NCBI RefSeq assembly: GCF_000301075.1
Contig: NZ_JH932293.1
Span: 829,708 to 893,707 of the forward strand
Reading direction: 5' to 3'
Length of the DNA: 64,000 bases
From: Bergeyella zoohelcum ATCC 43767
Lineage (GTDB): Bacteria; Bacteroidota; Bacteroidia; Flavobacteriales; Weeksellaceae
Part shown: piece after piece, positions 1 to 64,000 of the stretch
Position numbering within the stretch: position 1 is the stretch's first letter
Layout: each line of letters begins with the position of its first letter
The notes under the pieces: model-generated
Told to the model about the DNA's origin: nothing
Seen by the model: only the letters and a program-made list of their open reading frames with translations
Database searches by the model: none
Position numbers and translations under genes: made by a program

Positions 1-180
1 GGAGAAAATGTAAGTGTACATTAAGTTCCTGCAGATTGTTTCGGCAAAATGTAAGTGTACATTAAGTTCCCGCAGATTGTTTGGAGAAAATGTAAATGTA
101 CATTAAGTTCCCGCAAGATGATTAGAGCAAAATACCGTTGTATTTTAGTTCCCACAAAATGTTTGAAATAAAATACAATA
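1..180. repeat. 41-bp tandem repeat array (edge of window)
   Basis: Four full units lie at 1-41, 42-82, 83-123 and 124-164, with a degenerate start of a fifth at 165-180. Each unit holds a short inverted repeat followed by AGTTCC. In units 1-3 the arms are AATGTA and TACATT. In unit 4 the arms change together to AAAATAC and GTATTTT, so pairing is kept. The array probably extends beyond the left edge. There are no unique spacers, so it is not CRISPR. The gap from 181 to 305 is A+T-rich and shows nothing else. Confidence 0.85.
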
Positions 181-305
181 AAATTGATTTGTTTTTGGTT
201 TGTTTTTTAGTGTATTGATATTTTATTTATGTTTTTGTTAGTGATTTTTTAATTTTAGTGGTATGGGCTTTTGTAAAGGATGGCACTTAGAATCCCAATG
301 CGGGT

Positions 306-767
306 TTAATGATTAAAGACGAATTTTTTCTTCACGAAATAGTTGAGTACGGCTACTGTACCGATGGCAAAAAATTTACTAAGAATCTCTCCACTGAAAG
401 CCATAAGCCCCAAATCTAATACATTGCCATAGAAAATATGGATATAAAAGACCTGAAAAAGCACGAAACTCATTAAGGTGGAAATGACAGAAATAAAGAT
501 AAAATAAGTGAACTCTCTCCGCTTAGAATGTTTGCCTCTGCTGAAAACGAACCAAATGCTAAAGAAGTAATTAGAGATGATGCCCAGTGAAGTAGAAGCA
601 ATATTACTCAGTGGGTAGTGTACACCCCATATTCCTTTTTCCCACCCGAACCATCGGGTAAGCTGTATTGAAAAAACTTTAAAACTTGCTATTTCTATCA
701 AAGCACTCAGTCCACCTGCGATGATGAAAAGAAAGATTTGTCTATGTTTTATCAGTAAATTTTTCAT
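306..767 (-). CDS. GtrA-like integral membrane protein
   Basis: The 153-residue product has four hydrophobic segments and basic, Lys-rich termini, ending in a KKKFVF stretch. This is the normal size and pattern of the GtrA/DPMS1 family (PF04138). Family members are thought to help move lipid-linked sugars across the inner membrane for cell-surface glycosylation. No partner glycosyltransferase is adjacent, so its substrate cannot be told. It is transcribed leftward from its own -7 box (TACCTTTG at 785-792), 17 bases before the ATG, and is separate from the Smr operon upstream. Family assignment is fairly secure; function is inferred. Confidence 0.8.
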   Translation of the reverse strand: MKNLLIKHRQIFLFIIAGGLSALIEIASFKVFSIQLTRWFGWEKGIWGVHYPLSNIASTSLGIISNYFFSIWFVFSRGKHSKRREFTYFIFISVISTLMSFVLFQVFYIHIFYGNVLDLGLMAFSGEILSKFFAIGTVAVLNYFVKKKFVFNH

Positions 768-784
768 GAGCGGTTTTAGGAGTG

Positions 785-792
785 CAAAGGTA
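785..792 (-). promoter_or_regulatory. -7 box for the GtrA-like gene
   Basis: TACCTTTG on the minus strand matches the Bacteroidota TAnnTTTG box and lies 17 bases upstream of the ATG at 767. Confidence 0.5.
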
Positions 793-838
793 AAGAAAAT
801 GTTTTTTGTAATAATGATAGATATAGGTACAGCTTGGG

Positions 839-1324
839 TTATAAGTACACCACTACACCACCACTTTGGTGATGGAGGATTTCTTTATTATGAAACTCAA
901 GCCCTAGCTCCATGATGAGTACTTCATGTACCATCTGCTGCACGATGCCATCTCCTATGCCGTGGATGATTTCCACTTTACGGAGGCCCTTTTCTCTTGC
1001 TTTTTCTAATCCTAATCGGAGGGCTTCTTTTTGGAGGAACAGGCGTTCAGAGGGGGTCAGGTTTTTCTTTGGAGTCAGGTGGTGGATATGTAAATCAATA
1101 CGATTGGGTGTTTTTTCGTTTTTCTTTTTTTGAGGAGTAGTAGGGATTTGTAGATGAGTATAAAGGTGAGGAGCGGCTACTACCAGTTCATCTAAAGAAA
1201 AATCATAATGAAAACCATGCTCATCTTCTATGGTAGCAATGGATTTTTTCAGGGCAATGATTTTTCCCGAAATGGTATCATGAATCACAGAAACGGTATC
1301 GCCTATGGAAAAATTAGTTTTCAT
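839..1324 (-). CDS. Smr-domain protein (DUF2027-like)
   Basis: The protein has 161 residues. The first ~50 form a small beta-rich KOW/SH3-like segment (SIGDTVSVI...SGKIIAL). The last ~90 are a stand-alone Smr domain with the DLHIHHL opening and the HGIGDG loop typical of the family. Smr domains bind or nick nucleic acid, and in other bacteria some cleave mRNA at collided ribosomes; the role of this short form is not known. It is the last gene of a four-gene leftward operon. Its ATG overlaps the stop of the lipoprotein gene by 4 bases (ATGA), which suggests translational coupling. Confidence 0.8.
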   Translation of the reverse strand: MKTNFSIGDTVSVIHDTISGKIIALKKSIATIEDEHGFHYDFSLDELVVAAPHLYTHLQIPTTPQKKKNEKTPNRIDLHIHHLTPKKNLTPSERLFLQKEALRLGLEKAREKGLRKVEIIHGIGDGIVQQMVHEVLIMELGLEFHNKEILHHQSGGVVVYL

Positions 1325-1797
1325 TTTTCAGTTATTTCATCAGTATATACCAGTTCTGCTTTTCCGTTTTTACATACAATATCAGAGGGCTGTGGTTCTA
1401 AAGCACAATCTGAGGTAAGTCCTGCTAAAATATTATAATGGGCTTCTCTTCGGGTAAAATCTTGAATCATAGGAATGATTTCTTCCTCCACATCTATGTG
1501 GTACGCTAGGTATTCATTAGGTCCACCGCAGGGTTTAGAACCATAGGGGGAAATTCTCCATTCCTCCGCAGAGGTGCAGTATTTATTGGCTGCTAGTGTT
1601 CTGATTTGCTCATCAAGGATTCGGAGTTTTCTTGCCTCTTCTTCCAAAGAACTTTCTTCCACTTTCTTTTTGATGGGCATCAAGCTAATATCTTTGGGAA
1701 GTAAGTCTGCAGGGATATTTTTTTTGCTATGGCAACTGATGGCACAGCATATCCATGCTACGAGGAGGAGTGAGGAAAAGTGGCGTTGGTTTTTCAT
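1321..1797 (-). CDS. Small lipoprotein of unknown function
   Basis: I do not recognise the family. The chosen start (1797) gives a type II signal peptide: basic residues, a hydrophobic stretch, then a lipobox-like AISC followed by HSKK. A longer reading begins nine codons upstream but weakens the signal peptide. The mature part is about 140 residues, with a Lys/Glu-rich helical segment and Cys residues in its second half that could form disulfides (KYCTS, KPCGG, SDCAL, IVCKN). It sits between the PspC-like and Smr genes: 10 bases after the first, 4-base overlap with the second. Confidence 0.6.
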   Translation of the reverse strand: MKNQRHFSSLLLVAWICCAISCHSKKNIPADLLPKDISLMPIKKKVEESSLEEEARKLRILDEQIRTLAANKYCTSAEEWRISPYGSKPCGGPNEYLAYHIDVEEEIIPMIQDFTRREAHYNILAGLTSDCALEPQPSDIVCKNGKAELVYTDEITEK

Positions 1798-1807
1798 TTT
1801 TTTATTT

Positions 1808-2044
1808 CTATAAATCAAAAACATTGGGTCTTCTGGTAATGAAAATATCTTTTACCCAAAGCATGAATACCAGCATGAGGTAAATCAGGAAGAAAATTCC
1901 AGCAGTAGCGAAAGTAGAATAGATGAAAAATACTCTGAGCTTAGAAACGGGAATTCCCAGCCGGGCACCATATCGTGTCAATGCACCAAACCATTCTCTT
2001 TCTACTCTATGTCTTATTTCGGTGATGAATTTCGGTTCTTTCAT
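1808..2044 (-). CDS. PspC-domain membrane protein
   Basis: The 78-residue protein has an amphipathic N-terminus and the PspC-like core (GARLGIPVSKLRVFFIYS), followed by a hydrophobic hairpin near residues 40-65. PspC domains are small envelope-stress membrane modules. In Flavobacteriia, short PspC proteins often lie next to a DUF2851 gene, as here. Its ATG overlaps the DUF2851 stop by 4 bases. No other psp genes are near, so a phage-shock role is not supported by context. Confidence 0.7.
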   Translation of the reverse strand: MKEPKFITEIRHRVEREWFGALTRYGARLGIPVSKLRVFFIYSTFATAGIFFLIYLMLVFMLWVKDIFITRRPNVFDL

Positions 2045-3303
2045 ATTTTTAAAATTTGGTAACCTATGCTACAGTCTAAACATTTTTTTGGGGTACAATA
2101 ATTTTTATGCAAATATAAGAATGCTTGGCTATCTATTGCAGAATTCATAGGAATGCCTAACGAAGAAAATAGGTGGGTCACGGAGTTTTTTTCTGCTCCT
2201 ATCTGGACATAATCTTCTAAAATACTTTCCACGGCATCTTCTTTTAGATTTTTCAGATAGGTGTATTTCACGGGCAGAATGGCATTGAGCAAAAGTAAAT
2301 CTATGAAGTCCGAGGTTAATTTTTTAGGCGAAGTTTTTTCCGTAGGCTTCCCGAAGTTATAATGGTTATCCCAATAGGAGGAGGCCTGTATGTCTGAAAA
2401 AAGAGTTTTGATATCGCTTATTTTTTTCGTCTCTATGAGGGTGGTGAAAAGCGATGGATGCTGATGGAGCAACTGAGCGAACTGTGCCAGCCGTAGGGTG
2501 GGGAAATTAGGGGGTCTGAGTCTAAGGAATTTCGGTGCTATGGTGATGGCAGGCAGCTGGTATTTATTGACCAAAAATTCATATTCTCTCTTCCATCTTT
2601 GCATCGCATCGTCATACGCTTCGGCGAGCCAGCCTGCTGTTCCGTAGAAGAGGGCTTCTATTTGTTCTAAGCGGTGATGCACTTTTCTAATCACGGAAAA
2701 AGGAAGCTGTGCAAAGAGTTGCTGGAAAATGGGTGCATTAATTTTGAGCCCAAAAGCATAAGCGAGTGCCTGAAAAAGTGTGGCTTCATAGTCATTTTTT
2801 TGTTGGGCTAATATTTCTTGGATGAAGCTGGATTTTTCGTCTAATTTTTTGAGTAGAAATTCCTCGGCGAACTGAAAAGGAATTTCGTGATGAGGGAGCA
2901 GTCTTTCGCAGGGAATAAACTGGGCATCGGAGTTGAGGTGCTGGTATTTCTGTATGGTTTCTGGAGAGATATAATTTTTGAGTTCCAGTGTAGGGATTCC
3001 CTTTTCCTCTAGTTCTGGAATGGCTACGTCATGGAGGTACACCACATGAAGGATGATATTATCATAGGCAGTATTTTGGGTATGCTGATGAAAAATCCAG
3101 TCGGACGAACGGAGGTGGAGCTCTATATTACCAAAAAGCTGGAGTTGCTCTATCCTTATTTTTCCTTCCAGAAAATCAGGTCCTGCATGATGGTTCCACG
3201 CCCCGAAATTCAATATTTCAATAGGATTCCCTTTCACATCTTTTAAATCATGCAGTGTGAAGAGTTTGTAATTCCAGAGGTATTGCAGGAGTTTTTCATT
3301 CAT
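2041..3303 (-). CDS. DUF2851 family protein
   Basis: The 420-residue soluble protein has the conserved N-terminal block of this Bacteroidota family (EKLLQYLWNYKLF, then WNHHAGPDFLEGKIRI and NIELHLRSSDW). The C-terminus has a Cys/His cluster (HKNYCTPKKCLDCSIG) that could bind zinc or another metal. The WNHHAGPDF and ELH motifs suggest a metal-dependent, nuclease-like fold, but this is inference; the family has no settled function that I know of. It is the first gene of the operon with PspC, the lipoprotein and Smr. A weak -7-like box (TACCTTTA) stops 5 bases before the ATG. Confidence 0.8.
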   Translation of the reverse strand: MNEKLLQYLWNYKLFTLHDLKDVKGNPIEILNFGAWNHHAGPDFLEGKIRIEQLQLFGNIELHLRSSDWIFHQHTQNTAYDNIILHVVYLHDVAIPELEEKGIPTLELKNYISPETIQKYQHLNSDAQFIPCERLLPHHEIPFQFAEEFLLKKLDEKSSFIQEILAQQKNDYEATLFQALAYAFGLKINAPIFQQLFAQLPFSVIRKVHHRLEQIEALFYGTAGWLAEAYDDAMQRWKREYEFLVNKYQLPAITIAPKFLRLRPPNFPTLRLAQFAQLLHQHPSLFTTLIETKKISDIKTLFSDIQASSYWDNHYNFGKPTEKTSPKKLTSDFIDLLLLNAILPVKYTYLKNLKEDAVESILEDYVQIGAEKNSVTHLFSSLGIPMNSAIDSQAFLYLHKNYCTPKKCLDCSIGYQILKI

Positions 3304-3336
3304 GCAGATAAAGGTAATGAAAATATTTTTACTCTT

Positions 3337-3420
3337 GTTTTTTAGCAGTAGGCTTTTAGCGAATGGTAGATAGCTTTTAGCTATTGGTATTTAGCCTCTC
3401 ACTTCTCACTTCTGATTTCT
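3337..3420. repeat. Modular intergenic repeat, overlapping the 3' end of bshA
   Basis: Short words shared with other gaps occur here. GCAGTAGGCTTTTAGCGAAT (3345-3364) recurs exactly at 45278-45297. GAATGGTAGATAGCTTTTA (3361-3379) recurs as its reverse complement, with one change, at 17625-17643. The words TCTCACTTCTCACTTCTGATTTCT run into the stop region of bshA, so the last codons of bshA are made from the repeat. Confidence 0.7.
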
Positions 3421-4545
3421 AAAATCTGCTATCGTCTGCTGGTACATCTGTTCGTAAATGGGAATGATGTTCTCTATATCAAAATCTTTCGCTCTTTTTA
3501 GGCTATTGGCTTTCATGGTGCAGAGGAGATTTTCATCACTGAGGATTTTCAGAGCATAGTTGCTCATAGCGTCCACATTTCCTACTTCGGCAAGATAGCC
3601 GGTTTCTCCTTGGAGGTTTACTTCGGGGATCCCCCCAGCATTAGAGCTGATAACGGGGATGCCTGCTGCCATGGCCTCTAAAGCCGCCAAACCGAAACTT
3701 TCTTGCTCTGAAGGAAGTAAAAATACATCGGAAAGCTGAAGGATTCGGTACAAATCATTTACTTTCCCCAGCAGCCTGATTTTATCAATCAAATCAGGGT
3801 TTTTCTCTAAAAATTGATTGATGATTTCCATGTCTGGTCCTTCGCCAATGATGATGAGTTTAGAGGCTATTTTTTGATGCACTGTTTTAAAAATTTGCAG
3901 TACATCTTGTATTCTTTTTACAGGACGAAGATTGGACACATGGATGAGAATTTTCTCATCGGGGGTAGCGAATTGAGACCTTTGGCAGGTGGTAGGGGCT
4001 ACAAATTCTGAGCTATCAATGAAATTAGAAATGACTTGTATTTCTTTTTTAATATTGAAAAATTTGAGTGTGTCTCTTTTAAGGCTTTCAGAAACGGAAG
4101 TAATGGTATCAGATTGGTTAATGGAAAATTCTACAGCGTGTTTATAGCTAGGGTGTTGCCCTACTAGTGTGATATCAGTGCCATGAAGTGTAGTTACCAG
4201 CGGAATATCTTTTCCCTCTTCTTTGAGCATTTGCTTAGCAGTAAAAGCAGCATACGCGTACGGAACGGCATAGTGAGCATGGAGTAAATCTAACTTATAG
4301 AGCGTTACCACCCGATAAATCATGGAACTTAGAGCAATGTCAAACGGCTGGTCTTCAAACAAAGGATAGGGCTGTACATTTACTTTGTGAAAGAAAATAT
4401 TAGGATTGGTAATGTCTAATCTTGCAGGTAAATTTGCGGAAATAAAATGCACTTCATAGCCTTTTTTTGCTAAAGACATTCCCAGTTCTGTGGCTACTAT
4501 GCCACTTCCTCCATAAGTGGGATAACATAAGATTCCTATTTTCAT
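3406..4545 (-). CDS. bshA: N-acetyl-alpha-D-glucosaminyl L-malate synthase BshA
   Basis: This GT4 glycosyltransferase makes GlcNAc-malate from UDP-GlcNAc and L-malate, the first step of bacillithiol synthesis. The N-terminus MKIGILCYPTYGGSGIVATE is diagnostic. LHAHYAVPYAYAA follows, and the donor-binding ESFGLAALEAMAAGIPV with GGIPE lies near residues 285-310. Length (379) is normal. The ATG overlaps the stop of the upstream GH3 gene by 4 bases, so the two are probably translated together. bshB and bshC are not in the window. The extreme C-terminus (FRNQK) is encoded by intergenic-repeat sequence. Confidence 0.95.
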   Translation of the reverse strand: MKIGILCYPTYGGSGIVATELGMSLAKKGYEVHFISANLPARLDITNPNIFFHKVNVQPYPLFEDQPFDIALSSMIYRVVTLYKLDLLHAHYAVPYAYAAFTAKQMLKEEGKDIPLVTTLHGTDITLVGQHPSYKHAVEFSINQSDTITSVSESLKRDTLKFFNIKKEIQVISNFIDSSEFVAPTTCQRSQFATPDEKILIHVSNLRPVKRIQDVLQIFKTVHQKIASKLIIIGEGPDMEIINQFLEKNPDLIDKIRLLGKVNDLYRILQLSDVFLLPSEQESFGLAALEAMAAGIPVISSNAGGIPEVNLQGETGYLAEVGNVDAMSNYALKILSDENLLCTMKANSLKRAKDFDIENIIPIYEQMYQQTIADFRNQK

Positions 4546-6248
4546 TTTGTTTTGTTTTTAGTGATGCCACTACCTGCAGGTAGGGTGTGGTTTACCGTTA
4601 CGGGGAGTCTTCCGTTAATAGATTTTTTACCTAATAGCCCCTGTACTGAAGCGATGACAGCATCATCATTATTCTCATAAGCTACTACTACTGTGGAAAT
4701 GTTTTTAATTTCTACATCTGCAAGTGCATAGGGGCTTCCGAAGATATGGAGCAGTAGGAGATGTTTTTCGGCAATTTTCTGAATTAATGTTTTGTTTTGT
4801 TTAGAAATCGTATAGGGTTTGTAGGCGGTACTATTATCTTTATGAATACCGATAATCACTTTTGCTGATTGGGGTAGAAGCGGAATGTCTTTAGGTTCAA
4901 TGGTTTTTAGCGTGATGCCTAGTTGTAATAACTCAGGATATAACCCTAAAGGAGCTTCTTCTAAAGGGAGATAGTAGTAGGTGTCTTCTTTTTTCAGCGG
5001 AAGTAAGTTTTTATCGTCTTTAAGGAGTGTTACTGCTTCGCTGTATGCATTTTGTATTATTTGTTTATGTTTTTCTGTTTTTAAATCCCAATGGATGTTT
5101 TGTGGGTTTATTGTTTCGGGATGTTGGGATAATCCGAGGAAATATTTGGTTTTTAATATTTTTTTTACACTTTCTTCTACGCGTTGGGCAGGGATTTCGC
5201 CTCGGTCTATTGCTTTTTGAATTTCGGCTTTACCTTTGGCTACATCTTGGGAAAAGAGCATGATGTCATTTCCTGCTTTAAAGGCCAATGCATCTACCAC
5301 TCCAGGAGGGTAAGTATCTGCTACGGCGTTCATATTAAGAGCATCAGTGATGATGAGTCCTTGGTATCTCATTTGCTTTTTGAGCAATTCTGTTACCACG
5401 CTGTAAGAAAGAGAGGCGGGAATATTTTTGCCTTTTTCTAATGTGGGTACATAGACATGGGCTACCATTACTCCACCTATTCCTTTATCAATGAGATTTT
5501 GAAACGGAGCCAATTCTACAGCTTGTAATCGGTCAAGGGAATGGTGGACTACGGGAAGTGTGAGGTGGGAGTCTGTGCTGGTATCACCATGCCCAGGAAA
5601 ATGTTTGATAGCGGCAAGAATATTTTGGTCTTGAAGTCCCATGGTATAGGCATAGGCCGACTGGGTAACATTTTCTACCGTAGAACCAAAACTTCTATTT
5701 CCGATGATGGGGTTTTTAGGATTGGTGTTTACATCTACTACAGGAGCAAAGTTCCAATTGACGCCTATTCTTTTGGCATCTTGGGCTATTTTCTTCGCAT
5801 TTTCATAGATGGTTTGCTTATTTTGTATCGCTCCCAGCGTGATTGCCCAAGGGAATTTATGGGCAATAGGGATTCTTTGGTACAGTCCCCACTCTGCATC
5901 CATGCCGATGAGGAGAGGAATTTTAGATTTTGCATGAAGTTCATTGACCAAAGAGATTTCTTTAGATGCGTCATCTTGCATTAAAATCAGCCCACCAATT
6001 TGTTCTTTTTCTACTATATTTCTTACATTTTGGATGAAAGCATCACCCTTATTGGTGTAAAGTGCAATGATGAACAGCTGCCCCAGTCGTTCATCTTGAG
6101 ACATGTTTTGGTAGGTTTTCTCTACCCAATGATTTGCTTTAATCCGCTGTTCTTCCGTTATGTTTTTCGGTACAAATTGTCCCCATACTACCTGATGATT
6201 ACTTATCAACAGAAGTAAAAGGATATTCCCTAATAGTTTTTTTATCAT
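4542..6248 (-). CDS. Glycoside hydrolase family 3, secreted NagZ-like beta-N-acetylhexosaminidase
   Basis: From the chosen start (6248) the product begins with a signal peptide ending VVWGQ. The GH3 domain carries the NagZ-type motif KHFPGHGDTSTDSH, whose Asp-His pair acts as acid/base in beta-N-acetylglucosaminidases, and ITDALNMNAV, which holds the nucleophile Asp. A C-terminal domain of about 170 residues follows. Likely substrates are peptidoglycan or chitin-like GlcNAc glycosides in the periplasm. An in-frame extension to 6326 has no signal-peptide logic and lies upstream of the -7 box, so it was rejected. The stop overlaps the bshA ATG. Confidence 0.88.
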   Translation of the reverse strand: MIKKLLGNILLLLLISNHQVVWGQFVPKNITEEQRIKANHWVEKTYQNMSQDERLGQLFIIALYTNKGDAFIQNVRNIVEKEQIGGLILMQDDASKEISLVNELHAKSKIPLLIGMDAEWGLYQRIPIAHKFPWAITLGAIQNKQTIYENAKKIAQDAKRIGVNWNFAPVVDVNTNPKNPIIGNRSFGSTVENVTQSAYAYTMGLQDQNILAAIKHFPGHGDTSTDSHLTLPVVHHSLDRLQAVELAPFQNLIDKGIGGVMVAHVYVPTLEKGKNIPASLSYSVVTELLKKQMRYQGLIITDALNMNAVADTYPPGVVDALAFKAGNDIMLFSQDVAKGKAEIQKAIDRGEIPAQRVEESVKKILKTKYFLGLSQHPETINPQNIHWDLKTEKHKQIIQNAYSEAVTLLKDDKNLLPLKKEDTYYYLPLEEAPLGLYPELLQLGITLKTIEPKDIPLLPQSAKVIIGIHKDNSTAYKPYTISKQNKTLIQKIAEKHLLLLHIFGSPYALADVEIKNISTVVVAYENNDDAVIASVQGLLGKKSINGRLPVTVNHTLPAGSGITKNKTK

Positions 6249-6253
6249 AGAAA

Positions 6254-6261
6254 CAAATGTA
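6254..6261 (-). promoter_or_regulatory. -7 box for GH3-bshA; predicted leaderless transcript
   Basis: TACATTTG on the minus strand ends 5 bases before the ATG at 6248, placing the expected start of transcription at or next to the start codon. Confidence 0.55.
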
Positions 6262-6391
6262 CGATATTTTTTTATAGGGAAAAGATGATTTATAGAATGA
6301 AGACAGTAAAAGCAGGAATAATGCACTCATCTGCCCATTTATTTGAATTGTTTTTTATTCTGAAAAAAGACAAGGTAGTGGTAAATTAAGC

Positions 6392-6443
6392 TTAAAACCA
6401 CATAGAGTTATAGAATGAAATCCATATCCCTATGTGGTTTTAA
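6392..6443. repeat. Dispersed palindromic element, copy 1
   Basis: Perfect 14-base arms, TTAAAACCACATAG (6392-6405) and CTATGTGGTTTTAA (6430-6443), flank a 24-base centre. A second copy with closely matching arms lies near 51692-51740. Both copies are downstream of a leftward gene, so they may end or stabilise transcripts. The rest of the 6249-6498 gap shows nothing else. Confidence 0.7.
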
Positions 6444-6498
6444 TGGTGATAGCTCTGAAAACATTAGTGTAGAAACACTAACGGATTTATCAGGTAAA

Positions 6499-7734
6499 TT
6501 ATATTCCTATTTCTACTTGTATTCTTGCGTACCAATCGTTGGTTTTTTTACCATTGAGGTAGAAAGATTCATCTTTGGTCACTTCTAGTTGAGCTTTGAA
6601 AGCATGCTCCCAAATGTATTTGGTAACTCCTATGGAGTATTGGTTTTTCTTAGGGACAAGGTTCTCTATCTGTTTGTAAGGGTTTTGTTGTGAAAATCTT
6701 CCGATAATTTCCCAGTTGGAAGGAAAGACATAACTAAGTTGGGTATCAAAACCACGACCCACCTGTACAAAAGATTTTTTTGCCACATCTGCCACAGGGT
6801 TATTGGCATTTCTTTGCATATAGGATACCATGGCAGCCCATCCGTTGTACTTCATGAGCCCATCTACCAATACGGATTGTAAGTTTCGTGTTTGATTATT
6901 TTCTAATGTTTTCCCATTTTGTCCTTGAGTTTTGGTGGCATTATGGTTATAATGATAGGTGGCTCCGAAATAAAGTTTTGGTGTTTCTTCTCTCAGTATA
7001 TCTCCCTCAAAATATTCTCCTCCTTTTTTAAATTTTCCCAATGGAAGAATTTCTAAACGAGCGGTATATGCTAGTCCATTATTAACTCCTACAAAATCTC
7101 TTCCCTCTCCCATGGTTACAGCTGTTTTTAGATTGTATGAGAATTTATCAGTGGACTGTTTAAGGTAGTGAGCTTGGAAACCAAAATCCCTGTCAATATT
7201 AAATGTAGCGTTGTTAATAGAGCGGTCTGTCAGCTGAAGTGCTCCGGAAGAATTGATTCTTTGGCGGTTTCCTGGTAATTTGGTTTGCCCTAGGCTGAAT
7301 AACCATTTTTTATTCGGTTTATAGAAAACTACAGCATCACGGATAATGTGGTTCCCGTTCACATCTTTAGGAGCAAAGGATAGCTGTATGGCATAGCCAA
7401 ACTTTGGATTTCCTACGAAACCATCAAACCTTAAACGCAAACGGCGGATATAGCCTTCGTAACCGATTTTTTCATCTTCATCATTATCGATGACACTAAA
7501 ACGATTTTGCATTCTAAAACGAATATTAAACTGGTAAAGACTATCGGGCGAGGTAATTCCTACACCTTTACCAAAACTGTAATAGGGCAAAGCGTCTAAA
7601 TGAAGTTCTTTAAGTTTTTCTTTAGATACCAAGACTTTCGTGTCTTTTTCGATTAGGGAATCTTTCTTTGTTTCTTGGGCAAAACTCCAGAGGCTTCCCC
7701 AAAAAATCAAGCTCAATGTGAAAATTTTATTCAT
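6499..7734 (-). CDS. Outer membrane porin, OprO/OprP (phosphate-selective) family
   Basis: The 411-residue protein has a signal peptide ending SFAQ. A beta-barrel with alternating aromatic/polar strands follows and ends at ARIQVEIGI, whose alternating pattern is typical of a last strand. Barrel motifs such as GYIRRLRLRFDG, FGYAIQLSFAP and KKWLFSLGQTKLPGNRQRI match the porin O/P family (PF07396). Family members form anion channels, but phosphate preference cannot be assumed from sequence in Bacteroidota. It stands alone between gaps. No clear -7 box was found upstream. Confidence 0.82.
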   Translation of the reverse strand: MNKIFTLSLIFWGSLWSFAQETKKDSLIEKDTKVLVSKEKLKELHLDALPYYSFGKGVGITSPDSLYQFNIRFRMQNRFSVIDNDEDEKIGYEGYIRRLRLRFDGFVGNPKFGYAIQLSFAPKDVNGNHIIRDAVVFYKPNKKWLFSLGQTKLPGNRQRINSSGALQLTDRSINNATFNIDRDFGFQAHYLKQSTDKFSYNLKTAVTMGEGRDFVGVNNGLAYTARLEILPLGKFKKGGEYFEGDILREETPKLYFGATYHYNHNATKTQGQNGKTLENNQTRNLQSVLVDGLMKYNGWAAMVSYMQRNANNPVADVAKKSFVQVGRGFDTQLSYVFPSNWEIIGRFSQQNPYKQIENLVPKKNQYSIGVTKYIWEHAFKAQLEVTKDESFYLNGKKTNDWYARIQVEIGI

Positions 7735-7879
7735 ATTACTTCTCTCTTTAGACTGCGAATTTAATACCTTTTATATTAACCTAATGTTAATAATTTTGTG
7801 TTTTTCTAAAAATAAATATTTGGAGGTTAAAAATATTTTTCTAAATTTACTACCCAATTCTAAAATTATTTTCTTTGGT

Positions 7880-8191
7880 ATGAAAAATAAAATCTTAAAA
7901 ATGAGTGTTATACCTCTGTTTTATTTAATTATAGGGGGTGTGTTTTGGGGAAATCATGATATTATGATGGTGGTATTTTCATCTTTCATCGCTTTTGCAT
8001 ACCACTACCTTATTGATAGTGAGAAAAGTATGAAACAAAATTTTGTAGAGATAAGTGGAGGGATTACAGCAATTTTTATCATTGCACTTTTTGTAAAAGA
8101 TGCAGATAGGATATTAGCGGTACAATATATCTCAATTATTGTTACCTTGTTTTTAGCATTCTTCTTTTTGAAAAAGCGGTATGTTATGTAG
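7880..8191 (+). CDS. Small membrane protein of unknown function
   Basis: The likely start is the ATG at 7880 (MKNKILKMSV), giving 103 residues with four hydrophobic stretches and a basic C-terminus (FFLKKRYVM). An in-frame upstream extension overlaps the divergent porin start and reads through non-coding-looking sequence, so it was rejected. I do not recognise a family. It is monocistronic, closed by a good terminator at 8203-8229. Confidence 0.65.
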   Translation: MKNKILKMSVIPLFYLIIGGVFWGNHDIMMVVFSSFIAFAYHYLIDSEKSMKQNFVEISGGITAIFIIALFVKDADRILAVQYISIIVTLFLAFFFLKKRYVM

Positions 8192-8202
8192 ATAGAATGG
8201 TG

Positions 8203-8229
8203 AGCCACTCTTAAAAGAGTGGCTTTTTT
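8203..8229 (+). terminator. Rho-independent terminator
   Basis: AGCCACTCT (8203-8211) pairs with AGAGTGGCT (8216-8224), followed by a run of T. Confidence 0.85.
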
Positions 8230-8280
8230 GGTGGAATAATTGATTCAAACGCATAAAATTTTAATTCCCAAACTCTTGTA

Positions 8281-8318
8281 AGGTCATTGGCTATCAGCTA
8301 ATGGCTGTTTGCTTTCAT
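8281..8318. repeat. Modular intergenic repeat
   Basis: GGTCATTGGCTATCAGCTAATGGCTGTTTGC resembles the GCTAATCGCTAACGGTCATTTGCTAA words at 17651-17680 and the TAGC-rich words at 3337-3400. The rest of the 8230-8519 gap holds only the trigger factor promoter. Confidence 0.5.
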
Positions 8319-8470
8319 TGAAAAAGGATATTTTCTTAAAAAAAACATTTTATTTCTCTTTCTTTAAATTGCACACAATCGTATAGAGCGGTTAATTAAC
8401 AACCGATAAGGATTCATGCGTTTAGCCCAATATTTTCTAACATAAAAAACTACAATATGAAAAAAAATTG

Positions 8471-8478
8471 TATTTTTG
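8471..8478 (+). promoter_or_regulatory. -7 box for tig
   Basis: TATTTTTG matches TAnnTTTG. It lies about 40 bases before the trigger factor ATG. Confidence 0.5.
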
Positions 8479-8519
8479 CTCGTTAATAAAATGATATTGA
8501 TATAAAATAATTTCAAATA

Positions 8520-9857
8520 ATGAAAGTTACAGCAAAGAATCATGACGAGGTAAGTGCATTGCTTACCATAACTGTGGACAAAGCAGATTATAAAGAAAAA
8601 GTAGAAAAGCAGTTGCATCATTATGCAAAAAATGCTCAGGTTCCAGGCTTCCGTAAGGGAAAAGTGCCTATGAGCATGGTGAAAAGACAGTACGAGGCTC
8701 CTGTGGCTTTCGAAGAAATCAATAAAGTGATTAATGACGCACTGAATAATTATGTTACTGAAAATAATTTAAGATTGGTAGGGCAGCCTGTTCCACAAGT
8801 AACAGAAGATTTAGACCTTAAAGCTGAACAGCATACTGTTTCTTTCGAAGTAGGTTATGAGCCTAATTTTAGTATTGACTTAGCAAAATATGAAGCTCCA
8901 CATTATAAAGTAGAAGCATCTGATAAAGAAATTAGCAAGTCTATAGAAAATATGCAGAAAAGATTTGCTACACAAGAGGCTCAAGAAAAAATCAATAAAG
9001 ACTCACACATCGCCCTGCAAATTACGCAGGTAGTAGAGGAAGGAGCTGAGGGAGAGCATAATCATCCACCAAAACATACTACCATTAATAAAGAAAGTAA
9101 GGAGGCTTTCAAATTGGTAGGTAAATTAAAAATGGATGCATCTGTAAAAGTAAGCAAGGAAGAACTTTTAGAAAAGGAAGATTTGGCTAAAGAGCTTGGA
9201 TTTACAAAAGCGGAAGTGGAAAATCTTCATCATAACGAAGTAGAAGTTATGGTAAAAGATTTTTATGCATTAAAAGACCATGAACTCAATCAAGAGCTTT
9301 TTGATAAGGTGTACGGTAAGGATACCATCAAATCTGAAGAAGAACTTAAAAACAAAGTAAAAGAGGAGTTAGATGAGTACTTCCAGCAAAATTCTGATAT
9401 TTACTTCGTGAACAAAGTATTAGAAGAAATCACTGAAAAAGAAGAAGTGCAGCTTCCTGAAAATTTCCTTGTTAAGTGGTTAATGTTCAGCAATGAGAAT
9501 ATTCAAACTGAAGAACAAGCGAAGGAAATCCTTGAAAAAGAGAGAAAAATCATTAAGCATCAAATTATAGAAGGTAAGCTGTTAAATGATTATGAAATCA
9601 AGATAGACTATGCTGATGTGTTATCACAAGCAGAGCAGTTAATTCGTAACCAATTAGCAATCTATGGTATCCACCATTTGCCAGAAGAAGAAATCCAAAA
9701 GTATGCGGTAGAGACACTAAAAGATGGTAACCAGCTACAGCAGATTTCTCAAGAGGTGGCAATGGCCAAATTAAAAGATGTAATCCTAGAAAAAGCAACT
9801 AAGAAAGAGGAAAAAATTTCTCACGATAAATTCTTAGAAGTAATTAAAGAGAAATAA
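8520..9857 (+). CDS. tig: Trigger factor
   Basis: This ribosome-associated chaperone meets nascent chains at the tunnel exit. The N-terminal domain holds the ribosome-binding signature GFRKGKVP (residues 43-50). A divergent middle (PPIase-like) segment has a His-rich insert (GEHNHPPKH), and the helical C-terminal arms follow. Length (445) is normal. It has its own promoter and a strong terminator, so it is monocistronic; clpP and clpX, its common neighbours in other phyla, are absent. Confidence 0.93.
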   Translation: MKVTAKNHDEVSALLTITVDKADYKEKVEKQLHHYAKNAQVPGFRKGKVPMSMVKRQYEAPVAFEEINKVINDALNNYVTENNLRLVGQPVPQVTEDLDLKAEQHTVSFEVGYEPNFSIDLAKYEAPHYKVEASDKEISKSIENMQKRFATQEAQEKINKDSHIALQITQVVEEGAEGEHNHPPKHTTINKESKEAFKLVGKLKMDASVKVSKEELLEKEDLAKELGFTKAEVENLHHNEVEVMVKDFYALKDHELNQELFDKVYGKDTIKSEEELKNKVKEELDEYFQQNSDIYFVNKVLEEITEKEEVQLPENFLVKWLMFSNENIQTEEQAKEILEKERKIIKHQIIEGKLLNDYEIKIDYADVLSQAEQLIRNQLAIYGIHHLPEEEIQKYAVETLKDGNQLQQISQEVAMAKLKDVILEKATKKEEKISHDKFLEVIKEK

Positions 9858-9877
9858 TATAGGACTGAACCTAAATA

Positions 9878-9910
9878 AAAAACCTGCATTCATTTAGAGT
9901 GCAGGTTTTT
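9878..9910. terminator. Bidirectional terminator between tig and a lipoprotein gene
   Basis: AAAAACCTGCA (9878-9888) pairs with TGCAGGTTTTT (9900-9910). It has A and T flanks suited to both converging genes. Confidence 0.85.
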
Positions 9911-9927
9911 CATTAAATATAAACAAA

Positions 9928-10428
9928 CTATTTCACTAAAGTTACTTTTGAATCATTGATATTAAAGTGTTTTATTACTTCATTGTAATTGGTGTAATCT
10001 ACGGCATTTCCTTTGCTTACTGTATTTGCAGGGATTACCAAAACACGGAATCTTTGATCCATTAAATATGAGCTTAATACAGGTTCTGTAAATGCAAGAT
10101 TAGAATTTGCCTCTATGGTTACTTGGTTTTTGCTAAAATGATTTTCGTAGTTTACCCAATTTCCTGTGGTGCCAATATACTGTGTAAGTGGAAGGAGTTT
10201 CCACATTCCATTATCGCCTCCTTTGTACACTAGTATCATATCTGTAGAAGGAATAGGGTTATTAAATGTAAAAGTTCTACTGTAATTATTAGAAGCGTCA
10301 AAGGTAGCTCTAACATCAAGCACTGAACCTATGGTATCATAATCCTGATATTCTGTTCTATCATCTGAACAAGAAATTGTAGAAAAAGAGGCAAAAGCTA
10401 AACCCGTGAGTAAGAGTGTTTTTTTCAT
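9928..10428 (-). CDS. Lipoprotein of unknown function
   Basis: The chosen start at 10428 gives 166 residues with a signal peptide and a lipobox (STISC), followed by SDD as in many surface-exposed Bacteroidota lipoproteins. The mature part is rich in Thr, Asn and aromatic residues and looks beta-structured. I do not recognise the family. It converges with tig across a shared terminator and no partner gene is adjacent. Confidence 0.7.
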   Translation of the reverse strand: MKKTLLLTGLAFASFSTISCSDDRTEYQDYDTIGSVLDVRATFDASNNYSRTFTFNNPIPSTDMILVYKGGDNGMWKLLPLTQYIGTTGNWVNYENHFSKNQVTIEANSNLAFTEPVLSSYLMDQRFRVLVIPANTVSKGNAVDYTNYNEVIKHFNINDSKVTLVK

Positions 10429-10618
10429 TGTAATAAATTTTAAATCTAACATTCCAAAAAAAGTGCCAAAAAATAAGAATCCAAAACTTCTCTTTTTCTA
10501 AGTAAAATGTATTAAAATAGTAGGATGATTTAGGTTTGAACAAAATGAAAAAAGCCTTTTAACTTAAAAAATAACAATTATCATGTTTATAATTGTCAAA
10601 AAAAGTATTTATAATTAA

Positions 10619-10626
10619 TATCTTCG
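10619..10626 (+). promoter_or_regulatory. -7-like box for the acyltransferase gene
   Basis: TATCTTCG is one base off TAnnTTTG and lies 14 bases before the ATG at 10641. It supports that start over a TTG at 10593. Confidence 0.35.
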
Positions 10627-10640
10627 CGGAAAATTTAGAA

Positions 10641-11738
10641 ATGAAAATATTAGAAAGAGTTACAGGAGGTGGGAGGGTGATAAAGTATATTGATGGACTG
10701 AGAGGGCTTTCGGTAATTGTAGTATTACTCTGTCATTTTATTGCACATCATGAAGCGAATTTTCCAGATTTTAGTAAAAAATACCATTGGCTTTATCCTT
10801 ATTTTGGAAATGGTCTTGGACACCATGCTGTGTATTTGTTTTTTGCAATAAGTGGATTTATTTTGGCTTTACCTTTTATTAATCAGTATGTGTATGATGG
10901 GAAAAAGGTGGCGTTAAAAGGTTTTTTTACTCGTAGAATCAGTAGGATAGAGCCTCCTTACATTGTATTACTTTCTGTATTTTTTTTCTTTGCTTTAGTA
11001 TTTGGAGAGAAAGGTTTTAGTTATTTATTTCCTCATTTTGCGGCTTCGTTTTTTTATTTGCATAATGTGATTTTTGGTGGATATCCAGAGATTAATATCG
11101 TATTGTGGACTTTGGAGATAGAAGTTCAGTTTTATTTATTAGCACCTTTGTTTTCATTATTGGTTTTTAAGATGCCTAAATGGGTGAGAAGAGGAGTGAT
11201 GCTTTCGATCATCTTATTGTGGCAATATGTATTAGAGCCTTTGGAAATTCGTACTTTGTACAATTATTTTCAATATTTTATGGTAGGATTTTTGTGTGCA
11301 GATTTGTATTTAGAGTATCAGAATAAAATCAAACCTACTTTATGGGTGGATATTATATGTATTCCTGTGTTGTTGATTTATTGGCAAGGTACATTATGGG
11401 GGCATTTTCATTGGTTGTATATATTTGTTTTTCTTTTTCTTACTCCATTTTCGGTAATTTGGAAATATTTGATGGAAAGAAAATATTTAATCATTATGGG
11501 AGGGATGTGTTACTCTATTTATATGCTTCATCATAAGATTATTTATGTGTTTTTCGGGGTGTATAAATCTGGACATACATTTTTTGGAAATGACTTATTG
11601 AATTTCTTTTTTAGATTGGGGCTTATCTCTACAATAATTGCAATAGCTACTATCGTATTTTTTGTTTTTGTAGAAAGACCTACCATGAAGAGAGAATGGT
11701 GGAAATACAAAAGCCTAAAGAAACTATTCTTTGAATAA
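10641..11738 (+). CDS. Acyltransferase 3 family membrane protein (OafA/YrhL type)
   Basis: The 365-residue polytopic protein has about ten transmembrane segments. The acyltransferase-3 opening YIDGLRGLSVIVVLLCHF holds the conserved His, and IEPPYIVLL and WTLEIEVQFYLLAPL follow. The C-terminus holds YSIYMLHHKII and ERPTMK. Such enzymes O-acetylate or otherwise acylate exported sugars, lipids or peptidoglycan. The acceptor is unknown because no glycan cluster is near. The coding sequence is strikingly T-rich, mostly from Phe/Ile/Leu codons, so transfer cannot be claimed. Confidence 0.85.
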   Translation: MKILERVTGGGRVIKYIDGLRGLSVIVVLLCHFIAHHEANFPDFSKKYHWLYPYFGNGLGHHAVYLFFAISGFILALPFINQYVYDGKKVALKGFFTRRISRIEPPYIVLLSVFFFFALVFGEKGFSYLFPHFAASFFYLHNVIFGGYPEINIVLWTLEIEVQFYLLAPLFSLLVFKMPKWVRRGVMLSIILLWQYVLEPLEIRTLYNYFQYFMVGFLCADLYLEYQNKIKPTLWVDIICIPVLLIYWQGTLWGHFHWLYIFVFLFLTPFSVIWKYLMERKYLIIMGGMCYSIYMLHHKIIYVFFGVYKSGHTFFGNDLLNFFFRLGLISTIIAIATIVFFVFVERPTMKREWWKYKSLKKLFFE

Positions 11739-11878
11739 AAAGATAATGATGATTTATATTATATTTTTTCAAATGCTTTTGTGATAAAGTTCTAACTATG
11801 AGGTTGTTTTGTTTGTTTTGTGAAAATATTCGTTGGTAGGTAAAGAAAATCAAGTTTAATAAGTTTCTTGCTTTGGAT

Positions 11879-11940
11879 ACTTTGCCAAAGTCTTAAAAAC
11901 TTTGGCAAAGTACTTTTAAATAGTAATTTAAGCAAAACAA
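11879..11940 (+). repeat. Double palindrome repeat, copy 1
   Basis: Two 13-base palindromes, ACTTTGCCAAAGT (11879-11891) and ACTTTGGCAAAGT (11899-11911), are followed by ACTTTTAAA and ATTTAAGCAA. The element lies just beyond the dtxR-family stop, in the same orientation as copy 2 at 14839-14905. The remaining 11739-11948 gap shows nothing else. Confidence 0.75.
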
Positions 11941-11948
11941 AAAGAGAG

Positions 11949-12617
11949 TTATTCCACTGCAATTACCCAAATGTTATTAGAAAATTTTTCGCTTACGATG
12001 TGTGTTTGGTGAGCTACTTCTATAGTACAGAGTCCATCAAATTCTGCTCTCGAAATTACCTTAATATGGTCCTGGAGTTCTATACCTAAATGGATAAGGT
12101 ACTGTAAAAAAGGACTGGAATTATCTTTTACAGCAACCATTTTACAGCTTTTTCCCACTGGCACTTCAGTCAATGTCATTTTTTCTACCTTTTGGATATT
12201 GCCCTGTTCATCAGGAATAGGGTCTCCATGGGGGTCTATGGTAGGTTTTCCTAAGTATAGATAGAGTTTTTCTATCAGTTTAGGAGATTGGATATGTTCC
12301 AGCTGTTCGGCCACATCATGAACCTCATCCCATGTGAACTGTAATTTTTCATAGAGAAAAGTTTCCCATATTCTATGTTTTCTTACAATGTCAATGGCAA
12401 ATAATCTTCCTTCGTTCGTTAACGCTATTTTCCCATATTTTTCTTGTTCAATAAGATTTTTAGATTTTAACTTTTTCAGCATTTCATTAGCAGATGCGGG
12501 TTTTACACCAAGGAAGTTTGCTAGTGTATTGGATCTTATGTTGTCAGACTCTTCCTCCCAAGATATTTTTAGTATCGCCTTTAGGTAATTTTCTTCCGTA
12601 GTAGTTAATTCCATCAT
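11949..12617 (-). CDS. DtxR/MntR-family metal-dependent transcriptional repressor
   Basis: The 222-residue protein starts with a winged helix-turn-helix (ENYLKAILKI...LANFLGVKPASANEMLKKLKSKNLI). A dimerisation/metal-binding domain has the helix HRIWETFLYEKL and the His/Glu cluster WDEVHDVAEQLEH. A C-terminal SH3-like FeoA domain (residues ~145-222) follows. The three-domain layout fits DtxR/IdeR-type regulators. Iron or manganese would be the co-repressor; the adjacent box resembles an IdeR iron box. It is divergent from a TonB receptor with 110 bases between, so it most likely controls that gene and perhaps itself. Confidence 0.88.
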   Translation of the reverse strand: MMELTTTEENYLKAILKISWEEESDNIRSNTLANFLGVKPASANEMLKKLKSKNLIEQEKYGKIALTNEGRLFAIDIVRKHRIWETFLYEKLQFTWDEVHDVAEQLEHIQSPKLIEKLYLYLGKPTIDPHGDPIPDEQGNIQKVEKMTLTEVPVGKSCKMVAVKDNSSPFLQYLIHLGIELQDHIKVISRAEFDGLCTIEVAHQTHIVSEKFSNNIWVIAVE

Positions 12618-12669
12618 TGAGATTTTTAGCGAAGATAAAAAAATAAGATTAATAAAGAAAAAAATATTA

Positions 12670-12688
12670 TTAGGGTTGCCTAACTTTA
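12670..12688 (+). promoter_or_regulatory. Iron-box-like operator overlapping the TonB receptor promoter
   Basis: TTAGGGTTGCCTAACTTTA matches the DtxR/IdeR consensus TTAGGTTAGSCTAACCTAA at 15 of 19 positions. Its inner part is the palindrome TTAGG-GTTG-CCTAA. TTG (12676-12678) inside it is a good -33 element, 21 bases before the -7 box. A repressor bound here would block RNA polymerase. Confidence 0.55.
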
Positions 12689-12699
12689 AATTTTTTGTT

Positions 12700-12707
12700 T
12701 ACTTTTG
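12700..12707 (+). promoter_or_regulatory. -7 box for the TonB receptor
   Basis: TACTTTTG matches TAnnTTTG and is spaced 21 bases from the -33 TTG at 12676-12678. Confidence 0.65.
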
Positions 12708-12727
12708 CAGAGTAAAAAAACATAATT

Positions 12728-14809
12728 ATGATAATGAAAAACGCTCCCTTATTTCTTTTTTTAAGTGGTGCTTTGTTTTGTCAAGAAAATAGCATGAAAC
12801 AAGAAGTTCGCCCTGTAGATTCAGTGAAGAAAAATGCACAGATTGAAGAAATTGTTATTTCTGGAACTATGAAAGAGGTACGCAAGCAGGACAGCCCGAT
12901 ACCTATTGATGTCTTCAGTTCGAAATATTTTGAGAGAAATCGTTCTAATAATATTTTTGAGGCTTTGTCTATGGTAAATGGCGTTCGTCCTCAGCTTAAT
13001 TGTAATGTTTGTTATACCGGAGATATTCGTATTAATGGTTTAGATGGAGCTTATACGCAGGTACTCATAGATGGGATGCCTATTGTTTCCTCGCTAGGAA
13101 CGGTGTATGGGCTTTCGGGTATTCCTAATTCATTGATAGAAAGAGTGGAAGTGGTGAAAGGGGCAGCGTCTACGCTTTACGGTTCGGAAGCAGTGGCGGG
13201 GCTTATTAATATTATTACTAAAAATGCTCATAATGCTCCCAAAGTAGGAGTAGATGGATTTACTACCTCTTGGGGAGAACATAATTGGGATGTAGGTTTG
13301 GTGAAAAAATGGAATAATACAGCTTCTACACTATTAGGAATCAATATGTTTCATTTTAATAATATCGTAGATAATAATGAGGATAAATTTACAGATGTTC
13401 CTCTCCAAAGTAGAGTCTCTGTTTTTAATAAATGGAATATACATAGGAAGAGTAACAAACAGATGAGTTTTGCGATGCGTTACCTTTACGAAGACCGTTG
13501 GGGAGGGCAAACGAATTGGACACCGGCGTTCAGAGGAACCGATGAGCGTTATGCAGAAAGTATTTATACCAATCGTGCAGAGCTTTTAGGAGTGTATCAG
13601 TTGCCTACGGAAGAAAAGCTTTTCTTGGATGTTTCGGGGGTATATCATCATCAGGATAGTAGATATGGAGATACACCCTATATCGCAACGCAAAATATAG
13701 GCTTTGCCCAGTTGAGATGGGATAAAAAAATCAATCGTCATGATTTTGTGTTGGGTTCTTCTTTGAGATATACTTATTATGATGATAACACTGCGGCTAC
13801 TGAAAATGAAAAAGGAAATCATCCGGATAAGTTTTGGCTTCCTGGTATTTTCATCCAAGATGTATATCAGCTTGCTCCGAAGCACAAGTTGTTACTCGGG
13901 ATGAGGTATGACCATCATTCAAAACATGGAAATATCTTTACTCCTCGTTTTGCTTATCATACCAATATTACTCCTGCCACCGTTTTTAGAGCCAATTTTG
14001 GTACAGGATTTAGAGTAGTGAATCTATTCTCTGAAGATCATGCTGCTCTTACGGGAGCAAGAGAGGTGATTATCCGTGAGGAACTTAAACCTGAAAAGTC
14101 TTATAATGGGAATATTAATTTTACCCATAAATTTTTCCAAGACAATGGTACTATTTGGAATATTGATTTCTCCGCATTTTATTCTCACTTTAAAAACCGA
14201 ATCGTTCCAGACTATGATACACATCCTAACCAGATTATTTACAGTAATTTAGATGGTTATGGAGAGAGTAGAGGATTGAGCTTAAATACAGATGTGAATT
14301 TCCCTAATTTACTGAAAATCCGTATTGGAGCTACTCTTTTAGATAGTTTTTTAAAAGAAGATGGAGTAAAGAGAACGCCTGAATTTACAGAAAGATTTTC
14401 CGCAGTATGGTCGGTTTCCTATCCTATAAAACCCATTCATCTCACTGTAGATTATTCAGGGAATTTATATGCTCCGATGAATTTACCATTGGCAGGAGAG
14501 CTAGACCCGAGACCTGAAAAATCTCCATGGTACAGCATTCAAAATATTCAGCTTACATTTTCTGGTCTTAAAAATATTCAGATTTATGGCGGGGTGAAAA
14601 ACTTTCTCAATTGGACGCCTTGGAAAAATATTCCTTTTCTCATTTCTCGTGCACATGATCCATTTGATAAGGAAGTGCTTTTTGATGCTGATGAAAGAGC
14701 TATTCCTACTCCTGATAACCCTTATGGGCTTACCTTTGATCCTTCTTATTCTTATGCACCGAATCAAGGAATCCGATTTTTCTTAGGATTGAAATTTTCT
14801 TTGAAATAA
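12728..14809 (+). CDS. TonB-dependent outer membrane receptor, probably metal or siderophore uptake
   Basis: The 693-residue receptor has a short signal peptide ending near FCQE and a TonB-box-like EEIVISGTMKE (residues 40-50). A plug domain (~55-160) holds the IDGMPIV and IERVEVVKGAASTLYGSEAVAGLINIITK motifs. A 22-strand barrel follows, ending in GIRFFLGLKFSLK with a terminal aromatic-rich strand. The plug has an unusual C92-x-x-C95 pair just before YTGDIRINGL. There is no N-terminal carboxypeptidase-regulatory-like domain. Divergence from a DtxR-family gene and an iron-box-like operator point to iron or another metal; the exact ligand is unknown. Confidence 0.9.
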   Translation: MIMKNAPLFLFLSGALFCQENSMKQEVRPVDSVKKNAQIEEIVISGTMKEVRKQDSPIPIDVFSSKYFERNRSNNIFEALSMVNGVRPQLNCNVCYTGDIRINGLDGAYTQVLIDGMPIVSSLGTVYGLSGIPNSLIERVEVVKGAASTLYGSEAVAGLINIITKNAHNAPKVGVDGFTTSWGEHNWDVGLVKKWNNTASTLLGINMFHFNNIVDNNEDKFTDVPLQSRVSVFNKWNIHRKSNKQMSFAMRYLYEDRWGGQTNWTPAFRGTDERYAESIYTNRAELLGVYQLPTEEKLFLDVSGVYHHQDSRYGDTPYIATQNIGFAQLRWDKKINRHDFVLGSSLRYTYYDDNTAATENEKGNHPDKFWLPGIFIQDVYQLAPKHKLLLGMRYDHHSKHGNIFTPRFAYHTNITPATVFRANFGTGFRVVNLFSEDHAALTGAREVIIREELKPEKSYNGNINFTHKFFQDNGTIWNIDFSAFYSHFKNRIVPDYDTHPNQIIYSNLDGYGESRGLSLNTDVNFPNLLKIRIGATLLDSFLKEDGVKRTPEFTERFSAVWSVSYPIKPIHLTVDYSGNLYAPMNLPLAGELDPRPEKSPWYSIQNIQLTFSGLKNIQIYGGVKNFLNWTPWKNIPFLISRAHDPFDKEVLFDADERAIPTPDNPYGLTFDPSYSYAPNQGIRFFLGLKFSLK

Positions 14810-14838
14810 ATTTCAATTAATGTAGTAATTTTTTTGGT

Positions 14839-14905
14839 ACTTTGTCAAAGTTTTTAAAACTTTGTCAAAGTCCTTTTAAACTCTCAAACCCTAGGAAATT
14901 TAAGC
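14839..14905 (+). repeat. Double palindrome repeat, copy 2
   Basis: ACTTTGTCAAAGT occurs at 14839-14851 and 14859-14871, each itself a palindrome. CCTTTTAAA and, further on, ATTTAAGCAA follow as in copy 1. It starts 30 bases after the TonB receptor stop. Confidence 0.75.
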
Positions 14906-15008
14906 AAGATAAAAAACGAGATGAGTTCATTATGTTTATTGGTCATCAAAAGGGTGGTAAATAAGTATGGATTTCGGCACGAAATGAAAAAATGAAAAGT
15001 AGAATGCT

Positions 15009-15016
15009 TACTTTTG
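15009..15016 (+). promoter_or_regulatory. -7 box for class III aminotransferase; predicted leaderless
   Basis: TACTTTTG ends only 4 bases before the ATG at 15021, so the transcript should begin at or beside the start codon. The start is supported by the family N-terminus. Confidence 0.6.
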
Positions 15017-15020
15017 CTCT

Positions 15021-16199
15021 ATGAAACAAAATTTTTTTCAATATCAGGCTCAGACTACGCCCTTTGCATCTGGTTTTGAGGTGGAAAGGGCAGTAGGGAG
15101 CTATATTTATGGTAAAGACGGAAAGGCATATTTGGATTTTGTAGCGGGAGTTTCTGCTAATACTTTGGGGCATTCTCATCCAGCAGTGGTTAAAGCTATT
15201 AAAGAACAAGCAGACCAATATCTTCATGTAATGGTGTATGGAGAATATGCACAGGAGAAACCTGTGGCACTTTGTAAGCTTTTAGCAGAGGCTACCCCTC
15301 AACCCTTGGAGATGACCTATTTGGTAAATAGTGGTGCCGAGGCGATAGATGGAGCATTAAAATTAGCAAAAAGATATACGGGAAGAGAAGAAATCATTGC
15401 TTTTAAAGATGCGTATCATGGAAATACCCACGGGGCATTAAGCGTAGCTGGAAATGAAGTACACAAAAGGGAATTTAGACCATTATTACCGATGGTGAAT
15501 TTTATTTCCTTTAATGATGAATCAGATTTTGAGCATATTACAGAGAAAACGGCATGCGTAATTGTAGAAACCATTCAGGGTGCAGCGGGATTCATAGTTC
15601 CCGAAGATGATTACCTAAAAAAACTTAAAAAACATTGTGAAAAAGTAGGTGCATTACTCATTTTAGATGAAATTCAGCCTGGATTTGGAAGGACAGGAAA
15701 GCTCTTTGCTTTTGAGCATTATGGTATAGTTCCAGATATTTTGGTAATGGGGAAAGGAATGGGAGGCGGAGTTCCAGTAGGTGCATTTATGGCATCTAGG
15801 GAGCTCATGTTAGCATTGTCTCATTCACCTAAATTGGGGCATATTACTACTTTCGGGGGGAATCCTCTCATAGCGGCAGCTTGTTACGCCACGCTGAAAG
15901 AAGTGTTGGAAAGTGGACTGATGGAGGAAGTAGAAAGGAAAGAGCAATTATTCAGAAAAAAATTAGTACACCCGAAAATTCAGCAGATTAATGGAAGGGG
16001 ACTCATGCTGGCAGTCCATTTGGGAAGTCCTGAAAATACTTTGGCAGTAGCAAAAGAATGTATGGAAAATGGGCTTATTGTATTCTGGCAATTATATAGA
16101 AATGAGTATCTTAGAATATCTCCTCCACTCACTATTTCTGATGAGGAAATAGATAAAGGATGTAACATAATTCTCAATGCCATAGAAAAAGTGCTTTAA
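15021..16199 (+). CDS. Class III pyridoxal-phosphate aminotransferase
   Basis: The 392-residue PLP enzyme is of the acetylornithine/ornithine-type class III fold. It has the phosphate-binding NSGAEAIDGALKLA, AYHGNTHGAL, the Asp of ILDEIQPGFGRTG, and the Schiff-base Lys in ILVMGKGMGGGVPVGA. Substrate specificity cannot be read from sequence: no arg genes are adjacent, so acetylornithine is not implied. The N-terminus FFQYQAQTTPFASG supports the ATG at 15021. It heads a rightward run with a START-like protein and a class IV aminotransferase-like protein. Confidence 0.88.
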   Translation: MKQNFFQYQAQTTPFASGFEVERAVGSYIYGKDGKAYLDFVAGVSANTLGHSHPAVVKAIKEQADQYLHVMVYGEYAQEKPVALCKLLAEATPQPLEMTYLVNSGAEAIDGALKLAKRYTGREEIIAFKDAYHGNTHGALSVAGNEVHKREFRPLLPMVNFISFNDESDFEHITEKTACVIVETIQGAAGFIVPEDDYLKKLKKHCEKVGALLILDEIQPGFGRTGKLFAFEHYGIVPDILVMGKGMGGGVPVGAFMASRELMLALSHSPKLGHITTFGGNPLIAAACYATLKEVLESGLMEEVERKEQLFRKKLVHPKIQQINGRGLMLAVHLGSPENTLAVAKECMENGLIVFWQLYRNEYLRISPPLTISDEEIDKGCNIILNAIEKVL

Positions 16200-16255
16200 A
16201 AATTTTATTTATATATTATTAATTTATATATTGCGACCATAAACTTATTACAACT

Positions 16256-16639
16256 ATGGCAAAACAAAAAGTTCAGTACGAATATCCGATGCACTGCTTG
16301 TCCGAAATTCTTTATGAATATTTAGCCACAGCAGAGGGGCTTTCAGAGTGGTTTGCAGATGAAGTGACGGAAAGAGGAGATACTTTTTATTTCTCTTGGG
16401 GTGGGGCGGAAGAGGTAGCCACACTTATCCGCTATAAGCCAGAGGGATTTGTTCGTTTCAGATGGGAAGAAGATGAAGGTACCAAATGCTATTTTGAAAT
16501 GAGTATTGTCATCGATGAAATTACGGAGGATTTAGCACTGGTGATTACAGATTTTGTAGAAGAAGGAGATGAAGAAGAAAATAGACTCTACTGGGAAAAT
16601 TTGGTAGAAAATCTCAAAATAAAATTAGGAGCGGCGTAA
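16256..16639 (+). CDS. START-like domain protein
   Basis: The 127-residue acidic protein has an SRPBCC/AHSA1-like pattern: an N-terminal strand, then the two-helix region ILYEYLATAEGLSEWFADEV, then strands (TFYFSWGG, RFRWEEDE) and a C-terminal helix (YWENLVENLKIKLGA). The fold makes a hydrophobic pocket but no ligand is known. It is flanked by two aminotransferase-fold genes in the same direction, an arrangement I associate with Flavobacteriia. Confidence 0.75.
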   Translation: MAKQKVQYEYPMHCLSEILYEYLATAEGLSEWFADEVTERGDTFYFSWGGAEEVATLIRYKPEGFVRFRWEEDEGTKCYFEMSIVIDEITEDLALVITDFVEEGDEEENRLYWENLVENLKIKLGAA

Positions 16640-16733
16640 TCTGTACCGAGCTAATGCAATGAGTGAACGAACTTTATCAAAATAATAGTAATGAACGAGC
16701 TACATCGTTCATTATCTTTTTTTAATAGTTATT

Positions 16734-17519
16734 ATGACGATTCAAAACTTTGAAAATAATAGGGCTTTTACCCATGGGGAAGCGGTAAAAGTGCATTTTT
16801 TTAGAAGAAATGGAGAGCTGATTTTAGCCGAAGATACCTATTTTCATCTGATGTCATCCATGCGAAGAATGCGTATGGAAATACCGATGAACTATACTTT
16901 AGAGTATTTTACTTTCATGCTAAACAGCTTGGGAAATACAGCACAAAATGGGATACACCAGCTCATGGTTTTTCCTATTATGGAAAATGGTAAAAAGGTA
17001 ATTACTCATCATGAACACTTTTTAGCGATAAAAGATATTTGTGATATTCAGAAAACCGTAGTATTAGATATTCAGAAAGAGATTACAGTAAATACGCACT
17101 TTTTGAGCAATATCAGAACTTATAGTCCTGAAAATTGTTATGCTCAGGTGTATGCTGTGGAAAATGATTTAGACGATGTTATTTTGCTCAATCCTAATAA
17201 GAAAATTGCCAGAACTATCCATGGGAATCTACTTTTGCTGAAGGGGGAAGAACTAAGAGTGGTAAAACCATCAGAGGGTGCTTATTTGTCTCCGCTTATG
17301 GAGAGTTTTATTACCCATCTACATAAAAAGAAACTCGCTACCATTACAGAAGCCGAAATCGCTCCATTTGAAACCCAACAAGCCGAAGAGATTCTCCTTA
17401 TCTCTGATGAACTGGGCATTATGAGTGTAAATAAAATAAGAGCCAAATCATTTGAAAACAATAGATTTACTGATTTATTAGAAGATTGGAAGCAGAGTTT
17501 CGGAAATGACAAAGTTTAA
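16734..17519 (+). CDS. Class IV aminotransferase-like protein, possibly degenerate
   Basis: The 261-residue protein aligns with the branched-chain/4-amino-4-deoxychorismate lyase fold (PF01063). SNIRTYSPENCYAQVYA is followed by NDLDDVILLNPNKKIARTIHGNLLLL. In active class IV enzymes the first motif carries the PLP Schiff-base Lys; here Arg128 seems to take that place. The glutamate usual near residue 160 is also Arg. It may therefore not be a PLP enzyme. It follows the START-like gene after 94 bases. Confidence 0.7.
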   Translation: MTIQNFENNRAFTHGEAVKVHFFRRNGELILAEDTYFHLMSSMRRMRMEIPMNYTLEYFTFMLNSLGNTAQNGIHQLMVFPIMENGKKVITHHEHFLAIKDICDIQKTVVLDIQKEITVNTHFLSNIRTYSPENCYAQVYAVENDLDDVILLNPNKKIARTIHGNLLLLKGEELRVVKPSEGAYLSPLMESFITHLHKKKLATITEAEIAPFETQQAEEILLISDELGIMSVNKIRAKSFENNRFTDLLEDWKQSFGNDKV

Positions 17520-17525
17520 AGGAGA

Positions 17526-17688
17526 ATAAGAAGTGAAGGGATTATAAGTGATAAATCTAAGAGCTACTACATCCGCTAATAGCCTATAATATAGAAAGGT
17601 TAAAAAGCTAGAAAGGGGATAAGTTAAAAGCTATCTGCCATTCTCCAACAGCTAATCGCTAACGGTCATTTGCTAAATAGCTTCTATC
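17526..17688. repeat. Modular intergenic repeat
   Basis: This gap is made of short recurring words: AGAAGTGAAGGG, TAAAAGCTATCTGCCATTC (17625-17643, matching 3361-3379 in reverse with one change), and GCTAATCGCTAACGGTC. It separates the class IV aminotransferase-like gene from fabD. Confidence 0.65.
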
Positions 17689-17702
17689 CAATAAAAATAT
17701 CG

Positions 17703-17710
17703 TATTTTTG
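17703..17710 (+). promoter_or_regulatory. -7 box for fabD
   Basis: TATTTTTG ends 22 bases before the ATG at 17733. Confidence 0.55.
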
Positions 17711-17732
17711 CCAAATAATTTTTTTGAACAAC

Positions 17733-18608
17733 ATGAAAGCATTGGTTTTTCCAGGTCAAGGATCACAATTTGTAGGAATGGGTAAGGAATTGTATGATTC
17801 CAGAAAAGACATCAAAGATCTCATGGATTCTGCAAATGATATCCTTGGTTTCAATATTGTTTCTACAATGTTTCAAGGTACAGATGAAGACCTAAAACAA
17901 ACTTCGGTTACACAACCGGCTATTTTCATTCATTCTATTGCTACTGTAAAAGCTGCGGATGTTTTGGGAGCAGAAATGGTAGCTGGGCATTCTTTAGGAG
18001 AGTTTTCAGCACTCGTGGCATCGGGTGTTCTTTCTTTTGAAGATGGTCTGAAACTGGTAGCTGCAAGAGCTGCTGCCATGCAAAAAGCATGTGATGATAC
18101 CCCTAGCTCTATGGCTGCAGTATTAGGCTTAGCGGATGATATGGTAGAAAAAATCTGTGCAGAGGTAGAAGGTATTGTAGTTCCTGCGAATTACAACTGC
18201 CCAGGGCAGCTCGTAATCTCTGGAGAAACTGCTGCCGTGGAAAAGGCATGTGAAAAATTGAAGGAAGCGGGTGCCAAAAGAGCATTGTTACTTCCAGTAA
18301 ACGGAGCGTTTCATTCGCCATTGATGCAGTCTGCACAAGATGAACTTGCCGCAGCAATAGAAAATACTAAATTCAGAAAAGGTAATCTGCCAGTATATCA
18401 AAATATTACAACCACTGCTGTAACGGATCCTGTAGAAATACAGAAAAACCTTATTGCCCAACTTACTGGGCCTGTGAAGTGGACACAAACCATCCAAAAT
18501 ATGATTAAGGATGGTGCTACTCAGTTCGTAGAAGTAGGACCAGGGAAAACACTTCAAGGGCTTATCAAAAAAATTGATTCGTCGGTAACTGCCGTTTCTC
18601 CTTTCTAA
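17733..18608 (+). CDS. fabD: Malonyl-CoA:acyl-carrier-protein transacylase
   Basis: FabD transfers malonyl groups from CoA to ACP for fatty-acid synthesis. The 291-residue product shows FPGQGSQFVGMG at the N-terminus, the nucleophile Ser in GHSLGEFSA, the malonyl-binding Arg in AARAAAMQ, and the catalytic His in GAFHSPLM. A reading extended upstream to 17670 passes through the promoter and was rejected. It lies 10 bases ahead of the GHMP kinase gene and is probably co-transcribed with it; other fab genes are not here. Confidence 0.95.
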   Translation: MKALVFPGQGSQFVGMGKELYDSRKDIKDLMDSANDILGFNIVSTMFQGTDEDLKQTSVTQPAIFIHSIATVKAADVLGAEMVAGHSLGEFSALVASGVLSFEDGLKLVAARAAAMQKACDDTPSSMAAVLGLADDMVEKICAEVEGIVVPANYNCPGQLVISGETAAVEKACEKLKEAGAKRALLLPVNGAFHSPLMQSAQDELAAAIENTKFRKGNLPVYQNITTTAVTDPVEIQKNLIAQLTGPVKWTQTIQNMIKDGATQFVEVGPGKTLQGLIKKIDSSVTAVSPF

Positions 18609-18618
18609 AATCATTTGC

Positions 18619-19539
18619 ATGGTTGCGGATGCTCAATATATTCATTCTCCAGGTAAGCTCATGCTCACTGGAGAATATTTTGTTTTAGACGGTGCTAAAA
18701 CGCTGGCTGTTCCTACAGTGTTAGGACAATCTTTTCAATGTATAGAGGAACAAAGTACCATCCCTTTACTCATATGGAATGCTTACCATCTTGAAAAGCT
18801 ATGGCTTTCATTTACCGTTAATTACCGTACTTGGGAAATCATAGCCACCAATGATATAGAAGCGACTGATTTCATTGTGAATACGCTAAAAATCATTCAA
18901 AAAAAATCAAAAACAAAACTCCAAGAAAATATACAATATTCTATTTCTACGCGTTTGGAATTTCCCTCTGATTATGGATTGGGAAGTAGCTCTACGCTGA
19001 TGACCAATTTAGGAAAATGGGCGAATATAGATGCCTTTGAACTTAATGCTCAGGCGTTGGGAGGTAGTGGCTATGATATTGCCGTAGCCATTTGCCAAAA
19101 ACCTATTATTTACGCTCTCAAAGCACAAAAACCTACTTATACGGAAGTACAATTTTCTCCTACTTTCCGTGATGAAATTATTTTCATTCACCTTGGAAAA
19201 AAACAAAACTCTCGCGAAGGAATAAAAAAATATAGAACTAAAGAAAAATCTGAAAAACTCATACTGCAAATCAATGATTTAACAGAAGAAACATTGCTCT
19301 GTGATGACATTGCCACCTTTTCAGAGCTCATGGTTCAGCATGAAAATATTGTTAGTCATTTCTTAGAAATACCCACTGCTAAAGCATTACTATTCCCAGA
19401 ATGCCCTGTATTTATAAAAAGTTTAGGTGCTTGGGGCGGTGATTTCGTAATGAGTAGAAAGTTTAATGGCTACCAAGATTATTTCGCTTCTAAAAATATT
19501 ACCACCATTTTGGATTGGAAAACCTTAATTAAGGGATAA
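18619..19539 (+). CDS. GYDIA-family GHMP kinase
   Basis: The 306-residue small-molecule kinase has GHMP motif 1 (SPGKLMLTGEYFVLDG), the phosphate-binding PSDYGLGSSSTL (residues 116-127) and GGSGYDIAVA (148-157), which names the family. The Asp of GYDIA is placed like the catalytic Asp of mevalonate and phosphomevalonate kinases. Flavobacteriia use the mevalonate route, and relatives of this gene elsewhere lie beside HMG-CoA reductase, so a mevalonate kinase role is plausible but unproven. Here it sits 10 bases after fabD. Confidence 0.85.
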   Translation: MVADAQYIHSPGKLMLTGEYFVLDGAKTLAVPTVLGQSFQCIEEQSTIPLLIWNAYHLEKLWLSFTVNYRTWEIIATNDIEATDFIVNTLKIIQKKSKTKLQENIQYSISTRLEFPSDYGLGSSSTLMTNLGKWANIDAFELNAQALGGSGYDIAVAICQKPIIYALKAQKPTYTEVQFSPTFRDEIIFIHLGKKQNSREGIKKYRTKEKSEKLILQINDLTEETLLCDDIATFSELMVQHENIVSHFLEIPTAKALLFPECPVFIKSLGAWGGDFVMSRKFNGYQDYFASKNITTILDWKTLIKG

Positions 19540-19567
19540 TATTAACCCTCACTCAAATCATATTAAA

Positions 19568-20113
19568 ATGAACCTTAAAGATACTTATTTTCTCGGAAAA
19601 ATTACCAGAACACACGGACTAAAAGGTAATGTAGTATTAAAATTAGATACTGATCAGCCCGAAATGTACAATGAGCTACAAGGGGTATTTATAGAAATCA
19701 ATGGATTATTGGTGCCTTTTTTTATAGAAACCCAACAGTGGACGAAAGATAATTCTAAAATTATTTCTTTTAAAAATAGTACTCCCCAAATGGTAGAGCA
19801 AATAGTGAACAGAAATGTATATCTTCCGCTTTCTACATTGCCCCAACTCACAGGGAATCAGTTTTATTATCATGAAGTTATCGGGTTTAGCGTAGTGCAA
19901 GAAAACGGTGCCGTATGCGGGAAAATTACCGCTATCAATGACCAAACAGCTCAGCACTATTTCATTCTTGATTTGGAAGGAAAGGAGGTCATCATTCCTA
20001 TCATTAAGGACTGGATGATCTCTGTGGATAGAGAAAATAAAAGCATAATGATGCAGCTTCCAGAAGGGCTTATGGATGTTTTTCTCACCAAAAGCGTGAA
20101 TGATGAGGGATAA
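19568..20113 (+). CDS. rimM: Ribosome maturation factor RimM
   Basis: RimM helps assemble the 30S head with protein S19. The 181-residue product has the N-terminal RimM barrel (YFLGKITRTHGLKGNVVLKLDTD) and a C-terminal PRC barrel (YYHEVIGFSV... EVIIPIIKDWMISVD). Its usual partner rpsP is not adjacent; it instead follows the GHMP kinase by 28 bases. A -7 box for asnS lies just after its stop. Confidence 0.9.
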   Translation: MNLKDTYFLGKITRTHGLKGNVVLKLDTDQPEMYNELQGVFIEINGLLVPFFIETQQWTKDNSKIISFKNSTPQMVEQIVNRNVYLPLSTLPQLTGNQFYYHEVIGFSVVQENGAVCGKITAINDQTAQHYFILDLEGKEVIIPIIKDWMISVDRENKSIMMQLPEGLMDVFLTKSVNDEG

Positions 20114-20129
20114 AATCCTAAATTTATCT

Positions 20130-20137
20130 TACTTTTG
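20130..20137 (+). promoter_or_regulatory. -7 box for asnS
   Basis: TACTTTTG ends 18 bases before the asnS ATG, so asnS has its own promoter although rimM is close upstream. Confidence 0.55.
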
Positions 20138-20155
20138 TACACTTATTAATAAATC

Positions 20156-21604
20156 ATGAAAAGACAAACGATAAAAGAAATATTAGCAGATTATAAGAAG
20201 TTTATTCATCAAGACATTACTATACAAGGCTGGGTGAGGGCATTTCGCTCTAATAGGTTCATCGCTTTAAATGATGGCTCTACCATAGAAAATATCCAGG
20301 CGGTAGTGGATTATGAAAAATGGGATGAGCATCTCATTAAAAATATTAAAACCGCTTCTTCTCTGAAAATTACAGGCGAAGTAGTAGAAAGCGAAGGGAA
20401 AGGGCAGGCTGTAGAAATCATCGTAAAGAAGATAGACATTTTAGGAGATAATTTCTCCGAAGAAATGGAAAAAACCGTACTTCAGCCTAAGAAACACTCT
20501 TTGGAAATTCTGAGAGAGCAAGCTCATTTGCGTTTCAGAACTAATCTCTTCGGGGCGGTTTTTAGAGTACGAAGTGCCGTGAGTTTTGCCATTCATCAGT
20601 TTTTTAATCAAAATCAATTTTTCTATATCAACACGCCTATCATCACAGGAGCAGATGCCGAAGGGGCTGGGGAAATGTTTGGTGTGACGAACTTTGACCT
20701 TAATAATATTCCGAAAAACGATGCTGGGGAAGTAGATTTTACCGAAGACTTTTTTGGTAAAAAGACGAGTCTTACCGTTTCTGGACAGCTAGAAGCAGAA
20801 ACAGCCGCAATGGGATTAGGTAGGGTATATACTTTCGGGCCTACTTTTCGTGCCGAGAACTCTAATACCACGAGACACCTTGCCGAATTTTGGATGGTAG
20901 AACCTGAGGTGGCATTTAATAACTTGGAAGATAATATAGACTTGGCAGAGGATTTTCTCAAGTTCGTTATTCAGTATGTCTTAGACCATTGTAAAGATGA
21001 TTTAGCATTCCTTGATAAAAGATTTGCCGAAGAACAAAAGCAAAAACCAGAAAAAGATAGAGCGAAAGAAGGACTGATAGAAAAGCTAGAAAAAGTAGTA
21101 AAATCTAGATTTAAGAGAGTTTCTTATTCGGAAGCCATCGATATTCTGATGAATTCTAAGGAGAATAAAAAAGGAAAATTCCAATTCCCAGTAGAAGCAT
21201 GGGGGGCTGATTTACAATCTGAACACGAAAGATATTTGGTAGAGAAACATTTTGAATGTCCAGTAGTACTTTTTGACTACCCGAAAGAGATTAAAGCCTT
21301 CTATATGAGACTGAATGAGGACAATAAAACTGTAGCCGCCATGGATGTACTCTTCCCAGGAATAGGAGAAATCATCGGTGGGTCTCAAAGAGAGGAAAGA
21401 CTAGATGTACTTCAGCAAAAAATGAACGAAATGGGGGTAGATCAGGAAGAACTTTGGTGGTATCTAGACACTAGAAAGTTCGGTTCTGTACCTCATGCGG
21501 GCTTTGGTTTAGGATTAGAGAGATTGGTACTTTTCGTAACGGGAATGACCAATATCAGAGATGTAATCCCTTTCCCAAGAACACCTAAAAACGCAGAATT
21601 TTAA
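20156..21604 (+). CDS. asnS: Asparaginyl-tRNA synthetase
   Basis: This class II synthetase charges tRNA-Asn. It has an N-terminal OB fold ([19 protein letters not shown]). Class II motif 2 is [21 protein letters not shown], and motif 3 is [16 protein letters not shown] with the terminal [11 protein letters not shown]. The 482-residue length, with a helical insert around residues 280-320, is normal for Bacteroidota. It ends with a terminator at 21637-21667. Confidence 0.96.
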
Positions 21605-21636
21605 TCGTATCGTGTAACAAATTCTCATCAATATAT

Positions 21637-21667
21637 AAGACTTTCTTCAGCGGAAAGTCTTATTTTT
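21637..21667 (+). terminator. Terminator after asnS
   Basis: AAGACTTTC (21637-21645) pairs with GAAAGTCTT (21653-21661), followed by ATTTTT. Confidence 0.8.
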
Positions 21668-21688
21668 ACAAAAATTTTGTACTCTACT

Positions 21689-23155
21689 ATGCTAAAACAA
21701 AACCTCCAGATAAAACTCGGGCAAAAACTTGCTCCTCAACAGATTCAACTTATGAAGCTGATACAGTTGGCTACATTAGAGTTTGAAGAGGAACTAGAGC
21801 GTGAATTAGAGGAAAATCCGGCTTTGGAAAGAGCTTTGGATAAGGATAGTAATGAAGACAAATACGATGAGCTGGGAGATGAATATGAGAATGAAGGCAG
21901 TGAAAGCATAGAAACGGATTTCGATGTAGAGGAATATCTTTTTGATGATGAGCCTTCTTATAAAACCGCTTCTAGTAATTACTCACCAGATGATGAAGAG
22001 TTTGATAATCAAAGTCTTCTCACCGAAGGACAATCTCTTTATGAGTACCTTATTGAGCAAATTAACTTGGTAAACATAGATGAAGAAGACCTTAAAATAG
22101 CGGAATATCTTATCGGGAATTTAGACAATGACGGCTATCTTCGTAGGGAAATAAAATCCATCGTAGATGATTTGGCGTTTTCTGTAGGAATTTATACCAA
22201 AGTAGATAAGGTAGAAGATGTCCTTTTAAATTATGTTCAGAAGTTAGATCCTCCAGGCGTAGGGGCGAGAAGTCTCCAAGAGTGTCTCCTCCTCCAAATT
22301 GAAAAAAAGGTTACCGCAGATAAAGCAGTGGCACTGGCAGCAGATATTCTTAGAAATCAGTTTGATGCACTTACCAATAAGCACTATAAGAAAATCATCC
22401 AAAAATACAGCATTGATGAAGATGATTTAAGAGATGCCTTAGATGAAATTTCTAAACTCTCTCCGAAGGTGGGAGGTAATTTTGACACACAAACCATTAC
22501 ATTAAACCAAGAGATTATTCCTGATTTTCAGATTCAGGTAAAGGAAGGGAAAGTGATACCATCATTAAATGGAAAGAATGCACCTACCCTTAGAGTATCA
22601 GAAGAATACAAGGAAATTCTCTCCACCTATTCACATGATAAAAAATCTGCAGAACATAAACAGGCTGCCCTTTTTATCAAACAAAAATTGGATGCTGCCA
22701 AATGGTATATAGATGCTATTAATCAGAGACAGAATACACTTCTACAGACTATTATGGCGATAGTAGATTTACAAAAAGATTATTTCATTACGGGAGATGA
22801 TAAAGATCTTAAACCGATGATCCTTAAAGATGTAGCAGATATTACGGGATTTGATATTTCTACTATTTCTAGAGTGGTAAAAAGCAAGTACGCGGATACA
22901 CCGAACGGTATTATCCTACTGAAAAATCTATTCTCAGACTCCCTTACCAATGACGAGGGCGAAGAGGTTTCTACCAAAGAAATTAAACAACATCTACAAG
23001 AGGCCATTGATAATGAGAATAAAAGAAAACCTTATACAGATGATGCCTTGGTAACCATCTTGAAAGAAAAAGGCTATAATATTGCGAGAAGAACTATTGC
23101 TAAATACCGCGAACAGCTTAATATCCCCGTAGCCCGACTGAGAAAAGAGCTGTAA
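21689..23155 (+). CDS. rpoN: RNA polymerase sigma-54 factor
   Basis: Sigma-54 directs RNA polymerase to -24/-12 promoters and needs an AAA+ activator. The 488-residue product has the Gln/Leu-rich region I (LKQNLQIKLGQKLAPQQIQLMKLIQL) and an acidic linker. The core-binding and HTH regions follow, and the RpoN box ARRTIAKYREQL is near the C-terminus. The ATG at 21689 is preferred over an in-frame TTG four codons earlier. No activator gene is in the window. Confidence 0.95.
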   Translation: MLKQNLQIKLGQKLAPQQIQLMKLIQLATLEFEEELERELEENPALERALDKDSNEDKYDELGDEYENEGSESIETDFDVEEYLFDDEPSYKTASSNYSPDDEEFDNQSLLTEGQSLYEYLIEQINLVNIDEEDLKIAEYLIGNLDNDGYLRREIKSIVDDLAFSVGIYTKVDKVEDVLLNYVQKLDPPGVGARSLQECLLLQIEKKVTADKAVALAADILRNQFDALTNKHYKKIIQKYSIDEDDLRDALDEISKLSPKVGGNFDTQTITLNQEIIPDFQIQVKEGKVIPSLNGKNAPTLRVSEEYKEILSTYSHDKKSAEHKQAALFIKQKLDAAKWYIDAINQRQNTLLQTIMAIVDLQKDYFITGDDKDLKPMILKDVADITGFDISTISRVVKSKYADTPNGIILLKNLFSDSLTNDEGEEVSTKEIKQHLQEAIDNENKRKPYTDDALVTILKEKGYNIARRTIAKYREQLNIPVARLRKEL

Positions 23156-23198
23156 AATTTTATACGAAGATTAAAGAAGCGTGTAAATAAGTATGTTA

Positions 23199-23240
23199 GA
23201 AAAAAAGCCCACTGAAAATCAGTGGGCTAAATATTTTTTT
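23199..23240. terminator. Bidirectional terminator between rpoN and ssrA
   Basis: GCCCACTGA (23207-23215) pairs with TCAGTGGGC (23219-23227). It is flanked by eight A on the left and a T run on the right, so it serves both converging genes. Confidence 0.88.
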
Positions 23241-23241
23241 G

Positions 23242-23640
23242 TGGAGCTGGAGGGATTCGAACCCTCGTCCAAACAAGCAATACGCAAGCTTTCTACATGC
23301 TTATTTTGTTTTTAATTTTCGATTGAAAACAGAGAACAAACACCCAATTTCCAACTTATCTTCTAAAGTTTTTCGTCCTTTGACCGAAGCGTTCAAAGGC
23401 TTATTTCTGCATTTCCCATGCCTCATACTCGGACGCCGCAGAACGGAGCTTCCGTGAGACATCTTGTTTCCTTACTGTACTTCGGGAAAAACGCTTATCT
23501 TACTATACTTCAGATTAAGCAGCAAGAGCATACTCTTCGTTGCCAGTTAAATTCTTGTAGCAAGGGATTAAAGAGATCGCGCTACGGTTCTCTGCATGCT
23601 TACTTACCCATTGGTCTTGCTGTCGAAACCGGTCAGCCCC
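23242..23640 (-). ncRNA. ssrA: Transfer-messenger RNA (tmRNA)
   Basis: Read on the minus strand, the RNA begins GGGGCTGACCGGTTTCGACA and ends with a T-arm GGGTTCGAATCCC and AGCTCCA with encoded CCA. The ends pair as the tRNA-like acceptor stem (GGGGCT with AGCTCC). The tag reading frame is 23544-23515: GGC AAC GAA GAG TAT GCT CTT GCT GCT TAA, giving GNEEYALAA. It rescues stalled ribosomes with SmpB, which is not in the window. Apparent protein reading frames on the plus strand here are artefacts. Confidence 0.96.
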
Positions 23641-23657
23641 TATTAGGATAAGTCCTG

Positions 23658-23665
23658 CAAAGATA
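23658..23665 (-). promoter_or_regulatory. -7 box for ssrA
   Basis: TATCTTTG on the minus strand lies 17 bases upstream of the mature 5' end at 23640. Confidence 0.6.
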
Positions 23666-23705
23666 GGGATTTTTTGTTATATTCGATTTTTTAGCAGATA
23701 AATCT

Positions 23706-23713
23706 TATCTTTG
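23706..23713 (+). promoter_or_regulatory. -7 box for ridA
   Basis: TATCTTTG ends 13 bases before the ridA ATG. Confidence 0.6.
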
Positions 23714-23726
23714 CAAAAATACTATC

Positions 23727-24107
23727 ATGAAAAATATTATTCATACAGAAAATGCTCCTGCAGCAATAGGTCCTTATTCACAAGCGATTAGCGTAAACGG
23801 AATGCTATTTATTTCGGGTCAGTTACCTGTAAATCCTACTACAGGAGAGGTGGTGGAAGGGATAGCAGAAGCTACCCATCAGGTGATGAAAAACCTTGAA
23901 GCGATTCTTTTAGAGGCAGGAATGGATTTTTCTCATGTGGTAAAATCTTCTATTTTCTTGAAAGATATGGGAGATTTTGTAGCGATGAATGATGTTTATG
24001 CTTCCTACCTTCAGGAAGGAAATTATCCTGCTCGTGAAACGGTGCAGGTGGCTTGCTTGCCTAAGAATGTAGAGGTAGAAATTTCCATGATTGCTTATAA
24101 GGGATAA
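23727..24107 (+). CDS. ridA: RidA family enamine/imine deaminase
   Basis: The 126-residue trimeric YjgF/RidA protein hydrolyses reactive 2-aminoacrylate and related imines released by PLP enzymes. It shows APAAIGPYSQAISV at the N-terminus, FISGQLPVNP, and YPARETVQVACLP, which carries the key Arg of active members, then EISMIAY at the end. It is divergent from ssrA. Its stop overlaps the next gene's ATG by one base (TAATG), suggesting coupling. Confidence 0.92.
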   Translation: MKNIIHTENAPAAIGPYSQAISVNGMLFISGQLPVNPTTGEVVEGIAEATHQVMKNLEAILLEAGMDFSHVVKSSIFLKDMGDFVAMNDVYASYLQEGNYPARETVQVACLPKNVEVEISMIAYKG

Positions 24108-24532
24108 TGGATTTTTTGCGGAATACTTTTGCAGTTTTGTTGGGGCTTGCCGTGGCGGCAGGAATCATCACATTGGGTATTCGCATGAATCCGAACTGGG
24201 TTACCTTTGATGAATTTTCCCCTTTTCGGCATTGGCGTTATTTTTTAACTTCCATGAAAGATCAGAATGATTTTTTTGCTTCTTTATTGGTCTTTACAGG
24301 AGTAGGTTCTATTGTAGGTGGGGTTTGTACAGCAATTATTGTGCGTTATGCTAAGGTGGCTTATGCTATTCTTATAGGGTTTATCTTATTATTCATTGCG
24401 GTTTTAGATATTATTTTTAATCCTTTCCATCCTGTTTTTTACAAGATTTCTATTTTTCTTACTTTCTTTCCTTTTGCGTGGGTAGGTGGTAAAATAGTGG
24501 AAGTGATGTATAATAAAAGAAGTAAAAGATGA
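24107..24532 (+). CDS. Small polytopic membrane protein
   Basis: The 141-residue protein has four predicted transmembrane segments: near the N-terminus (FAVLLGLAVAAGIITLGI), around residue 62, around 85-105 and near 115-130. The C-terminus is basic. It is coupled to ridA by a TAATG overlap. I do not recognise a characterised family; similar small proteins are usually annotated as hypothetical. A terminator follows. Confidence 0.7.
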   Translation: MDFLRNTFAVLLGLAVAAGIITLGIRMNPNWVTFDEFSPFRHWRYFLTSMKDQNDFFASLLVFTGVGSIVGGVCTAIIVRYAKVAYAILIGFILLFIAVLDIIFNPFHPVFYKISIFLTFFPFAWVGGKIVEVMYNKRSKR

Positions 24533-24571
24533 TAATGATCCCTGTGGGATATAATGCTATTAAAACAAAAG

Positions 24572-24600
24572 AGGCTCTCCAAAATTGGAAAGCCTTTTTT
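24572..24600 (+). terminator. Terminator after the ridA operon
   Basis: AGGCTCTCCAA and TTGGAAAGCCT pair with one mismatch and are followed by TTTTTT. It also lies between converging genes. Confidence 0.75.
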
Positions 24601-24616
24601 ATTCAGTGTGGTGAGG

Positions 24617-25207
24617 TTATTTTCCTAATGCAATGTTGTAAGAAACTCCTGCACTTAGACCACCGAGCTGGTAATCTTGATTGAGGATTTTCCCCTCGTT
24701 ACCAGTAAATACTTTTTGGTATTGTAAGAAGAAATTCCAGTTTCTATTATGGTATCCTAGTTCTGGCTTTATATAGAAGCCTCCATCTGGGCGTAGTGTA
24801 TTGTGATGTGCTGCTACATAATCATCTCCGCTGGTGATGAAACCATAGCCCAAATCGGCACCGAAGTAAATTCCCTTGCTATCAGGGTAATACCTTAGTA
24901 ATAATGCGGCGGGGATTAATCCTGCATCATTATTGTTTAGGGTAATATTGCCAGTGGCTTTATTGTCTCTTCCGAAAAAATGTGTGTAGCCCGTAGCGAG
25001 TCCTAATCCGAAATGAGGCGTTACCAGATATTGGTAAGCTACATCTATTCCTGCTGAAAGTCCGAAATTAGAAGCAGGGAGTGAGTGCCCTATATTTGCA
25101 CCTACTTTTAGCATGTTTTTCATGGATAGCCCTTCGCTATTCTGTGCGGAAAGCAATCCACTTGCTATGATTCCTGCACTGAGTGCTATTTTTTTTACAA
25201 AACTCAT
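24617..25207 (-). CDS. Outer membrane beta-barrel protein
   Basis: The 196-residue protein has a signal peptide ending LLSAQ and a small barrel pattern with repeated Gly-aromatic strands (HFGLGLATGYTHFFG, GIYFGADLGYGFIT, WNFFLQYQKVF) and a C-terminal strand LSAGVSYNIALGK. It resembles 8-stranded OmpA/OmpW-like barrels; no specific function can be given. The 16-base palindrome TATCATGCTCATGATA (25271-25286) lies upstream of its start. Confidence 0.72.
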   Translation of the reverse strand: MSFVKKIALSAGIIASGLLSAQNSEGLSMKNMLKVGANIGHSLPASNFGLSAGIDVAYQYLVTPHFGLGLATGYTHFFGRDNKATGNITLNNNDAGLIPAALLLRYYPDSKGIYFGADLGYGFITSGDDYVAAHHNTLRPDGGFYIKPELGYHNRNWNFFLQYQKVFTGNEGKILNQDYQLGGLSAGVSYNIALGK

Positions 25208-25270
25208 AACTATAATTTTTGAATTATTTTTTTTATGTTGCTATTTTATTTTAATGTTGATTTTTCATGC

Positions 25271-25286
25271 TATCATGCTCATGATA
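25271..25286. promoter_or_regulatory. 16-base palindrome, possible operator
   Basis: TATCATG-CT-CATGATA is a perfect inverted repeat, about 65 bases upstream of the outer membrane protein ATG. No regulator is assigned. Confidence 0.3.
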
Positions 25287-25328
25287 ATATGAAAAAACAG
25301 GTTTTATGTGATTTTTCTATACAAGTAT

Positions 25329-25370
25329 AGGCATTCTTTTTCTAAAGGAGTGCCTTTAGAATATTTTTTT
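25329..25370 (+). terminator. Hairpin with T run between prfB and the outer membrane protein gene
   Basis: TTCTAAAGG (25340-25348) pairs with CCTTTAGAA (25353-25361), followed by seven T on the plus strand. A competing pairing also exists: AGGCATTC (25329-25336) with GAGTGCCT (25348-25355). No rightward gene is upstream, so the transcript it would end is unknown. Confidence 0.45.
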
Positions 25371-25398
25371 AACAGAAATTGAGAATTTTTATTACTTT

Positions 25399-26511
25399 TT
25401 ATAATCCTTCATCTTCAGCAGCTACAGCCGTGCCATCTGCCATGAGGAAAGCTTTAAGGAAAGGCGTAAGGTCTCCGTTCATTACGCCATCTACATCAGA
25501 AGTTTCATGACCAGAACGGACATCTTTTACTAGCTTATATGGGTGCATCACATAGTTACGGATTTGGCTGCCCCATTCTATTTTCATTTTATTGGCTTCT
25601 ATCTCATTTCGGGCTTTCATTCTTTCTTCTAATTCTATTTCGTAAAGCCTTGATTTAAGGAGTTGTAGTGCTTTTTCTTTATTCTGAAGCTGGGAGCGGC
25701 TTTCGGAATTTTCTATAATAATACCGGTAGGGGCGTGCCTTAGGCGGACAGCGGTTTCTACTTTGTTTACATTTTGACCTCCTGCTCCGCTGGCTCTCAT
25801 GGTTTCAAAGGAAATATCTGCAGGGTTAATATTGATTTCTATAGTGTCATCTACCAAAGGATAGACATATACGGAAACGAAGCTTGTATGGCGTTTGGCA
25901 TTGCTATCAAATGGAGAGATTCTCACCAAACGGTGTACGCCATTTTCACCTTTGAGATAACCGAAAGCATATTCTCCATCAATTTCTAGGGTTACTGTTT
26001 TTACTCCTGCTACATCACCTTCTTGGAAATTGAGTTCACGGATTTTGTAGCCGTTTTTGTCTGCCCACATGGTGTACATACGCATCAGCATGCTTGCCCA
26101 ATCACAGGACTCTGTTCCTCCGGCTCCTGCCGTGATTTGTAGCACTGCGGAGAGTTCATCTCCCTCATTGGAAAGCATATTTTTAAACTCTAAATCGCTG
26201 ATGAGGTGAAGCAGTTTAGGGAATTCGTTGTCCAGTTCTGTTTCACTATCAGGGTCTTCTTTGGCAAAATCTGCCAGTACTTGTAAATCTTCAAATAGGG
26301 AGTGGATGGTCTGGTAGTCCTCTACCCATTTTTTCTTGGAACGAAGCTGTTTCAGTACACTTTCCGCTTTCTTAGGGTCATCCCAAAAGTCGGGAGCTGC
26401 AGTTTTTTCTTCTTCATTGGTAATTTCTAGCTGTTTTCGTTCTATTTGTAGGAATTTATAGAGGTTTTCAATTCGGAGTTGAGCTTCTTTAAATTGTTCT
26501 GCGTTTATCAT
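25399..26511 (-). CDS. prfB: Peptide chain release factor 2, without the usual frameshift
   Basis: RF2 ends translation at UGA and UAA. The 370-residue product has the SPF specificity tripeptide (ISPFDSN), the GGQ loop ([15 protein letters not shown]) and C-terminal [11 protein letters not shown]. Most bacterial prfB genes need a programmed +1 frameshift near codon 25. Here the whole protein is read in one frame from [12 protein letters not shown] with no internal UGA, so autoregulatory frameshifting appears lost. A -7 box ends 4 bases before the ATG, predicting a leaderless mRNA. Confidence 0.95.
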
Positions 26512-26515
26512 AGTA

Positions 26516-26523
26516 CAAAAATA
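26516..26523 (-). promoter_or_regulatory. -7 box for prfB; predicted leaderless
   Basis: TATTTTTG on the minus strand is separated from the ATG at 26511 by only TACT. Confidence 0.6.
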
Positions 26524-26574
26524 CTTATTAATTTCGGAAGATGAAAAATTAAAAAATACAGAGGGCGTGTGGTA

Positions 26575-27219
26575 TTATTTTCCGATGATGATTTTTTCAC
26601 CACTAAATTTCGGCTCTTTTCCTATGAGGAGGTCTATGAAAACCTTTACCCGTGCAAATTTTTCACGAACATTGGTTTTAAAACCTGCTTTTTGATTGAC
26701 ATCTTTGGCATTGTACCCATAAGCGAGGATGCCATTTTTCTGTGCTAAGAAAATGGCTCTTTCATTATGAAACTTTTGAGAGATAATAATGAAACTTTTT
26801 TGTCCGAAAATTTCTTTGGCTCTTACTACAGAATCTAAAGTTCTAAAACCAGCGAAATCTTCATAGATTTTATGTGCAGGAATTCCTCTAGAGATGAGTT
26901 CATTTTTCATGTCTTCGGGTTCATTATATCCTTTCACGCTATTGTCTCCACTCACGATGAGGTATTGTATTTTTCCTGATTTGTAAAGTTTTTCGGCGGC
27001 ATCTATCCTATGGAAAAAGTAATAATTTTTATATCCATTCTGCGTAAATTTTGCCGTACCCAAAACCACCCCTACCTTTTCATTAGGGAGCTGGCGGATG
27101 TCATAGGTAACAAAATCTTGGGTAGCATACCGAATGTAGCGGTTACAAGCGATAATACTCAGTAAGGTTACTGCTATGAGTACTATAGTTGCTAAGAATA
27201 ATCCTTTTATTATCTTCAT
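26575..27219 (-). CDS. SanA/YdcF-like DUF218 envelope protein
   Basis: The 214-residue protein has one N-terminal membrane anchor and a DUF218 domain: VGVVLGTAKF, RIDAAEKLYKSGKIQYLIVSGD, NEPEDMKNELISRGIPAHKIYED, then TLDSVVRAKEIF and SQKFHNERAIFLA. E. coli SanA affects vancomycin exclusion at high temperature; the biochemical role is unsettled. It lies 7 bases after the beta-helix lipoprotein gene and is likely in one operon with it. Confidence 0.88.
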   Translation of the reverse strand: MKIIKGLFLATIVLIAVTLLSIIACNRYIRYATQDFVTYDIRQLPNEKVGVVLGTAKFTQNGYKNYYFFHRIDAAEKLYKSGKIQYLIVSGDNSVKGYNEPEDMKNELISRGIPAHKIYEDFAGFRTLDSVVRAKEIFGQKSFIIISQKFHNERAIFLAQKNGILAYGYNAKDVNQKAGFKTNVREKFARVKVFIDLLIGKEPKFSGEKIIIGK

Positions 27220-27226
27220 ATCGTGA

Positions 27227-28633
27227 TTATTGATAGGCTCCTAATGTGGGTTGTGCTGTTCGGTTGTTTCCTGTAATGTCTGTAGGAAAGAGTTGTGCTG
27301 TAGCGATATTTCCAGCGTTTTTAGCCGGAGAATGGGCATCTACACGCATATTCATTTTTCCTGAAGTGGTATTAAGGAAAAGAGGATTTTGATTGGCAAT
27401 CGCTTGTGTGATGTTGGTATTGTTGGTCAATGCAAATCCTGCGTTGTTGTTATGATTGAGCAAGATATGCTGAAGTTGGTAATTAAATGTTTGTCCACTG
27501 ATGGGCTTAAAAGTCATAGCGTTATTGGTGGAGGAATAAATGATAGAGTTTCGGATGACGAGGTTCATGGCAGCGTATTCGAAAATTCCTGAAGCTGTTT
27601 TTACTTCATTCGTGGCATAGAGAGAAATACCTTGCCCTATGCTATTATTTTCAAGCCAATAATTTGCTATGGTACAATGATTAAAGGAATAGTTACCACC
27701 TTTATAGAGAGCGATGCTGGTATTTTTACATTGGTTAAAAACAGAGTTACTAGCATGGATGGTAGCATTTTCTGCATAGATGCCATATTCTTCAAAAGTA
27801 TGGATGAGTGTATTGTGGAGGTCAGCAGTGGCATTTTTCAGTATGATGCCTGTATTCCCACCGAAGATTTTAGCATGGTTGAGCTGTAGATGTGCACCAT
27901 TTTCGGCCATGATGGCGTTCCAATTTTTAGGAAGGGTATCATACCGAGGGTCATTTCTATCTCCTCGGAAAATGACAGGTTCATCATAAGTTCCGTTGGT
28001 AGTCAGTTGGGCGTTGGTAGAGAGTTTCATACCACTGTTTTTAGTAAAAATCACTTTCGTTCCTTTCTGTATATTGAGTACAGCATTTTGACCTAAAGTG
28101 AGATTCCCGAAGATGACTTTTGCTTTGTCTTTCGTCCAGGTATGAGTACCCGTGAGGATATTAGGATGGGTATTACTTTCGATGAAAAATTCAGCATCTT
28201 GTACTACAGAGTAGAGCGTTACCGATTGTTGTACATTATTTTTCAATGAAAAAATTACTTTGTCCACGGCGATGAATTCTGGTCGGCTGGTTTGTGGAGC
28301 AATTTCTACAAAGATATAGAGGCTATCATTTTTTCTTAGTGGAACATTAGAAAAAGTATGTCCTGCCTTGCCATCTACATTAATTTTATAGAGAGAGGAA
28401 GCGGACTGTTCCAGTGCTATTTTGGGGATGATGATGTCTTTATTTTCTTCATTATATACCTTAAATGCGTAAGTTTCAGACCTGATTTGGTTGTACACTG
28501 TATCGCATTTTACCGTATCTTTGGAAAACCGAAGCTCTTGAGATGCTTCAGTAAAGCTGATGTCATCGTTTTTACAAGAAATTATCCAAAAAGCGGTGAT
28601 AATGAATGTAATATAGAGAATGAACTTTTTCAT
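27227..28633 (-). CDS. Right-handed beta-helix surface lipoprotein
   Basis: From the start at 28633 the product has a type II signal peptide (WIISC-KND) and about 465 residues. The N-terminal ~150 residues look like an immunoglobulin-like domain. They are followed by many short Asn/Gly/Thr-rich coils typical of parallel beta-helix repeats (ATADLHNTLIHTFEEYGIYA, NATIHASNSVFNQC). It ends TLGAYQ, as in many Bacteroidota beta-helix proteins. Such folds often bind or cleave polysaccharides; no catalytic site is clear. It precedes the sanA-like gene by 7 bases. Confidence 0.8.
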   Translation of the reverse strand: MKKFILYITFIITAFWIISCKNDDISFTEASQELRFSKDTVKCDTVYNQIRSETYAFKVYNEENKDIIIPKIALEQSASSLYKINVDGKAGHTFSNVPLRKNDSLYIFVEIAPQTSRPEFIAVDKVIFSLKNNVQQSVTLYSVVQDAEFFIESNTHPNILTGTHTWTKDKAKVIFGNLTLGQNAVLNIQKGTKVIFTKNSGMKLSTNAQLTTNGTYDEPVIFRGDRNDPRYDTLPKNWNAIMAENGAHLQLNHAKIFGGNTGIILKNATADLHNTLIHTFEEYGIYAENATIHASNSVFNQCKNTSIALYKGGNYSFNHCTIANYWLENNSIGQGISLYATNEVKTASGIFEYAAMNLVIRNSIIYSSTNNAMTFKPISGQTFNYQLQHILLNHNNNAGFALTNNTNITQAIANQNPLFLNTTSGKMNMRVDAHSPAKNAGNIATAQLFPTDITGNNRTAQPTLGAYQ

Positions 28634-28671
28634 AATGTGCTGTATTAATACCATGATTAGCCAAAAGTACA

Positions 28672-28679
28672 CAAATTTG
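28672..28679 (-). promoter_or_regulatory. -7 box for the beta-helix/sanA-like operon
   Basis: TACTTTTG on the minus strand ends 38 bases before the ATG at 28633, and lies upstream of the longer in-frame reading's first codons, supporting the shorter start. Confidence 0.5.
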
Positions 28680-28732
28680 ATTAAATTTTAGAAAAAAAAT
28701 ACAAAAACATTGGTGGAAAAGAAAAAATAATT

Positions 28733-28740
28733 TACTTTTG
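28733..28740 (+). promoter_or_regulatory. -7 box for rpmE2
   Basis: TACTTTTG is preceded by a -33 TTG at 28710-28712 with a 20-base spacer. It implies an untranslated leader of about 75 bases. Confidence 0.6.
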
Positions 28741-28821
28741 CACCCTGAAACCCACCGAGGAAGATCCATTACTATTCTGAGGTATTATTTCAATAACTAA
28801 TTTAGCAAAAAAGAAATTAAA

Positions 28822-29073
28822 ATGAAACAAGGTATCCACCCAGAGAATTATAGACTTGTTGTTTTCAAAGATATGAGTAACGACGAGATGTTCCTTTGCA
28901 AATCTACTGCAGAGACCAAAGACACTATTGAGTACGAGGGAGAAACTTATCCTTTGATTAAAATGGAAATCTCTTCTACTTCTCACCCTTTCTACACTGG
29001 AAAAGTGAAGCTTGTAGATACAGCGGGTAGAGTAGATAAGTTTATGAATAAATACAAGAAATTCGCGAAATAA
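28822..29073 (+). CDS. rpmE2: Ribosomal protein L31 type B
   Basis: The 83-residue protein shows [14 protein letters not shown], then [11 protein letters not shown], then [13 protein letters not shown], which is the type B L31. Only one Cys is present, so the zinc ribbon of type A L31 is absent. Type B is often made under zinc limitation in other bacteria, but in Bacteroidota it can be the only L31. It is monocistronic with its own promoter, a ~75-base leader and a strong terminator. Confidence 0.95.
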
Positions 29074-29100
29074 TAGCGTTTTATCTTATCAGGATAACAG

Positions 29101-29130
29101 CCTTTCTCATTTTGAGAAAGGTTTTTTTTT
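29101..29130 (+). terminator. Terminator after rpmE2
   Basis: CCTTTCTCA (29101-29109) pairs with TGAGAAAGG (29113-29121), followed by nine T. Confidence 0.9.
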
Positions 29131-29225
29131 GTGAAAGTGCTAGATTTAATGGTATGGTGTATTTCGCTCTAAAGAGAATAAGTGAAGGTTTTGGTTTAAA
29201 ATTTTGATATTCCAACTATTATTCA

Positions 29226-29233
29226 TACCTTTG
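29226..29233 (+). promoter_or_regulatory. -7 box for rimP-nusA-infB
   Basis: TACCTTTG lies 99 bases before the rimP GTG start, leaving a long leader that contains a terminator-like hairpin. Confidence 0.55.
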
Positions 29234-29258
29234 CAGGGTAATTATGGATTGAAATGGG

Positions 29259-29283
29259 AGGCTTCGGAAGAAAGCCTTTTTTT
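29259..29283 (+). promoter_or_regulatory. Terminator-like hairpin in the rimP-nusA-infB leader (candidate attenuator)
   Basis: AGGCTT (29259-29264) pairs with AAGCCT (29272-29277) around a 7-base loop and is followed by seven T. It sits between the promoter and the first gene, so many transcripts may stop here. A two-codon reading frame (ATG GAT TGA) precedes it. Confidence 0.5.
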
Positions 29284-29332
29284 GTATCAATAATTAATGG
29301 GATTTTTTATTCTTTTTTAAACTATTGAAATC

Positions 29333-29800
29333 GTGGAATTTAAAAGCGAAATAGAAAGGCTGTTGCAAGAGTTTTTATCTGAAAGAGAAGACCTTTTTTT
29401 GGTCAATATGAAAATCTCTCCAGCAGATGATGTTACGATAATCTTGGATGGAGATCATGGCGTAAAAGTGCAAGATTGTTTAGATGTGAGCCGTGCCATT
29501 GAATTTAATATGGATAGAGAAGCACATGATTTTTCTTTACAAGTGATGTCCGCGGGACTCAGTGAGCCGCTTACCATGCCGAGACAGTATAAGAAGAATA
29601 TTGGAAGGAAAATTTCGGTTACTACCCAAGAGGATACAGTACTAGAGGGAGAATTGTTATCCGTGGATGATGAGAAAATTACACTCCAAAGAAAATACAG
29701 AAAACCTAAAGACATAGGAAAAGGAAAAATGGATGTGGTAGAAGATACGGATATTGCCTTTTCTGAGATTAAAAAAGCCCTTGTGGTGATTCAATTTTAA
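29333..29800 (+). CDS. rimP: Ribosome maturation factor RimP
   Basis: RimP aids 30S subunit assembly. The 155-residue protein has the N-terminal domain with VKVQDCLDVSRAIEFNMD and the strand SLQVMSAGLSEPL, then the C-terminal Sm-like barrel (GRKISVTTQEDTVLEGELLSVDDEKITLQ). The start appears to be GTG (29333); no ATG fits nearby. It is the first gene of the conserved rimP-nusA-infB operon, 39 bases before nusA. Confidence 0.92.
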   Translation: MEFKSEIERLLQEFLSEREDLFLVNMKISPADDVTIILDGDHGVKVQDCLDVSRAIEFNMDREAHDFSLQVMSAGLSEPLTMPRQYKKNIGRKISVTTQEDTVLEGELLSVDDEKITLQRKYRKPKDIGKGKMDVVEDTDIAFSEIKKALVVIQF

Positions 29801-29839
29801 TAAAAGACTCCTCCAAAGGAGAAATAACATAGAATAAAT

Positions 29840-31075
29840 ATGAATAATCTAGCATTAATAGAAGCATTTGGTGATTTTAAAGATGAAAAAAGCATCTCTA
29901 AAGTAGACCTGATGGCAATTATAGAAGAATCATTAAAATCATTACTTCGTAAGCGTTTTGATTCTGATGATCATTTTGATGTGATTGTAAATCCAGATAA
30001 AGGGGATTTTCAGATTTTCCTTAATAAAACCATTGTAGAGGATGAAATGTCTGAAGATGATGACCTCGAGATTGAAATTTCTGAAGCTAAAAAAATAGAC
30101 CCTACTTTCGAGGTAGGAGAAGAGTACAGTGAGGAGATTCCTATTGATAAATTAGGAAGGAGGAATATCCTTACACTGAAGCAAATTTTGGCTACTAAAC
30201 TTCAAGAATTTAATAATAATTTGCTAGAATCTCAGTTTAAGGATAGAGTAGGAGAAATCGTAGTAGGAGAGGTGCATCATATTAGAAAGCAGCATGTTAT
30301 ACTTTTGGATGATGAAGGGAATGAGTTTATCCTTACCAAAGATCAGCAGATTCCTTCGGATTATTTTACAAAAGGTGAGAGCGTAAGAGCTGTCATTGAT
30401 AGAGTGGAAAATAAAGGCGGAAAACCACAGATTATGGTTTCTAGAACTTCTCCTATTTTCCTAGAAAAGCTATTGGAATTTGAAATTCCTGAAATTCAAG
30501 ACGGAACTATCCTTCTGAAAAAAGTAGTGAGAATTCCTGGAGAAAAAGCGAAAATAGCGGTAGATGCTTATGATGATAGGATAGACCCTGTGGGAGCATG
30601 TGTAGGCGTGAAAGGCTCAAGGATTTATGGGATAGTAAGAGAGCTTAGAAATGAAAACATAGATGTGATTCAGTGGTCTAAAAACCCAGAAGTACTCGTA
30701 AAGAGAGCATTAGGGAATGTAACCATTAATAAGGTAGAGCTCAATCCTGAGGAATCTTATGCATTAGTGTACACGCCGAGTGAAGAGATTTCTAAAATCA
30801 TCGGTAGACAAGGACAGAATATTCGTTTGGCTTCGTGGCTTACAGGATATGAAATTGATGTGTATAGAGAAACCAGTGAAGATGATGATGTAGAGCTCGA
30901 TGAGTTTAAAGACGAAATCGAAGGATGGATCATCGATGAATTTAAAAAAGTAGGGCTCAATACAGCGAGAAGTGTATTAGACAAAGATGTAGATGCCCTT
31001 GTTAATCTTGTGGATTTGGAAGAGGAACAAATAGATGCTGTTCGTCAAATCCTTAAAGAAGAATTAGAGGCTTAA
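29840..31075 (+). CDS. nusA: Transcription termination/antitermination factor NusA
   Basis: NusA binds RNA polymerase and stimulates hairpin-dependent pausing and termination. The 411-residue product has the N-terminal polymerase-binding domain and an S1 domain (GEIVVGEVHHIRKQHVILLD). KH domains follow with DPVGACVGVKGSRI and EISKIIGRQGQNIRLASWLTGYEIDV. It lacks the C-terminal acidic repeats of E. coli NusA, as is normal outside Proteobacteria. It may act on the hairpin in its own leader. Confidence 0.95.
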   Translation: MNNLALIEAFGDFKDEKSISKVDLMAIIEESLKSLLRKRFDSDDHFDVIVNPDKGDFQIFLNKTIVEDEMSEDDDLEIEISEAKKIDPTFEVGEEYSEEIPIDKLGRRNILTLKQILATKLQEFNNNLLESQFKDRVGEIVVGEVHHIRKQHVILLDDEGNEFILTKDQQIPSDYFTKGESVRAVIDRVENKGGKPQIMVSRTSPIFLEKLLEFEIPEIQDGTILLKKVVRIPGEKAKIAVDAYDDRIDPVGACVGVKGSRIYGIVRELRNENIDVIQWSKNPEVLVKRALGNVTINKVELNPEESYALVYTPSEEISKIIGRQGQNIRLASWLTGYEIDVYRETSEDDDVELDEFKDEIEGWIIDEFKKVGLNTARSVLDKDVDALVNLVDLEEEQIDAVRQILKEELEA

Positions 31076-31132
31076 GCGGGTTTCTAAATTCTAAAATCAA
31101 TAATATAAAACTTATCAAGTAACATAGAGTAG

Positions 31133-34003
31133 ATGGCAAAAATCAGATTAAAAAAAGCAGCGAACGAATTTAATATCGCTACCAAAAGTGCTGTAGAATT
31201 CCTTCGAAGCAAAGGCATCGAAGTGGAAGATAACCCGAACGCACAGTTGGAAGAAGCTGCTTACGATGCCCTAAAAAAGGAATACGCCAAAGATAGCGAG
31301 CTGAAAAAAGCATCGCAAGAGGTGGTAATATCCAAAGCACCAGAAGAAAAACCGGAGCCAGAAACCCCGAAACAGGAAGTTATTCGTGCAAAAGCCAAAA
31401 CACCAGAAACTAAAATCCTGGGGAAAATAGATCTTGATGCACTTCAATCTGCCTCTCCCGTAGAAGAAAAACCAGCAGAAAAACCAGCTCCTGTGGAAAT
31501 ACCTCAGGAAGAAAAAATTGTGGAAAAACCACAAGAAATCAAAGAAAATAAAGAGGAATCTTCAGAAAAATCTGGGCTTAAAGTTTTGGATAAAATAGAC
31601 CTCAGTACTTTGGACCAATCCCCTACTCGTCCTGTGAAAAAGGATAAGAAAGAGAAAAAAGCAAAGGCTTCTACTCCGTCTGTAGAGAAAAAAACGAGTG
31701 AACAAAAGCCTGCTGTACCTCAGGAGAAAAAAGAGCAGAAAAAGGCTGAGCCTGTAGTAGAAAAACCAGTACAAAAGGAAATTACCACAGTGAAATTTGA
31801 AGAGCCTGAGAAAATAGAGACCGTCTATAAGAAATTAGATGGACCGAAAATTTTACAAGAAAAAGTAGATTTATCTCAGTTTCAGAATAAGCCAAAGCCT
31901 TCGGATAAAAAGAAAAAAAGAAAGCGTATAGAGAAACCTGCTAATAATACAGGGAATAATAACGCCGGAAATAGTAATTCGGGTAACAAACAAAACCAAG
32001 GTGGAAACAGAAATAATAACCAAGGTGGAGGTAACCGAAATAACCAAGGAGGAAACCGTAGAGGGGGTAAACGAAATGAAAGACCTGCTCCAGTAGAACT
32101 TACCGATGAGCAGGTGAAAAACCAAATTAAGGAAACTTTAGAAAAACTCACTAATAAAGGAGGAAAATCTAAATCTTCTAAACACCGTAGAGATAAGCGT
32201 TCTTTCCGTAGAGAACAAGACGAAAGAGCAATGGAGATGGAGGCTCAAGACAGAACACTGAAAGTAACTGAATTTATTACCGTAGGTGAGCTGGCAAGTC
32301 TGATGGATGTAAGCCCTACGGAGGTGATTTCTGCAATTTTCTCTCTCGGAGTAATGGTAACCATGAACCAACGATTAGAGGCGGATACACTTACCTTAGT
32401 GGCAGATGAATTTGGTTATAATATTGAGTTCCAAGATGCAGAATTAGAAGAAGATAGCGAAGAGCAAGTAGATAATGAGGAAGATATGGTGCATAGAGCA
32501 CCTGTGGTTACCGTCATGGGACATGTGGATCATGGTAAAACATCTCTCTTGGACTATATCAGAAAAACCAATGTCATCGCTGGAGAATCTGGAGGTATCA
32601 CTCAGCACATTGGGGCATATAATGTAAAATTAGAAAACGGACATCGCATCACTTTTCTAGATACTCCTGGACACGAAGCCTTTACTGCCATGCGTGCAAG
32701 AGGAGCCCAAGTAACGGATGTAGTCATCATCGTAATTGCTGCGGATGATGATGTAATGCCTCAAACTAAAGAAGCCATTGCACACGCTCAGGCGGCAGGG
32801 GTACCTATGATTATTGCGATTAATAAAGTGGATAAGCCTACTGCAAATCCAGATAAAATTCGTGAGCAGCTTTCTGCACTCAATGTATTGGTGGAAGAAT
32901 GGGGAGGAAGCGTGCAGTCTCAAGAAATTTCTGCTAAATTCGGTAATAATGTGGATTTACTTTTAGAAAAAGTACTTCTCCAAGCGGAAATGCTAGAATT
33001 GAAAGCCAACCCAAATAGAGTAGCTAATGGTACCGTGATAGAGGCATCTCTAGACAAAGGTAGAGGGTATGTGGCCAATATGCTCATCCAAGCAGGAACA
33101 CTCAGAGTAGGAGATTATGTGGTAGCAGGTAAAAACCATGGTAAGGTAAAAGCCATGCTAGACGAAAGAGGTAAAAACCTTAAAGAAGCAGGTCCTTCTA
33201 TTCCAGTAACCATTTTAGGATTGGATGGTGCTCCTACCGCTGGGGATAAATTTAAAGTTTATACCGATGAAAGTGAAGGGAAATCGGTGGCGAGTAAAAG
33301 GGAGCAGCTGCAAAGAGAGCTTTCCATCCGAACGAAAAAACATACTACGCTGGAAGAATTGGGAAGAAGAATTGCCCTTGGTGATTTTAAAGAACTCAAT
33401 ATCATCCTTAAAGGAGATGTGGATGGTTCGGTAGAAGCACTTTCAGATCAGCTTCAAAGACTTTCTACAGAGGAAATCAATGTTAATATACTACACTCAG
33501 GGGTTGGGCAGATTACCGAGTCTGATGTGAACCTTGCTACGGCATCGGATGCTATTATCATTGGATTTAATGTAAGAGCCGGTGCGAATGCCAAAGAATT
33601 GGCAGACCGTGAAGAAATAGAAATCCGTACTTATTCAGTTATCTATAAGGCGATAGAGGAAGTGAAAGAAGCAATGGAAGGAATGCTTTCGCCAGAGATT
33701 AAGGAACAAGTTATTGGTAGCGTGGAAATCCGTGAGGTGTACAAAATTTCTAAGGTGGGAACCATCGCAGGATGTATGGTACTTAGCGGAAAGGTTACTA
33801 GAAACTCTAAAGTTCGTCTCTTGAGAGATGGTATTGTGAAGTTTGATGGGGAATTAGAAAGTTTAAAACGCTTTAAAGATGATGTAAAAGAAGTAACTAA
33901 AGGCTATGAATGTGGTATCAGTCTAAAAGGATACAATGACATTGAAACCCTTGATCTTCTAGAAATTTACGAAGAAGTAGCGGTGAAAAAGAAGTTGAAA
34001 TAA
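31133..34003 (+). CDS. infB: Translation initiation factor IF-2
   Basis: This GTPase brings initiator tRNA to the 30S subunit. The 956-residue product has an N-terminal IF2 domain and a long Lys/Glu/Pro-rich linker with an Asn/Gly run around residues 265-320. A second IF2_N follows ([18 protein letters not shown]). The G domain has [22 protein letters not shown] and NKVDKP, and domains II-IV end in [17 protein letters not shown]. It is the last gene of the operon, closed by a terminator. Confidence 0.96.
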
Positions 34004-34014
34004 ACGAAAACCAT

Positions 34015-34044
34015 AAAAAGCTGTCTGAAAAGGCAGCTTTTTTT
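34015..34044 (+). terminator. Terminator after infB
   Basis: AAAAAGCTG pairs with CAGCTTTTT, followed by T. The core GCTGTCTG-AAAAGGCAGC recurs almost unchanged in the hairpin at 62685-62712. Confidence 0.85.
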
Positions 34045-34078
34045 ATAGAAATTATAGAAAATTCCTTACCTTTCGGAG

Positions 34079-36211
34079 ATGATGAATACAGACATTTTTC
34101 ATTTAGTAGAATTTACCAATAGAAATGTCTTCCTTACAGGAAAAGCTGGAACAGGAAAGACCACTTTTCTCAATGAATTTGTAAAGAAAACGAGAAAAAA
34201 TCATATCATTCTTGCCCCCACAGGTATAGCGGCCATTAATGCAGGAGGGGTTACCATTCATTCTATGTTTGGATTGCCACTTCGTACATTTATTCCTACT
34301 TTGGAACGAATTGATGAAAATCTAGGGAATAATATCCAAGATTTGGTAGGGCATTTCAAGTACAGAAAGCAGAAACTCAAACTACTCAGAGAGGTAGAGC
34401 TCATCATCATTGATGAGGTTTCTATGCTTCGTGCAGATGTACTGGATATGATGGATTTTTCTTTAAGACATATCCGTAGAAATGCCCAACGATTCGGAGG
34501 GGTGCAGATGCTTTTCATTGGAGATTTATACCAGCTACCTCCTGTGGTAAGAGAGGAGCAGTTCCTTTTACAGTATTATGATTCTCTCTTTTTCTTTTCC
34601 GCCAAGAGCTTAGAAAATTCTGATTTGGTTACTGTGGAACTGACCAAAATTTATAGACAGACCGATCAGCGTTTTGTAGATATACTGAACGGAATCCGTG
34701 AATCTTCCATTTCTAAGGAACAATTGGACGCACTCAATCAGCGGTATGACCCTCATTTCGAACCTAAAGAGGAGGCTTTCGTATATCTCACTTCTCATAA
34801 TCATCAGGCGGAAAGTATTAACCAGAAAAAACTGGACGAACTGAAAGGAAAGTCTTATACTTATGCTGCAGAAATTTTTGGAGATTTTAAACCCTCTCAA
34901 TATCCCGTAGAAGAGCATCTGGAACTGAAAGTAGGGACTCAGATTATGTTTGTGAGGAATGATGCGTCCAGTGAAAAAAAATATTACAATGGAAAACTAG
35001 CAGAAGTCATCCGATTGAGCAACGATGAAATTTTTGTTACCATAGAAGGGAAGGAAGGCGAATATAAACTCAAAAAGGAAATTTGGGAAAATAAAAAATA
35101 TTCACTCAATGCCGAGAAACAAATTGTAGAGGAAGTTTTAGGGAGTTTTGAGCAATATCCCATTCGGTTAGCGTGGGCGGTAACTATTCATAAATCACAA
35201 GGGCTAACTTTTGATAGGGTCATCATTGATGCAGGAAAATCTTTCGCTTCGGGGCAGGTGTATGTGGCACTTTCTAGGTGTAGAACTCTAGAAGGTATTG
35301 TCCTGAAATCTAGAATTTCCTCATCCATTATTTTTAATGATAAAAGAGTAGCGAGTTTCCAAGATGCTACACAGATGAACGCACACATTCAAGAAATTTA
35401 TGAAAATGAAAAGTACGATTATGCCGTGAACAAGTTGTTGCTAGATTTGGATGTCGCTTGGGTACAATTAGAGCTCAATCACTGGATGGGACAAGTGAAA
35501 AAAAGTAAGGAGATTGATATTTTGGTAGCCTCGTCTTTATATAATACCGTGAAAACGGACAGCGAAGCACTTATCAAGGTTTTTCAGAAATTTTCTGATT
35601 ATTTAAAATCTAAGGTAAGGCAGGTGCAAAACGAGGAACATTGGCAAATCTTGGTCAATAAATCTAAGGCATCCGTACATTATTTTTTTAATGAAGTAAA
35701 AGAAAAAATATTTGATGCTCTTAAGGGGTTTTATGCGGAAACTAAGGGAGTAGCAGGACTTAAGGAGCATAATGAGGAGCTGAGAAAATTCATAGATGAT
35801 GTACAAGATTATCTGGATAAGTTGCAACGGACAAAACTTATTGATGAGTCTCTTTTTGAGGAAGAAAAAAAGCAAAAACTCACTTCTACAGTGGTAAAAG
35901 TGGCTACACAGGTCATTACCTATCGTTTATTTTCAGAGGGTAAAAGTATAGAAGAGATAGCTAAGGAAAGGAATTTAGCGGCTTCTACCATTATTTCTCA
36001 TCTCGCCAAATATGCTGAAAATGGTAATTTTTCGGATGAAGATTTGGCACGAATCGTAAGTGCTGAAAAACGAGAAATATTTGAATCTCAATATCCACAT
36101 CCTGAAGACGATGGTACGCTTACATTTTGGAAAAATCATCTTCCTGAAGATTTTGACTATGGAGAAATCAGGCTATTGATCTCATTTTTTGAAGGAAAAG
36201 AGGAAATGTAA
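34079..36211 (+). CDS. PIF1/RecD-like superfamily 1 helicase with C-terminal helix-turn-helix
   Basis: The 710-residue protein has Walker A GKAGTGKTT near residue 21, LAPTGIAAINAGGVTIHSMF, and Walker B IIIDEVSML. IGDLYQLPPV, then AWAVTIHKSQGLTFDRVIID and VYVALSRCRTLEG, complete the SF1B PIF1-type helicase core. The C-terminus has a helical region and a helix-turn-helix (EGKSIEEIAKERNLAASTIISHLAKY) like that of RecQ-type HTH_40 domains. It likely unwinds DNA in replication or repair. It converges with the nuclease gene, 4 bases between stops. Confidence 0.9.
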   Translation: MMNTDIFHLVEFTNRNVFLTGKAGTGKTTFLNEFVKKTRKNHIILAPTGIAAINAGGVTIHSMFGLPLRTFIPTLERIDENLGNNIQDLVGHFKYRKQKLKLLREVELIIIDEVSMLRADVLDMMDFSLRHIRRNAQRFGGVQMLFIGDLYQLPPVVREEQFLLQYYDSLFFFSAKSLENSDLVTVELTKIYRQTDQRFVDILNGIRESSISKEQLDALNQRYDPHFEPKEEAFVYLTSHNHQAESINQKKLDELKGKSYTYAAEIFGDFKPSQYPVEEHLELKVGTQIMFVRNDASSEKKYYNGKLAEVIRLSNDEIFVTIEGKEGEYKLKKEIWENKKYSLNAEKQIVEEVLGSFEQYPIRLAWAVTIHKSQGLTFDRVIIDAGKSFASGQVYVALSRCRTLEGIVLKSRISSSIIFNDKRVASFQDATQMNAHIQEIYENEKYDYAVNKLLLDLDVAWVQLELNHWMGQVKKSKEIDILVASSLYNTVKTDSEALIKVFQKFSDYLKSKVRQVQNEEHWQILVNKSKASVHYFFNEVKEKIFDALKGFYAETKGVAGLKEHNEELRKFIDDVQDYLDKLQRTKLIDESLFEEEKKQKLTSTVVKVATQVITYRLFSEGKSIEEIAKERNLAASTIISHLAKYAENGNFSDEDLARIVSAEKREIFESQYPHPEDDGTLTFWKNHLPEDFDYGEIRLLISFFEGKEEM

Positions 36212-36215
36212 ATGA

Positions 36216-36719
36216 TTAATTTCTATACAAATAATTCTTAAATTTTTTTTCCTTTCGCCAGTCCCAAGGAGCAATGGGATTTTTTTCAGACCAAAGTCCT
36301 TTCTTTTGACTTCGGGCTTGAATTTCTAAGGTAGCGTATTCTATGCTCTTAGAATAGCGTTTGAAATGCCAAGCCAATCCATTTTTTACCAATGCCTTAT
36401 TTACACAGGTTTTACCTATCCATACCTCTCCTATGAGGCGTCCATTTCTATCTTTTTTAGGATTTGGGAGTATGGTTACTTCTTTTCCAAAGCACAATTG
36501 GGAGGCAAATTGTTTGGACTTTGTACCGAAAGGCTGTTTCCTTTCTGGGCTGTCAATATGAGCCAACCGAATGGTGATTTCTTTTTTTTGGTACAAGACG
36601 GTAAAGGTGTCTCCATCTTTAATGCCGATTACTTTTGCATTAAAAGGCGTTTTTTGAGCATAGAAAACCCATGTTCCCAAAAATAAAAGTAGAAATAAAA
36701 AATAGCTTTTCTTTTTCAA
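36216..36719 (-). CDS. Secreted thermonuclease (SNase-like)
   Basis: The staphylococcal-nuclease fold is shown by VIGIKDGDTFTV, RLAHIDSPE (catalytic Arg and Glu), and DRNGRLIGEVWI with the second Arg. VNKALVKNGLAWHF and AQKKGLW-like endings follow. I place the start at a TTG (36719), because it yields a clean signal peptide (MKKKSYFLFLLLFLGTWVFYAQ in spirit). The only alternative is another TTG at 36761; no ATG is available. The enzyme should degrade nucleic acid outside the cell or in the periplasm. Confidence 0.8.
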   Translation of the reverse strand: MKKKSYFLFLLLFLGTWVFYAQKTPFNAKVIGIKDGDTFTVLYQKKEITIRLAHIDSPERKQPFGTKSKQFASQLCFGKEVTILPNPKKDRNGRLIGEVWIGKTCVNKALVKNGLAWHFKRYSKSIEYATLEIQARSQKKGLWSEKNPIAPWDWRKEKKFKNYLYRN

Positions 36720-36756
36720 ATGACCTAATGAATTGGAATGGAAAGATACAATTGGT

Positions 36757-36813
36757 AACAAAAAATTCTTTGCTTTTTTTGTTACAGGAACAAAAGAGTA
36801 AACAAAGAATTTT
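36757..36813 (-). terminator. Long hairpin after the thioredoxin gene
   Basis: AAAATTCTTTG (36762-36772) pairs with CAAAGAATTTT (36803-36813), with further pairing inside. On the minus strand a T run follows, so it suits the end of the thioredoxin/rhodanese operon. Confidence 0.65.
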
Positions 36814-36871
36814 ATTTTGCTTTTGTATAGAGACGCGTAGGGATTTTCTCAGTAAATCATGCTTACGAACT

Positions 36872-37171
36872 TTATGAATATTGATTGAGAATCGCGGTCA
36901 GTGTATTCACATCATGAACCCCAGTGCCACGCCAGAGCAGTTCACTATTCTTAAATACCAAGAGGCTAGGTACTGACCGAATGCCGTACTCTGCCGCAAT
37001 GGCAGGATAAGCATCGATGTCTATCTTTACTATTCTTGCTGTTTCACCTACATTGTCTTTTACAGAATTAAGTACAGAGGATTGTACTTTACATGGCTGA
37101 CACCAAGTAGCGAAGAAATCAATGAGTACGGGTCTTTCTGAAGCGATGAGTTCTTTAAATTTTTGAGACAT
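36872..37171 (-). CDS. Thioredoxin-like protein with WCQPC site
   Basis: The 99-residue thioredoxin fold has LIDFFATWCQPCK, KIDIDAYPAIAAEYGIRSVPSLLVF with the cis-Pro, and no signal peptide, so it is cytoplasmic. The active site WCQPC differs from the usual WCGPC; the middle residues set redox potential, so its role may not be that of general thioredoxin. It follows a rhodanese gene by 21 bases in a three-gene leftward cluster. Confidence 0.88.
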   Translation of the reverse strand: MSQKFKELIASERPVLIDFFATWCQPCKVQSSVLNSVKDNVGETARIVKIDIDAYPAIAAEYGIRSVPSLLVFKNSELLWRGTGVHDVNTLTAILNQYS

Positions 37172-37192
37172 AATGAATGATATGTTTTTAAA

Positions 37193-37495
37193 TTAAATTT
37201 TCGTTTGTAGAGAAGTCCAGCTTCCACCATTATAGGCTTCGTAACCATTGGCTTTTAGGATAGATTGAGCAGATAGGCTTCTGATACCACTGGCACAGCA
37301 AGTAATTACAGGACGAGATTTGTCTATCTTCGTAAGTTCCTTATTAAGGTTTTGTAATGGAATATTAATGGAACTGAAGATATGTCCGTTTTCATATTCC
37401 GTGGGAGTGCGTACATCAATGATTTGGGCACCATTTTTAACTAACGCATGAAAATCCGTTTTCTTTCCGAATAAATTTTTGAACCAGTTGAACAT
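37193..37495 (-). CDS. Single-domain rhodanese-like sulfurtransferase
   Basis: The 100-residue cytoplasmic rhodanese domain shows AQIIDVRTPTEYENGHI, then INIPLQNL and the active loop ITCCASGIRSLSA, with the nucleophile Cys before ASGIRS. Such proteins carry sulfane sulfur as a persulfide. It lies 3 bases after the rhodanese-cupin gene and 21 before the thioredoxin gene; the thioredoxin could reduce the persulfide or a disulfide. Confidence 0.88.
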   Translation of the reverse strand: MFNWFKNLFGKKTDFHALVKNGAQIIDVRTPTEYENGHIFSSINIPLQNLNKELTKIDKSRPVITCCASGIRSLSAQSILKANGYEAYNGGSWTSLQTKI

Positions 37496-37498
37496 TTG

Positions 37499-38146
37499 TT
37501 ATAATTCTTTAATTAAGATAAAAAGATTTTTTTTATTTTTCCCTATCACCTTATGAGCTATTTGTTCGGGAATGTCATATCTATCATGTTTTTTCAGACG
37601 AATGACTTCATTATTAATATGTATATGTAATTCTCCTTCTAGTACGAATAGGGTAGTAGGTACTGGTGTAGTATGATTCGGTAGTTCCCCATTTTTTCCT
37701 AGGCCAATGGCTACTTGTTCTATTTTATTGGTTTTTCTCAGATTTTTTACCAAAGGTTTTTCACCAAAATGATTCATCTCCTTATCTAGATTGACCACCC
37801 TCATAGATTTTACATCACGATAAGTCTTTCCGTAATGAACATTGGAAAAATTGTTGTTTTTCAATATCTTCTCTGCTTTTGCTGCTCGAATTCCTTTTTT
37901 ACAAAAGACCACAATGTCTTTATCTTTGCTTAGTTCATTCAGCCGATGAGGGAGTTCATCAATGGGAATATTAATGGCTCCCATAGGGGATCCTTCGTTG
38001 AATTCTTCAGGTGTTCTTACATCTAAAAGAATGGTTTCCTTATCATTAATCACTTCTTTTAGGTTTTTCTGAGCGAAGCTCAATACCGAGAAAATAACAG
38101 TACAGAGTAAGAGGGCGATTTTTTTAATCGTGAAAAAAAGATTCAT
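37499..38146 (-). CDS. Exported rhodanese-cupin fusion protein
   Basis: From the start at 38146 the 215-residue protein has a signal peptide ending LSFAQ. A rhodanese domain follows (LLDVRTPEEFNEGSPMGAINIP, active loop VVFCKKGIRAAKAEKIL). A C-terminal cupin-like barrel of ~90 residues (TTLFVLEGELHIHINNEVIRLKKHDRYDIPEQIAHKV) holds His residues that could bind metal. An in-frame extension to 38320 crosses the -7 box and was rejected. The combination in one exported protein is unusual; substrate unknown. Confidence 0.8.
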   Translation of the reverse strand: MNLFFTIKKIALLLCTVIFSVLSFAQKNLKEVINDKETILLDVRTPEEFNEGSPMGAINIPIDELPHRLNELSKDKDIVVFCKKGIRAAKAEKILKNNNFSNVHYGKTYRDVKSMRVVNLDKEMNHFGEKPLVKNLRKTNKIEQVAIGLGKNGELPNHTTPVPTTLFVLEGELHIHINNEVIRLKKHDRYDIPEQIAHKVIGKNKKNLFILIKEL

Positions 38147-38163
38147 AAATGTTAAATTTTGTA

Positions 38164-38171
38164 CAAATATA
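38164..38171 (-). promoter_or_regulatory. -7 box for the rhodanese-thioredoxin operon
   Basis: TATATTTG on the minus strand lies 17 bases before the ATG at 38146. Confidence 0.55.
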
Positions 38172-38287
38172 GTGATAAACGAAGATTTAATCGTATATTT
38201 ACCCACTGAAAAGACTATTTTACTTCTAAAAAACACGAAAAAAAATAAAAAAAAGTAGAATAGTGTTTTGAATTGCAAAAAAATGAT

Positions 38288-38295
38288 TATATTTG
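38288..38295 (+). promoter_or_regulatory. -7 box for tuf
   Basis: TATATTTG ends 43 bases before the tuf ATG. A TTG at 38268-38270 could serve as -33. Confidence 0.6.
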
Positions 38296-38338
38296 CAAAC
38301 TGAAAGTTTAAAAAAATCATAAATAAATAATTTTAATC

Positions 38339-39526
38339 ATGGCAAAGGAAACGTTTAATCGTAACAAACCGCACTTGAACATTGGTACTATTGGTCACGT
38401 TGACCATGGTAAAACTACCTTGACTGCTGCAATCTCTAAAGTATTGTCAGATAAAGGTCTTGCTGAGAAAAAAGACTTCTCTTCTATTGATTCTGCTCCA
38501 GAGGAAAAAGAAAGAGGGATTACTATTAATACTGCTCACATTGAGTACGAAACTGAAAACAGACACTATGCACACGTAGACTGTCCAGGTCACGCTGACT
38601 ATGTTAAGAACATGGTAACAGGTGCTGCTCAAATGGATGGAGCTATCTTGGTATGTGCTGCTACAGATGGTCCAATGCCTCAGACTAGAGAGCATATTCT
38701 TCTTTGCCGTCAGGTAAATGTGCCAAGAATTGTTGTATTCATGAATAAAGTGGATATGGTGGATGATGCTGAGCTTCTTGAGCTTGTAGAGCTTGAACTT
38801 AGAGATCTTCTTTCTACTTATGAGTACGATGGTGATAACTCGCCAGTGATTCAAGGTTCTGCTCTTGGAGCTCTTAACGGGGAACCAAAATGGGTAGCTA
38901 CTGTAGAAGAACTTATGAATGCTGTAGATAATTGGATCGAGCAGCCAGTAAGAGATTCTGATAAGCCATTCTTGATGCCAATCGAAGATGTATTCTCTAT
39001 TACAGGTAGAGGTACTGTAGCAACTGGTAGAATCGAGGCTGGTGTAATTAACTCTGGTGATCCTGTGGATATCGTAGGTATGGGTGAAGAAAAATTAACT
39101 TCAACTGTAACTGGGGTAGAGATGTTTAGAAAAATCCTTGATAGAGGAGAGGCTGGTGATAATGTAGGTCTACTTCTTAGAGGTATTGAAAAGACTGACA
39201 TCAGAAGAGGTATGGTAATTGCTAAGCAAGGTTCTGTAACTCCACATAAGAAATTCAAAGCTGAGGTGTATATCCTTTCTAAAGAAGAAGGTGGTCGTCA
39301 CACTCCATTCCACAATAAATATCGTCCACAGTTCTATGTAAGAACTACCGATGTAACTGGGGAAATCTTCTTACCAGAAGGTATTGAAATGGTAATGCCT
39401 GGTGATAACTTGACTATCCAAGTAGAGTTGTTACAGCCAATTGCTCTTAATGTAGGTCTTAGATTTGCGATTAGAGAAGGTGGTAGAACAGTAGGTGCTG
39501 GTCAGGTAACTGAAATTCTAGACTAA
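38339..39526 (+). CDS. tuf: Elongation factor Tu
   Basis: EF-Tu delivers aminoacyl-tRNA to the ribosome. The 395-residue product has [14 protein letters not shown], the effector [25 protein letters not shown] and NKVDMV, and ends [11 protein letters not shown]. Codon use is more biased than in the neighbours, as expected of a highly expressed gene. It is followed by a strong hairpin and then tRNA-Trp, secE and nusG. The tRNA genes that often precede tuf are absent. Confidence 0.98.
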
Positions 39527-39541
39527 TACATTTAATGATAG

Positions 39542-39574
39542 AGGTTTCGTAAGTAAACCTTACGAAACCTTTTT
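39542..39574 (+). terminator. Strong hairpin between tuf and tRNA-Trp
   Basis: AGGTTTCGTAAG (39542-39553) and CTTACGAAACCT (39559-39570) pair perfectly, followed by T. It ends only about 5 bases before the tRNA 5' end, leaving no room for a promoter between them. Confidence 0.8.
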
Positions 39575-39579
39575 AAACT

Positions 39580-39650
39580 ACGGGCATCGTCCAATGGTAG
39601 GATACCGGTCTCCAAAACCGTTGATCAGGGTTCGAATCCTTGTGCCCGTG
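39580..39650 (+). tRNA. trnW: tRNA-Trp (CCA anticodon)
   Basis: The 71-base cloverleaf has acceptor ACGGGCA (39580-39586) pairing with TGCCCGT (39643-39649). The anticodon loop CTCCAAA gives anticodon CCA, and the T-arm is GGTTCGAATCC. The 3' CCA is not encoded. secE starts 13 bases later. Confidence 0.95.
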
Positions 39651-39663
39651 CAATAATAAACCT

Positions 39664-39867
39664 ATGAGTTTTGTAAATTTTATTAAAGGATCTTATACAG
39701 AGTTTAAAGAAAAAGTAGAGTGGCCTAAATGGCCAGACTTGCAGTCTTCTACTATTGTGGTGGCAGTGAGTTCTGTACTTCTTTCTTTGTTCACCTTTGG
39801 CGTGGACGAACTTTTTTCAAAGGCAATTAGAAATATTATTATTCAACTTGCAGGTATATTTAATTAA
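39664..39867 (+). CDS. secE: Preprotein translocase subunit SecE
   Basis: The 67-residue single-spanning membrane protein clamps the SecYEG channel. It has the conserved amphipathic start FIKGSYTEFKEKVEWPKWPDL and one C-terminal transmembrane helix (IVVAVSSVLLSLFTFGVDELF). The ATG at 39664 is used; a reading begun at 39640 runs into the tRNA. It lies between tRNA-Trp and nusG, the usual order. Confidence 0.95.
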   Translation: MSFVNFIKGSYTEFKEKVEWPKWPDLQSSTIVVAVSSVLLSLFTFGVDELFSKAIRNIIIQLAGIFN

Positions 39868-39887
39868 TCTTATTATTTTCCAAAGAG

Positions 39888-40430
39888 ATGAATGAACTAA
39901 AATGGTATGTGCTAAAAGCAGTGAGCGGTCAGGAAAATAAAGTGAAATCCTATATTGAAAACGAAATCCACCGCCTCGGAATGGAACAATATGTTACCCA
40001 AGTGGTAATTCCTATGGAGAAGGTCATCGTTCTCAGAAATGGTAAAAAAGTTCCTAAAGAGAAACCTTACTATCCTGGTTATCTTATGGTGGAAGCTAAT
40101 CTTATAGGGGAAGTTCCTCATGTAATTAAAAATATTCCAGGAGTGATTTCTTTTCTTAGTCTTACCAAAGGAGGGGATCCTGTTCCCATGAGAAAATCAG
40201 AAGTGAATAGGATGCTTGGAAAAATGGATGAGCTTTCAGAATTCGCTACAGAAATGGAAATTCCATACTCAGTGGGGGAAAGTGTAAAAGTAACCGATGG
40301 TCCTTTCAATGGATTTAATGGTACGATAGAGAAAATACTGGAAGATAAAAAGAAAATAGAGGTTTCGGTGATGATTTTCGGTAGAAAAACGCCAATGGAA
40401 CTTAGTTTTATGCAAGTAGAAAAGATTTAA
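39888..40430 (+). CDS. nusG: Transcription antitermination factor NusG
   Basis: The 180-residue protein has the NGN domain (WYVLKAVSGQENKVKSYIENEI, then KPYYPGYLMVEA) and a C-terminal KOW domain (GESVKVTDGPFNGFNGTIEKI). It binds RNA polymerase and couples transcription to the ribosome or Rho. It closes its transcript at a terminator (40451-40483). The ribosomal protein genes rplK and onward, which normally follow, are not here. Confidence 0.95.
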   Translation: MNELKWYVLKAVSGQENKVKSYIENEIHRLGMEQYVTQVVIPMEKVIVLRNGKKVPKEKPYYPGYLMVEANLIGEVPHVIKNIPGVISFLSLTKGGDPVPMRKSEVNRMLGKMDELSEFATEMEIPYSVGESVKVTDGPFNGFNGTIEKILEDKKKIEVSVMIFGRKTPMELSFMQVEKI

Positions 40431-40450
40431 TTTATTGTTGATAATATAAA

Positions 40451-40483
40451 AATGGCTAACTTTTTTAGGTTAGCCATTTTTTT
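40451..40483 (+). terminator. Terminator after nusG
   Basis: AATGGCTAAC (40451-40460) pairs with GTTAGCCATT (40469-40478), followed by T. Confidence 0.88.
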
Positions 40484-40754
40484 ATAATTAATGATTTCTT
40501 ATTTTGTGAGATGAAAAGGGATACGATGTTATACCTCTTAGAGTGTGAATTTTTTTATCATATCTTGATGATTTCTGCTACATTTGAATAATGGATGTGA
40601 GTTTACCCGATGATCTTATATGGGCTATAGAGTATTTACTCAGGAACCCCTCATTTTCCATAATTCCGCCTCAATCCTAATATATTGGTTTGTGTAAAAA
40701 TATCTTCTATTGTTTTTTCACAAAGATTAAATTTTTGTTGAATTGATTTTAGGG

Positions 40755-40990
40755 CTAGGTGTCTTCTTTTACTTCCACTTTAGCATCGGAATAAATTCCT
40801 ATGGTAATCATTAGAAATAATTTACCTTTTGAATCCTTGAGTAAAGGAGCATAGATTGATGGGTTTATTTTCAATGTTACAGTGCGTGGCGTTTATTTTG
40901 GGAGGGAATTCTTTGTAAAGTGGTAGTTGCAAAAATCGAATATTGCTGGTGCAAATGCTGAGCAATTTTTCCTAATTCCCTATAGCCCAA
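40755..40990 (-). pseudogene. Decayed reading frame of unknown origin
   Basis: On the minus strand, 40990-40877 reads GYRELGKIAQHLHQQYSI and on to NKRHAL before a stop. A one-base shift continues from 40880 to 40755 as VTLKINPSIYAPLLKDSK and then LFLMITIGIYSDAKVEV. The two halves look like one protein broken by a small indel. There is no good start codon. I cannot name the family. The rest of the 40484-41020 gap shows further short fragments and no intact gene. Confidence 0.35.
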
Positions 40991-41020
40991 TGATTCCTAT
41001 ATTTTTCATTTGAATGGAAT

Positions 41021-41905
41021 TTATAGTGTCATTGTATAGTGATTTCTATGGTTTGTTTTTTTATCTTTATCAATGACACAGATGCCCCATTGATACAAAT
41101 CAAAACAACAGACTACGCCTTCTCCATCCGTAATAAAGTTTTTCCAAAAGGCAGCCATACCTTTAGACCAATGAATATCATCGAAGATAACTACAGCATT
41201 TTCCTTGAGGTAAGGATATATCATTTCATAATAGTGTTTTGTAGCATCTTTATCATGATGGCCATCAATGAAAACAAAATCAAATGCTTCTTCTTTTTTC
41301 AAAATTTTAGGTAACACCTCATTAAACTTTCCGTGAATCACATGGAAATGAGGATAGCTAAGTTTTTGGATGTTAGTATTAGCTATTTCGGCAATGGCTT
41401 TAGCGCCTTCTATTGTGGTAAAACGCCCTTTTTGATTGAGCTGTAACGCAGACACTTGATATATGCCAGAGATGCCAATGGAAGTTCCTAATTCTAAGCA
41501 GTTTTCGGGTTGAAGTCCTCGTATTAATTTAAATATCAATTCACCAAACTGAGGTCTTGTAGCAGCTATTTTACAAATATTGCCCACGGAAAGCGTTTGG
41601 TAATGCCCTTGATGATGAGCTTTTCTTTTGGAAGTAGGCGTTCCAGAACCGAAGTCATTGCTTTCAATGATCTTATTTGATTTTTCCATTTGTGTTCGCA
41701 GCTGATTGATTTTCGCTAATGCTTCTCTTTCTGCCGCCGCCCATTGTGGGTTTTCTATACAGAATTGCAGCACTTTTATAATGGTCTTAGAAAGCGTATG
41801 TTTTTCCTTTTCAACGGCTCTAGCCAATTCTTTGTGCTTTATTTTTTCTCTCTGACGGAGCGTAATAGTTTTATTGATTTTGTTAATGAATCTCTGTAAC
41901 ATCAT
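41021..41905 (-). CDS. Class I SAM-dependent methyltransferase (Methyltransf_24-like)
   Basis: The 294-residue protein has a basic helical N-terminus of ~110 residues, then a Rossmann methyltransferase: motif I CLELGTSIGISGIY, FTTIEGAKAIAEIA, DFVFIDGHHDK and AVVIFDDIHWSKGM. The DGHH motif is typical of O-methyltransferase-like members that act on sugars or small molecules with a metal. Substrate unknown. It is divergent from paaE and lies in the region where the nusG-rplK order is broken. Confidence 0.8.
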   Translation of the reverse strand: MMLQRFINKINKTITLRQREKIKHKELARAVEKEKHTLSKTIIKVLQFCIENPQWAAAEREALAKINQLRTQMEKSNKIIESNDFGSGTPTSKRKAHHQGHYQTLSVGNICKIAATRPQFGELIFKLIRGLQPENCLELGTSIGISGIYQVSALQLNQKGRFTTIEGAKAIAEIANTNIQKLSYPHFHVIHGKFNEVLPKILKKEEAFDFVFIDGHHDKDATKHYYEMIYPYLKENAVVIFDDIHWSKGMAAFWKNFITDGEGVVCCFDLYQWGICVIDKDKKTNHRNHYTMTL

Positions 41906-41966
41906 TTCTCTTTTGAATGAAGATATCAGTGCTCAATGTGCTGTATATCTTCATCGTTCGTGTAGG

Positions 41967-41974
41967 CAAAAGTA
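41967..41974 (-). promoter_or_regulatory. -7 box for the methyltransferase gene
   Basis: TACTTTTG on the minus strand ends 61 bases before the ATG at 41905. Confidence 0.45.
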
Positions 41975-42055
41975 TTAAATTGTACTCAAATGATAAGTTT
42001 TTATTTTTTAAAAAATGATTTTCATTCTAAATTTCCTTCATTGCTCTATAATTCG

Positions 42056-42063
42056 TATATTTG
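42056..42063 (+). promoter_or_regulatory. -7 box for paaE
   Basis: TATATTTG ends 31 bases before the paaE ATG. Confidence 0.55.
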
Positions 42064-42094
42064 TTATTCGCAATAAAAAACATTAAACCAAGAT

Positions 42095-43183
42095 ATGACG
42101 ACTTTTTATCCTCTGACCATTGCATCAGTAGTAGAAGAAACGAATGACTGTGCACATATCAGTTTTAAAATTCCACAGGAGCTAAGGCATACATTTACCT
42201 ATAAACAAGGGCAGTATCTTACGCTGAAACATATGCATGAGGGCGAAGAGCTCCGTAGAAGTTATTCTATTGTGAATGCACCTACGGATAAGAATGAAAA
42301 CATTGAAATTTTGGTCAAAAAATTAGAAGGAGGGATAGTATCTTCCTATCTCAATGAAAATGTAAAGGCAGGTGATGTTCTCGAGGTATTGCCTCCTGAT
42401 GGGCATTTTTATACGGCATATCACGCTTCTAATGAAAAGGTGTATGTAGGTTTGGCGGCAGGGTCTGGTATTTCTCCGGTGCTTTCTAATATAAAAGAAG
42501 CCCTTTATCAAGAGCCGAAGTCTAAAGCGTATCTGTTTTTTAGTAATAGAAGCTGGAATCATATTATCTTTAAAGCACAATTAGATGAGCTGGTGAAGCA
42601 GTTTGAAGGAAGACTGACGGTGGTTTATCTTTTGTCAAGAGATAAACATACGGAGAATGAACTTTTTGAAGGAAGAATTTGTCCAGAAAAATTAGGAGAG
42701 TTATTGGCATTTTTTACCGATATTCCCGTGCAAGAGGCTACTTATTTCATTTGTGGACCAGCAGAAATGATTAAAAGCGTTTCTACCTATCTGAGAACCG
42801 AGCAGAAAGTGCCTTCGTTGCAGGTGATGTATGAATATTTTGCCGCTCCTGATGATGAAGATAATGCCGAGAAAAGTGAAGAATTTAAGAAAATCCCGAA
42901 TATAGAATCTTTTGTAACACTGATTATTGATGATGATGAGTACAATATTCATTTGAATTCTAAAAAGGAAAGTATATTAGATAAGGCACTAAAGGAAAAT
43001 CTTCCTGTTCCATTTGCATGTAAAGGGGGAGTGTGCTGTACTTGTAAGGCACAAGTGATGGAGGGGGAAGTATTCATGGAGAAAAACTTCGCTCTTACGG
43101 AAGAAGAAGTGGAAAGAGGTATGGTGCTTTCTTGTCAATGTCATCCCGTAACCAATATCGTAATGCTGAATTTTGATGTGTAA
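42095..43183 (+). CDS. paaE: Phenylacetyl-CoA epoxidase reductase subunit, PaaE-like
   Basis: The 362-residue reductase passes electrons from NAD(P)H to an oxygenase. It has a flavin domain (RRSYSIVNAP near 54), an NAD-binding GSGISPVL (123-130), and a C-terminal plant-type 2Fe-2S domain with C309, C314, C317 and C347. PaaE serves the PaaABC epoxidase, whose genes are not in the window; other paa genes lie 14-20 kb to the right. A role with another oxygenase is possible. Confidence 0.85.
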   Translation: MTTFYPLTIASVVEETNDCAHISFKIPQELRHTFTYKQGQYLTLKHMHEGEELRRSYSIVNAPTDKNENIEILVKKLEGGIVSSYLNENVKAGDVLEVLPPDGHFYTAYHASNEKVYVGLAAGSGISPVLSNIKEALYQEPKSKAYLFFSNRSWNHIIFKAQLDELVKQFEGRLTVVYLLSRDKHTENELFEGRICPEKLGELLAFFTDIPVQEATYFICGPAEMIKSVSTYLRTEQKVPSLQVMYEYFAAPDDEDNAEKSEEFKKIPNIESFVTLIIDDDEYNIHLNSKKESILDKALKENLPVPFACKGGVCCTCKAQVMEGEVFMEKNFALTEEEVERGMVLSCQCHPVTNIVMLNFDV

Positions 43184-43278
43184 GAGAGGGGAGGGGGTAT
43201 AGATTTCAGACACTTCTTGTACATTAAATGGATATAGTTAATGATATAGATTTTTCTCACAGAAATCATTTATTCGGT

Positions 43279-43392
43279 TTAATATATTACTCCTATCCCA
43301 TGCTGATCCATTTCTGCATGTTGTTGTGCTATTTCTATGCCTTGATGTTTATTTCTAAAAAGTGATTGTAGGTCAGAGATCGTCTTCCATTT
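43279..43392 (-). pseudogene. Possible C-terminal gene remnant
   Basis: On the minus strand an open frame without a start codon reads WKTISDLQSLFRNKHQ, then GIEIAQQHAEMDQHGIGVIY, and stop. It has protein-like composition in an otherwise non-coding gap (43184-43529). Too short to identify; it may be chance. Confidence 0.25.
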
Positions 43393-43501
43393 CTAAACAT
43401 TTTCAAACAAAATCAAACAAATTTCAAATACTCAAAAGTAATATTAATTACATTGTACAAATTATAGTAGAGGCAAATCCCTAAAACCCACTTTTATTTT
43501 T

Positions 43502-43509
43502 TATATTTG
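43502..43509 (+). promoter_or_regulatory. -7 box for the peptide transporter
   Basis: TATATTTG ends 20 bases before the ATG at 43530. Confidence 0.55.
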
Positions 43510-43529
43510 CTTTTCGTAAAAATAACAAT

Positions 43530-45203
43530 ATGAGTGAAGTAATTACTACTAAAAACAAAGGGAAACATCCTAAAGGATTGTATTATTTGTTTTTCACAGA
43601 AATGTGGGAACGCTTCGGGTATTATTTAATGCTCGGAATTTTTGTATTGTACATGATTGACGCCGATAAAGGTGGTTTAGCATTTGATGATAAAAATGCT
43701 TACGACATTTTCGGAACTTTCATTGCACTTACCTATCTTACACCGTTTTTGGGTGGATTTTTAGCGGATAAAATTTTAGGTTACACTAAGGCTATTTATA
43801 TAGGCGGTGCACTCATGGGGTTAGGCTATATCGGTATCGGAGCGTTTCAGGATATCACTCTATTTTATGTTTCCATGGGATGTATTATTGTGGGAAATGG
43901 TTTTTTTAAGCCGAGTATTTCCACGCTTCTGGGCAATCTTTATTCTGAAGAACAATATAAAGAAAATAAAGATGCGGGATACAATATTTTCTACATGGGA
44001 ATTAATATTGGAGCATTTGTATGTAATATCATTGCGGCATTTATGCGTAATAAATTCGGCTGGAGCGAGGCGTTTATTACTGCAGGAGTAGGGATGTTCC
44101 TCGGGTTGATTATTTTTTCTTTAGGGAATAAGCATATCCGTCATGCCAATGTTCTAAAGCCGTCTCAGGAAGGAGATACTACCATTACTTCTATTTTGGT
44201 AAAAGTATTTGCCCCTGCTATTGTGGCGGGTGCTATTGGCTGGCTCATTCCTGGAAATATCTTTGGTTCTGATTCTACAGATGCCTTTATTTTCGCTTGT
44301 ATTCCGGTGATTTTGTTTTATGTATCGCTGTATGTTCGTGCTAAGTCAGAAGATAAAAAGCCCATCGGTGCTTTATTGGCAATCTTTGCAGTGAGTTTAA
44401 TGTTTTGGGCAGTTTTTAAACAAAATGGTACAGTACTTACCACTTGGGCAAAGTATTATACAGACAGAAGTGTCCCTGCTACTATAGAAAATCCACTGAA
44501 AAACATGTTCTTAGTAGAAGGAATTAATTATGAAACTTCAGAGGTTTCTGTGTATGATGACCAATACCAAGTAGTAAAAGAAAATGGTACTCCAGTAAAA
44601 GAACAAGGGAAGCATATCTATTTCCGAAATGTAAATGACCAACAAAAAATGGAACTAGAAGCGAACCCACAGAAGGAAGTTTATCTCTATAATACTGAAC
44701 TTTTCCAGTCCATTAATCCATTCTGGGTAATAGTGCTTACTCCAGTAGTGGTAGGATTTTTTATGTATCTCCGCCGAAGAGGAAAAGAACCTACTACGCC
44801 TGCGAAAATCGTATTAGGGATGTTTATCTCCGCATTGAGTTGTATTGTTTTAGTGGCGGCTGTGGCAGCTTCAGGAAACGGAGCGGTAAAGGTTTCTGCA
44901 CTTTGGCTAGTAGCAGCATATGGCGTGATTACGGTAGGAGAGCTTTGTCTATCTCCTATGGGGCTCTCTTTGGTGTCTAAACTTTCGCCACCTAGAATTA
45001 CGGCACTGATGATGGGAGGATTCTTCCTTTCTACTGCCATAGGAAATAAACTTTCAGGAGTATTGGCAAGTATGTGGTACAACTATGAGGATAAGACCAA
45101 TTTCTTCTGGGTGAATTTCGGACTTCTATTATTGGCTACTCTCATAGGGCTTTCCATATTGAAATCGCTGAATAGAGCACTCAAGGAAAAAGGAGTGAAA
45201 TAA
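43530..45203 (+). CDS. POT-family proton-dependent oligopeptide transporter
   Basis: The 557-residue inner membrane symporter shows the POT/PTR signatures: FFTEMWERFGYYLMLGIFVLY in helix 1 (with the ExxER-like proton site), GFLADKILGYTKAIYIGG, and GIGNGFFKPSISTLLGNLY-like text in helix 4-5. About 14 helices are predicted, with a hydrophilic loop of ~90 residues in the middle. It imports di- and tripeptides, which fits secreted peptidases encoded nearby. Monocistronic, with its own promoter and terminator. Confidence 0.92.
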   Translation: MSEVITTKNKGKHPKGLYYLFFTEMWERFGYYLMLGIFVLYMIDADKGGLAFDDKNAYDIFGTFIALTYLTPFLGGFLADKILGYTKAIYIGGALMGLGYIGIGAFQDITLFYVSMGCIIVGNGFFKPSISTLLGNLYSEEQYKENKDAGYNIFYMGINIGAFVCNIIAAFMRNKFGWSEAFITAGVGMFLGLIIFSLGNKHIRHANVLKPSQEGDTTITSILVKVFAPAIVAGAIGWLIPGNIFGSDSTDAFIFACIPVILFYVSLYVRAKSEDKKPIGALLAIFAVSLMFWAVFKQNGTVLTTWAKYYTDRSVPATIENPLKNMFLVEGINYETSEVSVYDDQYQVVKENGTPVKEQGKHIYFRNVNDQQKMELEANPQKEVYLYNTELFQSINPFWVIVLTPVVVGFFMYLRRRGKEPTTPAKIVLGMFISALSCIVLVAAVAASGNGAVKVSALWLVAAYGVITVGELCLSPMGLSLVSKLSPPRITALMMGGFFLSTAIGNKLSGVLASMWYNYEDKTNFFWVNFGLLLLATLIGLSILKSLNRALKEKGVK

Positions 45204-45208
45204 CTAAA

Positions 45209-45247
45209 AAAATCGCTTAAATCATAAAGATTTAGGTGATTTTTTTT
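45209..45247 (+). terminator. Terminator after the peptide transporter
   Basis: AAAATCGCTTAAATC (45209-45223) pairs with GATTTAGGTGATTTT (45229-45243), allowing G-U and one mismatch, followed by T. Confidence 0.75.
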
Positions 45248-45270
45248 AACTTTTATACCAAATGATTTTT

Positions 45271-45335
45271 TTAGTTGGCAGTAGGCTTTTAGCGAATAAT
45301 TAAGTCATAGTACTTTATACATCGTACATAGAAAA
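45271..45335. repeat. Modular intergenic repeat
   Basis: GCAGTAGGCTTTTAGCGAAT (45278-45297) is an exact copy of 3345-3364. It is followed by GTACTTTATACATCGTACA, akin to the TACTTTGTACATCGTAC words at 55507-55522. Confidence 0.7.
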
Positions 45336-45398
45336 ACTTCCGTTTTAATTCCTTGGAATAGCCCGCATTATTACACTCATCGCTAATATATTTTTCCC

Positions 45399-45406
45399 TA
45401 TTTTTG
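45399..45406 (+). promoter_or_regulatory. -7 box for the rsmB-like gene
   Basis: TATTTTTG ends 17 bases before the ATG at 45424. Confidence 0.55.
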
Positions 45407-45423
45407 CACAAATAATTTGATTA

Positions 45424-46629
45424 ATGGAACTCATTCACCGTAATTTGTTGATAGGCATTAAAGATGCACTCCACGAGACTTTTTTTGAGAAAAATAAATA
45501 TGCCGATAAAGTAATAGAAAGACTTTTGAAAGCCAACAAAAAATGGGGAAGCCAAGATAGAGCCATTGTCTCCGAAATTTTTTATAATATCATTCGGTGG
45601 AAAAGACGCTTAGAATACTACATGGGAGAAGGAGTAAAGCCTGATAATCTCTATAAAATGATTTTAGCGTATCTGCTTTGGTCTAAAACGAAATACAAGA
45701 AATTTGATGAACTTCAAGGGATAAAAACTGCTGATATTCTACAGAAAATAGAGAAAAAAAGTTTTCCTACGGAAGGGATAGAATATTCTATTCCTGAATG
45801 GCTCGCCGAAAGAATGAAAAGAGAACTTGGGAATCCTTGGAAAGTAGAAATGGCGGCACTGAATGAACAAGCTCATATTTACTTGAGAACAAATACACTG
45901 AAAACTACAAGAAAACAGCTGAAAGAGGAACTTTACCATGAGGGGATTTTAGCTGAAGAAGTGAAAACACACCCGCAGGCATTGGTACTTACTGAGAGGA
46001 AAAATGTATTTTTAAGTTCGGCTTTTAAAGAAGGATATTTTGAGGTTCAAGATATTGGTTCCCAGTCTATAGGAGATTTTGTGGAAGTAAAATCTGGGAT
46101 GCGTGTAGTGGATGCCTGTGCAGGAGCGGGAGGCAAAACCTTACACCTTGCGGCTAAAATGGAAAATAAAGGACAAATCATTGCCTTAGATATTTTCCAA
46201 TGGAAACTCTCAGAGCTGAAAAGAAGAGCTAAAAGAGCAGGTGCTCACAATATAGAAACCAGACTGATAGAAGATTCTAAAGTCATCAAAAGACTGCACG
46301 AAAAGGCAGATAGAGTACTGATAGACGCTCCATGTTCGGGAACAGGTGTACTAAAAAGAAATCCTGATAGCAAATGGAAAATAGACGAAGATTTTATCCA
46401 AAGAATTATTAGTGAACAGAAACAGATTCTTGCAGATTATTCTAAAATGGTAAAAAAAGGTGGGAAACTCATTTATGCTACTTGTTCTATTCTTCCAAGT
46501 GAAAATAGAAATCAAGTGGATGAGTTTTTGATGAATCATTCTGATTTTAAATTGGATAAAGATTGTCAGATTTTACCAAGTGGCGGTGGTGATGGATTTT
46601 ATATGGCGATGATGACCAGGGTAGGGTGA
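45424..46629 (+). CDS. RsmB-like rRNA cytosine-C5 methyltransferase (NOL1/NOP2/sun)
   Basis: The 401-residue protein has an N-terminal NusB-like helical domain (WGSQDRAIVSEIFYNIIRWKR). The SAM-binding DACAGAGGKT lies at 230-239. The two catalytic Cys are C304 in DAPCSGTGVLKRNPDS and C354 in ATCSILPSEN, one forming the covalent link to cytosine. Layout matches RsmB, which methylates 16S rRNA C967, though some Bacteroidota paralogues may have other targets. Confidence 0.87.
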   Translation: MELIHRNLLIGIKDALHETFFEKNKYADKVIERLLKANKKWGSQDRAIVSEIFYNIIRWKRRLEYYMGEGVKPDNLYKMILAYLLWSKTKYKKFDELQGIKTADILQKIEKKSFPTEGIEYSIPEWLAERMKRELGNPWKVEMAALNEQAHIYLRTNTLKTTRKQLKEELYHEGILAEEVKTHPQALVLTERKNVFLSSAFKEGYFEVQDIGSQSIGDFVEVKSGMRVVDACAGAGGKTLHLAAKMENKGQIIALDIFQWKLSELKRRAKRAGAHNIETRLIEDSKVIKRLHEKADRVLIDAPCSGTGVLKRNPDSKWKIDEDFIQRIISEQKQILADYSKMVKKGGKLIYATCSILPSENRNQVDEFLMNHSDFKLDKDCQILPSGGGDGFYMAMMTRVG

Positions 46630-47106
46630 AATAAACCGACTGAAAAATAAATATTTCTTTCAGAAAAATTTAGTTAGAGAAAAATCTAGTGGTTTTTATA
46701 CAGACTGCAGGTTTTTTTTGGAAATAAAAATAACTTAAAATGATTGTATTAAAGTGGTATTTTTTAGTAAAAATACTGACTATTCAACTTTTTTGAAGTA
46801 TTTAATTTTTTGGTATTGTTGATTTAGTATATTTATCAGGAATATTTGAATTTTCAACTAATTGATAGTCAGTTGGATAGTATAATTCGTTTTTATCGAT
46901 AACTACATATATTTAACAATACCAATTTTTTTTATATGGGAGATATTGAGTGTTCAATTTGCTTCAATCTTCTGAATCTTAAGGTTATTGCCTAATCACT
47001 TTATCAAAGTATCTAAAACGATGGAAACTTATTAAATTTAATATTTTTCATCAACTCATTTAAAAATTCTAAAAAAAACAAAGAAGAATATTTTTAATTC
47101 TTTGAT
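46630..47106. other. A+T-rich gap without a gene
   Basis: No intact coding frame, tRNA or strong hairpin is visible in about 480 bases. It holds a degenerate copy of the ACTTTGxCAAAGT palindrome (ACTTTATCAAAGT, 46998-47010). It also has the short inverted pair TGACTAT (46788-46794) and ATAGTCA (46866-46872). It is poorer in G+C than its surroundings. Confidence 0.6.
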
Positions 47107-47141
47107 TAAAAAAAGGCGAATAGGGCAATTTTATTCGCCTT
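47106..47141 (-). terminator. Terminator after kdsA
   Basis: AAGGCGAATA (47113-47122) pairs with TATTCGCCTT (47132-47141). On the minus strand a T run follows. Confidence 0.85.
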
Positions 47142-47169
47142 AATTTTTCAGAAAAAACAATAATTGTTC

Positions 47170-47979
47170 TTACAAAATTGCCTTTCTAATCTTGGTCAAT
47201 TTTGCCAATAGTGGTTCCAATTGAGAAAGGGGAAGCATATTAGCACCATCTGAAAGTGCTTGTGCAGGATGCTCATGGGTCTCTATAAAAATACCATCTA
47301 CCCCCGTAGCAATTCCTGCTTTGGCAATGGTTTCTATAAGCTCTGGTCTTCCTCCTGTTACGCCAGAATTTTGGTTGGGCTGCTGGAGAGAATGCGTTAC
47401 ATCTAAAATCACGGGTGCGTACTGCTGCATGGTAGGAATGCCTCTGAAATCCACAATTAAATCCGTATAACCAAAGGAGTTTCCTCGTTCAATGATGGCA
47501 CATTTTTCATTTCCAGAATCTTTGATTTTTTGTACCGCAAATTGCATCGCTTCGGGTGAGAGAAATTGTCCTTTTTTTAGGGTAACCACTTTATCGGTTT
47601 TAGCAGCAGCAACCAACAAGTCGGTTTGTCTCACTAGAAAAGCGGGTATTTGTAAAACATCTACATACGCAGCAGCAAGTGCGGCATCTGTACTTTCATG
47701 AATGTCTGTAGTAGTAGGAATACCGAATTCTTGCCCTACTTTTTCAAGGATTTTCAAGGATTTTTCAATGCCAATGGTAGTAAAAGAATCTATTCTACTT
47801 CGGTTGGCTTTTTTGAAACTTCCTTTGAAGATATAAGGAATATTAAGTCGGTCTGTAATTTCAATGACTTTTTCGGCGATGCGAAGTGCCATTTCTTCTC
47901 CCTCTATGATGCAAGGTCCTGCAATGAGAAAGAAGTTATCAGAATCTTTATGATGAATATTAGAAATATGTTGTAGCAT
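47170..47979 (-). CDS. kdsA: 3-deoxy-8-phosphooctulonate (KDO-8-P) synthase
   Basis: KdsA condenses phosphoenolpyruvate and arabinose-5-phosphate, committing carbon to the KDO sugar of lipopolysaccharide. It has the diagnostic FKGSFKKANRSRIDSF, TDIHE, QIPAFLVRQTDLL and the C-terminal FIETHEHP...LSDGANMLPL. The Cys in LIAGPCIIE, with the His, Glu and Asp of the later motifs, marks the metal-dependent class rather than the metal-free E. coli type. Length (269) is normal. Its upstream region is modular repeat sequence, and no clear -7 box is seen. Confidence 0.94.
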   Translation of the reverse strand: MLQHISNIHHKDSDNFFLIAGPCIIEGEEMALRIAEKVIEITDRLNIPYIFKGSFKKANRSRIDSFTTIGIEKSLKILEKVGQEFGIPTTTDIHESTDAALAAAYVDVLQIPAFLVRQTDLLVAAAKTDKVVTLKKGQFLSPEAMQFAVQKIKDSGNEKCAIIERGNSFGYTDLIVDFRGIPTMQQYAPVILDVTHSLQQPNQNSGVTGGRPELIETIAKAGIATGVDGIFIETHEHPAQALSDGANMLPLSQLEPLLAKLTKIRKAIL

Positions 47980-47989
47980 AATAATATTT

Positions 47990-48046
47990 GAAGTTAGAGT
48001 TTAGAAATTAGAGGTTGGAGTGTAGGCCTATAGTTTCATGCCTTCT
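47990..48046. repeat. Modular intergenic repeat
   Basis: GAAGTTAGAGTTTAGAAATTAGAGGTTGGAG is built of the same TAGAAGT/TAGAGAT words found reversed at 55520-55560. Confidence 0.55.
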
Positions 48047-48052
48047 GCTTAA

Positions 48053-51000
48053 TTAGTTTCCTGTTACCCGAATGATGGCTTTCATGATTTGGTCTTCTTT
48101 TTCTTTAGCAAAAGTAGAATCATATGGGGTTACCACATCGAACATATTGCTGTAGAAAGGTGTGATGAGCTGTACTTCATCAGAAGAGAGATGGGCTTTT
48201 TCTACTCCCATTTGCTCTAAGTCTTTCACAAAATCATTAAATCTTTTATCAATCGGTTCTAAGGATTTTATGATATAGGCATACCCTTTATCTTTTTTGT
48301 CTATATTTTTATATGCATCAGATACGGCAGCTACTACCATAGCATATTCGGCGGCTTTTGTACGGATTTCTCTTTTAGAAAATCTTCTTCTATTTTCAGG
48401 AAGATTCATATAGAAATTGTATTCTTTTAAAATATTTTTTAGCTGAGTTTCTGCCAATTTCAGTCCTTTTTGTTCTTGTCCAGCCATGATATATCCGTTA
48501 ATAATGAAACTCATAGATCTTGGGTCATCATATTTAGCGGCAGGAATTTCCTTAGAGATTTCATCTAATATTTCTATAGCTTTAGCTTTTTGTCCCATTT
48601 TTACTAGAGATTCTGCTGCTCTTCCTACGATATTTCGGTATGAATAAATATTAGAAAGTGCAGACTCATCAAAATGTACATTTGTATCTCTAAATCCACC
48701 CCACTTGAATTTTTTAATCGTGGTATAGAGTTCATTGGCATCAGTTCTACCCATTTCGCCATCCTCGCGCATCTCTGTACGGATAGGCGTAAGGCGATAA
48801 TTAAATCCATCAAACTGGAGATAATCATGCAGATAGAGAGTGTTTTCTTCGCTGTAAATACCACCATTGGAAAACTGTATAGCTCTGCTCCAGTCAAAGG
48901 TAGAAAGCATATCAAAGAGGATGAGGCTGTTTTTAAACATGGTACTCGCCTGATAATGAATCACTATTTGGTCATCGGCTTTGTCCATATCTTCTGCCTT
49001 TAAGATGCCTGCCTTCACCGCATTGGCTTTATTTACAGGGATGACAAATCTAGAAACAGGAAGGAAATTGTATCTTTCGTATCGGTCTTCGCCAAAAAGC
49101 ATTTTCAGCATTTCGTCTTTCTCTGGACTTTTGGTTTTCAGAAATTGAAGTGCTTGTTTTCCCGTCATTTGGTCATGCTCTATATACTTTTGAACAAAAG
49201 CAAATTTCTGTGGAGATTCTCCCTCAGCAATTTTATTATCAATAAAGTTTTTCAATGATTTCGCATCGAAAACCACTATCTGATTATTGGTTCCCTCTCG
49301 GTAATCTTCGTATTTCAGGGTAGTAGGAATGGCGGCTGCATGGTATGTTTTTCTTAAATTTTGGGCAATATTCCATGGTGTAGATACCAATTCCCAGTTC
49401 ACCACTTTTACATCACTTCTAAACTCTTCTGTTTCTTGAATGGCCCAAACAGGGTAGGTGTCATTATCTCCATACACAAAGAGAATAGCGTTTTTAGGGA
49501 GCCCTACCAGAGAAGAATACGCATAGTCATACGCTGCAGTTCTTCCGCTTCTATCGTGGGCATTATAATTTTGGAAGCCCATCATGAGAGGAATTCCTAA
49601 AAGTAAAGTTCCCGCTCCTAAAGAAAGGTTTTCTTTTTTTGTCTTTTTACTAATAAATTCCATAACTGCCAAAGCACCTAGCCCCATCCAGATTCCTACG
49701 ATATAAAATGAGCCTACCATCGCATAGTCTCTATCTCTTGGTTCAAAAGGTTTTACACCAGTATAGAAAATGATACCTATGCTGGTAAGGACGAAAACGC
49801 TAAGTAAGGCATAATTTCGGCTGAAATCTCTATTAGAATAAAAGAAGAAACCGATAATTCCTAAAATAAGGGGTAGGAAGTAGAACTTGGTGGTACTTGC
49901 ATTGGTGTATTTTGCTGGAAGCTCATCTTGATTACCAAGGCGATAGTCATCTAAGAATGAAAAACCAGAAATCCAGTTACCTTTTGCATCGTCTTTGGCA
50001 CTGTCCATATCATTTTGTTTCCCCACGAAATTCCACATGAGATACCTGATGAAATAGTAGCCTACTTGGAAGTCAATAAAATAAGTCATATTCTGAACGA
50101 AAGATGGCTTATGTACTTTGACCAGATCATACGGCTTTACATCCAGATAGTCTTGCACTTTCATATTGCCTTCTTGGAATTTCTTTTGCAATTCCTGAAA
50201 AACTTGGTTCGCTTCTTCAGAGTCGTACACATCAGGATTATCCGTATTGAGTGAAAATTCAGGAGCACCATACATGGAAATATAGTTGGCCATGACTTCC
50301 TTCTTTTCATTGAACATTCTTGGCATAAAGCTGATATGGTCAGGATGATAGACATAGTTAAATCTTTCTCCTACGGCCAAATATTTACCAGATTTTTCAT
50401 CTTTTTCATATACCGTTCCTGTGGTCTTGATTTTATAGCTACCATCATCATTTCTTAATATTCCATTGTAATCTAAGTGTGCAGTATAGTTCTGCCCGTA
50501 CAAGGTAGGCCAATCTCCGTACTGTTCACGATTATAATAATCTAGCATCCCGATGGCGTTATCAGGATTATTTAGGTTCATCGGTGGATTGGCATTCGCA
50601 CGAATAGGAATGACAAGCCAACATGAAAATCCGATGAGCATATAGACCAATGATAAAACAGCCGTTTTGAGTAAATTATTTCTCTTTTTCTGAGCGAAAC
50701 GAATGAGCCAAAAACAAAGCCCAAATAGTACGATGAATGCAATAATAGTCCCTGAATGGAATGGTAACCCAATGCCATTTACAAAGAAAATTTCTGTCTT
50801 CCCGAATACTGTCATCACCAGTGGGAATATGATTTTAAACACGAATGCCAATACGAAAAGCGTGGCAATATTCGCAATAGCAAAAGATTTCCATGTAAAT
50901 GAGTACTTTCTAGCGTAATAAATAAGACAAACTGCAGGAACTGCCAGCATACACATCATGTGAACGCCCACAGAAAGCCCCAAAAGAAAGAAAATAAGCA

Positions 51001-51532
51001 CCAGCCACCTTTCATTTCCATTTTCATCTGCTACAATGTCCCATTTGGTAATGAGCCAAAGCATAAGGGCAATGAAAAGCGATGCCATAGAATACACCTC
51101 TCCCTCTACAGCTGAATACCAAAAAGTATCTGTAAAAGCGAAGCCTAAAGCACCTATGATTCCTGCTAAAAATACAGGAAGTGGATTTTTATTTTCTTGA
51201 TTTTTAAAGATGTATTGTGATGAAAGATTGGTTACTGTCCAAAATAGTAAAAGTACCGTTAAAGCACTGAAAAATGCAGACATGAGATTAATTACCAAAC
51301 CATAATTTTCAGGATTTCCAAAGGCAAAAAGCCCCGCCACAGCACCTGCCAGCTGAAATAAAGCGGCACCAGGAGCATGGGTAACTTCTAATTTTACTGC
51401 CGAAGCAATGTATTCCCCTGTATCCCAAAAACTAAATTTAGATTCTGCAGTAAGTCCATAAACGGTAAAAGCAATGAGGAAAATAGCCCATCCGATGATA
51501 TTATTCCACTTTTTGTATTCTAAGTTTTTCAT
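48053..51532 (-). CDS. DUF2723 multi-spanning membrane protein, likely glycosyltransferase-related
   Basis: The 1159-residue protein has an N-terminal ~600-residue part with about 14 membrane helices. The DUF2723 opening is FSFWDTGEYIASAVKLEVTH with HAPGAALF, a GT-C-like Asp placement, and NTDTYPVWAIQE-type text follows (GDNDTYPVWAIQE). The C-terminal ~400 residues are soluble and helical, ending in TPR-like repeats. DUF2723 proteins are widespread in Bacteroidota and are thought to act in protein O-glycosylation; this is inferred. A -7-like box (TATTTTCG) ends 5 bases before the ATG. Confidence 0.85.
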   Translation of the reverse strand: MKNLEYKKWNNIIGWAIFLIAFTVYGLTAESKFSFWDTGEYIASAVKLEVTHAPGAALFQLAGAVAGLFAFGNPENYGLVINLMSAFFSALTVLLLFWTVTNLSSQYIFKNQENKNPLPVFLAGIIGALGFAFTDTFWYSAVEGEVYSMASLFIALMLWLITKWDIVADENGNERWLVLIFFLLGLSVGVHMMCMLAVPAVCLIYYARKYSFTWKSFAIANIATLFVLAFVFKIIFPLVMTVFGKTEIFFVNGIGLPFHSGTIIAFIVLFGLCFWLIRFAQKKRNNLLKTAVLSLVYMLIGFSCWLVIPIRANANPPMNLNNPDNAIGMLDYYNREQYGDWPTLYGQNYTAHLDYNGILRNDDGSYKIKTTGTVYEKDEKSGKYLAVGERFNYVYHPDHISFMPRMFNEKKEVMANYISMYGAPEFSLNTDNPDVYDSEEANQVFQELQKKFQEGNMKVQDYLDVKPYDLVKVHKPSFVQNMTYFIDFQVGYYFIRYLMWNFVGKQNDMDSAKDDAKGNWISGFSFLDDYRLGNQDELPAKYTNASTTKFYFLPLILGIIGFFFYSNRDFSRNYALLSVFVLTSIGIIFYTGVKPFEPRDRDYAMVGSFYIVGIWMGLGALAVMEFISKKTKKENLSLGAGTLLLGIPLMMGFQNYNAHDRSGRTAAYDYAYSSLVGLPKNAILFVYGDNDTYPVWAIQETEEFRSDVKVVNWELVSTPWNIAQNLRKTYHAAAIPTTLKYEDYREGTNNQIVVFDAKSLKNFIDNKIAEGESPQKFAFVQKYIEHDQMTGKQALQFLKTKSPEKDEMLKMLFGEDRYERYNFLPVSRFVIPVNKANAVKAGILKAEDMDKADDQIVIHYQASTMFKNSLILFDMLSTFDWSRAIQFSNGGIYSEENTLYLHDYLQFDGFNYRLTPIRTEMREDGEMGRTDANELYTTIKKFKWGGFRDTNVHFDESALSNIYSYRNIVGRAAESLVKMGQKAKAIEILDEISKEIPAAKYDDPRSMSFIINGYIMAGQEQKGLKLAETQLKNILKEYNFYMNLPENRRRFSKREIRTKAAEYAMVVAAVSDAYKNIDKKDKGYAYIIKSLEPIDKRFNDFVKDLEQMGVEKAHLSSDEVQLITPFYSNMFDVVTPYDSTFAKEKEDQIMKAIIRVTGN

Positions 51533-51537
51533 ACCTG

Positions 51538-51545
51538 CGAAAATA
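51538..51545 (-). promoter_or_regulatory. -7-like box for the DUF2723 gene; predicted leaderless
   Basis: TATTTTCG, one base from TAnnTTTG, is separated from the ATG at 51532 by CAGGT. Confidence 0.4.
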
Positions 51546-51691
51546 CGATTTTTTATTATAAATGCTCAGTTTACAGGTTAGAGATTAGATTTTTTACTAA
51601 GATATAGTGATGTGGTTTGATTATTGTTACAATAGAGATTGTTTGCTTATACTACTTCCTTTCGGTAAGATATATTAACAAAAAAATAAAA

Positions 51692-51740
51692 ACAAAATCA
51701 CATAGAAACATCTGATGAAGATATGTCTATGTGGTTTTAA
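51692..51740. repeat. Dispersed palindromic element, copy 2
   Basis: AAAATCACATAGA (51694-51706) pairs with TCTATGTGGTTTT (51726-51738) with one G-U. The right arm CTATGTGGTTTTAA is identical to copy 1 at 6430-6443. The rest of the 51546-51825 gap shows nothing else. Confidence 0.65.
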
Positions 51741-51825
51741 ATTTGATTTATGACAATCTTAATACTTTAAAAATAGATAACGATTTTCTCTAATAAATGA
51801 CAGTTCTTGTTACAATTATTACCCC

Positions 51826-53106
51826 TTAATTCTTATAAAACTCTATGGTTTTATCTATTGCATCGGTACAAACAGGACAAAATCCATCGGGAACATTAGA
51901 TTTCATTCTACAATCTTGTACAGGGCTATAAATGCCCTTTGCGGTATATCCTCCTCCCTCAAAAACCCCTACTTCATTTTTGTATTGATCTATTCTGGGC
52001 GTAGGAATGGGCACATTTTTTTTGATTTTCTTTTTCCATTTTTGCTCAAAATTAACCAATGAGGTGATATTGGGTTCCCAAGGTTCTACAGAAAGATGAT
52101 AATAATCAGAGCCGCCCATAGAAGCGTCATAGTATTCATCTGCCAAACCTACCATACCATGTCCCAACTCATGTACGAAAACCTTATCAGAAAGTACATG
52201 CCGAGAAGAAACAATATTCATTACATTATAAAAACCACCACCGCCATAGCGTTCGGTATTAACTAAGATATACACTTGGTCATAAGGAACATTGGCTGCT
52301 ACATCGGCGATTTTAAAATTGGAAAAAGTAGTAAGATATCTCGGTTCACCGAAGGTGTAAAATTTGGAATCTAGCAAGGTATTTTTATAGGTATTTTCCC
52401 CTGGAATATCTGTCCCCGATTCTTGGGAAGGACTTTGTATAGCGTAAATATTAAAATCGTTCTTATATTTGGTGAAAGGCGGAATTGTAAAGAAATAATT
52501 AATCAGCCTTTGGGCATCCTCCATGAATTTAGGCATTTCTTCTAGCGTGTATCCTTCTGCAATGATGGCGATATCTACCTTATTTTTAGGGTTTCCATTA
52601 TTCAAAATGGGATGGACAGGGTATTTTTTAGTTTGTTCCTTTACAATACTCATGTCCGAAGGATTTACCGCATGCTGCAAAATAGTTTCAAACAGCCCTT
52701 GGATATTTCTCTTTTGAATTTCAATGATGATTTCCCTCTTTGGAAATGGCATTTGAATAGAGTTCTCAAATGATTTTGTAATATGCTTTGCCTCATCTGT
52801 CGCTTGCCACTCTTGAAATATGGGACTAAAACCTTTGGAAAAAATAAGTTGTCTAGATGCTTTATCTTTTGCCAAGAAATGGTAGGTTCCATACGCAGGA
52901 AAAATCAATTGTCCCGAAGTGCCTCCTCCGAAATAAGGCTCTTTTTTCAGCTGATGAATCACTGCATTTTGGTGATTATGCATTCCGTAAAGCAAAAAAT
53001 CTATCCTTAAACTTTCCTTCTCAAAAAAATCATCATAACTGATTTTTTGGGCGGAAAAAAATACCGTGGATAGTAAATAAATAGTGAATATTAACAGTTT
53101 ATTCAT
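51826..53106 (-). CDS. Secreted M64-family zinc metallopeptidase
   Basis: From the start at 53106 the 426-residue product has a signal peptide ending FFSAQ. An N-terminal beta domain is followed by the M64 (IgA peptidase-like) catalytic domain with VDIAIIAEGYTLEEMPKF and the zinc site H312-E-L-G-H316 followed by D323 (HELGHGMVGLADEYYD). Cys residues near the end (QDCRMKS, FCPVCTDAI) may form disulfides. Substrate unknown; IgA cleavage should not be assumed. It lies 42 bases after the S9 peptidase gene. Confidence 0.88.
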   Translation of the reverse strand: MNKLLIFTIYLLSTVFFSAQKISYDDFFEKESLRIDFLLYGMHNHQNAVIHQLKKEPYFGGGTSGQLIFPAYGTYHFLAKDKASRQLIFSKGFSPIFQEWQATDEAKHITKSFENSIQMPFPKREIIIEIQKRNIQGLFETILQHAVNPSDMSIVKEQTKKYPVHPILNNGNPKNKVDIAIIAEGYTLEEMPKFMEDAQRLINYFFTIPPFTKYKNDFNIYAIQSPSQESGTDIPGENTYKNTLLDSKFYTFGEPRYLTTFSNFKIADVAANVPYDQVYILVNTERYGGGGFYNVMNIVSSRHVLSDKVFVHELGHGMVGLADEYYDASMGGSDYYHLSVEPWEPNITSLVNFEQKWKKKIKKNVPIPTPRIDQYKNEVGVFEGGGYTAKGIYSPVQDCRMKSNVPDGFCPVCTDAIDKTIEFYKN

Positions 53107-53148
53107 GGTTTGACACAATAGAAACTTCAAATAAAATATAAAAATCGG

Positions 53149-55287
53149 TTATAAATTTTCTTTAATGTACTTAGTCATTTTATTGTACAGCTGAATGCGG
53201 GTATTTCCACCATAGATGCCGTGGTCTTTATCAGGATAAGTCATAAATTCAAATTGTTTATTTTTCTGAATGAGTTCTTCTGCAAACTCCACTGCGTTCT
53301 GGTAGTGTACATTATCATCTGCCGTTCCATGAATCATAAGAAAATTTCCTTTGAGCAATCCCGCATGAGTCGTTGGCGAATTCTCATCATAGCCTGATGG
53401 ATTTTCCTGTGGCGTTCGCATAAATCTTTCGGTGTATATGGTGTCATAATAACGCCAATTGGTTACAGGAGCTACCGCAATGCCTAGTTTAAAGACATCT
53501 GCCCCTTTGGTCAGTGCCAAACTTGCCATATATCCTCCAAAGCTCCATCCGAAAATACCAATTCTGTCTTTGTCTATATAACTTTGTTTTCCAAGCCATT
53601 TTGCTGCGGTAATTTGGTCTTCTATTTCATATTTTCCTAAATTCATATAGGTGGCTTTTTTATATGCCGTTCCTTTATAACCTGTTCCTCTGCCATCTAC
53701 ACACACTACAATGTATCCTTGCTGCGTAAGATGATTGAACCAAAGCCCATTCCCACCATCCCAAGCATTTTTCACCTGCTGAGAGCCAGGTCCAGAGTAC
53801 TGGAACATCAGTACGGGATATTTTTTATTTGGGTCAAAATTTTTTGGTTTTAGGATATAAGCATTCATCTCATCTCCCACCGCATTGGGTATGGTAAAAA
53901 ATTCTTTATTCACCATCCCATCGGCTTTTAATTGGGTAAGTAATTCATCGTTATTTCTTAGCATTTGGACTTGTTTCCCATCGTTATTTTTTAGTACGAA
54001 AGTGTTGGGTTTTTTAGCCGAAGAATGTGTTTCTATAAAATAAGAAAAATTCTGAGAAAAATTTGCGGAATAAGTTCCTTCCGTTCCAGAAAGCAAAGTG
54101 GATTTTCCATTTTTCAAATTGACTTTCGCAATCACTCTATTGATGCTCCCCTGCTGCGTGGTTTGTAAGTAAATACTATTCCTTTTGGCGTCAAATCCAT
54201 AGTAATCCGTTACTTGCCAGTTGCCTTTAGTAACTTGTTTTAGGAGTTTTCCGTCTTTGTTGTAGTGGTAAATATGCCTATTTCCATCTCTTTCACTTGC
54301 CCATAGGAATGAATTATCAGGTAAAAAAGCAATGGTAGCATCATCATTATCTATCCATTTACTATCTGTTTCTGTAAAAAGTTTTTTTACCGCACCGTTT
54401 TGGGTATTGATTTTCAATACATCGGATGCATTTTGAATTCTTTCCGAAGTTACTAAAATCACCTCATCGTTCCCATTGGTCTGAAATACATTGGGGATAT
54501 AGTAATTCTTAAACTGAGAAAGGTCTATTTTCTGTAAATTACCACTTGCCAACTGATAGAGATGTGCAGAAACTACAGAGTTTTTTTCTCCTGCCTTAGG
54601 GTACTTAAATCGCATTTCTGTAGGATATAGATTTTTCCCATAAATAGGAATGCGTACTTCTGGAACTTCAGATTCATCAAAACGAACAAAAACCAATGCG
54701 TCAGAATTCTTATTCCAATCAAACATTCGGGCATGCCCAAACTCCTCTTCGTACACCCAATCTGCAAGTCCATTAATGATTTTATTTTTCTCGCCATCGT
54801 TGGTAATTTGTACCACTTTATGGTTTTCTAAATCCTGATAGTACAAATTGTTTCCTGCTACAAAAGCCACTTTTTTACCATCGGGAGAGAATTTAGGTTC
54901 TTGAACGAAATGAGCTCCATACAGCTGCGTAGTTTTTCCTGTAACCAAATCTAATATTTCAAATTTGCCGAGGTAAGAATGTCTATACACCTTCTCACTT
55001 TTCTTTCTCAAAAGGACTTTAGACTCATCATCAGAAAAGGTATAACCTTCAAATGAACCTTTAACGATAACTCCTATCTTAGTAGAATTCTTATAGGCAT
55101 ACTTTGCTATACCTTCTTTTTCTAAAACCGTGTAATGTTCCCCATCCCTTAATGAGGATATCCCTGCTATTCCTTTGGCTTTATATGCACCTGTGTAGAT
55201 TTTTTCTACAGTAATTTCCTGACCATAGGCGGAAAAACCTAAAACAAACATCCATGCCACTACGGCAGATTTCCTTATCACTTTCAT
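53149..55287 (-). CDS. S9 family peptidase, dipeptidyl-peptidase IV type
   Basis: The 712-residue exported peptidase has a signal peptide (ending SAYGQ), an eight-bladed beta-propeller with DWVYEEEFG near residue 180, and an alpha/beta hydrolase domain. The EEE stretch matches the pair of Glu residues that hold the substrate's free amino end in DPP-IV. The triad is Ser582 in GWSFGGY, Asp657/658 in HGTADDNVH, and His689 in DKDHGIYG. It should release X-Pro or X-Ala dipeptides, which the nearby peptide transporter could import. The start at 55287 fits the signal peptide. Confidence 0.93.
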   Translation of the reverse strand: MKVIRKSAVVAWMFVLGFSAYGQEITVEKIYTGAYKAKGIAGISSLRDGEHYTVLEKEGIAKYAYKNSTKIGVIVKGSFEGYTFSDDESKVLLRKKSEKVYRHSYLGKFEILDLVTGKTTQLYGAHFVQEPKFSPDGKKVAFVAGNNLYYQDLENHKVVQITNDGEKNKIINGLADWVYEEEFGHARMFDWNKNSDALVFVRFDESEVPEVRIPIYGKNLYPTEMRFKYPKAGEKNSVVSAHLYQLASGNLQKIDLSQFKNYYIPNVFQTNGNDEVILVTSERIQNASDVLKINTQNGAVKKLFTETDSKWIDNDDATIAFLPDNSFLWASERDGNRHIYHYNKDGKLLKQVTKGNWQVTDYYGFDAKRNSIYLQTTQQGSINRVIAKVNLKNGKSTLLSGTEGTYSANFSQNFSYFIETHSSAKKPNTFVLKNNDGKQVQMLRNNDELLTQLKADGMVNKEFFTIPNAVGDEMNAYILKPKNFDPNKKYPVLMFQYSGPGSQQVKNAWDGGNGLWFNHLTQQGYIVVCVDGRGTGYKGTAYKKATYMNLGKYEIEDQITAAKWLGKQSYIDKDRIGIFGWSFGGYMASLALTKGADVFKLGIAVAPVTNWRYYDTIYTERFMRTPQENPSGYDENSPTTHAGLLKGNFLMIHGTADDNVHYQNAVEFAEELIQKNKQFEFMTYPDKDHGIYGGNTRIQLYNKMTKYIKENL

Positions 55288-55369
55288 TTTCAAATACAAT
55301 TATGGGCTAAATATACTATTTTTAAGACGATGTCTAAACTTTATGATAATAAAAATGCTACAAGCAGGG

Positions 55370-55582
55370 AAACTGTTGGCGTATGGTGATTAGCTTATAG
55401 CAATTAACCTTATAATGTTTTAGTTTTCTAACTTCCAATTTCTAAAAATCTTTGTACACAATACAATCAGACAAGTAGCCATACGCCAAAAGTCTTTATA
55501 CATTATACTTTGTACATCGTACAATTTCTAATCTCTAACTTCTAATTTCTAAAAGTCTTTGCACATTGTACAATTTCGTGCA
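55370..55582. repeat. Largest modular intergenic repeat block
   Basis: The block contains runs such as CTAATCTCTAACTTCTAATTT, words such as TATACTTTGTACATCGTAC and TTTGCACATTGTACAATTTC, and a perfect 11-base inverted pair, TTGGCGTATGG (55376-55386) and CCATACGCCAA (55479-55489). It runs right up to the panC stop. It is made of the same words as the gaps at 45300, 47990, 59215 and 61771. Confidence 0.75.
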
Positions 55583-56431
55583 TCAAGCTATTTTCATATT
55601 ATCAATCAGTCTAACGCCTTCTAAATGAGCTACCAAAAATGCTCTGTAAGATAAGTTTGGGAGAATCTCAGTAGCTGTGCGAAGCGTCTTATCATCAGCA
55701 ATAACAAAATATTCTAATTCAAAATCAGGATGTTTACTGAAAATCTCTTTTACTCTATTTTCTATTTCCGAAACACTCATTGTCTTGCTCCAATGGCGTA
55801 TTTCATTTAATGTCTCATAAATCAGTACGGCATCTTTTTTCCCTTTTTCACTCAATCTGAGATTTCGGGAACTCATCGCCAATCCATTTTCCTCACGCAT
55901 GGTAGGCACCGAATGAATAGCTATGGAAAGGCTTTTCAATTCTACTAATTTTCTAATTACCGCTACCTGCTGATAATCTTTCTCCCCAAAATAGGCATTA
56001 TCAGGCTGCACTTGACTAAAAAGCACCTCCACTACCGTGGCTACGCCTTGGAAATGTCCAGGTCTAAATTTCCCCTCCATCAGTGTTTCTATTTCCCCTA
56101 ATTCATAATGATTACTCTTGGTGCCATTAGGATACAAATCCTTTTCTTTAGGCAAGTAAAGTGCATCTACCAAGCCCGACTGTGTTAGTTTTTCTATATC
56201 TTGAACGATGGTGTTCGGGTACTTTTCAAAGTCTTCTTGATTATTAAACTGCGTGGGATTTACGAAGATAGAAGAAATTACAATGTCATTTTCAGGTCTT
56301 GCAGCTTGGTAGAGAGAAATATGCCCTTCATGTAAAGCTCCCATGGTAGGTGCAAAACCAATGGTTTTATTCTGTTTTTTACAGTTTTCAATGTATTCTT
56401 TGAGCACTTCGTAGTTGTCTAATACCCTCAT
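55583..56431 (-). CDS. panC: Pantothenate synthetase
   Basis: PanC joins pantoate and beta-alanine with ATP. The 282-residue product has the HIGH-like nucleotidyl motif APTMGALHEGHISLY, VNPTQFNNQEDFEKYP, GKFRPGHFQGVATVV, YFGEKDYQQVAVIR, MREENGLAMSSRNLRLS. A reading extended to 56599 crosses the -7 box and adds an A+T-rich hydrophobic stretch, so it was rejected. panB and panD are not in the window. Confidence 0.95.
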   Translation of the reverse strand: MRVLDNYEVLKEYIENCKKQNKTIGFAPTMGALHEGHISLYQAARPENDIVISSIFVNPTQFNNQEDFEKYPNTIVQDIEKLTQSGLVDALYLPKEKDLYPNGTKSNHYELGEIETLMEGKFRPGHFQGVATVVEVLFSQVQPDNAYFGEKDYQQVAVIRKLVELKSLSIAIHSVPTMREENGLAMSSRNLRLSEKGKKDAVLIYETLNEIRHWSKTMSVSEIENRVKEIFSKHPDFELEYFVIADDKTLRTATEILPNLSYRAFLVAHLEGVRLIDNMKIA

Positions 56432-56449
56432 TTTTGTACTATTTTTCGC

Positions 56450-56457
56450 CAAAATTA
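56450..56457 (-). promoter_or_regulatory. -7 box for panC
   Basis: TAATTTTG on the minus strand ends 18 bases before the ATG at 56431. Confidence 0.5.
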
Positions 56458-56683
56458 GAATAAAACCACGGAATAGGAAAATCAAAAGCAAAATCCTATC
56501 AATAAAGTAAATTAAAAGCAGATGCTGGCTACCCCGAAGTACGAAAAAAGTGAGTAACCCAAAAGCAGGCGAGCTTTTTATTAAAAATTTTGTATTCAAA
56601 AATAAAAATAATACATTCGCAGAGATAAAAATGAATAAAAAGAATACTTTACTAAATACTCTTACTTTTTAATTTAAAAATCT

Positions 56684-57517
56684 ATGAAATCAAATTTCAC
56701 TTTTATTATTATTTTATTCGGATTATTTCTGAATGCTCAAACCCCAAAAATATCAGGAAGTATATTTTTTCCACCACCAAAATATACCGCTGATACATTA
56801 GAAAAATCGGTACTCAATGTGTATTACGATACTTCTTTTGTAAAGAATACTAAAAATTCTAACAAGAAAACGAATACCATTATTGCTCTCAATATTGGTA
56901 AAAATTATACTCAATTTTTGGAAGTTAAGCAACAAAAAACGGATTCTCTGGATGCTTTATACAGTAAAAAAAATAAACAAATTACCGCCAAAGAATTTAA
57001 TGAATTTTTTGCTGTAGCACCACAGTGGAAATATTTTGTCCTAAAAAATAGAATAAAAAACAATGTTTTACTTCAAGGAAGAATAAAACAAACCTTCCAG
57101 TATGAAGAAGAAATACCTACAATAGAATGGAAAACTACCACTGAAAAGAAAGAAATATTAGGTTATCAATGTACAAAAGCTACTACGAAATTCAGAGGAA
57201 GAAACTATACCGCTTGGTACACTACGGACATACCGTTTAGTGAAGGTCCTTATCTTTTGGGCAATTTACCTGGACTTATTTTAGAATTGTACGATGATAA
57301 AAATCATTATTCGTTCACAGCAATAGCCGTTGATACTCAACCAAAGGATATTTACCTAAAAACCAATGATATTATTATAACATCAAGGGAGAAATTTCGC
57401 ACTGCCGAAAAATCATATCATCAAAACCCTTCTTTTTCAACACCAGAAGCCTACAATAAAGATGGTTCTACAATACGATTAAAGGAAAGACCGTATAATC
57501 CCATAGAACTCAAATAA
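56684..57517 (+). CDS. GLPGLI family exported protein
   Basis: The 277-residue protein has a signal peptide ending FLNAQ and the family-defining GNLPGLILELYDD (near residue 192), preceded by ILGYQCTKATTKFRGRNYTAWYT. The family is confined mainly to Bacteroidota and has no known biochemical role; some members sit beside TonB receptors. Here it is divergent from panC and alone upstream of the paa-like genes. Confidence 0.85.
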   Translation: MKSNFTFIIILFGLFLNAQTPKISGSIFFPPPKYTADTLEKSVLNVYYDTSFVKNTKNSNKKTNTIIALNIGKNYTQFLEVKQQKTDSLDALYSKKNKQITAKEFNEFFAVAPQWKYFVLKNRIKNNVLLQGRIKQTFQYEEEIPTIEWKTTTEKKEILGYQCTKATTKFRGRNYTAWYTTDIPFSEGPYLLGNLPGLILELYDDKNHYSFTAIAVDTQPKDIYLKTNDIIITSREKFRTAEKSYHQNPSFSTPEAYNKDGSTIRLKERPYNPIELK

Positions 57518-57610
57518 TACCATCCTCACAATATAGTGAGGATTTTTTCATCTCCTCAAAAAATTGTAAATTGCCGTCAAATTTTTTCTAAAATTAATTT
57601 ATTCTATACA

Positions 57611-58750
57611 ATGAAAATAGGAATCATAGGGTCGGGGACCATGGGGATAGGAATTGCCCAAGTGGCTGCCACGGCGATGTGTGAAGTGGTGGTTTATGAT
57701 GTGAATGCTGCCCAAACAGAAAAATCTTTGGTAGCACTTCAAAAAACACTTGCCAAGCTTACCGAAAAAGGTAAAATCTCTTCCGATGAAGCTACAGCCA
57801 TTTTGGGAAGAATAAAAAAATCAGCTTCTTTTGAGGAATTCAAAGATTGTGATTTGGTCATCGAAGCTATTGTAGAAAACAAAGAAATTAAAACTAAGGT
57901 TTTTAGTGAATTAGAAAAATTCGTTTCCAGAGATTGTATCATTGGTTCTAATACTTCCTCTATTTCCATTACCTCACTTTCGGCAGAGCTTCAGTGTCCT
58001 GAGCGGTTTGTGGGAATTCATTTCTTTAATCCTGCTCCTTTGATGCCTTTGGTAGAGGTAATTCCAGGACTTCTGACCGAGTCAGCATTGCCTCAGAAAA
58101 TCTACGATTTAATGAAATCTTGGGGTAAAACGCCTGTGATTGCTAAGGATATTCCTGGCTTTATCGTGAATAGAATTGCAAGGCCTTACTATGGTGAAGC
58201 ACTCAGAATAGTGGAAGAAAACATCGCTACGCCTGAACAAGTGGATGATGCCATGCGGACTTTAGGAAATTTTAAAATGGGTCCTTTTGAACTGATGGAT
58301 TTGATTGGTGTAGATGTTAATTTTGCCGTTACTACTACAGTATATAAAGACTATTTCTATGATGCGAAGTACAAACCCTCCCTGCTCCAGCAAAGAATGA
58401 GCGAAGCCAAATTACATGGCAGAAAAACCGGCAAAGGATTTTATTCGTATGCTGAAAATGCTGAAAAACCCATCCCCGAAAAAGATGATGTGCTTTATAA
58501 AACCATTTTTTTAAGAATTATTTCCATGCTTATCAATGAGGCGGTGGAAGCCAAGAGACTGCGTATCGCTACGGATGAAGATTTGGAACTCGCCATGCAG
58601 AAAGGCGTGAACTATCCGAAGGGATTATTAGCTTGGGGAGAGGAATTGGGTTATGCCACTATTTCCCAAACTTTACAAAACCTTTATAGCGAATATCAGG
58701 AAGAACGCTACAGAAAAAGTCCTCTTTTAACTCAATTAGCACAATCATGA
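57611..58750 (+). CDS. 3-hydroxyacyl-CoA dehydrogenase (PaaH-like)
   Basis: The 379-residue NAD-dependent enzyme has the Rossmann start GIIGSGTMGIGIAQVAA. The catalytic segment SNTSSISITSLSAELQCPERFVGIHFFNPAPLMPLVEVI carries the active His, and a helical C-terminal domain has HGRKTGKGFYSY. Its place next to paaI and paaZ suggests the 3-hydroxyadipyl-CoA step of phenylacetate breakdown. The ATG at 57611 was chosen; an earlier in-frame start adds 25 residues with no family support. Its stop overlaps the paaI ATG by 4 bases. Confidence 0.88.
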   Translation: MKIGIIGSGTMGIGIAQVAATAMCEVVVYDVNAAQTEKSLVALQKTLAKLTEKGKISSDEATAILGRIKKSASFEEFKDCDLVIEAIVENKEIKTKVFSELEKFVSRDCIIGSNTSSISITSLSAELQCPERFVGIHFFNPAPLMPLVEVIPGLLTESALPQKIYDLMKSWGKTPVIAKDIPGFIVNRIARPYYGEALRIVEENIATPEQVDDAMRTLGNFKMGPFELMDLIGVDVNFAVTTTVYKDYFYDAKYKPSLLQQRMSEAKLHGRKTGKGFYSYAENAEKPIPEKDDVLYKTIFLRIISMLINEAVEAKRLRIATDEDLELAMQKGVNYPKGLLAWGEELGYATISQTLQNLYSEYQEERYRKSPLLTQLAQS

Positions 58751-59160
58751 CGCCAAAGGAACTTGCACAATACATGCTGAACCAAGACGCTTTTTCCCAA
58801 TGGCTAGGCATACAGCTTATCGAAGTCCGAGAAAAATACTGTTTGATTGAAATGCCCATCCGAAAGGAGATGATTAACGGACTGAAAACAGTTCACGGAG
58901 GCGTTACTTTTTCTTTGGCAGATAGTGCTTTGGCATTTTCTTCTAATAATACCAATGAAGCTGCGGTGGCATTGAATTGTATTATCAATTTCGCTAAAGC
59001 TGTACGGCTGGGAGACACGCTTCGTGCCGAAAGTATTTTGATTGCAGACACCCGAAAAACAGGCATCTACGACATTACAGTCAAAAACCAAAACGATGAA
59101 CTTGTTGCCTCATTTCGTGGAACGGTTTATAAAATCAATAGGACAGTAACGGAGCTGTGA
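58747..59160 (+). CDS. paaI: PaaI-like hotdog thioesterase
   Basis: The 137-residue hotdog-fold acyl-CoA thioesterase shows QWLGIQLIEVREKYC, then MINGLKTVHGGVTFSLADSALAFSSN with the Asn, His-Gly-Gly and Asp active-site residues, and FAKAVRLGDTLRAES. In the phenylacetate pathway PaaI frees CoA trapped in dead-end thioesters. ATGA overlap with the dehydrogenase gene indicates coupling. Confidence 0.9.
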   Translation: MTPKELAQYMLNQDAFSQWLGIQLIEVREKYCLIEMPIRKEMINGLKTVHGGVTFSLADSALAFSSNNTNEAAVALNCIINFAKAVRLGDTLRAESILIADTRKTGIYDITVKNQNDELVASFRGTVYKINRTVTEL

Positions 59161-59214
59161 AAGATGAAAAAAAAAATAAAAAGTTAAAGAGTTATTATGT
59201 AACAAGGTAAAAAA

Positions 59215-59263
59215 AGTCATTGTACTTTATACTTTGTACATTATACAATTTCTCATTTCTAAT
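59215..59263. repeat. Modular intergenic repeat upstream of paaZ
   Basis: TGTACTTTATACTTTGTACATTATACAATTTCTCATTTCTAAT is built from the same words as 55490-55560 and ends just before the paaZ start codon. Confidence 0.6.
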
Positions 59264-59272
59264 AAAAAAACA

Positions 59273-61762
59273 ATGAAAAAACTAAAAAACTATATTGCGG
59301 GCCGTTGGATAGAAGGTTCTGGAGAAGGAATCCCATTATACAACGCGGTGAATGGTGAACTGGTAACCTTATCAGATACCCATGGTCTTAACTACGAAGA
59401 AGCTCTCCATTACGGTAGAACCATAGGCTACAAAAACCTTTCCTCTATGACTTTCTATGACCGTGGGGAGATGCTGAAAAAAGTAGCTCTTTACCTTCTC
59501 GAGAGAAAGAAAAAATATTATGAGCTCTCTTATAAAACGGGGGCTACACATATAGATTCTTGGGTGGATATTGAGGGTGGATTCGGGACATTTTTCACCT
59601 ATTCGGGATTGGCTAAAAGAATGCTTCCTAATACCCCTTTCTGGGTAGATGGCGATGTACAAAAAATTTCTGCTAATGGAACACATCTCGGGACCCATAT
59701 TCTCACCCCAAGTGAGGGCGTTTCGGTACAAATTAACGCCTATAACTTCCCTGTCTGGGGAATGTTAGAAAAGCTCTCTACTTCGCTATTAGCAGGTGTT
59801 CCAAGTATTGTGAAACCCGCCGTACCGAGTTCTTACCTCACTCATGCCGTATTCCAAGATATGATAGAAAGCGGTATTTTACCTGAGGGGGCTGTGCAGC
59901 TGGTTTGCGGAGAGCCAGGAAATATTTTAGATTTCGTGCAAGATGGAGATTCTGTAGTATTTACGGGTTCGGCGGCTACAGGAAGAAAACTGAAATCCTT
60001 ACCTTCTATTTCCCAAAATGCTGTACGATTCAATATGGAAGCGGACTCGCTCAACTGCTCTATTTTAGGACTGGATGCCAAGCCAGGAACGCCAGAGTTT
60101 GATTTGTTCATTAAGGAAGTTCGAAATGAAATGACAACTAAGGCAGGGCAAAAGTGTACCGCCATCCGAAGAATCATTGTTCCCGAACACCTCGTGGGAG
60201 ATGTTCAGCATGCACTTTCCAAAGCATTGGATGCCACTAAAATAGGAAATCCGCTCAGCCGAGAGACCAGAATGGGGGCTATTGTAGGGAAGAAAGAATT
60301 GGAAGTTTTGAAAGGAAAAATTGCCCAGCTTCAATCGGAGACTGATTTGATTTACGATGGTCAGCACACCTTGGTGGAAGCCGACTACGAAAACGGGGCT
60401 TTCATCACCCCAAAATTATTCTACAACGAAAAACCTTTTGATATCCTAGCCTCCCATGAGGTGGAAGCCTTCGGACCTGTATCTACTCTTATGCCTTATA
60501 AAGATGCCGATGAGGCTGCCGCTTTAGCTAAAAAAGGAAAAGGAAGTTTGGTAGGGTCTATTGTTTCTCATGACGATGCCTTTATTGCAGAAGCATCTTG
60601 GAAGATGGCGTCTTCTCATGGTAGAATTTTCGTTTTGAATAGAGATAATGCCAAAGAATCTACGGGGCACGGCTCACCGCTTCCTACCTTAATGCACGGA
60701 GGACCGGGAAGAGCAGGAGGTGGAGAAGAAATGGGCGGACTGAATGGCTTACATTTCTTCCTACAAAAAACCGCCATACAAGGCTCACCTGATGTACTTA
60801 CGGCAATTACAAAAGTCTATACCCAAGGGGCAGAAAAAAAATACAGCGATAAACATCCTTTCCAAAAATATTTCGAGGAAATAGAAATAGGGGATGCATT
60901 AGAAACGGCAGGAAGAACCGTTACTGAGGCAGATATTGTCAATTTCTCCAATGTTTCTTGGGATCATTTCTATGCTCATACTGATGCTACTTCGCTCAAC
61001 GAAACTATTTTTGATAAAGTGGTAGCACATGGCTATTTCATTTTGTCGGCAGCGGCAGGACTTTTTGTTTCAGGAAAAAAAGGACCTGTAATTGCCAATT
61101 ATGGTTTGGAAAATTGCAGCTTCTTTAAGCCTGTTTATGCGGGAGACACCATTACAGTTTATCTCACGGCAAAAGAGAAAATCAATCGTGGAGTAAAAGG
61201 AAGAAATATCCCAAGTGGTGTGGTGAAATGGCTGGTAGAAGTGGTAAACCAAAGGGAAGAGGTGGTATGTGTAGCCACTATTCTTACATTGGTAGCCAAA
61301 CAATCGCCTTTTATCCCGTTGCGTAAAAAAGAGATTCAAAAAGCCCTCAATGCCCTTACAGAAAATACCGAAAGAAAATTCGGAAAAATGACACCGCAAA
61401 TGATGGTAGAGCATGTGGAGGAAGTTTTGAGGATAGGAATTGAAGGTTCAAAGCTCACACCTGCTGTAGATGAAGCAGAACAGGAAAAAATGAAAGATTG
61501 GCTTTATACCTATCAGAAAATACAGCAGGGCATCTCTTACCCTAAACTGAAAGAAGGAGAACTACCCGAGTTGAGATTTAAAAATTTAGACCAAGCCAAA
61601 GAGGCACTCATGCAAACGGTTCATGAATTTATTATTTTCTATAAAGAAAATCCTTTGGCGGAGCGAAATCATGCTAAATTTGGGCTACTGAACAAAGAAA
61701 TGTGGGAAATATTCCAAAGAAAACATATCACGCATCATTTCGAGCAGTTTGGCATCTTTTGA
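59273..61762 (+). CDS. paaZ: PaaZ bifunctional ring-opening enzyme with extra C-terminal domain
   Basis: PaaZ opens oxepin-CoA (MaoC hydratase part) and oxidises the aldehyde (dehydrogenase part). In this 829-residue protein the ALDH domain has E256 (NMEADSLN) and C295 (GQKCTAIRR), the same positions as in E. coli PaaZ. The MaoC hotdog domain spans about 530-676 (EIGDALETAGRTVTEADIVNF... WDHFYAHTD). The last ~150 residues (MTPQMMVEHVEEVL... HITHHFEQFGIF) are an added DinB/DUF1569-like domain not present in the ~680-residue E. coli enzyme. Confidence 0.92.
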   Translation: MKKLKNYIAGRWIEGSGEGIPLYNAVNGELVTLSDTHGLNYEEALHYGRTIGYKNLSSMTFYDRGEMLKKVALYLLERKKKYYELSYKTGATHIDSWVDIEGGFGTFFTYSGLAKRMLPNTPFWVDGDVQKISANGTHLGTHILTPSEGVSVQINAYNFPVWGMLEKLSTSLLAGVPSIVKPAVPSSYLTHAVFQDMIESGILPEGAVQLVCGEPGNILDFVQDGDSVVFTGSAATGRKLKSLPSISQNAVRFNMEADSLNCSILGLDAKPGTPEFDLFIKEVRNEMTTKAGQKCTAIRRIIVPEHLVGDVQHALSKALDATKIGNPLSRETRMGAIVGKKELEVLKGKIAQLQSETDLIYDGQHTLVEADYENGAFITPKLFYNEKPFDILASHEVEAFGPVSTLMPYKDADEAAALAKKGKGSLVGSIVSHDDAFIAEASWKMASSHGRIFVLNRDNAKESTGHGSPLPTLMHGGPGRAGGGEEMGGLNGLHFFLQKTAIQGSPDVLTAITKVYTQGAEKKYSDKHPFQKYFEEIEIGDALETAGRTVTEADIVNFSNVSWDHFYAHTDATSLNETIFDKVVAHGYFILSAAAGLFVSGKKGPVIANYGLENCSFFKPVYAGDTITVYLTAKEKINRGVKGRNIPSGVVKWLVEVVNQREEVVCVATILTLVAKQSPFIPLRKKEIQKALNALTENTERKFGKMTPQMMVEHVEEVLRIGIEGSKLTPAVDEAEQEKMKDWLYTYQKIQQGISYPKLKEGELPELRFKNLDQAKEALMQTVHEFIIFYKENPLAERNHAKFGLLNKEMWEIFQRKHITHHFEQFGIF

Positions 61763-61770
61763 CATATATA

Positions 61771-61815
61771 AAGTACAATATAAAGTATAAAGTACAAAGT
61801 ATAATGTATAAAGGT
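61771..61815. repeat. Modular intergenic repeat after paaZ
   Basis: It reads as TATAAAGTACAATATAAAGT then ATAAAGTACAAAGTATAATG, the reverse complement of the TACATTATACTTTGTAC words at 55499-55518. Confidence 0.6.
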
Positions 61816-61909
61816 TTATGAAGGAAATTTTGTTCAAACATAATGGAAATTTCACGCAAACCCGATAGCGTTTTTTAAATCATTTAATTTTTAAATCATT
61901 TAATCTAAA

Positions 61910-62677
61910 ATGAAAGAAGCATTTGTAACATCAGAAATTAAGAATCATATTGCTCATATTACTTTTGGTACTCCAAAGAGTAATTCATTGCCTGGGCATA
62001 TTTTGGAAAAGTTGGCACAAACCATCTTAGATGAAAGTGCAAAAGCAGAAGTGAAAGCCCTCCTTATTCGTTCAGAAGGAGAAAAGGCTTTTTGTGCAGG
62101 AGCGAGTTTTGACGAACTTTTAGAAATAGAAGAAATAGAGACTTCCAAAAAATTTTTCGGAGGCTTTGCTAAAGTGCTGAACGCGATGCGTACCTGTGGA
62201 AAAATAGTAGTAGTAAGGGTACAAGGAAAAACTACAGGAGGCGGAGTAGGTATTGCTTGTGGAGCGGATTATTGTTTCGCTACCAAAGACGCTGCATTAG
62301 CACTCACTGAAATCAATCTCGGTATTGGTCCGTTCGTCATTGGTCCATTTGTGGAAAGAAAAATAGGTAAATCTCAGTTTGCTGCCATGGCCATAGATGC
62401 AGATTTTAGAACGGCAGCGTGGGCGGTAGAACATAATATCTATCATTCCGTTTCAGATTCCATAGCGGAAATGGACGGTGCGTTAGACGCGTTCTTAGAA
62501 AAGCTTTCTACCCGAAGTGAAGAAGCACTTGCATTGATTAAAAAGATATCTTGGGAAGGTACAGACCATTTTTCTGAGCTCATGCCTGAACGCATTTTCA
62601 TGAGTGCGAGTCTTATTTTAGAAGACTCTGCCAAGAGAAATATTAACGCGATTAAAGAAAAATTAAGAGCGAAATAA
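61910..62677 (+). CDS. Enoyl-CoA hydratase/isomerase family protein
   Basis: The 255-residue crotonase-fold enzyme shows the oxyanion-hole segments EKAFCAGASFDEL and GKTTGGGVGIACGADYCFAT, and ALTEINLGIGPFVIGPFVERKIG. Gly replaces the first catalytic Glu region of some hydratases, so the exact reaction (hydratase or isomerase) is unclear. It follows paaZ and may serve as PaaF or PaaG; a 147-base repeat-bearing gap lies between them. Confidence 0.85.
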   Translation: MKEAFVTSEIKNHIAHITFGTPKSNSLPGHILEKLAQTILDESAKAEVKALLIRSEGEKAFCAGASFDELLEIEEIETSKKFFGGFAKVLNAMRTCGKIVVVRVQGKTTGGGVGIACGADYCFATKDAALALTEINLGIGPFVIGPFVERKIGKSQFAAMAIDADFRTAAWAVEHNIYHSVSDSIAEMDGALDAFLEKLSTRSEEALALIKKISWEGTDHFSELMPERIFMSASLILEDSAKRNINAIKEKLRAK

Positions 62678-62684
62678 ACCCACA

Positions 62685-62712
62685 AAAGGCTGTCTGCAAA
62701 AGGCAGCCTTTG
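62685..62712 (+). terminator. Terminator-like hairpin before pyrG
   Basis: AAAGGCTG (62685-62692) pairs with CAGCCTTT (62704-62711). The T run is weak. The core is nearly the same as the infB terminator. Confidence 0.6.
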
Positions 62713-62773
62713 TTCATTTATTAATTCCCTCACCTCTCCACCCCGTATCTATTCTGCCAATCTCCAATCCTAA

Positions 62774-64000
<1,227 letters not shown>

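Follow-up and report, generated by a model that had tools for sequence, protein, structure and literature searches.

Why would a small terminator-like hairpin stand between the promoter of the rimP-nusA-infB operon and its first start codon, and which of the operon's genes does it serve? The question arises from a leader in Bergeyella zoohelcum ATCC 43767, located within the 64,000-nucleotide stretch of DNA that was analyzed as a whole and is referred to here as the window (contig NZ_JH932293.1, positions 829,708 to 893,707 of the forward strand). The initial annotation had described a 6-bp stem followed by seven T (29259-29283) between the promoter and the rimP GTG, and a direct reading of the letters confirms it exactly. 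The promoter, TTTG-N19-TACCTTTG, spans 29203-29233 and fits the Bacteroidota consensus, TTTG being what we take to be the -33 promoter element of this phylum. On the plus strand, TANNTTTG is present in a single copy within 29074-29340, namely in the -7 box. The hairpin is composed of the stem arms AGGCTT (29259-29264) and AAGCCT (29272-29277) around the loop CGGAAGA (29265-29271), has an energy of -7.9 kcal/mol with outer pairs included, and its U-tract ends 49 nt ahead of the rimP GTG. The features of the locus are as follows.

29203-29206, plus strand: -33 element TTTG, read from the sequence, with N19 between it and the -7 box
29226-29233, plus strand: -7 element TACCTTTG, read from the sequence; the consensus TAnnTTTG is named in the text of PMC9723704
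29237-29243, plus strand: putative transcription start region, placed from the position of the -7 box
29254-29256, plus strand: AUG directly 5' of the stem, a candidate ribosome entry site with A at -3
29259-29277, plus strand: terminator hairpin AGGCTT-CGGAAGA-AAGCCT, from sequence, folding and swap tests
29277-29283, plus strand: U-tract of seven T, read from the sequence, the first T being paired in the stem
29333-29800, plus strand: rimP, which opens the operon and starts with GTG (Pfam RimP_N, DUF150_C)
29840-31075, plus strand: nusA (Pfam NusA_N, KH_5)
31133-34003, plus strand: infB, encoding IF2 (Pfam IF-2, IF2_N, GTP_EFTU)
28822-29123 including its terminator, plus strand: rpmE2 (bL31), upstream of rimP (Pfam PF01197)

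The closest named relatives of the NusA encoded here are those of Chryseobacterium and its kin. A short inverted repeat, CTCC-TTTG-GGAG, separates the rimP and nusA genes at 29807-29825 and has a T-rich flank on the minus strand. Elsewhere in the window, a tmRNA (23239-23640, minus strand) and a tRNA (39580-39650, plus strand) account for all Rfam matches that reach the gathering score in the window, and the GC skew is negative at about 48000-56000 and positive in the other 4-kb steps.

The first issue is whether the hairpin belongs to the operon downstream of it or to the gene upstream. The upstream neighbor in the window is rpmE2, in the same orientation, which is what one would expect if the hairpin were a gene-end terminator or an insulator against transcription from upstream. 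However, the initial annotation had held that the rpmE2 transcript is already served by a terminator of its own, and this is borne out by a terminator-like hairpin at 29099-29123 (-12.3 kcal/mol), which is stronger than the one in the leader. Furthermore, rpmE2 precedes the rimP operon at only 1 of 111 family loci, that of the window's species, while 83 of the 111 family loci having enough upstream sequence carry a GTGYVG-motif ORF in divergent orientation, presumably of the UDP-sugar dehydrogenase type. A promoter box also precedes the T run in all 130 distinct family leaders. A second way to detach the hairpin from the operon would be to place the main promoter 3' of it, and this candidate is likewise disfavored: the window has no TTTG between the U-tract and the start (29284-29332), and 16 of the 130 relatives hardly have room for a promoter, their U-tracts, as placed by alignment, ending no more than 12 nt from the start codon. 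Given the divergent upstream genes and these short distances, both the gene-end and the downstream-promoter readings fail at the loci concerned, and we regard the former as hardly credible for the element in general. Anatomy and conservation agree in giving strong support to the original proposal that the hairpin is a leader terminator, or attenuator, belonging to the nusA operon, rather than the point where the rpmE2 transcript ends.

Conservation within the Weeksellaceae was assessed with 130 leaders that are distinct over the 130 nt upstream of the operon, drawn from 156 loci. The other 26 loci have an identical 130-nt upstream sequence; L082 (a stretch without RimP) and L001 (a duplicate of the window) were dropped as well. 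A hairpin with U-tract at -5 kcal/mol or better is present in 130/130 leaders, compared with 5.4% of 650 shuffles, using an energy-based finder. This finder was adopted since a strict one (no stem mismatch, loop up to 10), which recovered 86/130 leaders versus 3.1% in shuffles, missed 44 leaders that by eye nearly all have a mismatch or a longer loop; by chance alone the energy-based finder is the laxer of the two (5.4% versus 3.1% of shuffles). A variant demanding an outer G-C pair detected the hairpin in 128/130. The promoter is conserved along with it. All 130 leaders contain an exact TANNTTTG that is followed 25-66 nt downstream by a T run, and each folds a hairpin at such a run with an energy of at most -4. 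By chance, TANNTTTG would turn up in 10.5% of the 75-nt stretches 5' of the hairpin once these are shuffled. TTTG is found 17-21 nt before the box in 101/129 leaders versus 10.1% in shuffles. As the sequences are related, none of these family counts represents independent events.

Beyond the family, loci were collected via RimP_N (PF02576), yielding 100 stretches of which 97 were usable; L162, L181 and L190 were dropped for their odd length. The hairpin was detected in 51/52 loci from the rest of the order (Flavobacteriales), in 16/20 from the remainder of the class, a set comprising all 20 listed loci, and in 24/25 from other classes of the phylum, compared with 49/291 in the shuffle control. 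The six misses are L160, L206, L218, L221, L226 and L229; three loci (L160, L186 and L226) were scored unchanged even though their anchoring looks faulty. The -7 box accompanies the hairpin at 49 loci of the order, 15 of the class and 4 of the other classes. Stems of the order and class are largely of the GGGGAC/GTCCCC type, and the GGG..CCC signature is found in 44/51, 14/16 and 9/24 loci of the order, class and other classes, respectively, but in just 1/130 leaders of the Weeksellaceae.

Such changes of stem sequence permit a swap test, in which each 3' arm is offered its own partner or a foreign one. With U-tracts set by folding, which was possible for the 221/227 loci with a hairpin found, 18/42 distinct 3' arms had a perfect Watson-Crick partner in their own leader compared with 32/1722 foreign trials. 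The folding-based choice favors the own partner, so the test was redone without folding, using the six nucleotides that precede the T run and requiring a Watson-Crick partner at the 172/227 family and outer loci having both box and T run. Here, 10/33 distinct arms matched their own partner versus 24/1056 foreign ones. When restricted to the family, the 6-nt arms gave a weak difference (2/14 own versus 9/182 swapped), and other arm definitions ranged between 0/3 and 5/8. Sequence comparison across the phylum has thus shown a predicted stem that changes together with its matching partner, for which the family alone is not sufficient.

The leader hairpin is also above chance when judged against its own genome. 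A pattern scan of both strands of 28500-30000 returned four terminator-like sites versus a mean of 0.6 in shuffles. In 464 kb of the 2.33-Mb genome (20 sampled 20-kb stretches plus the window), the order of box, hairpin with U-tract and start codon was encountered before 3/384 genes, rimP included, or 3/114 of the genes that have a -7 box in their upstream gap. The other two (L267 at about 6060, plus strand, and L271 at about 16732, minus strand) may be attenuators or chance occurrences. Among the relatives, the family core AGGC(N)TTCGNAAGAANGCCTTTTTT is found in 15/59 genomes, once each and always just 5' of rimP, while its reversed control pattern had 0 matches in the 59 genomes. Occurring solely before rimP, the core does not serve as a terminator in these genomes at large. 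As terminators go, the leader hairpin is a modest one: at -7.9 kcal/mol it is weaker than 85/103 gene-end hairpins of its own genome (median -13.0), and the family median for the leader is -9.3 kcal/mol, in a comparison where the sequence limits differed slightly between the sets and gene-end hairpins entered only down to a cut-off of -4.

Which gene, then, does the leader accompany? At 57/57 outer loci tested, nusA follows rimP, so that their co-occurrence cannot tell which of them the leader serves. Genomes lacking rimP can. Thirty-six genomes are without a RimP_N match, and 15 were examined among 20 listed, the remaining five being further small genomes from family f15. The RimP_N match is absent from 12/12 genomes of one Flavobacteriales family as well as from G204, G206 and G240, tblastn of the sequence surrounding nusA detected no RimP at the rimP-less loci, and the upstream stretch contains no ORF of at least 80 aa at the seven rimP-less loci checked. 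For DUF150_C, nothing exceeded the cut-off in the first seven rimP-less genomes, which had two weak matches inside other long frames; this domain is a weak test of absence, as G198, which has a RimP_N match, also falls below the cut-off. Many of the rimP-less genomes are incomplete. Twelve loci with sufficient sequence were counted, all from non-endosymbiont Flavobacteriales, nine of them from one family and three from three others; outside this count are G244, whose locus (L295) has a contig edge inside nusA, and G268, G455, G457 and G461, in which no NusA was found.

At every one of these 12 loci, nusA is preceded by a TANNTTTG box and, 3' of the box, a hairpin with U-tract, compared with 12/600 shuffles. 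The hairpins lie 20-147 nt ahead of nusA, and by reading, eight of the 12 stems are of the GGGC/GCCC and eleven of the GGG/CCC form. An infB gene was found at all 12, on the same strand after nusA in the seven checked. The upstream surroundings differ: G206 has divergent ORFs upstream of its leader, whereas in G204 a same-strand ORF ends upstream, and the hairpin there could also be the end of that ORF. At five loci (L285, L286, L287, L292 and L284), a tRNA-like gene, by eye a tRNA-Gln, directly precedes the nusA promoter and hairpin. Six small endosymbiont-like genomes of the order were kept apart from the count of 12; none of the six has a box and hairpin before nusA, while two have a box-less hairpin there. 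Since the leader is kept before nusA at 12/12 rimP-less loci, the element follows nusA, or nusA-infB, and not rimP. On these comparative grounds, the leader is a putative part of the nusA transcription unit. RimP is unlikely to be its reason for being and is similarly disfavored as effector or main target.

When compared with known systems, the closest parallel is the rimP-leader (Naville and Gautheret 2010), a terminator hairpin in the rimP-nusA-infB 5' UTR with a GGGc(...)gCCC stem, for which NusA was named the best effector candidate (PMC2965389). As described in the text of that article, the rimP-leader shares with the present leader the operon position, the hairpin with its T-stretch, a variable short distance to the start and a common form without a visible antiterminator, and the 49 nt in the window fall within the 4-130 nt from terminator to start stipulated there. 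The two differ in that the published GGGc/gCCC motif is absent from the AGGCTT/AAGCCT stem of the window, as from nearly all of its family. The main text of that article contains neither the word Bacteroidetes nor the word Flavobacter. Over the leader, Rfam yielded no match at gathering score and nine sub-threshold matches. One of these, to the rimP leader of Gammaproteobacteria (RF01770), shares the operon position and overlaps 29227-29319 with 13.6 bits (E 9.1), but the gathering score of that model is 47, a level attained in 0/59 relatives and 1/14 control genomes. In its presumed mode of action the leader resembles the published rimP-leader, yet in sequence it is a variant, with neither the GGGc/gCCC stem nor an RF01770 match. 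Another resemblance concerns Flavobacterium psychrophilum, for which the text of PMC9723704 reports a structured, transcribed 5' element before rimP, conserved in other Flavobacteriaceae genera and likewise without an Rfam match. That element belongs to another family, has no mechanism given in the account cited, and is likened here by description, not by sequence. The words rimP and nusA are absent from the main text of a Bacteroides thetaiotaomicron transcriptome study (PMC7366714), and in the literature searched, mostly open-access main texts, we found neither a NusA attenuator in Bacteroidota nor its retention in rimP-less lineages.

With respect to the effector, Bacillus subtilis offers the precedent. 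There, NusA promotes termination within the leader of its own operon (PMC12288461, citing Mondal et al. 2016), and feedback by NusA is established in Bacillus (PMC12288461) and proposed for rimP-leaders in general (PMC2965389). The nusA leader terminator and the proposed feedback are common to both organisms, whereas NusA dependence was demonstrated in B. subtilis and is inferred here, in another phylum, with another promoter type and another hairpin sequence. It is by this analogy that we consider NusA a plausible effector and, the leader terminator itself being real and conserved, feedback by NusA likely.

Based upon these features, we think it likely that 29203-29332 constitutes a promoter and leader in which a conserved premature intrinsic terminator controls rimP-nusA-infB under negative feedback by NusA. 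RNA polymerase would start about 20 nt before the hairpin, judging by the position of the box. Some transcripts would then stop in the U-tract (29277-29283), releasing a leader RNA of approximately 40-47 nt, and the remaining polymerases would read through into rimP-nusA-infB. A high level of NusA would increase stopping and a low level would favor readthrough, such that NusA probably limits its own production through the leader terminator, as in Bacillus. Termination at a hairpin this weak should depend upon a factor, presumably NusA. Together with the B. subtilis precedent and the persistence of the leader beside nusA where rimP is missing, this makes NusA the better motivated effector.

Several other readings, which are not mutually exclusive, deserve to be weighed against NusA feedback. 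The same attenuator could answer to another effector, with IF2, NusG or another RNA-binding protein setting the readthrough. IF2 is a candidate since infB is present at all 12 rimP-less loci, and a protein site could be sought in the UUUACGG of the 5' element and the CGUA after the U-tract, which lie outside the hairpin and are conserved in the largest clade (80/104 distinct segments). We nevertheless judge a different effector to be unlikely, although not negligibly so, given that at the corresponding B. subtilis leader the effector is known to be NusA, as reported in the work cited above.

The AUG beside the stem raises a further scenario, namely a ribosome-gated terminator, in which initiation at 29254 would block the hairpin and termination would report the capacity for translation initiation. 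Bacteroidota, to our knowledge, are without Shine-Dalgarno sequences. An AUG no more than 9 nt before the stem is found in 76/91 distinct family leaders versus 17% in shuffles, and the window has the A at -3 that, according to an abstract on Flavobacterium johnsoniae, favors translation initiation. Outside the family, however, this enrichment is modest (20/44 versus 26% in shuffles for the rest of the order and 3/15 versus 12% for the rest of the class), and no conserved reading frame or peptide was found to begin at the pre-stem AUG in the family leaders. Moreover, the sign of the feedback would presumably be wrong for IF2 homeostasis. The AUG with its A at -3 is enough for a ribosome-gated version to be entertained, but we consider it improbable. 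The gating is compatible with NusA, and an equally doubtful elaboration is a two-input switch, in which a NusA-dependent hairpin would be under the additional control of a ribosome initiating at the basal AUG; if true, this would allow the NusA/IF2 operon to sense both termination-factor and translation-initiation capacity. A conventional leader-peptide attenuator was rejected, as the AUG is common but comes without a conserved peptide or a frame overlapping the terminator.

Lastly, the hairpin might act on the mRNA, through stability or translation, or as a DNA operator, and not on transcription. Chryseobacterium leaders provide the argument for it, in that the RNA 5' end can pair with bases past the U-tract and so enclose the hairpin; 47/130 leaders place this helix in the best 5% of their own shuffles, many of them of the Chryseobacterium type and few others. 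This sole long-range pairing examined encloses the hairpin rather than excluding the terminator, and it is unsupported in the window, where 88/100 shuffles are equal or better. In addition, leaders that differ in stem sequence retain a U run immediately 3' of the stem. An action of the hairpin outside transcription therefore strikes us as very unlikely, and the enclosing 5'-end helix was rejected as a general feature. As an observation in its own right, the 5' end GGAUUUAC can pair with GUAAAUC just after the U-tract in L098, L114, L026, L028 and others; if true, the GGAUUUAC-GUAAAUC helix would enclose the hairpin and hide the 5' end of the readthrough mRNA.

For the flavobacteria, the significance of NusA feedback at this leader is twofold. 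Firstly, lineages without rimP separate two hypotheses that co-occurrence alone cannot, and they suggest that the brake goes with nusA and not with rimP. Secondly, a likely counterpart of the NusA leader can be traced through a phylum that uses another promoter type, with its stem signature replaced in one family. Feedback by NusA, or by IF2, would thereby become directly testable in a laboratory flavobacterium.
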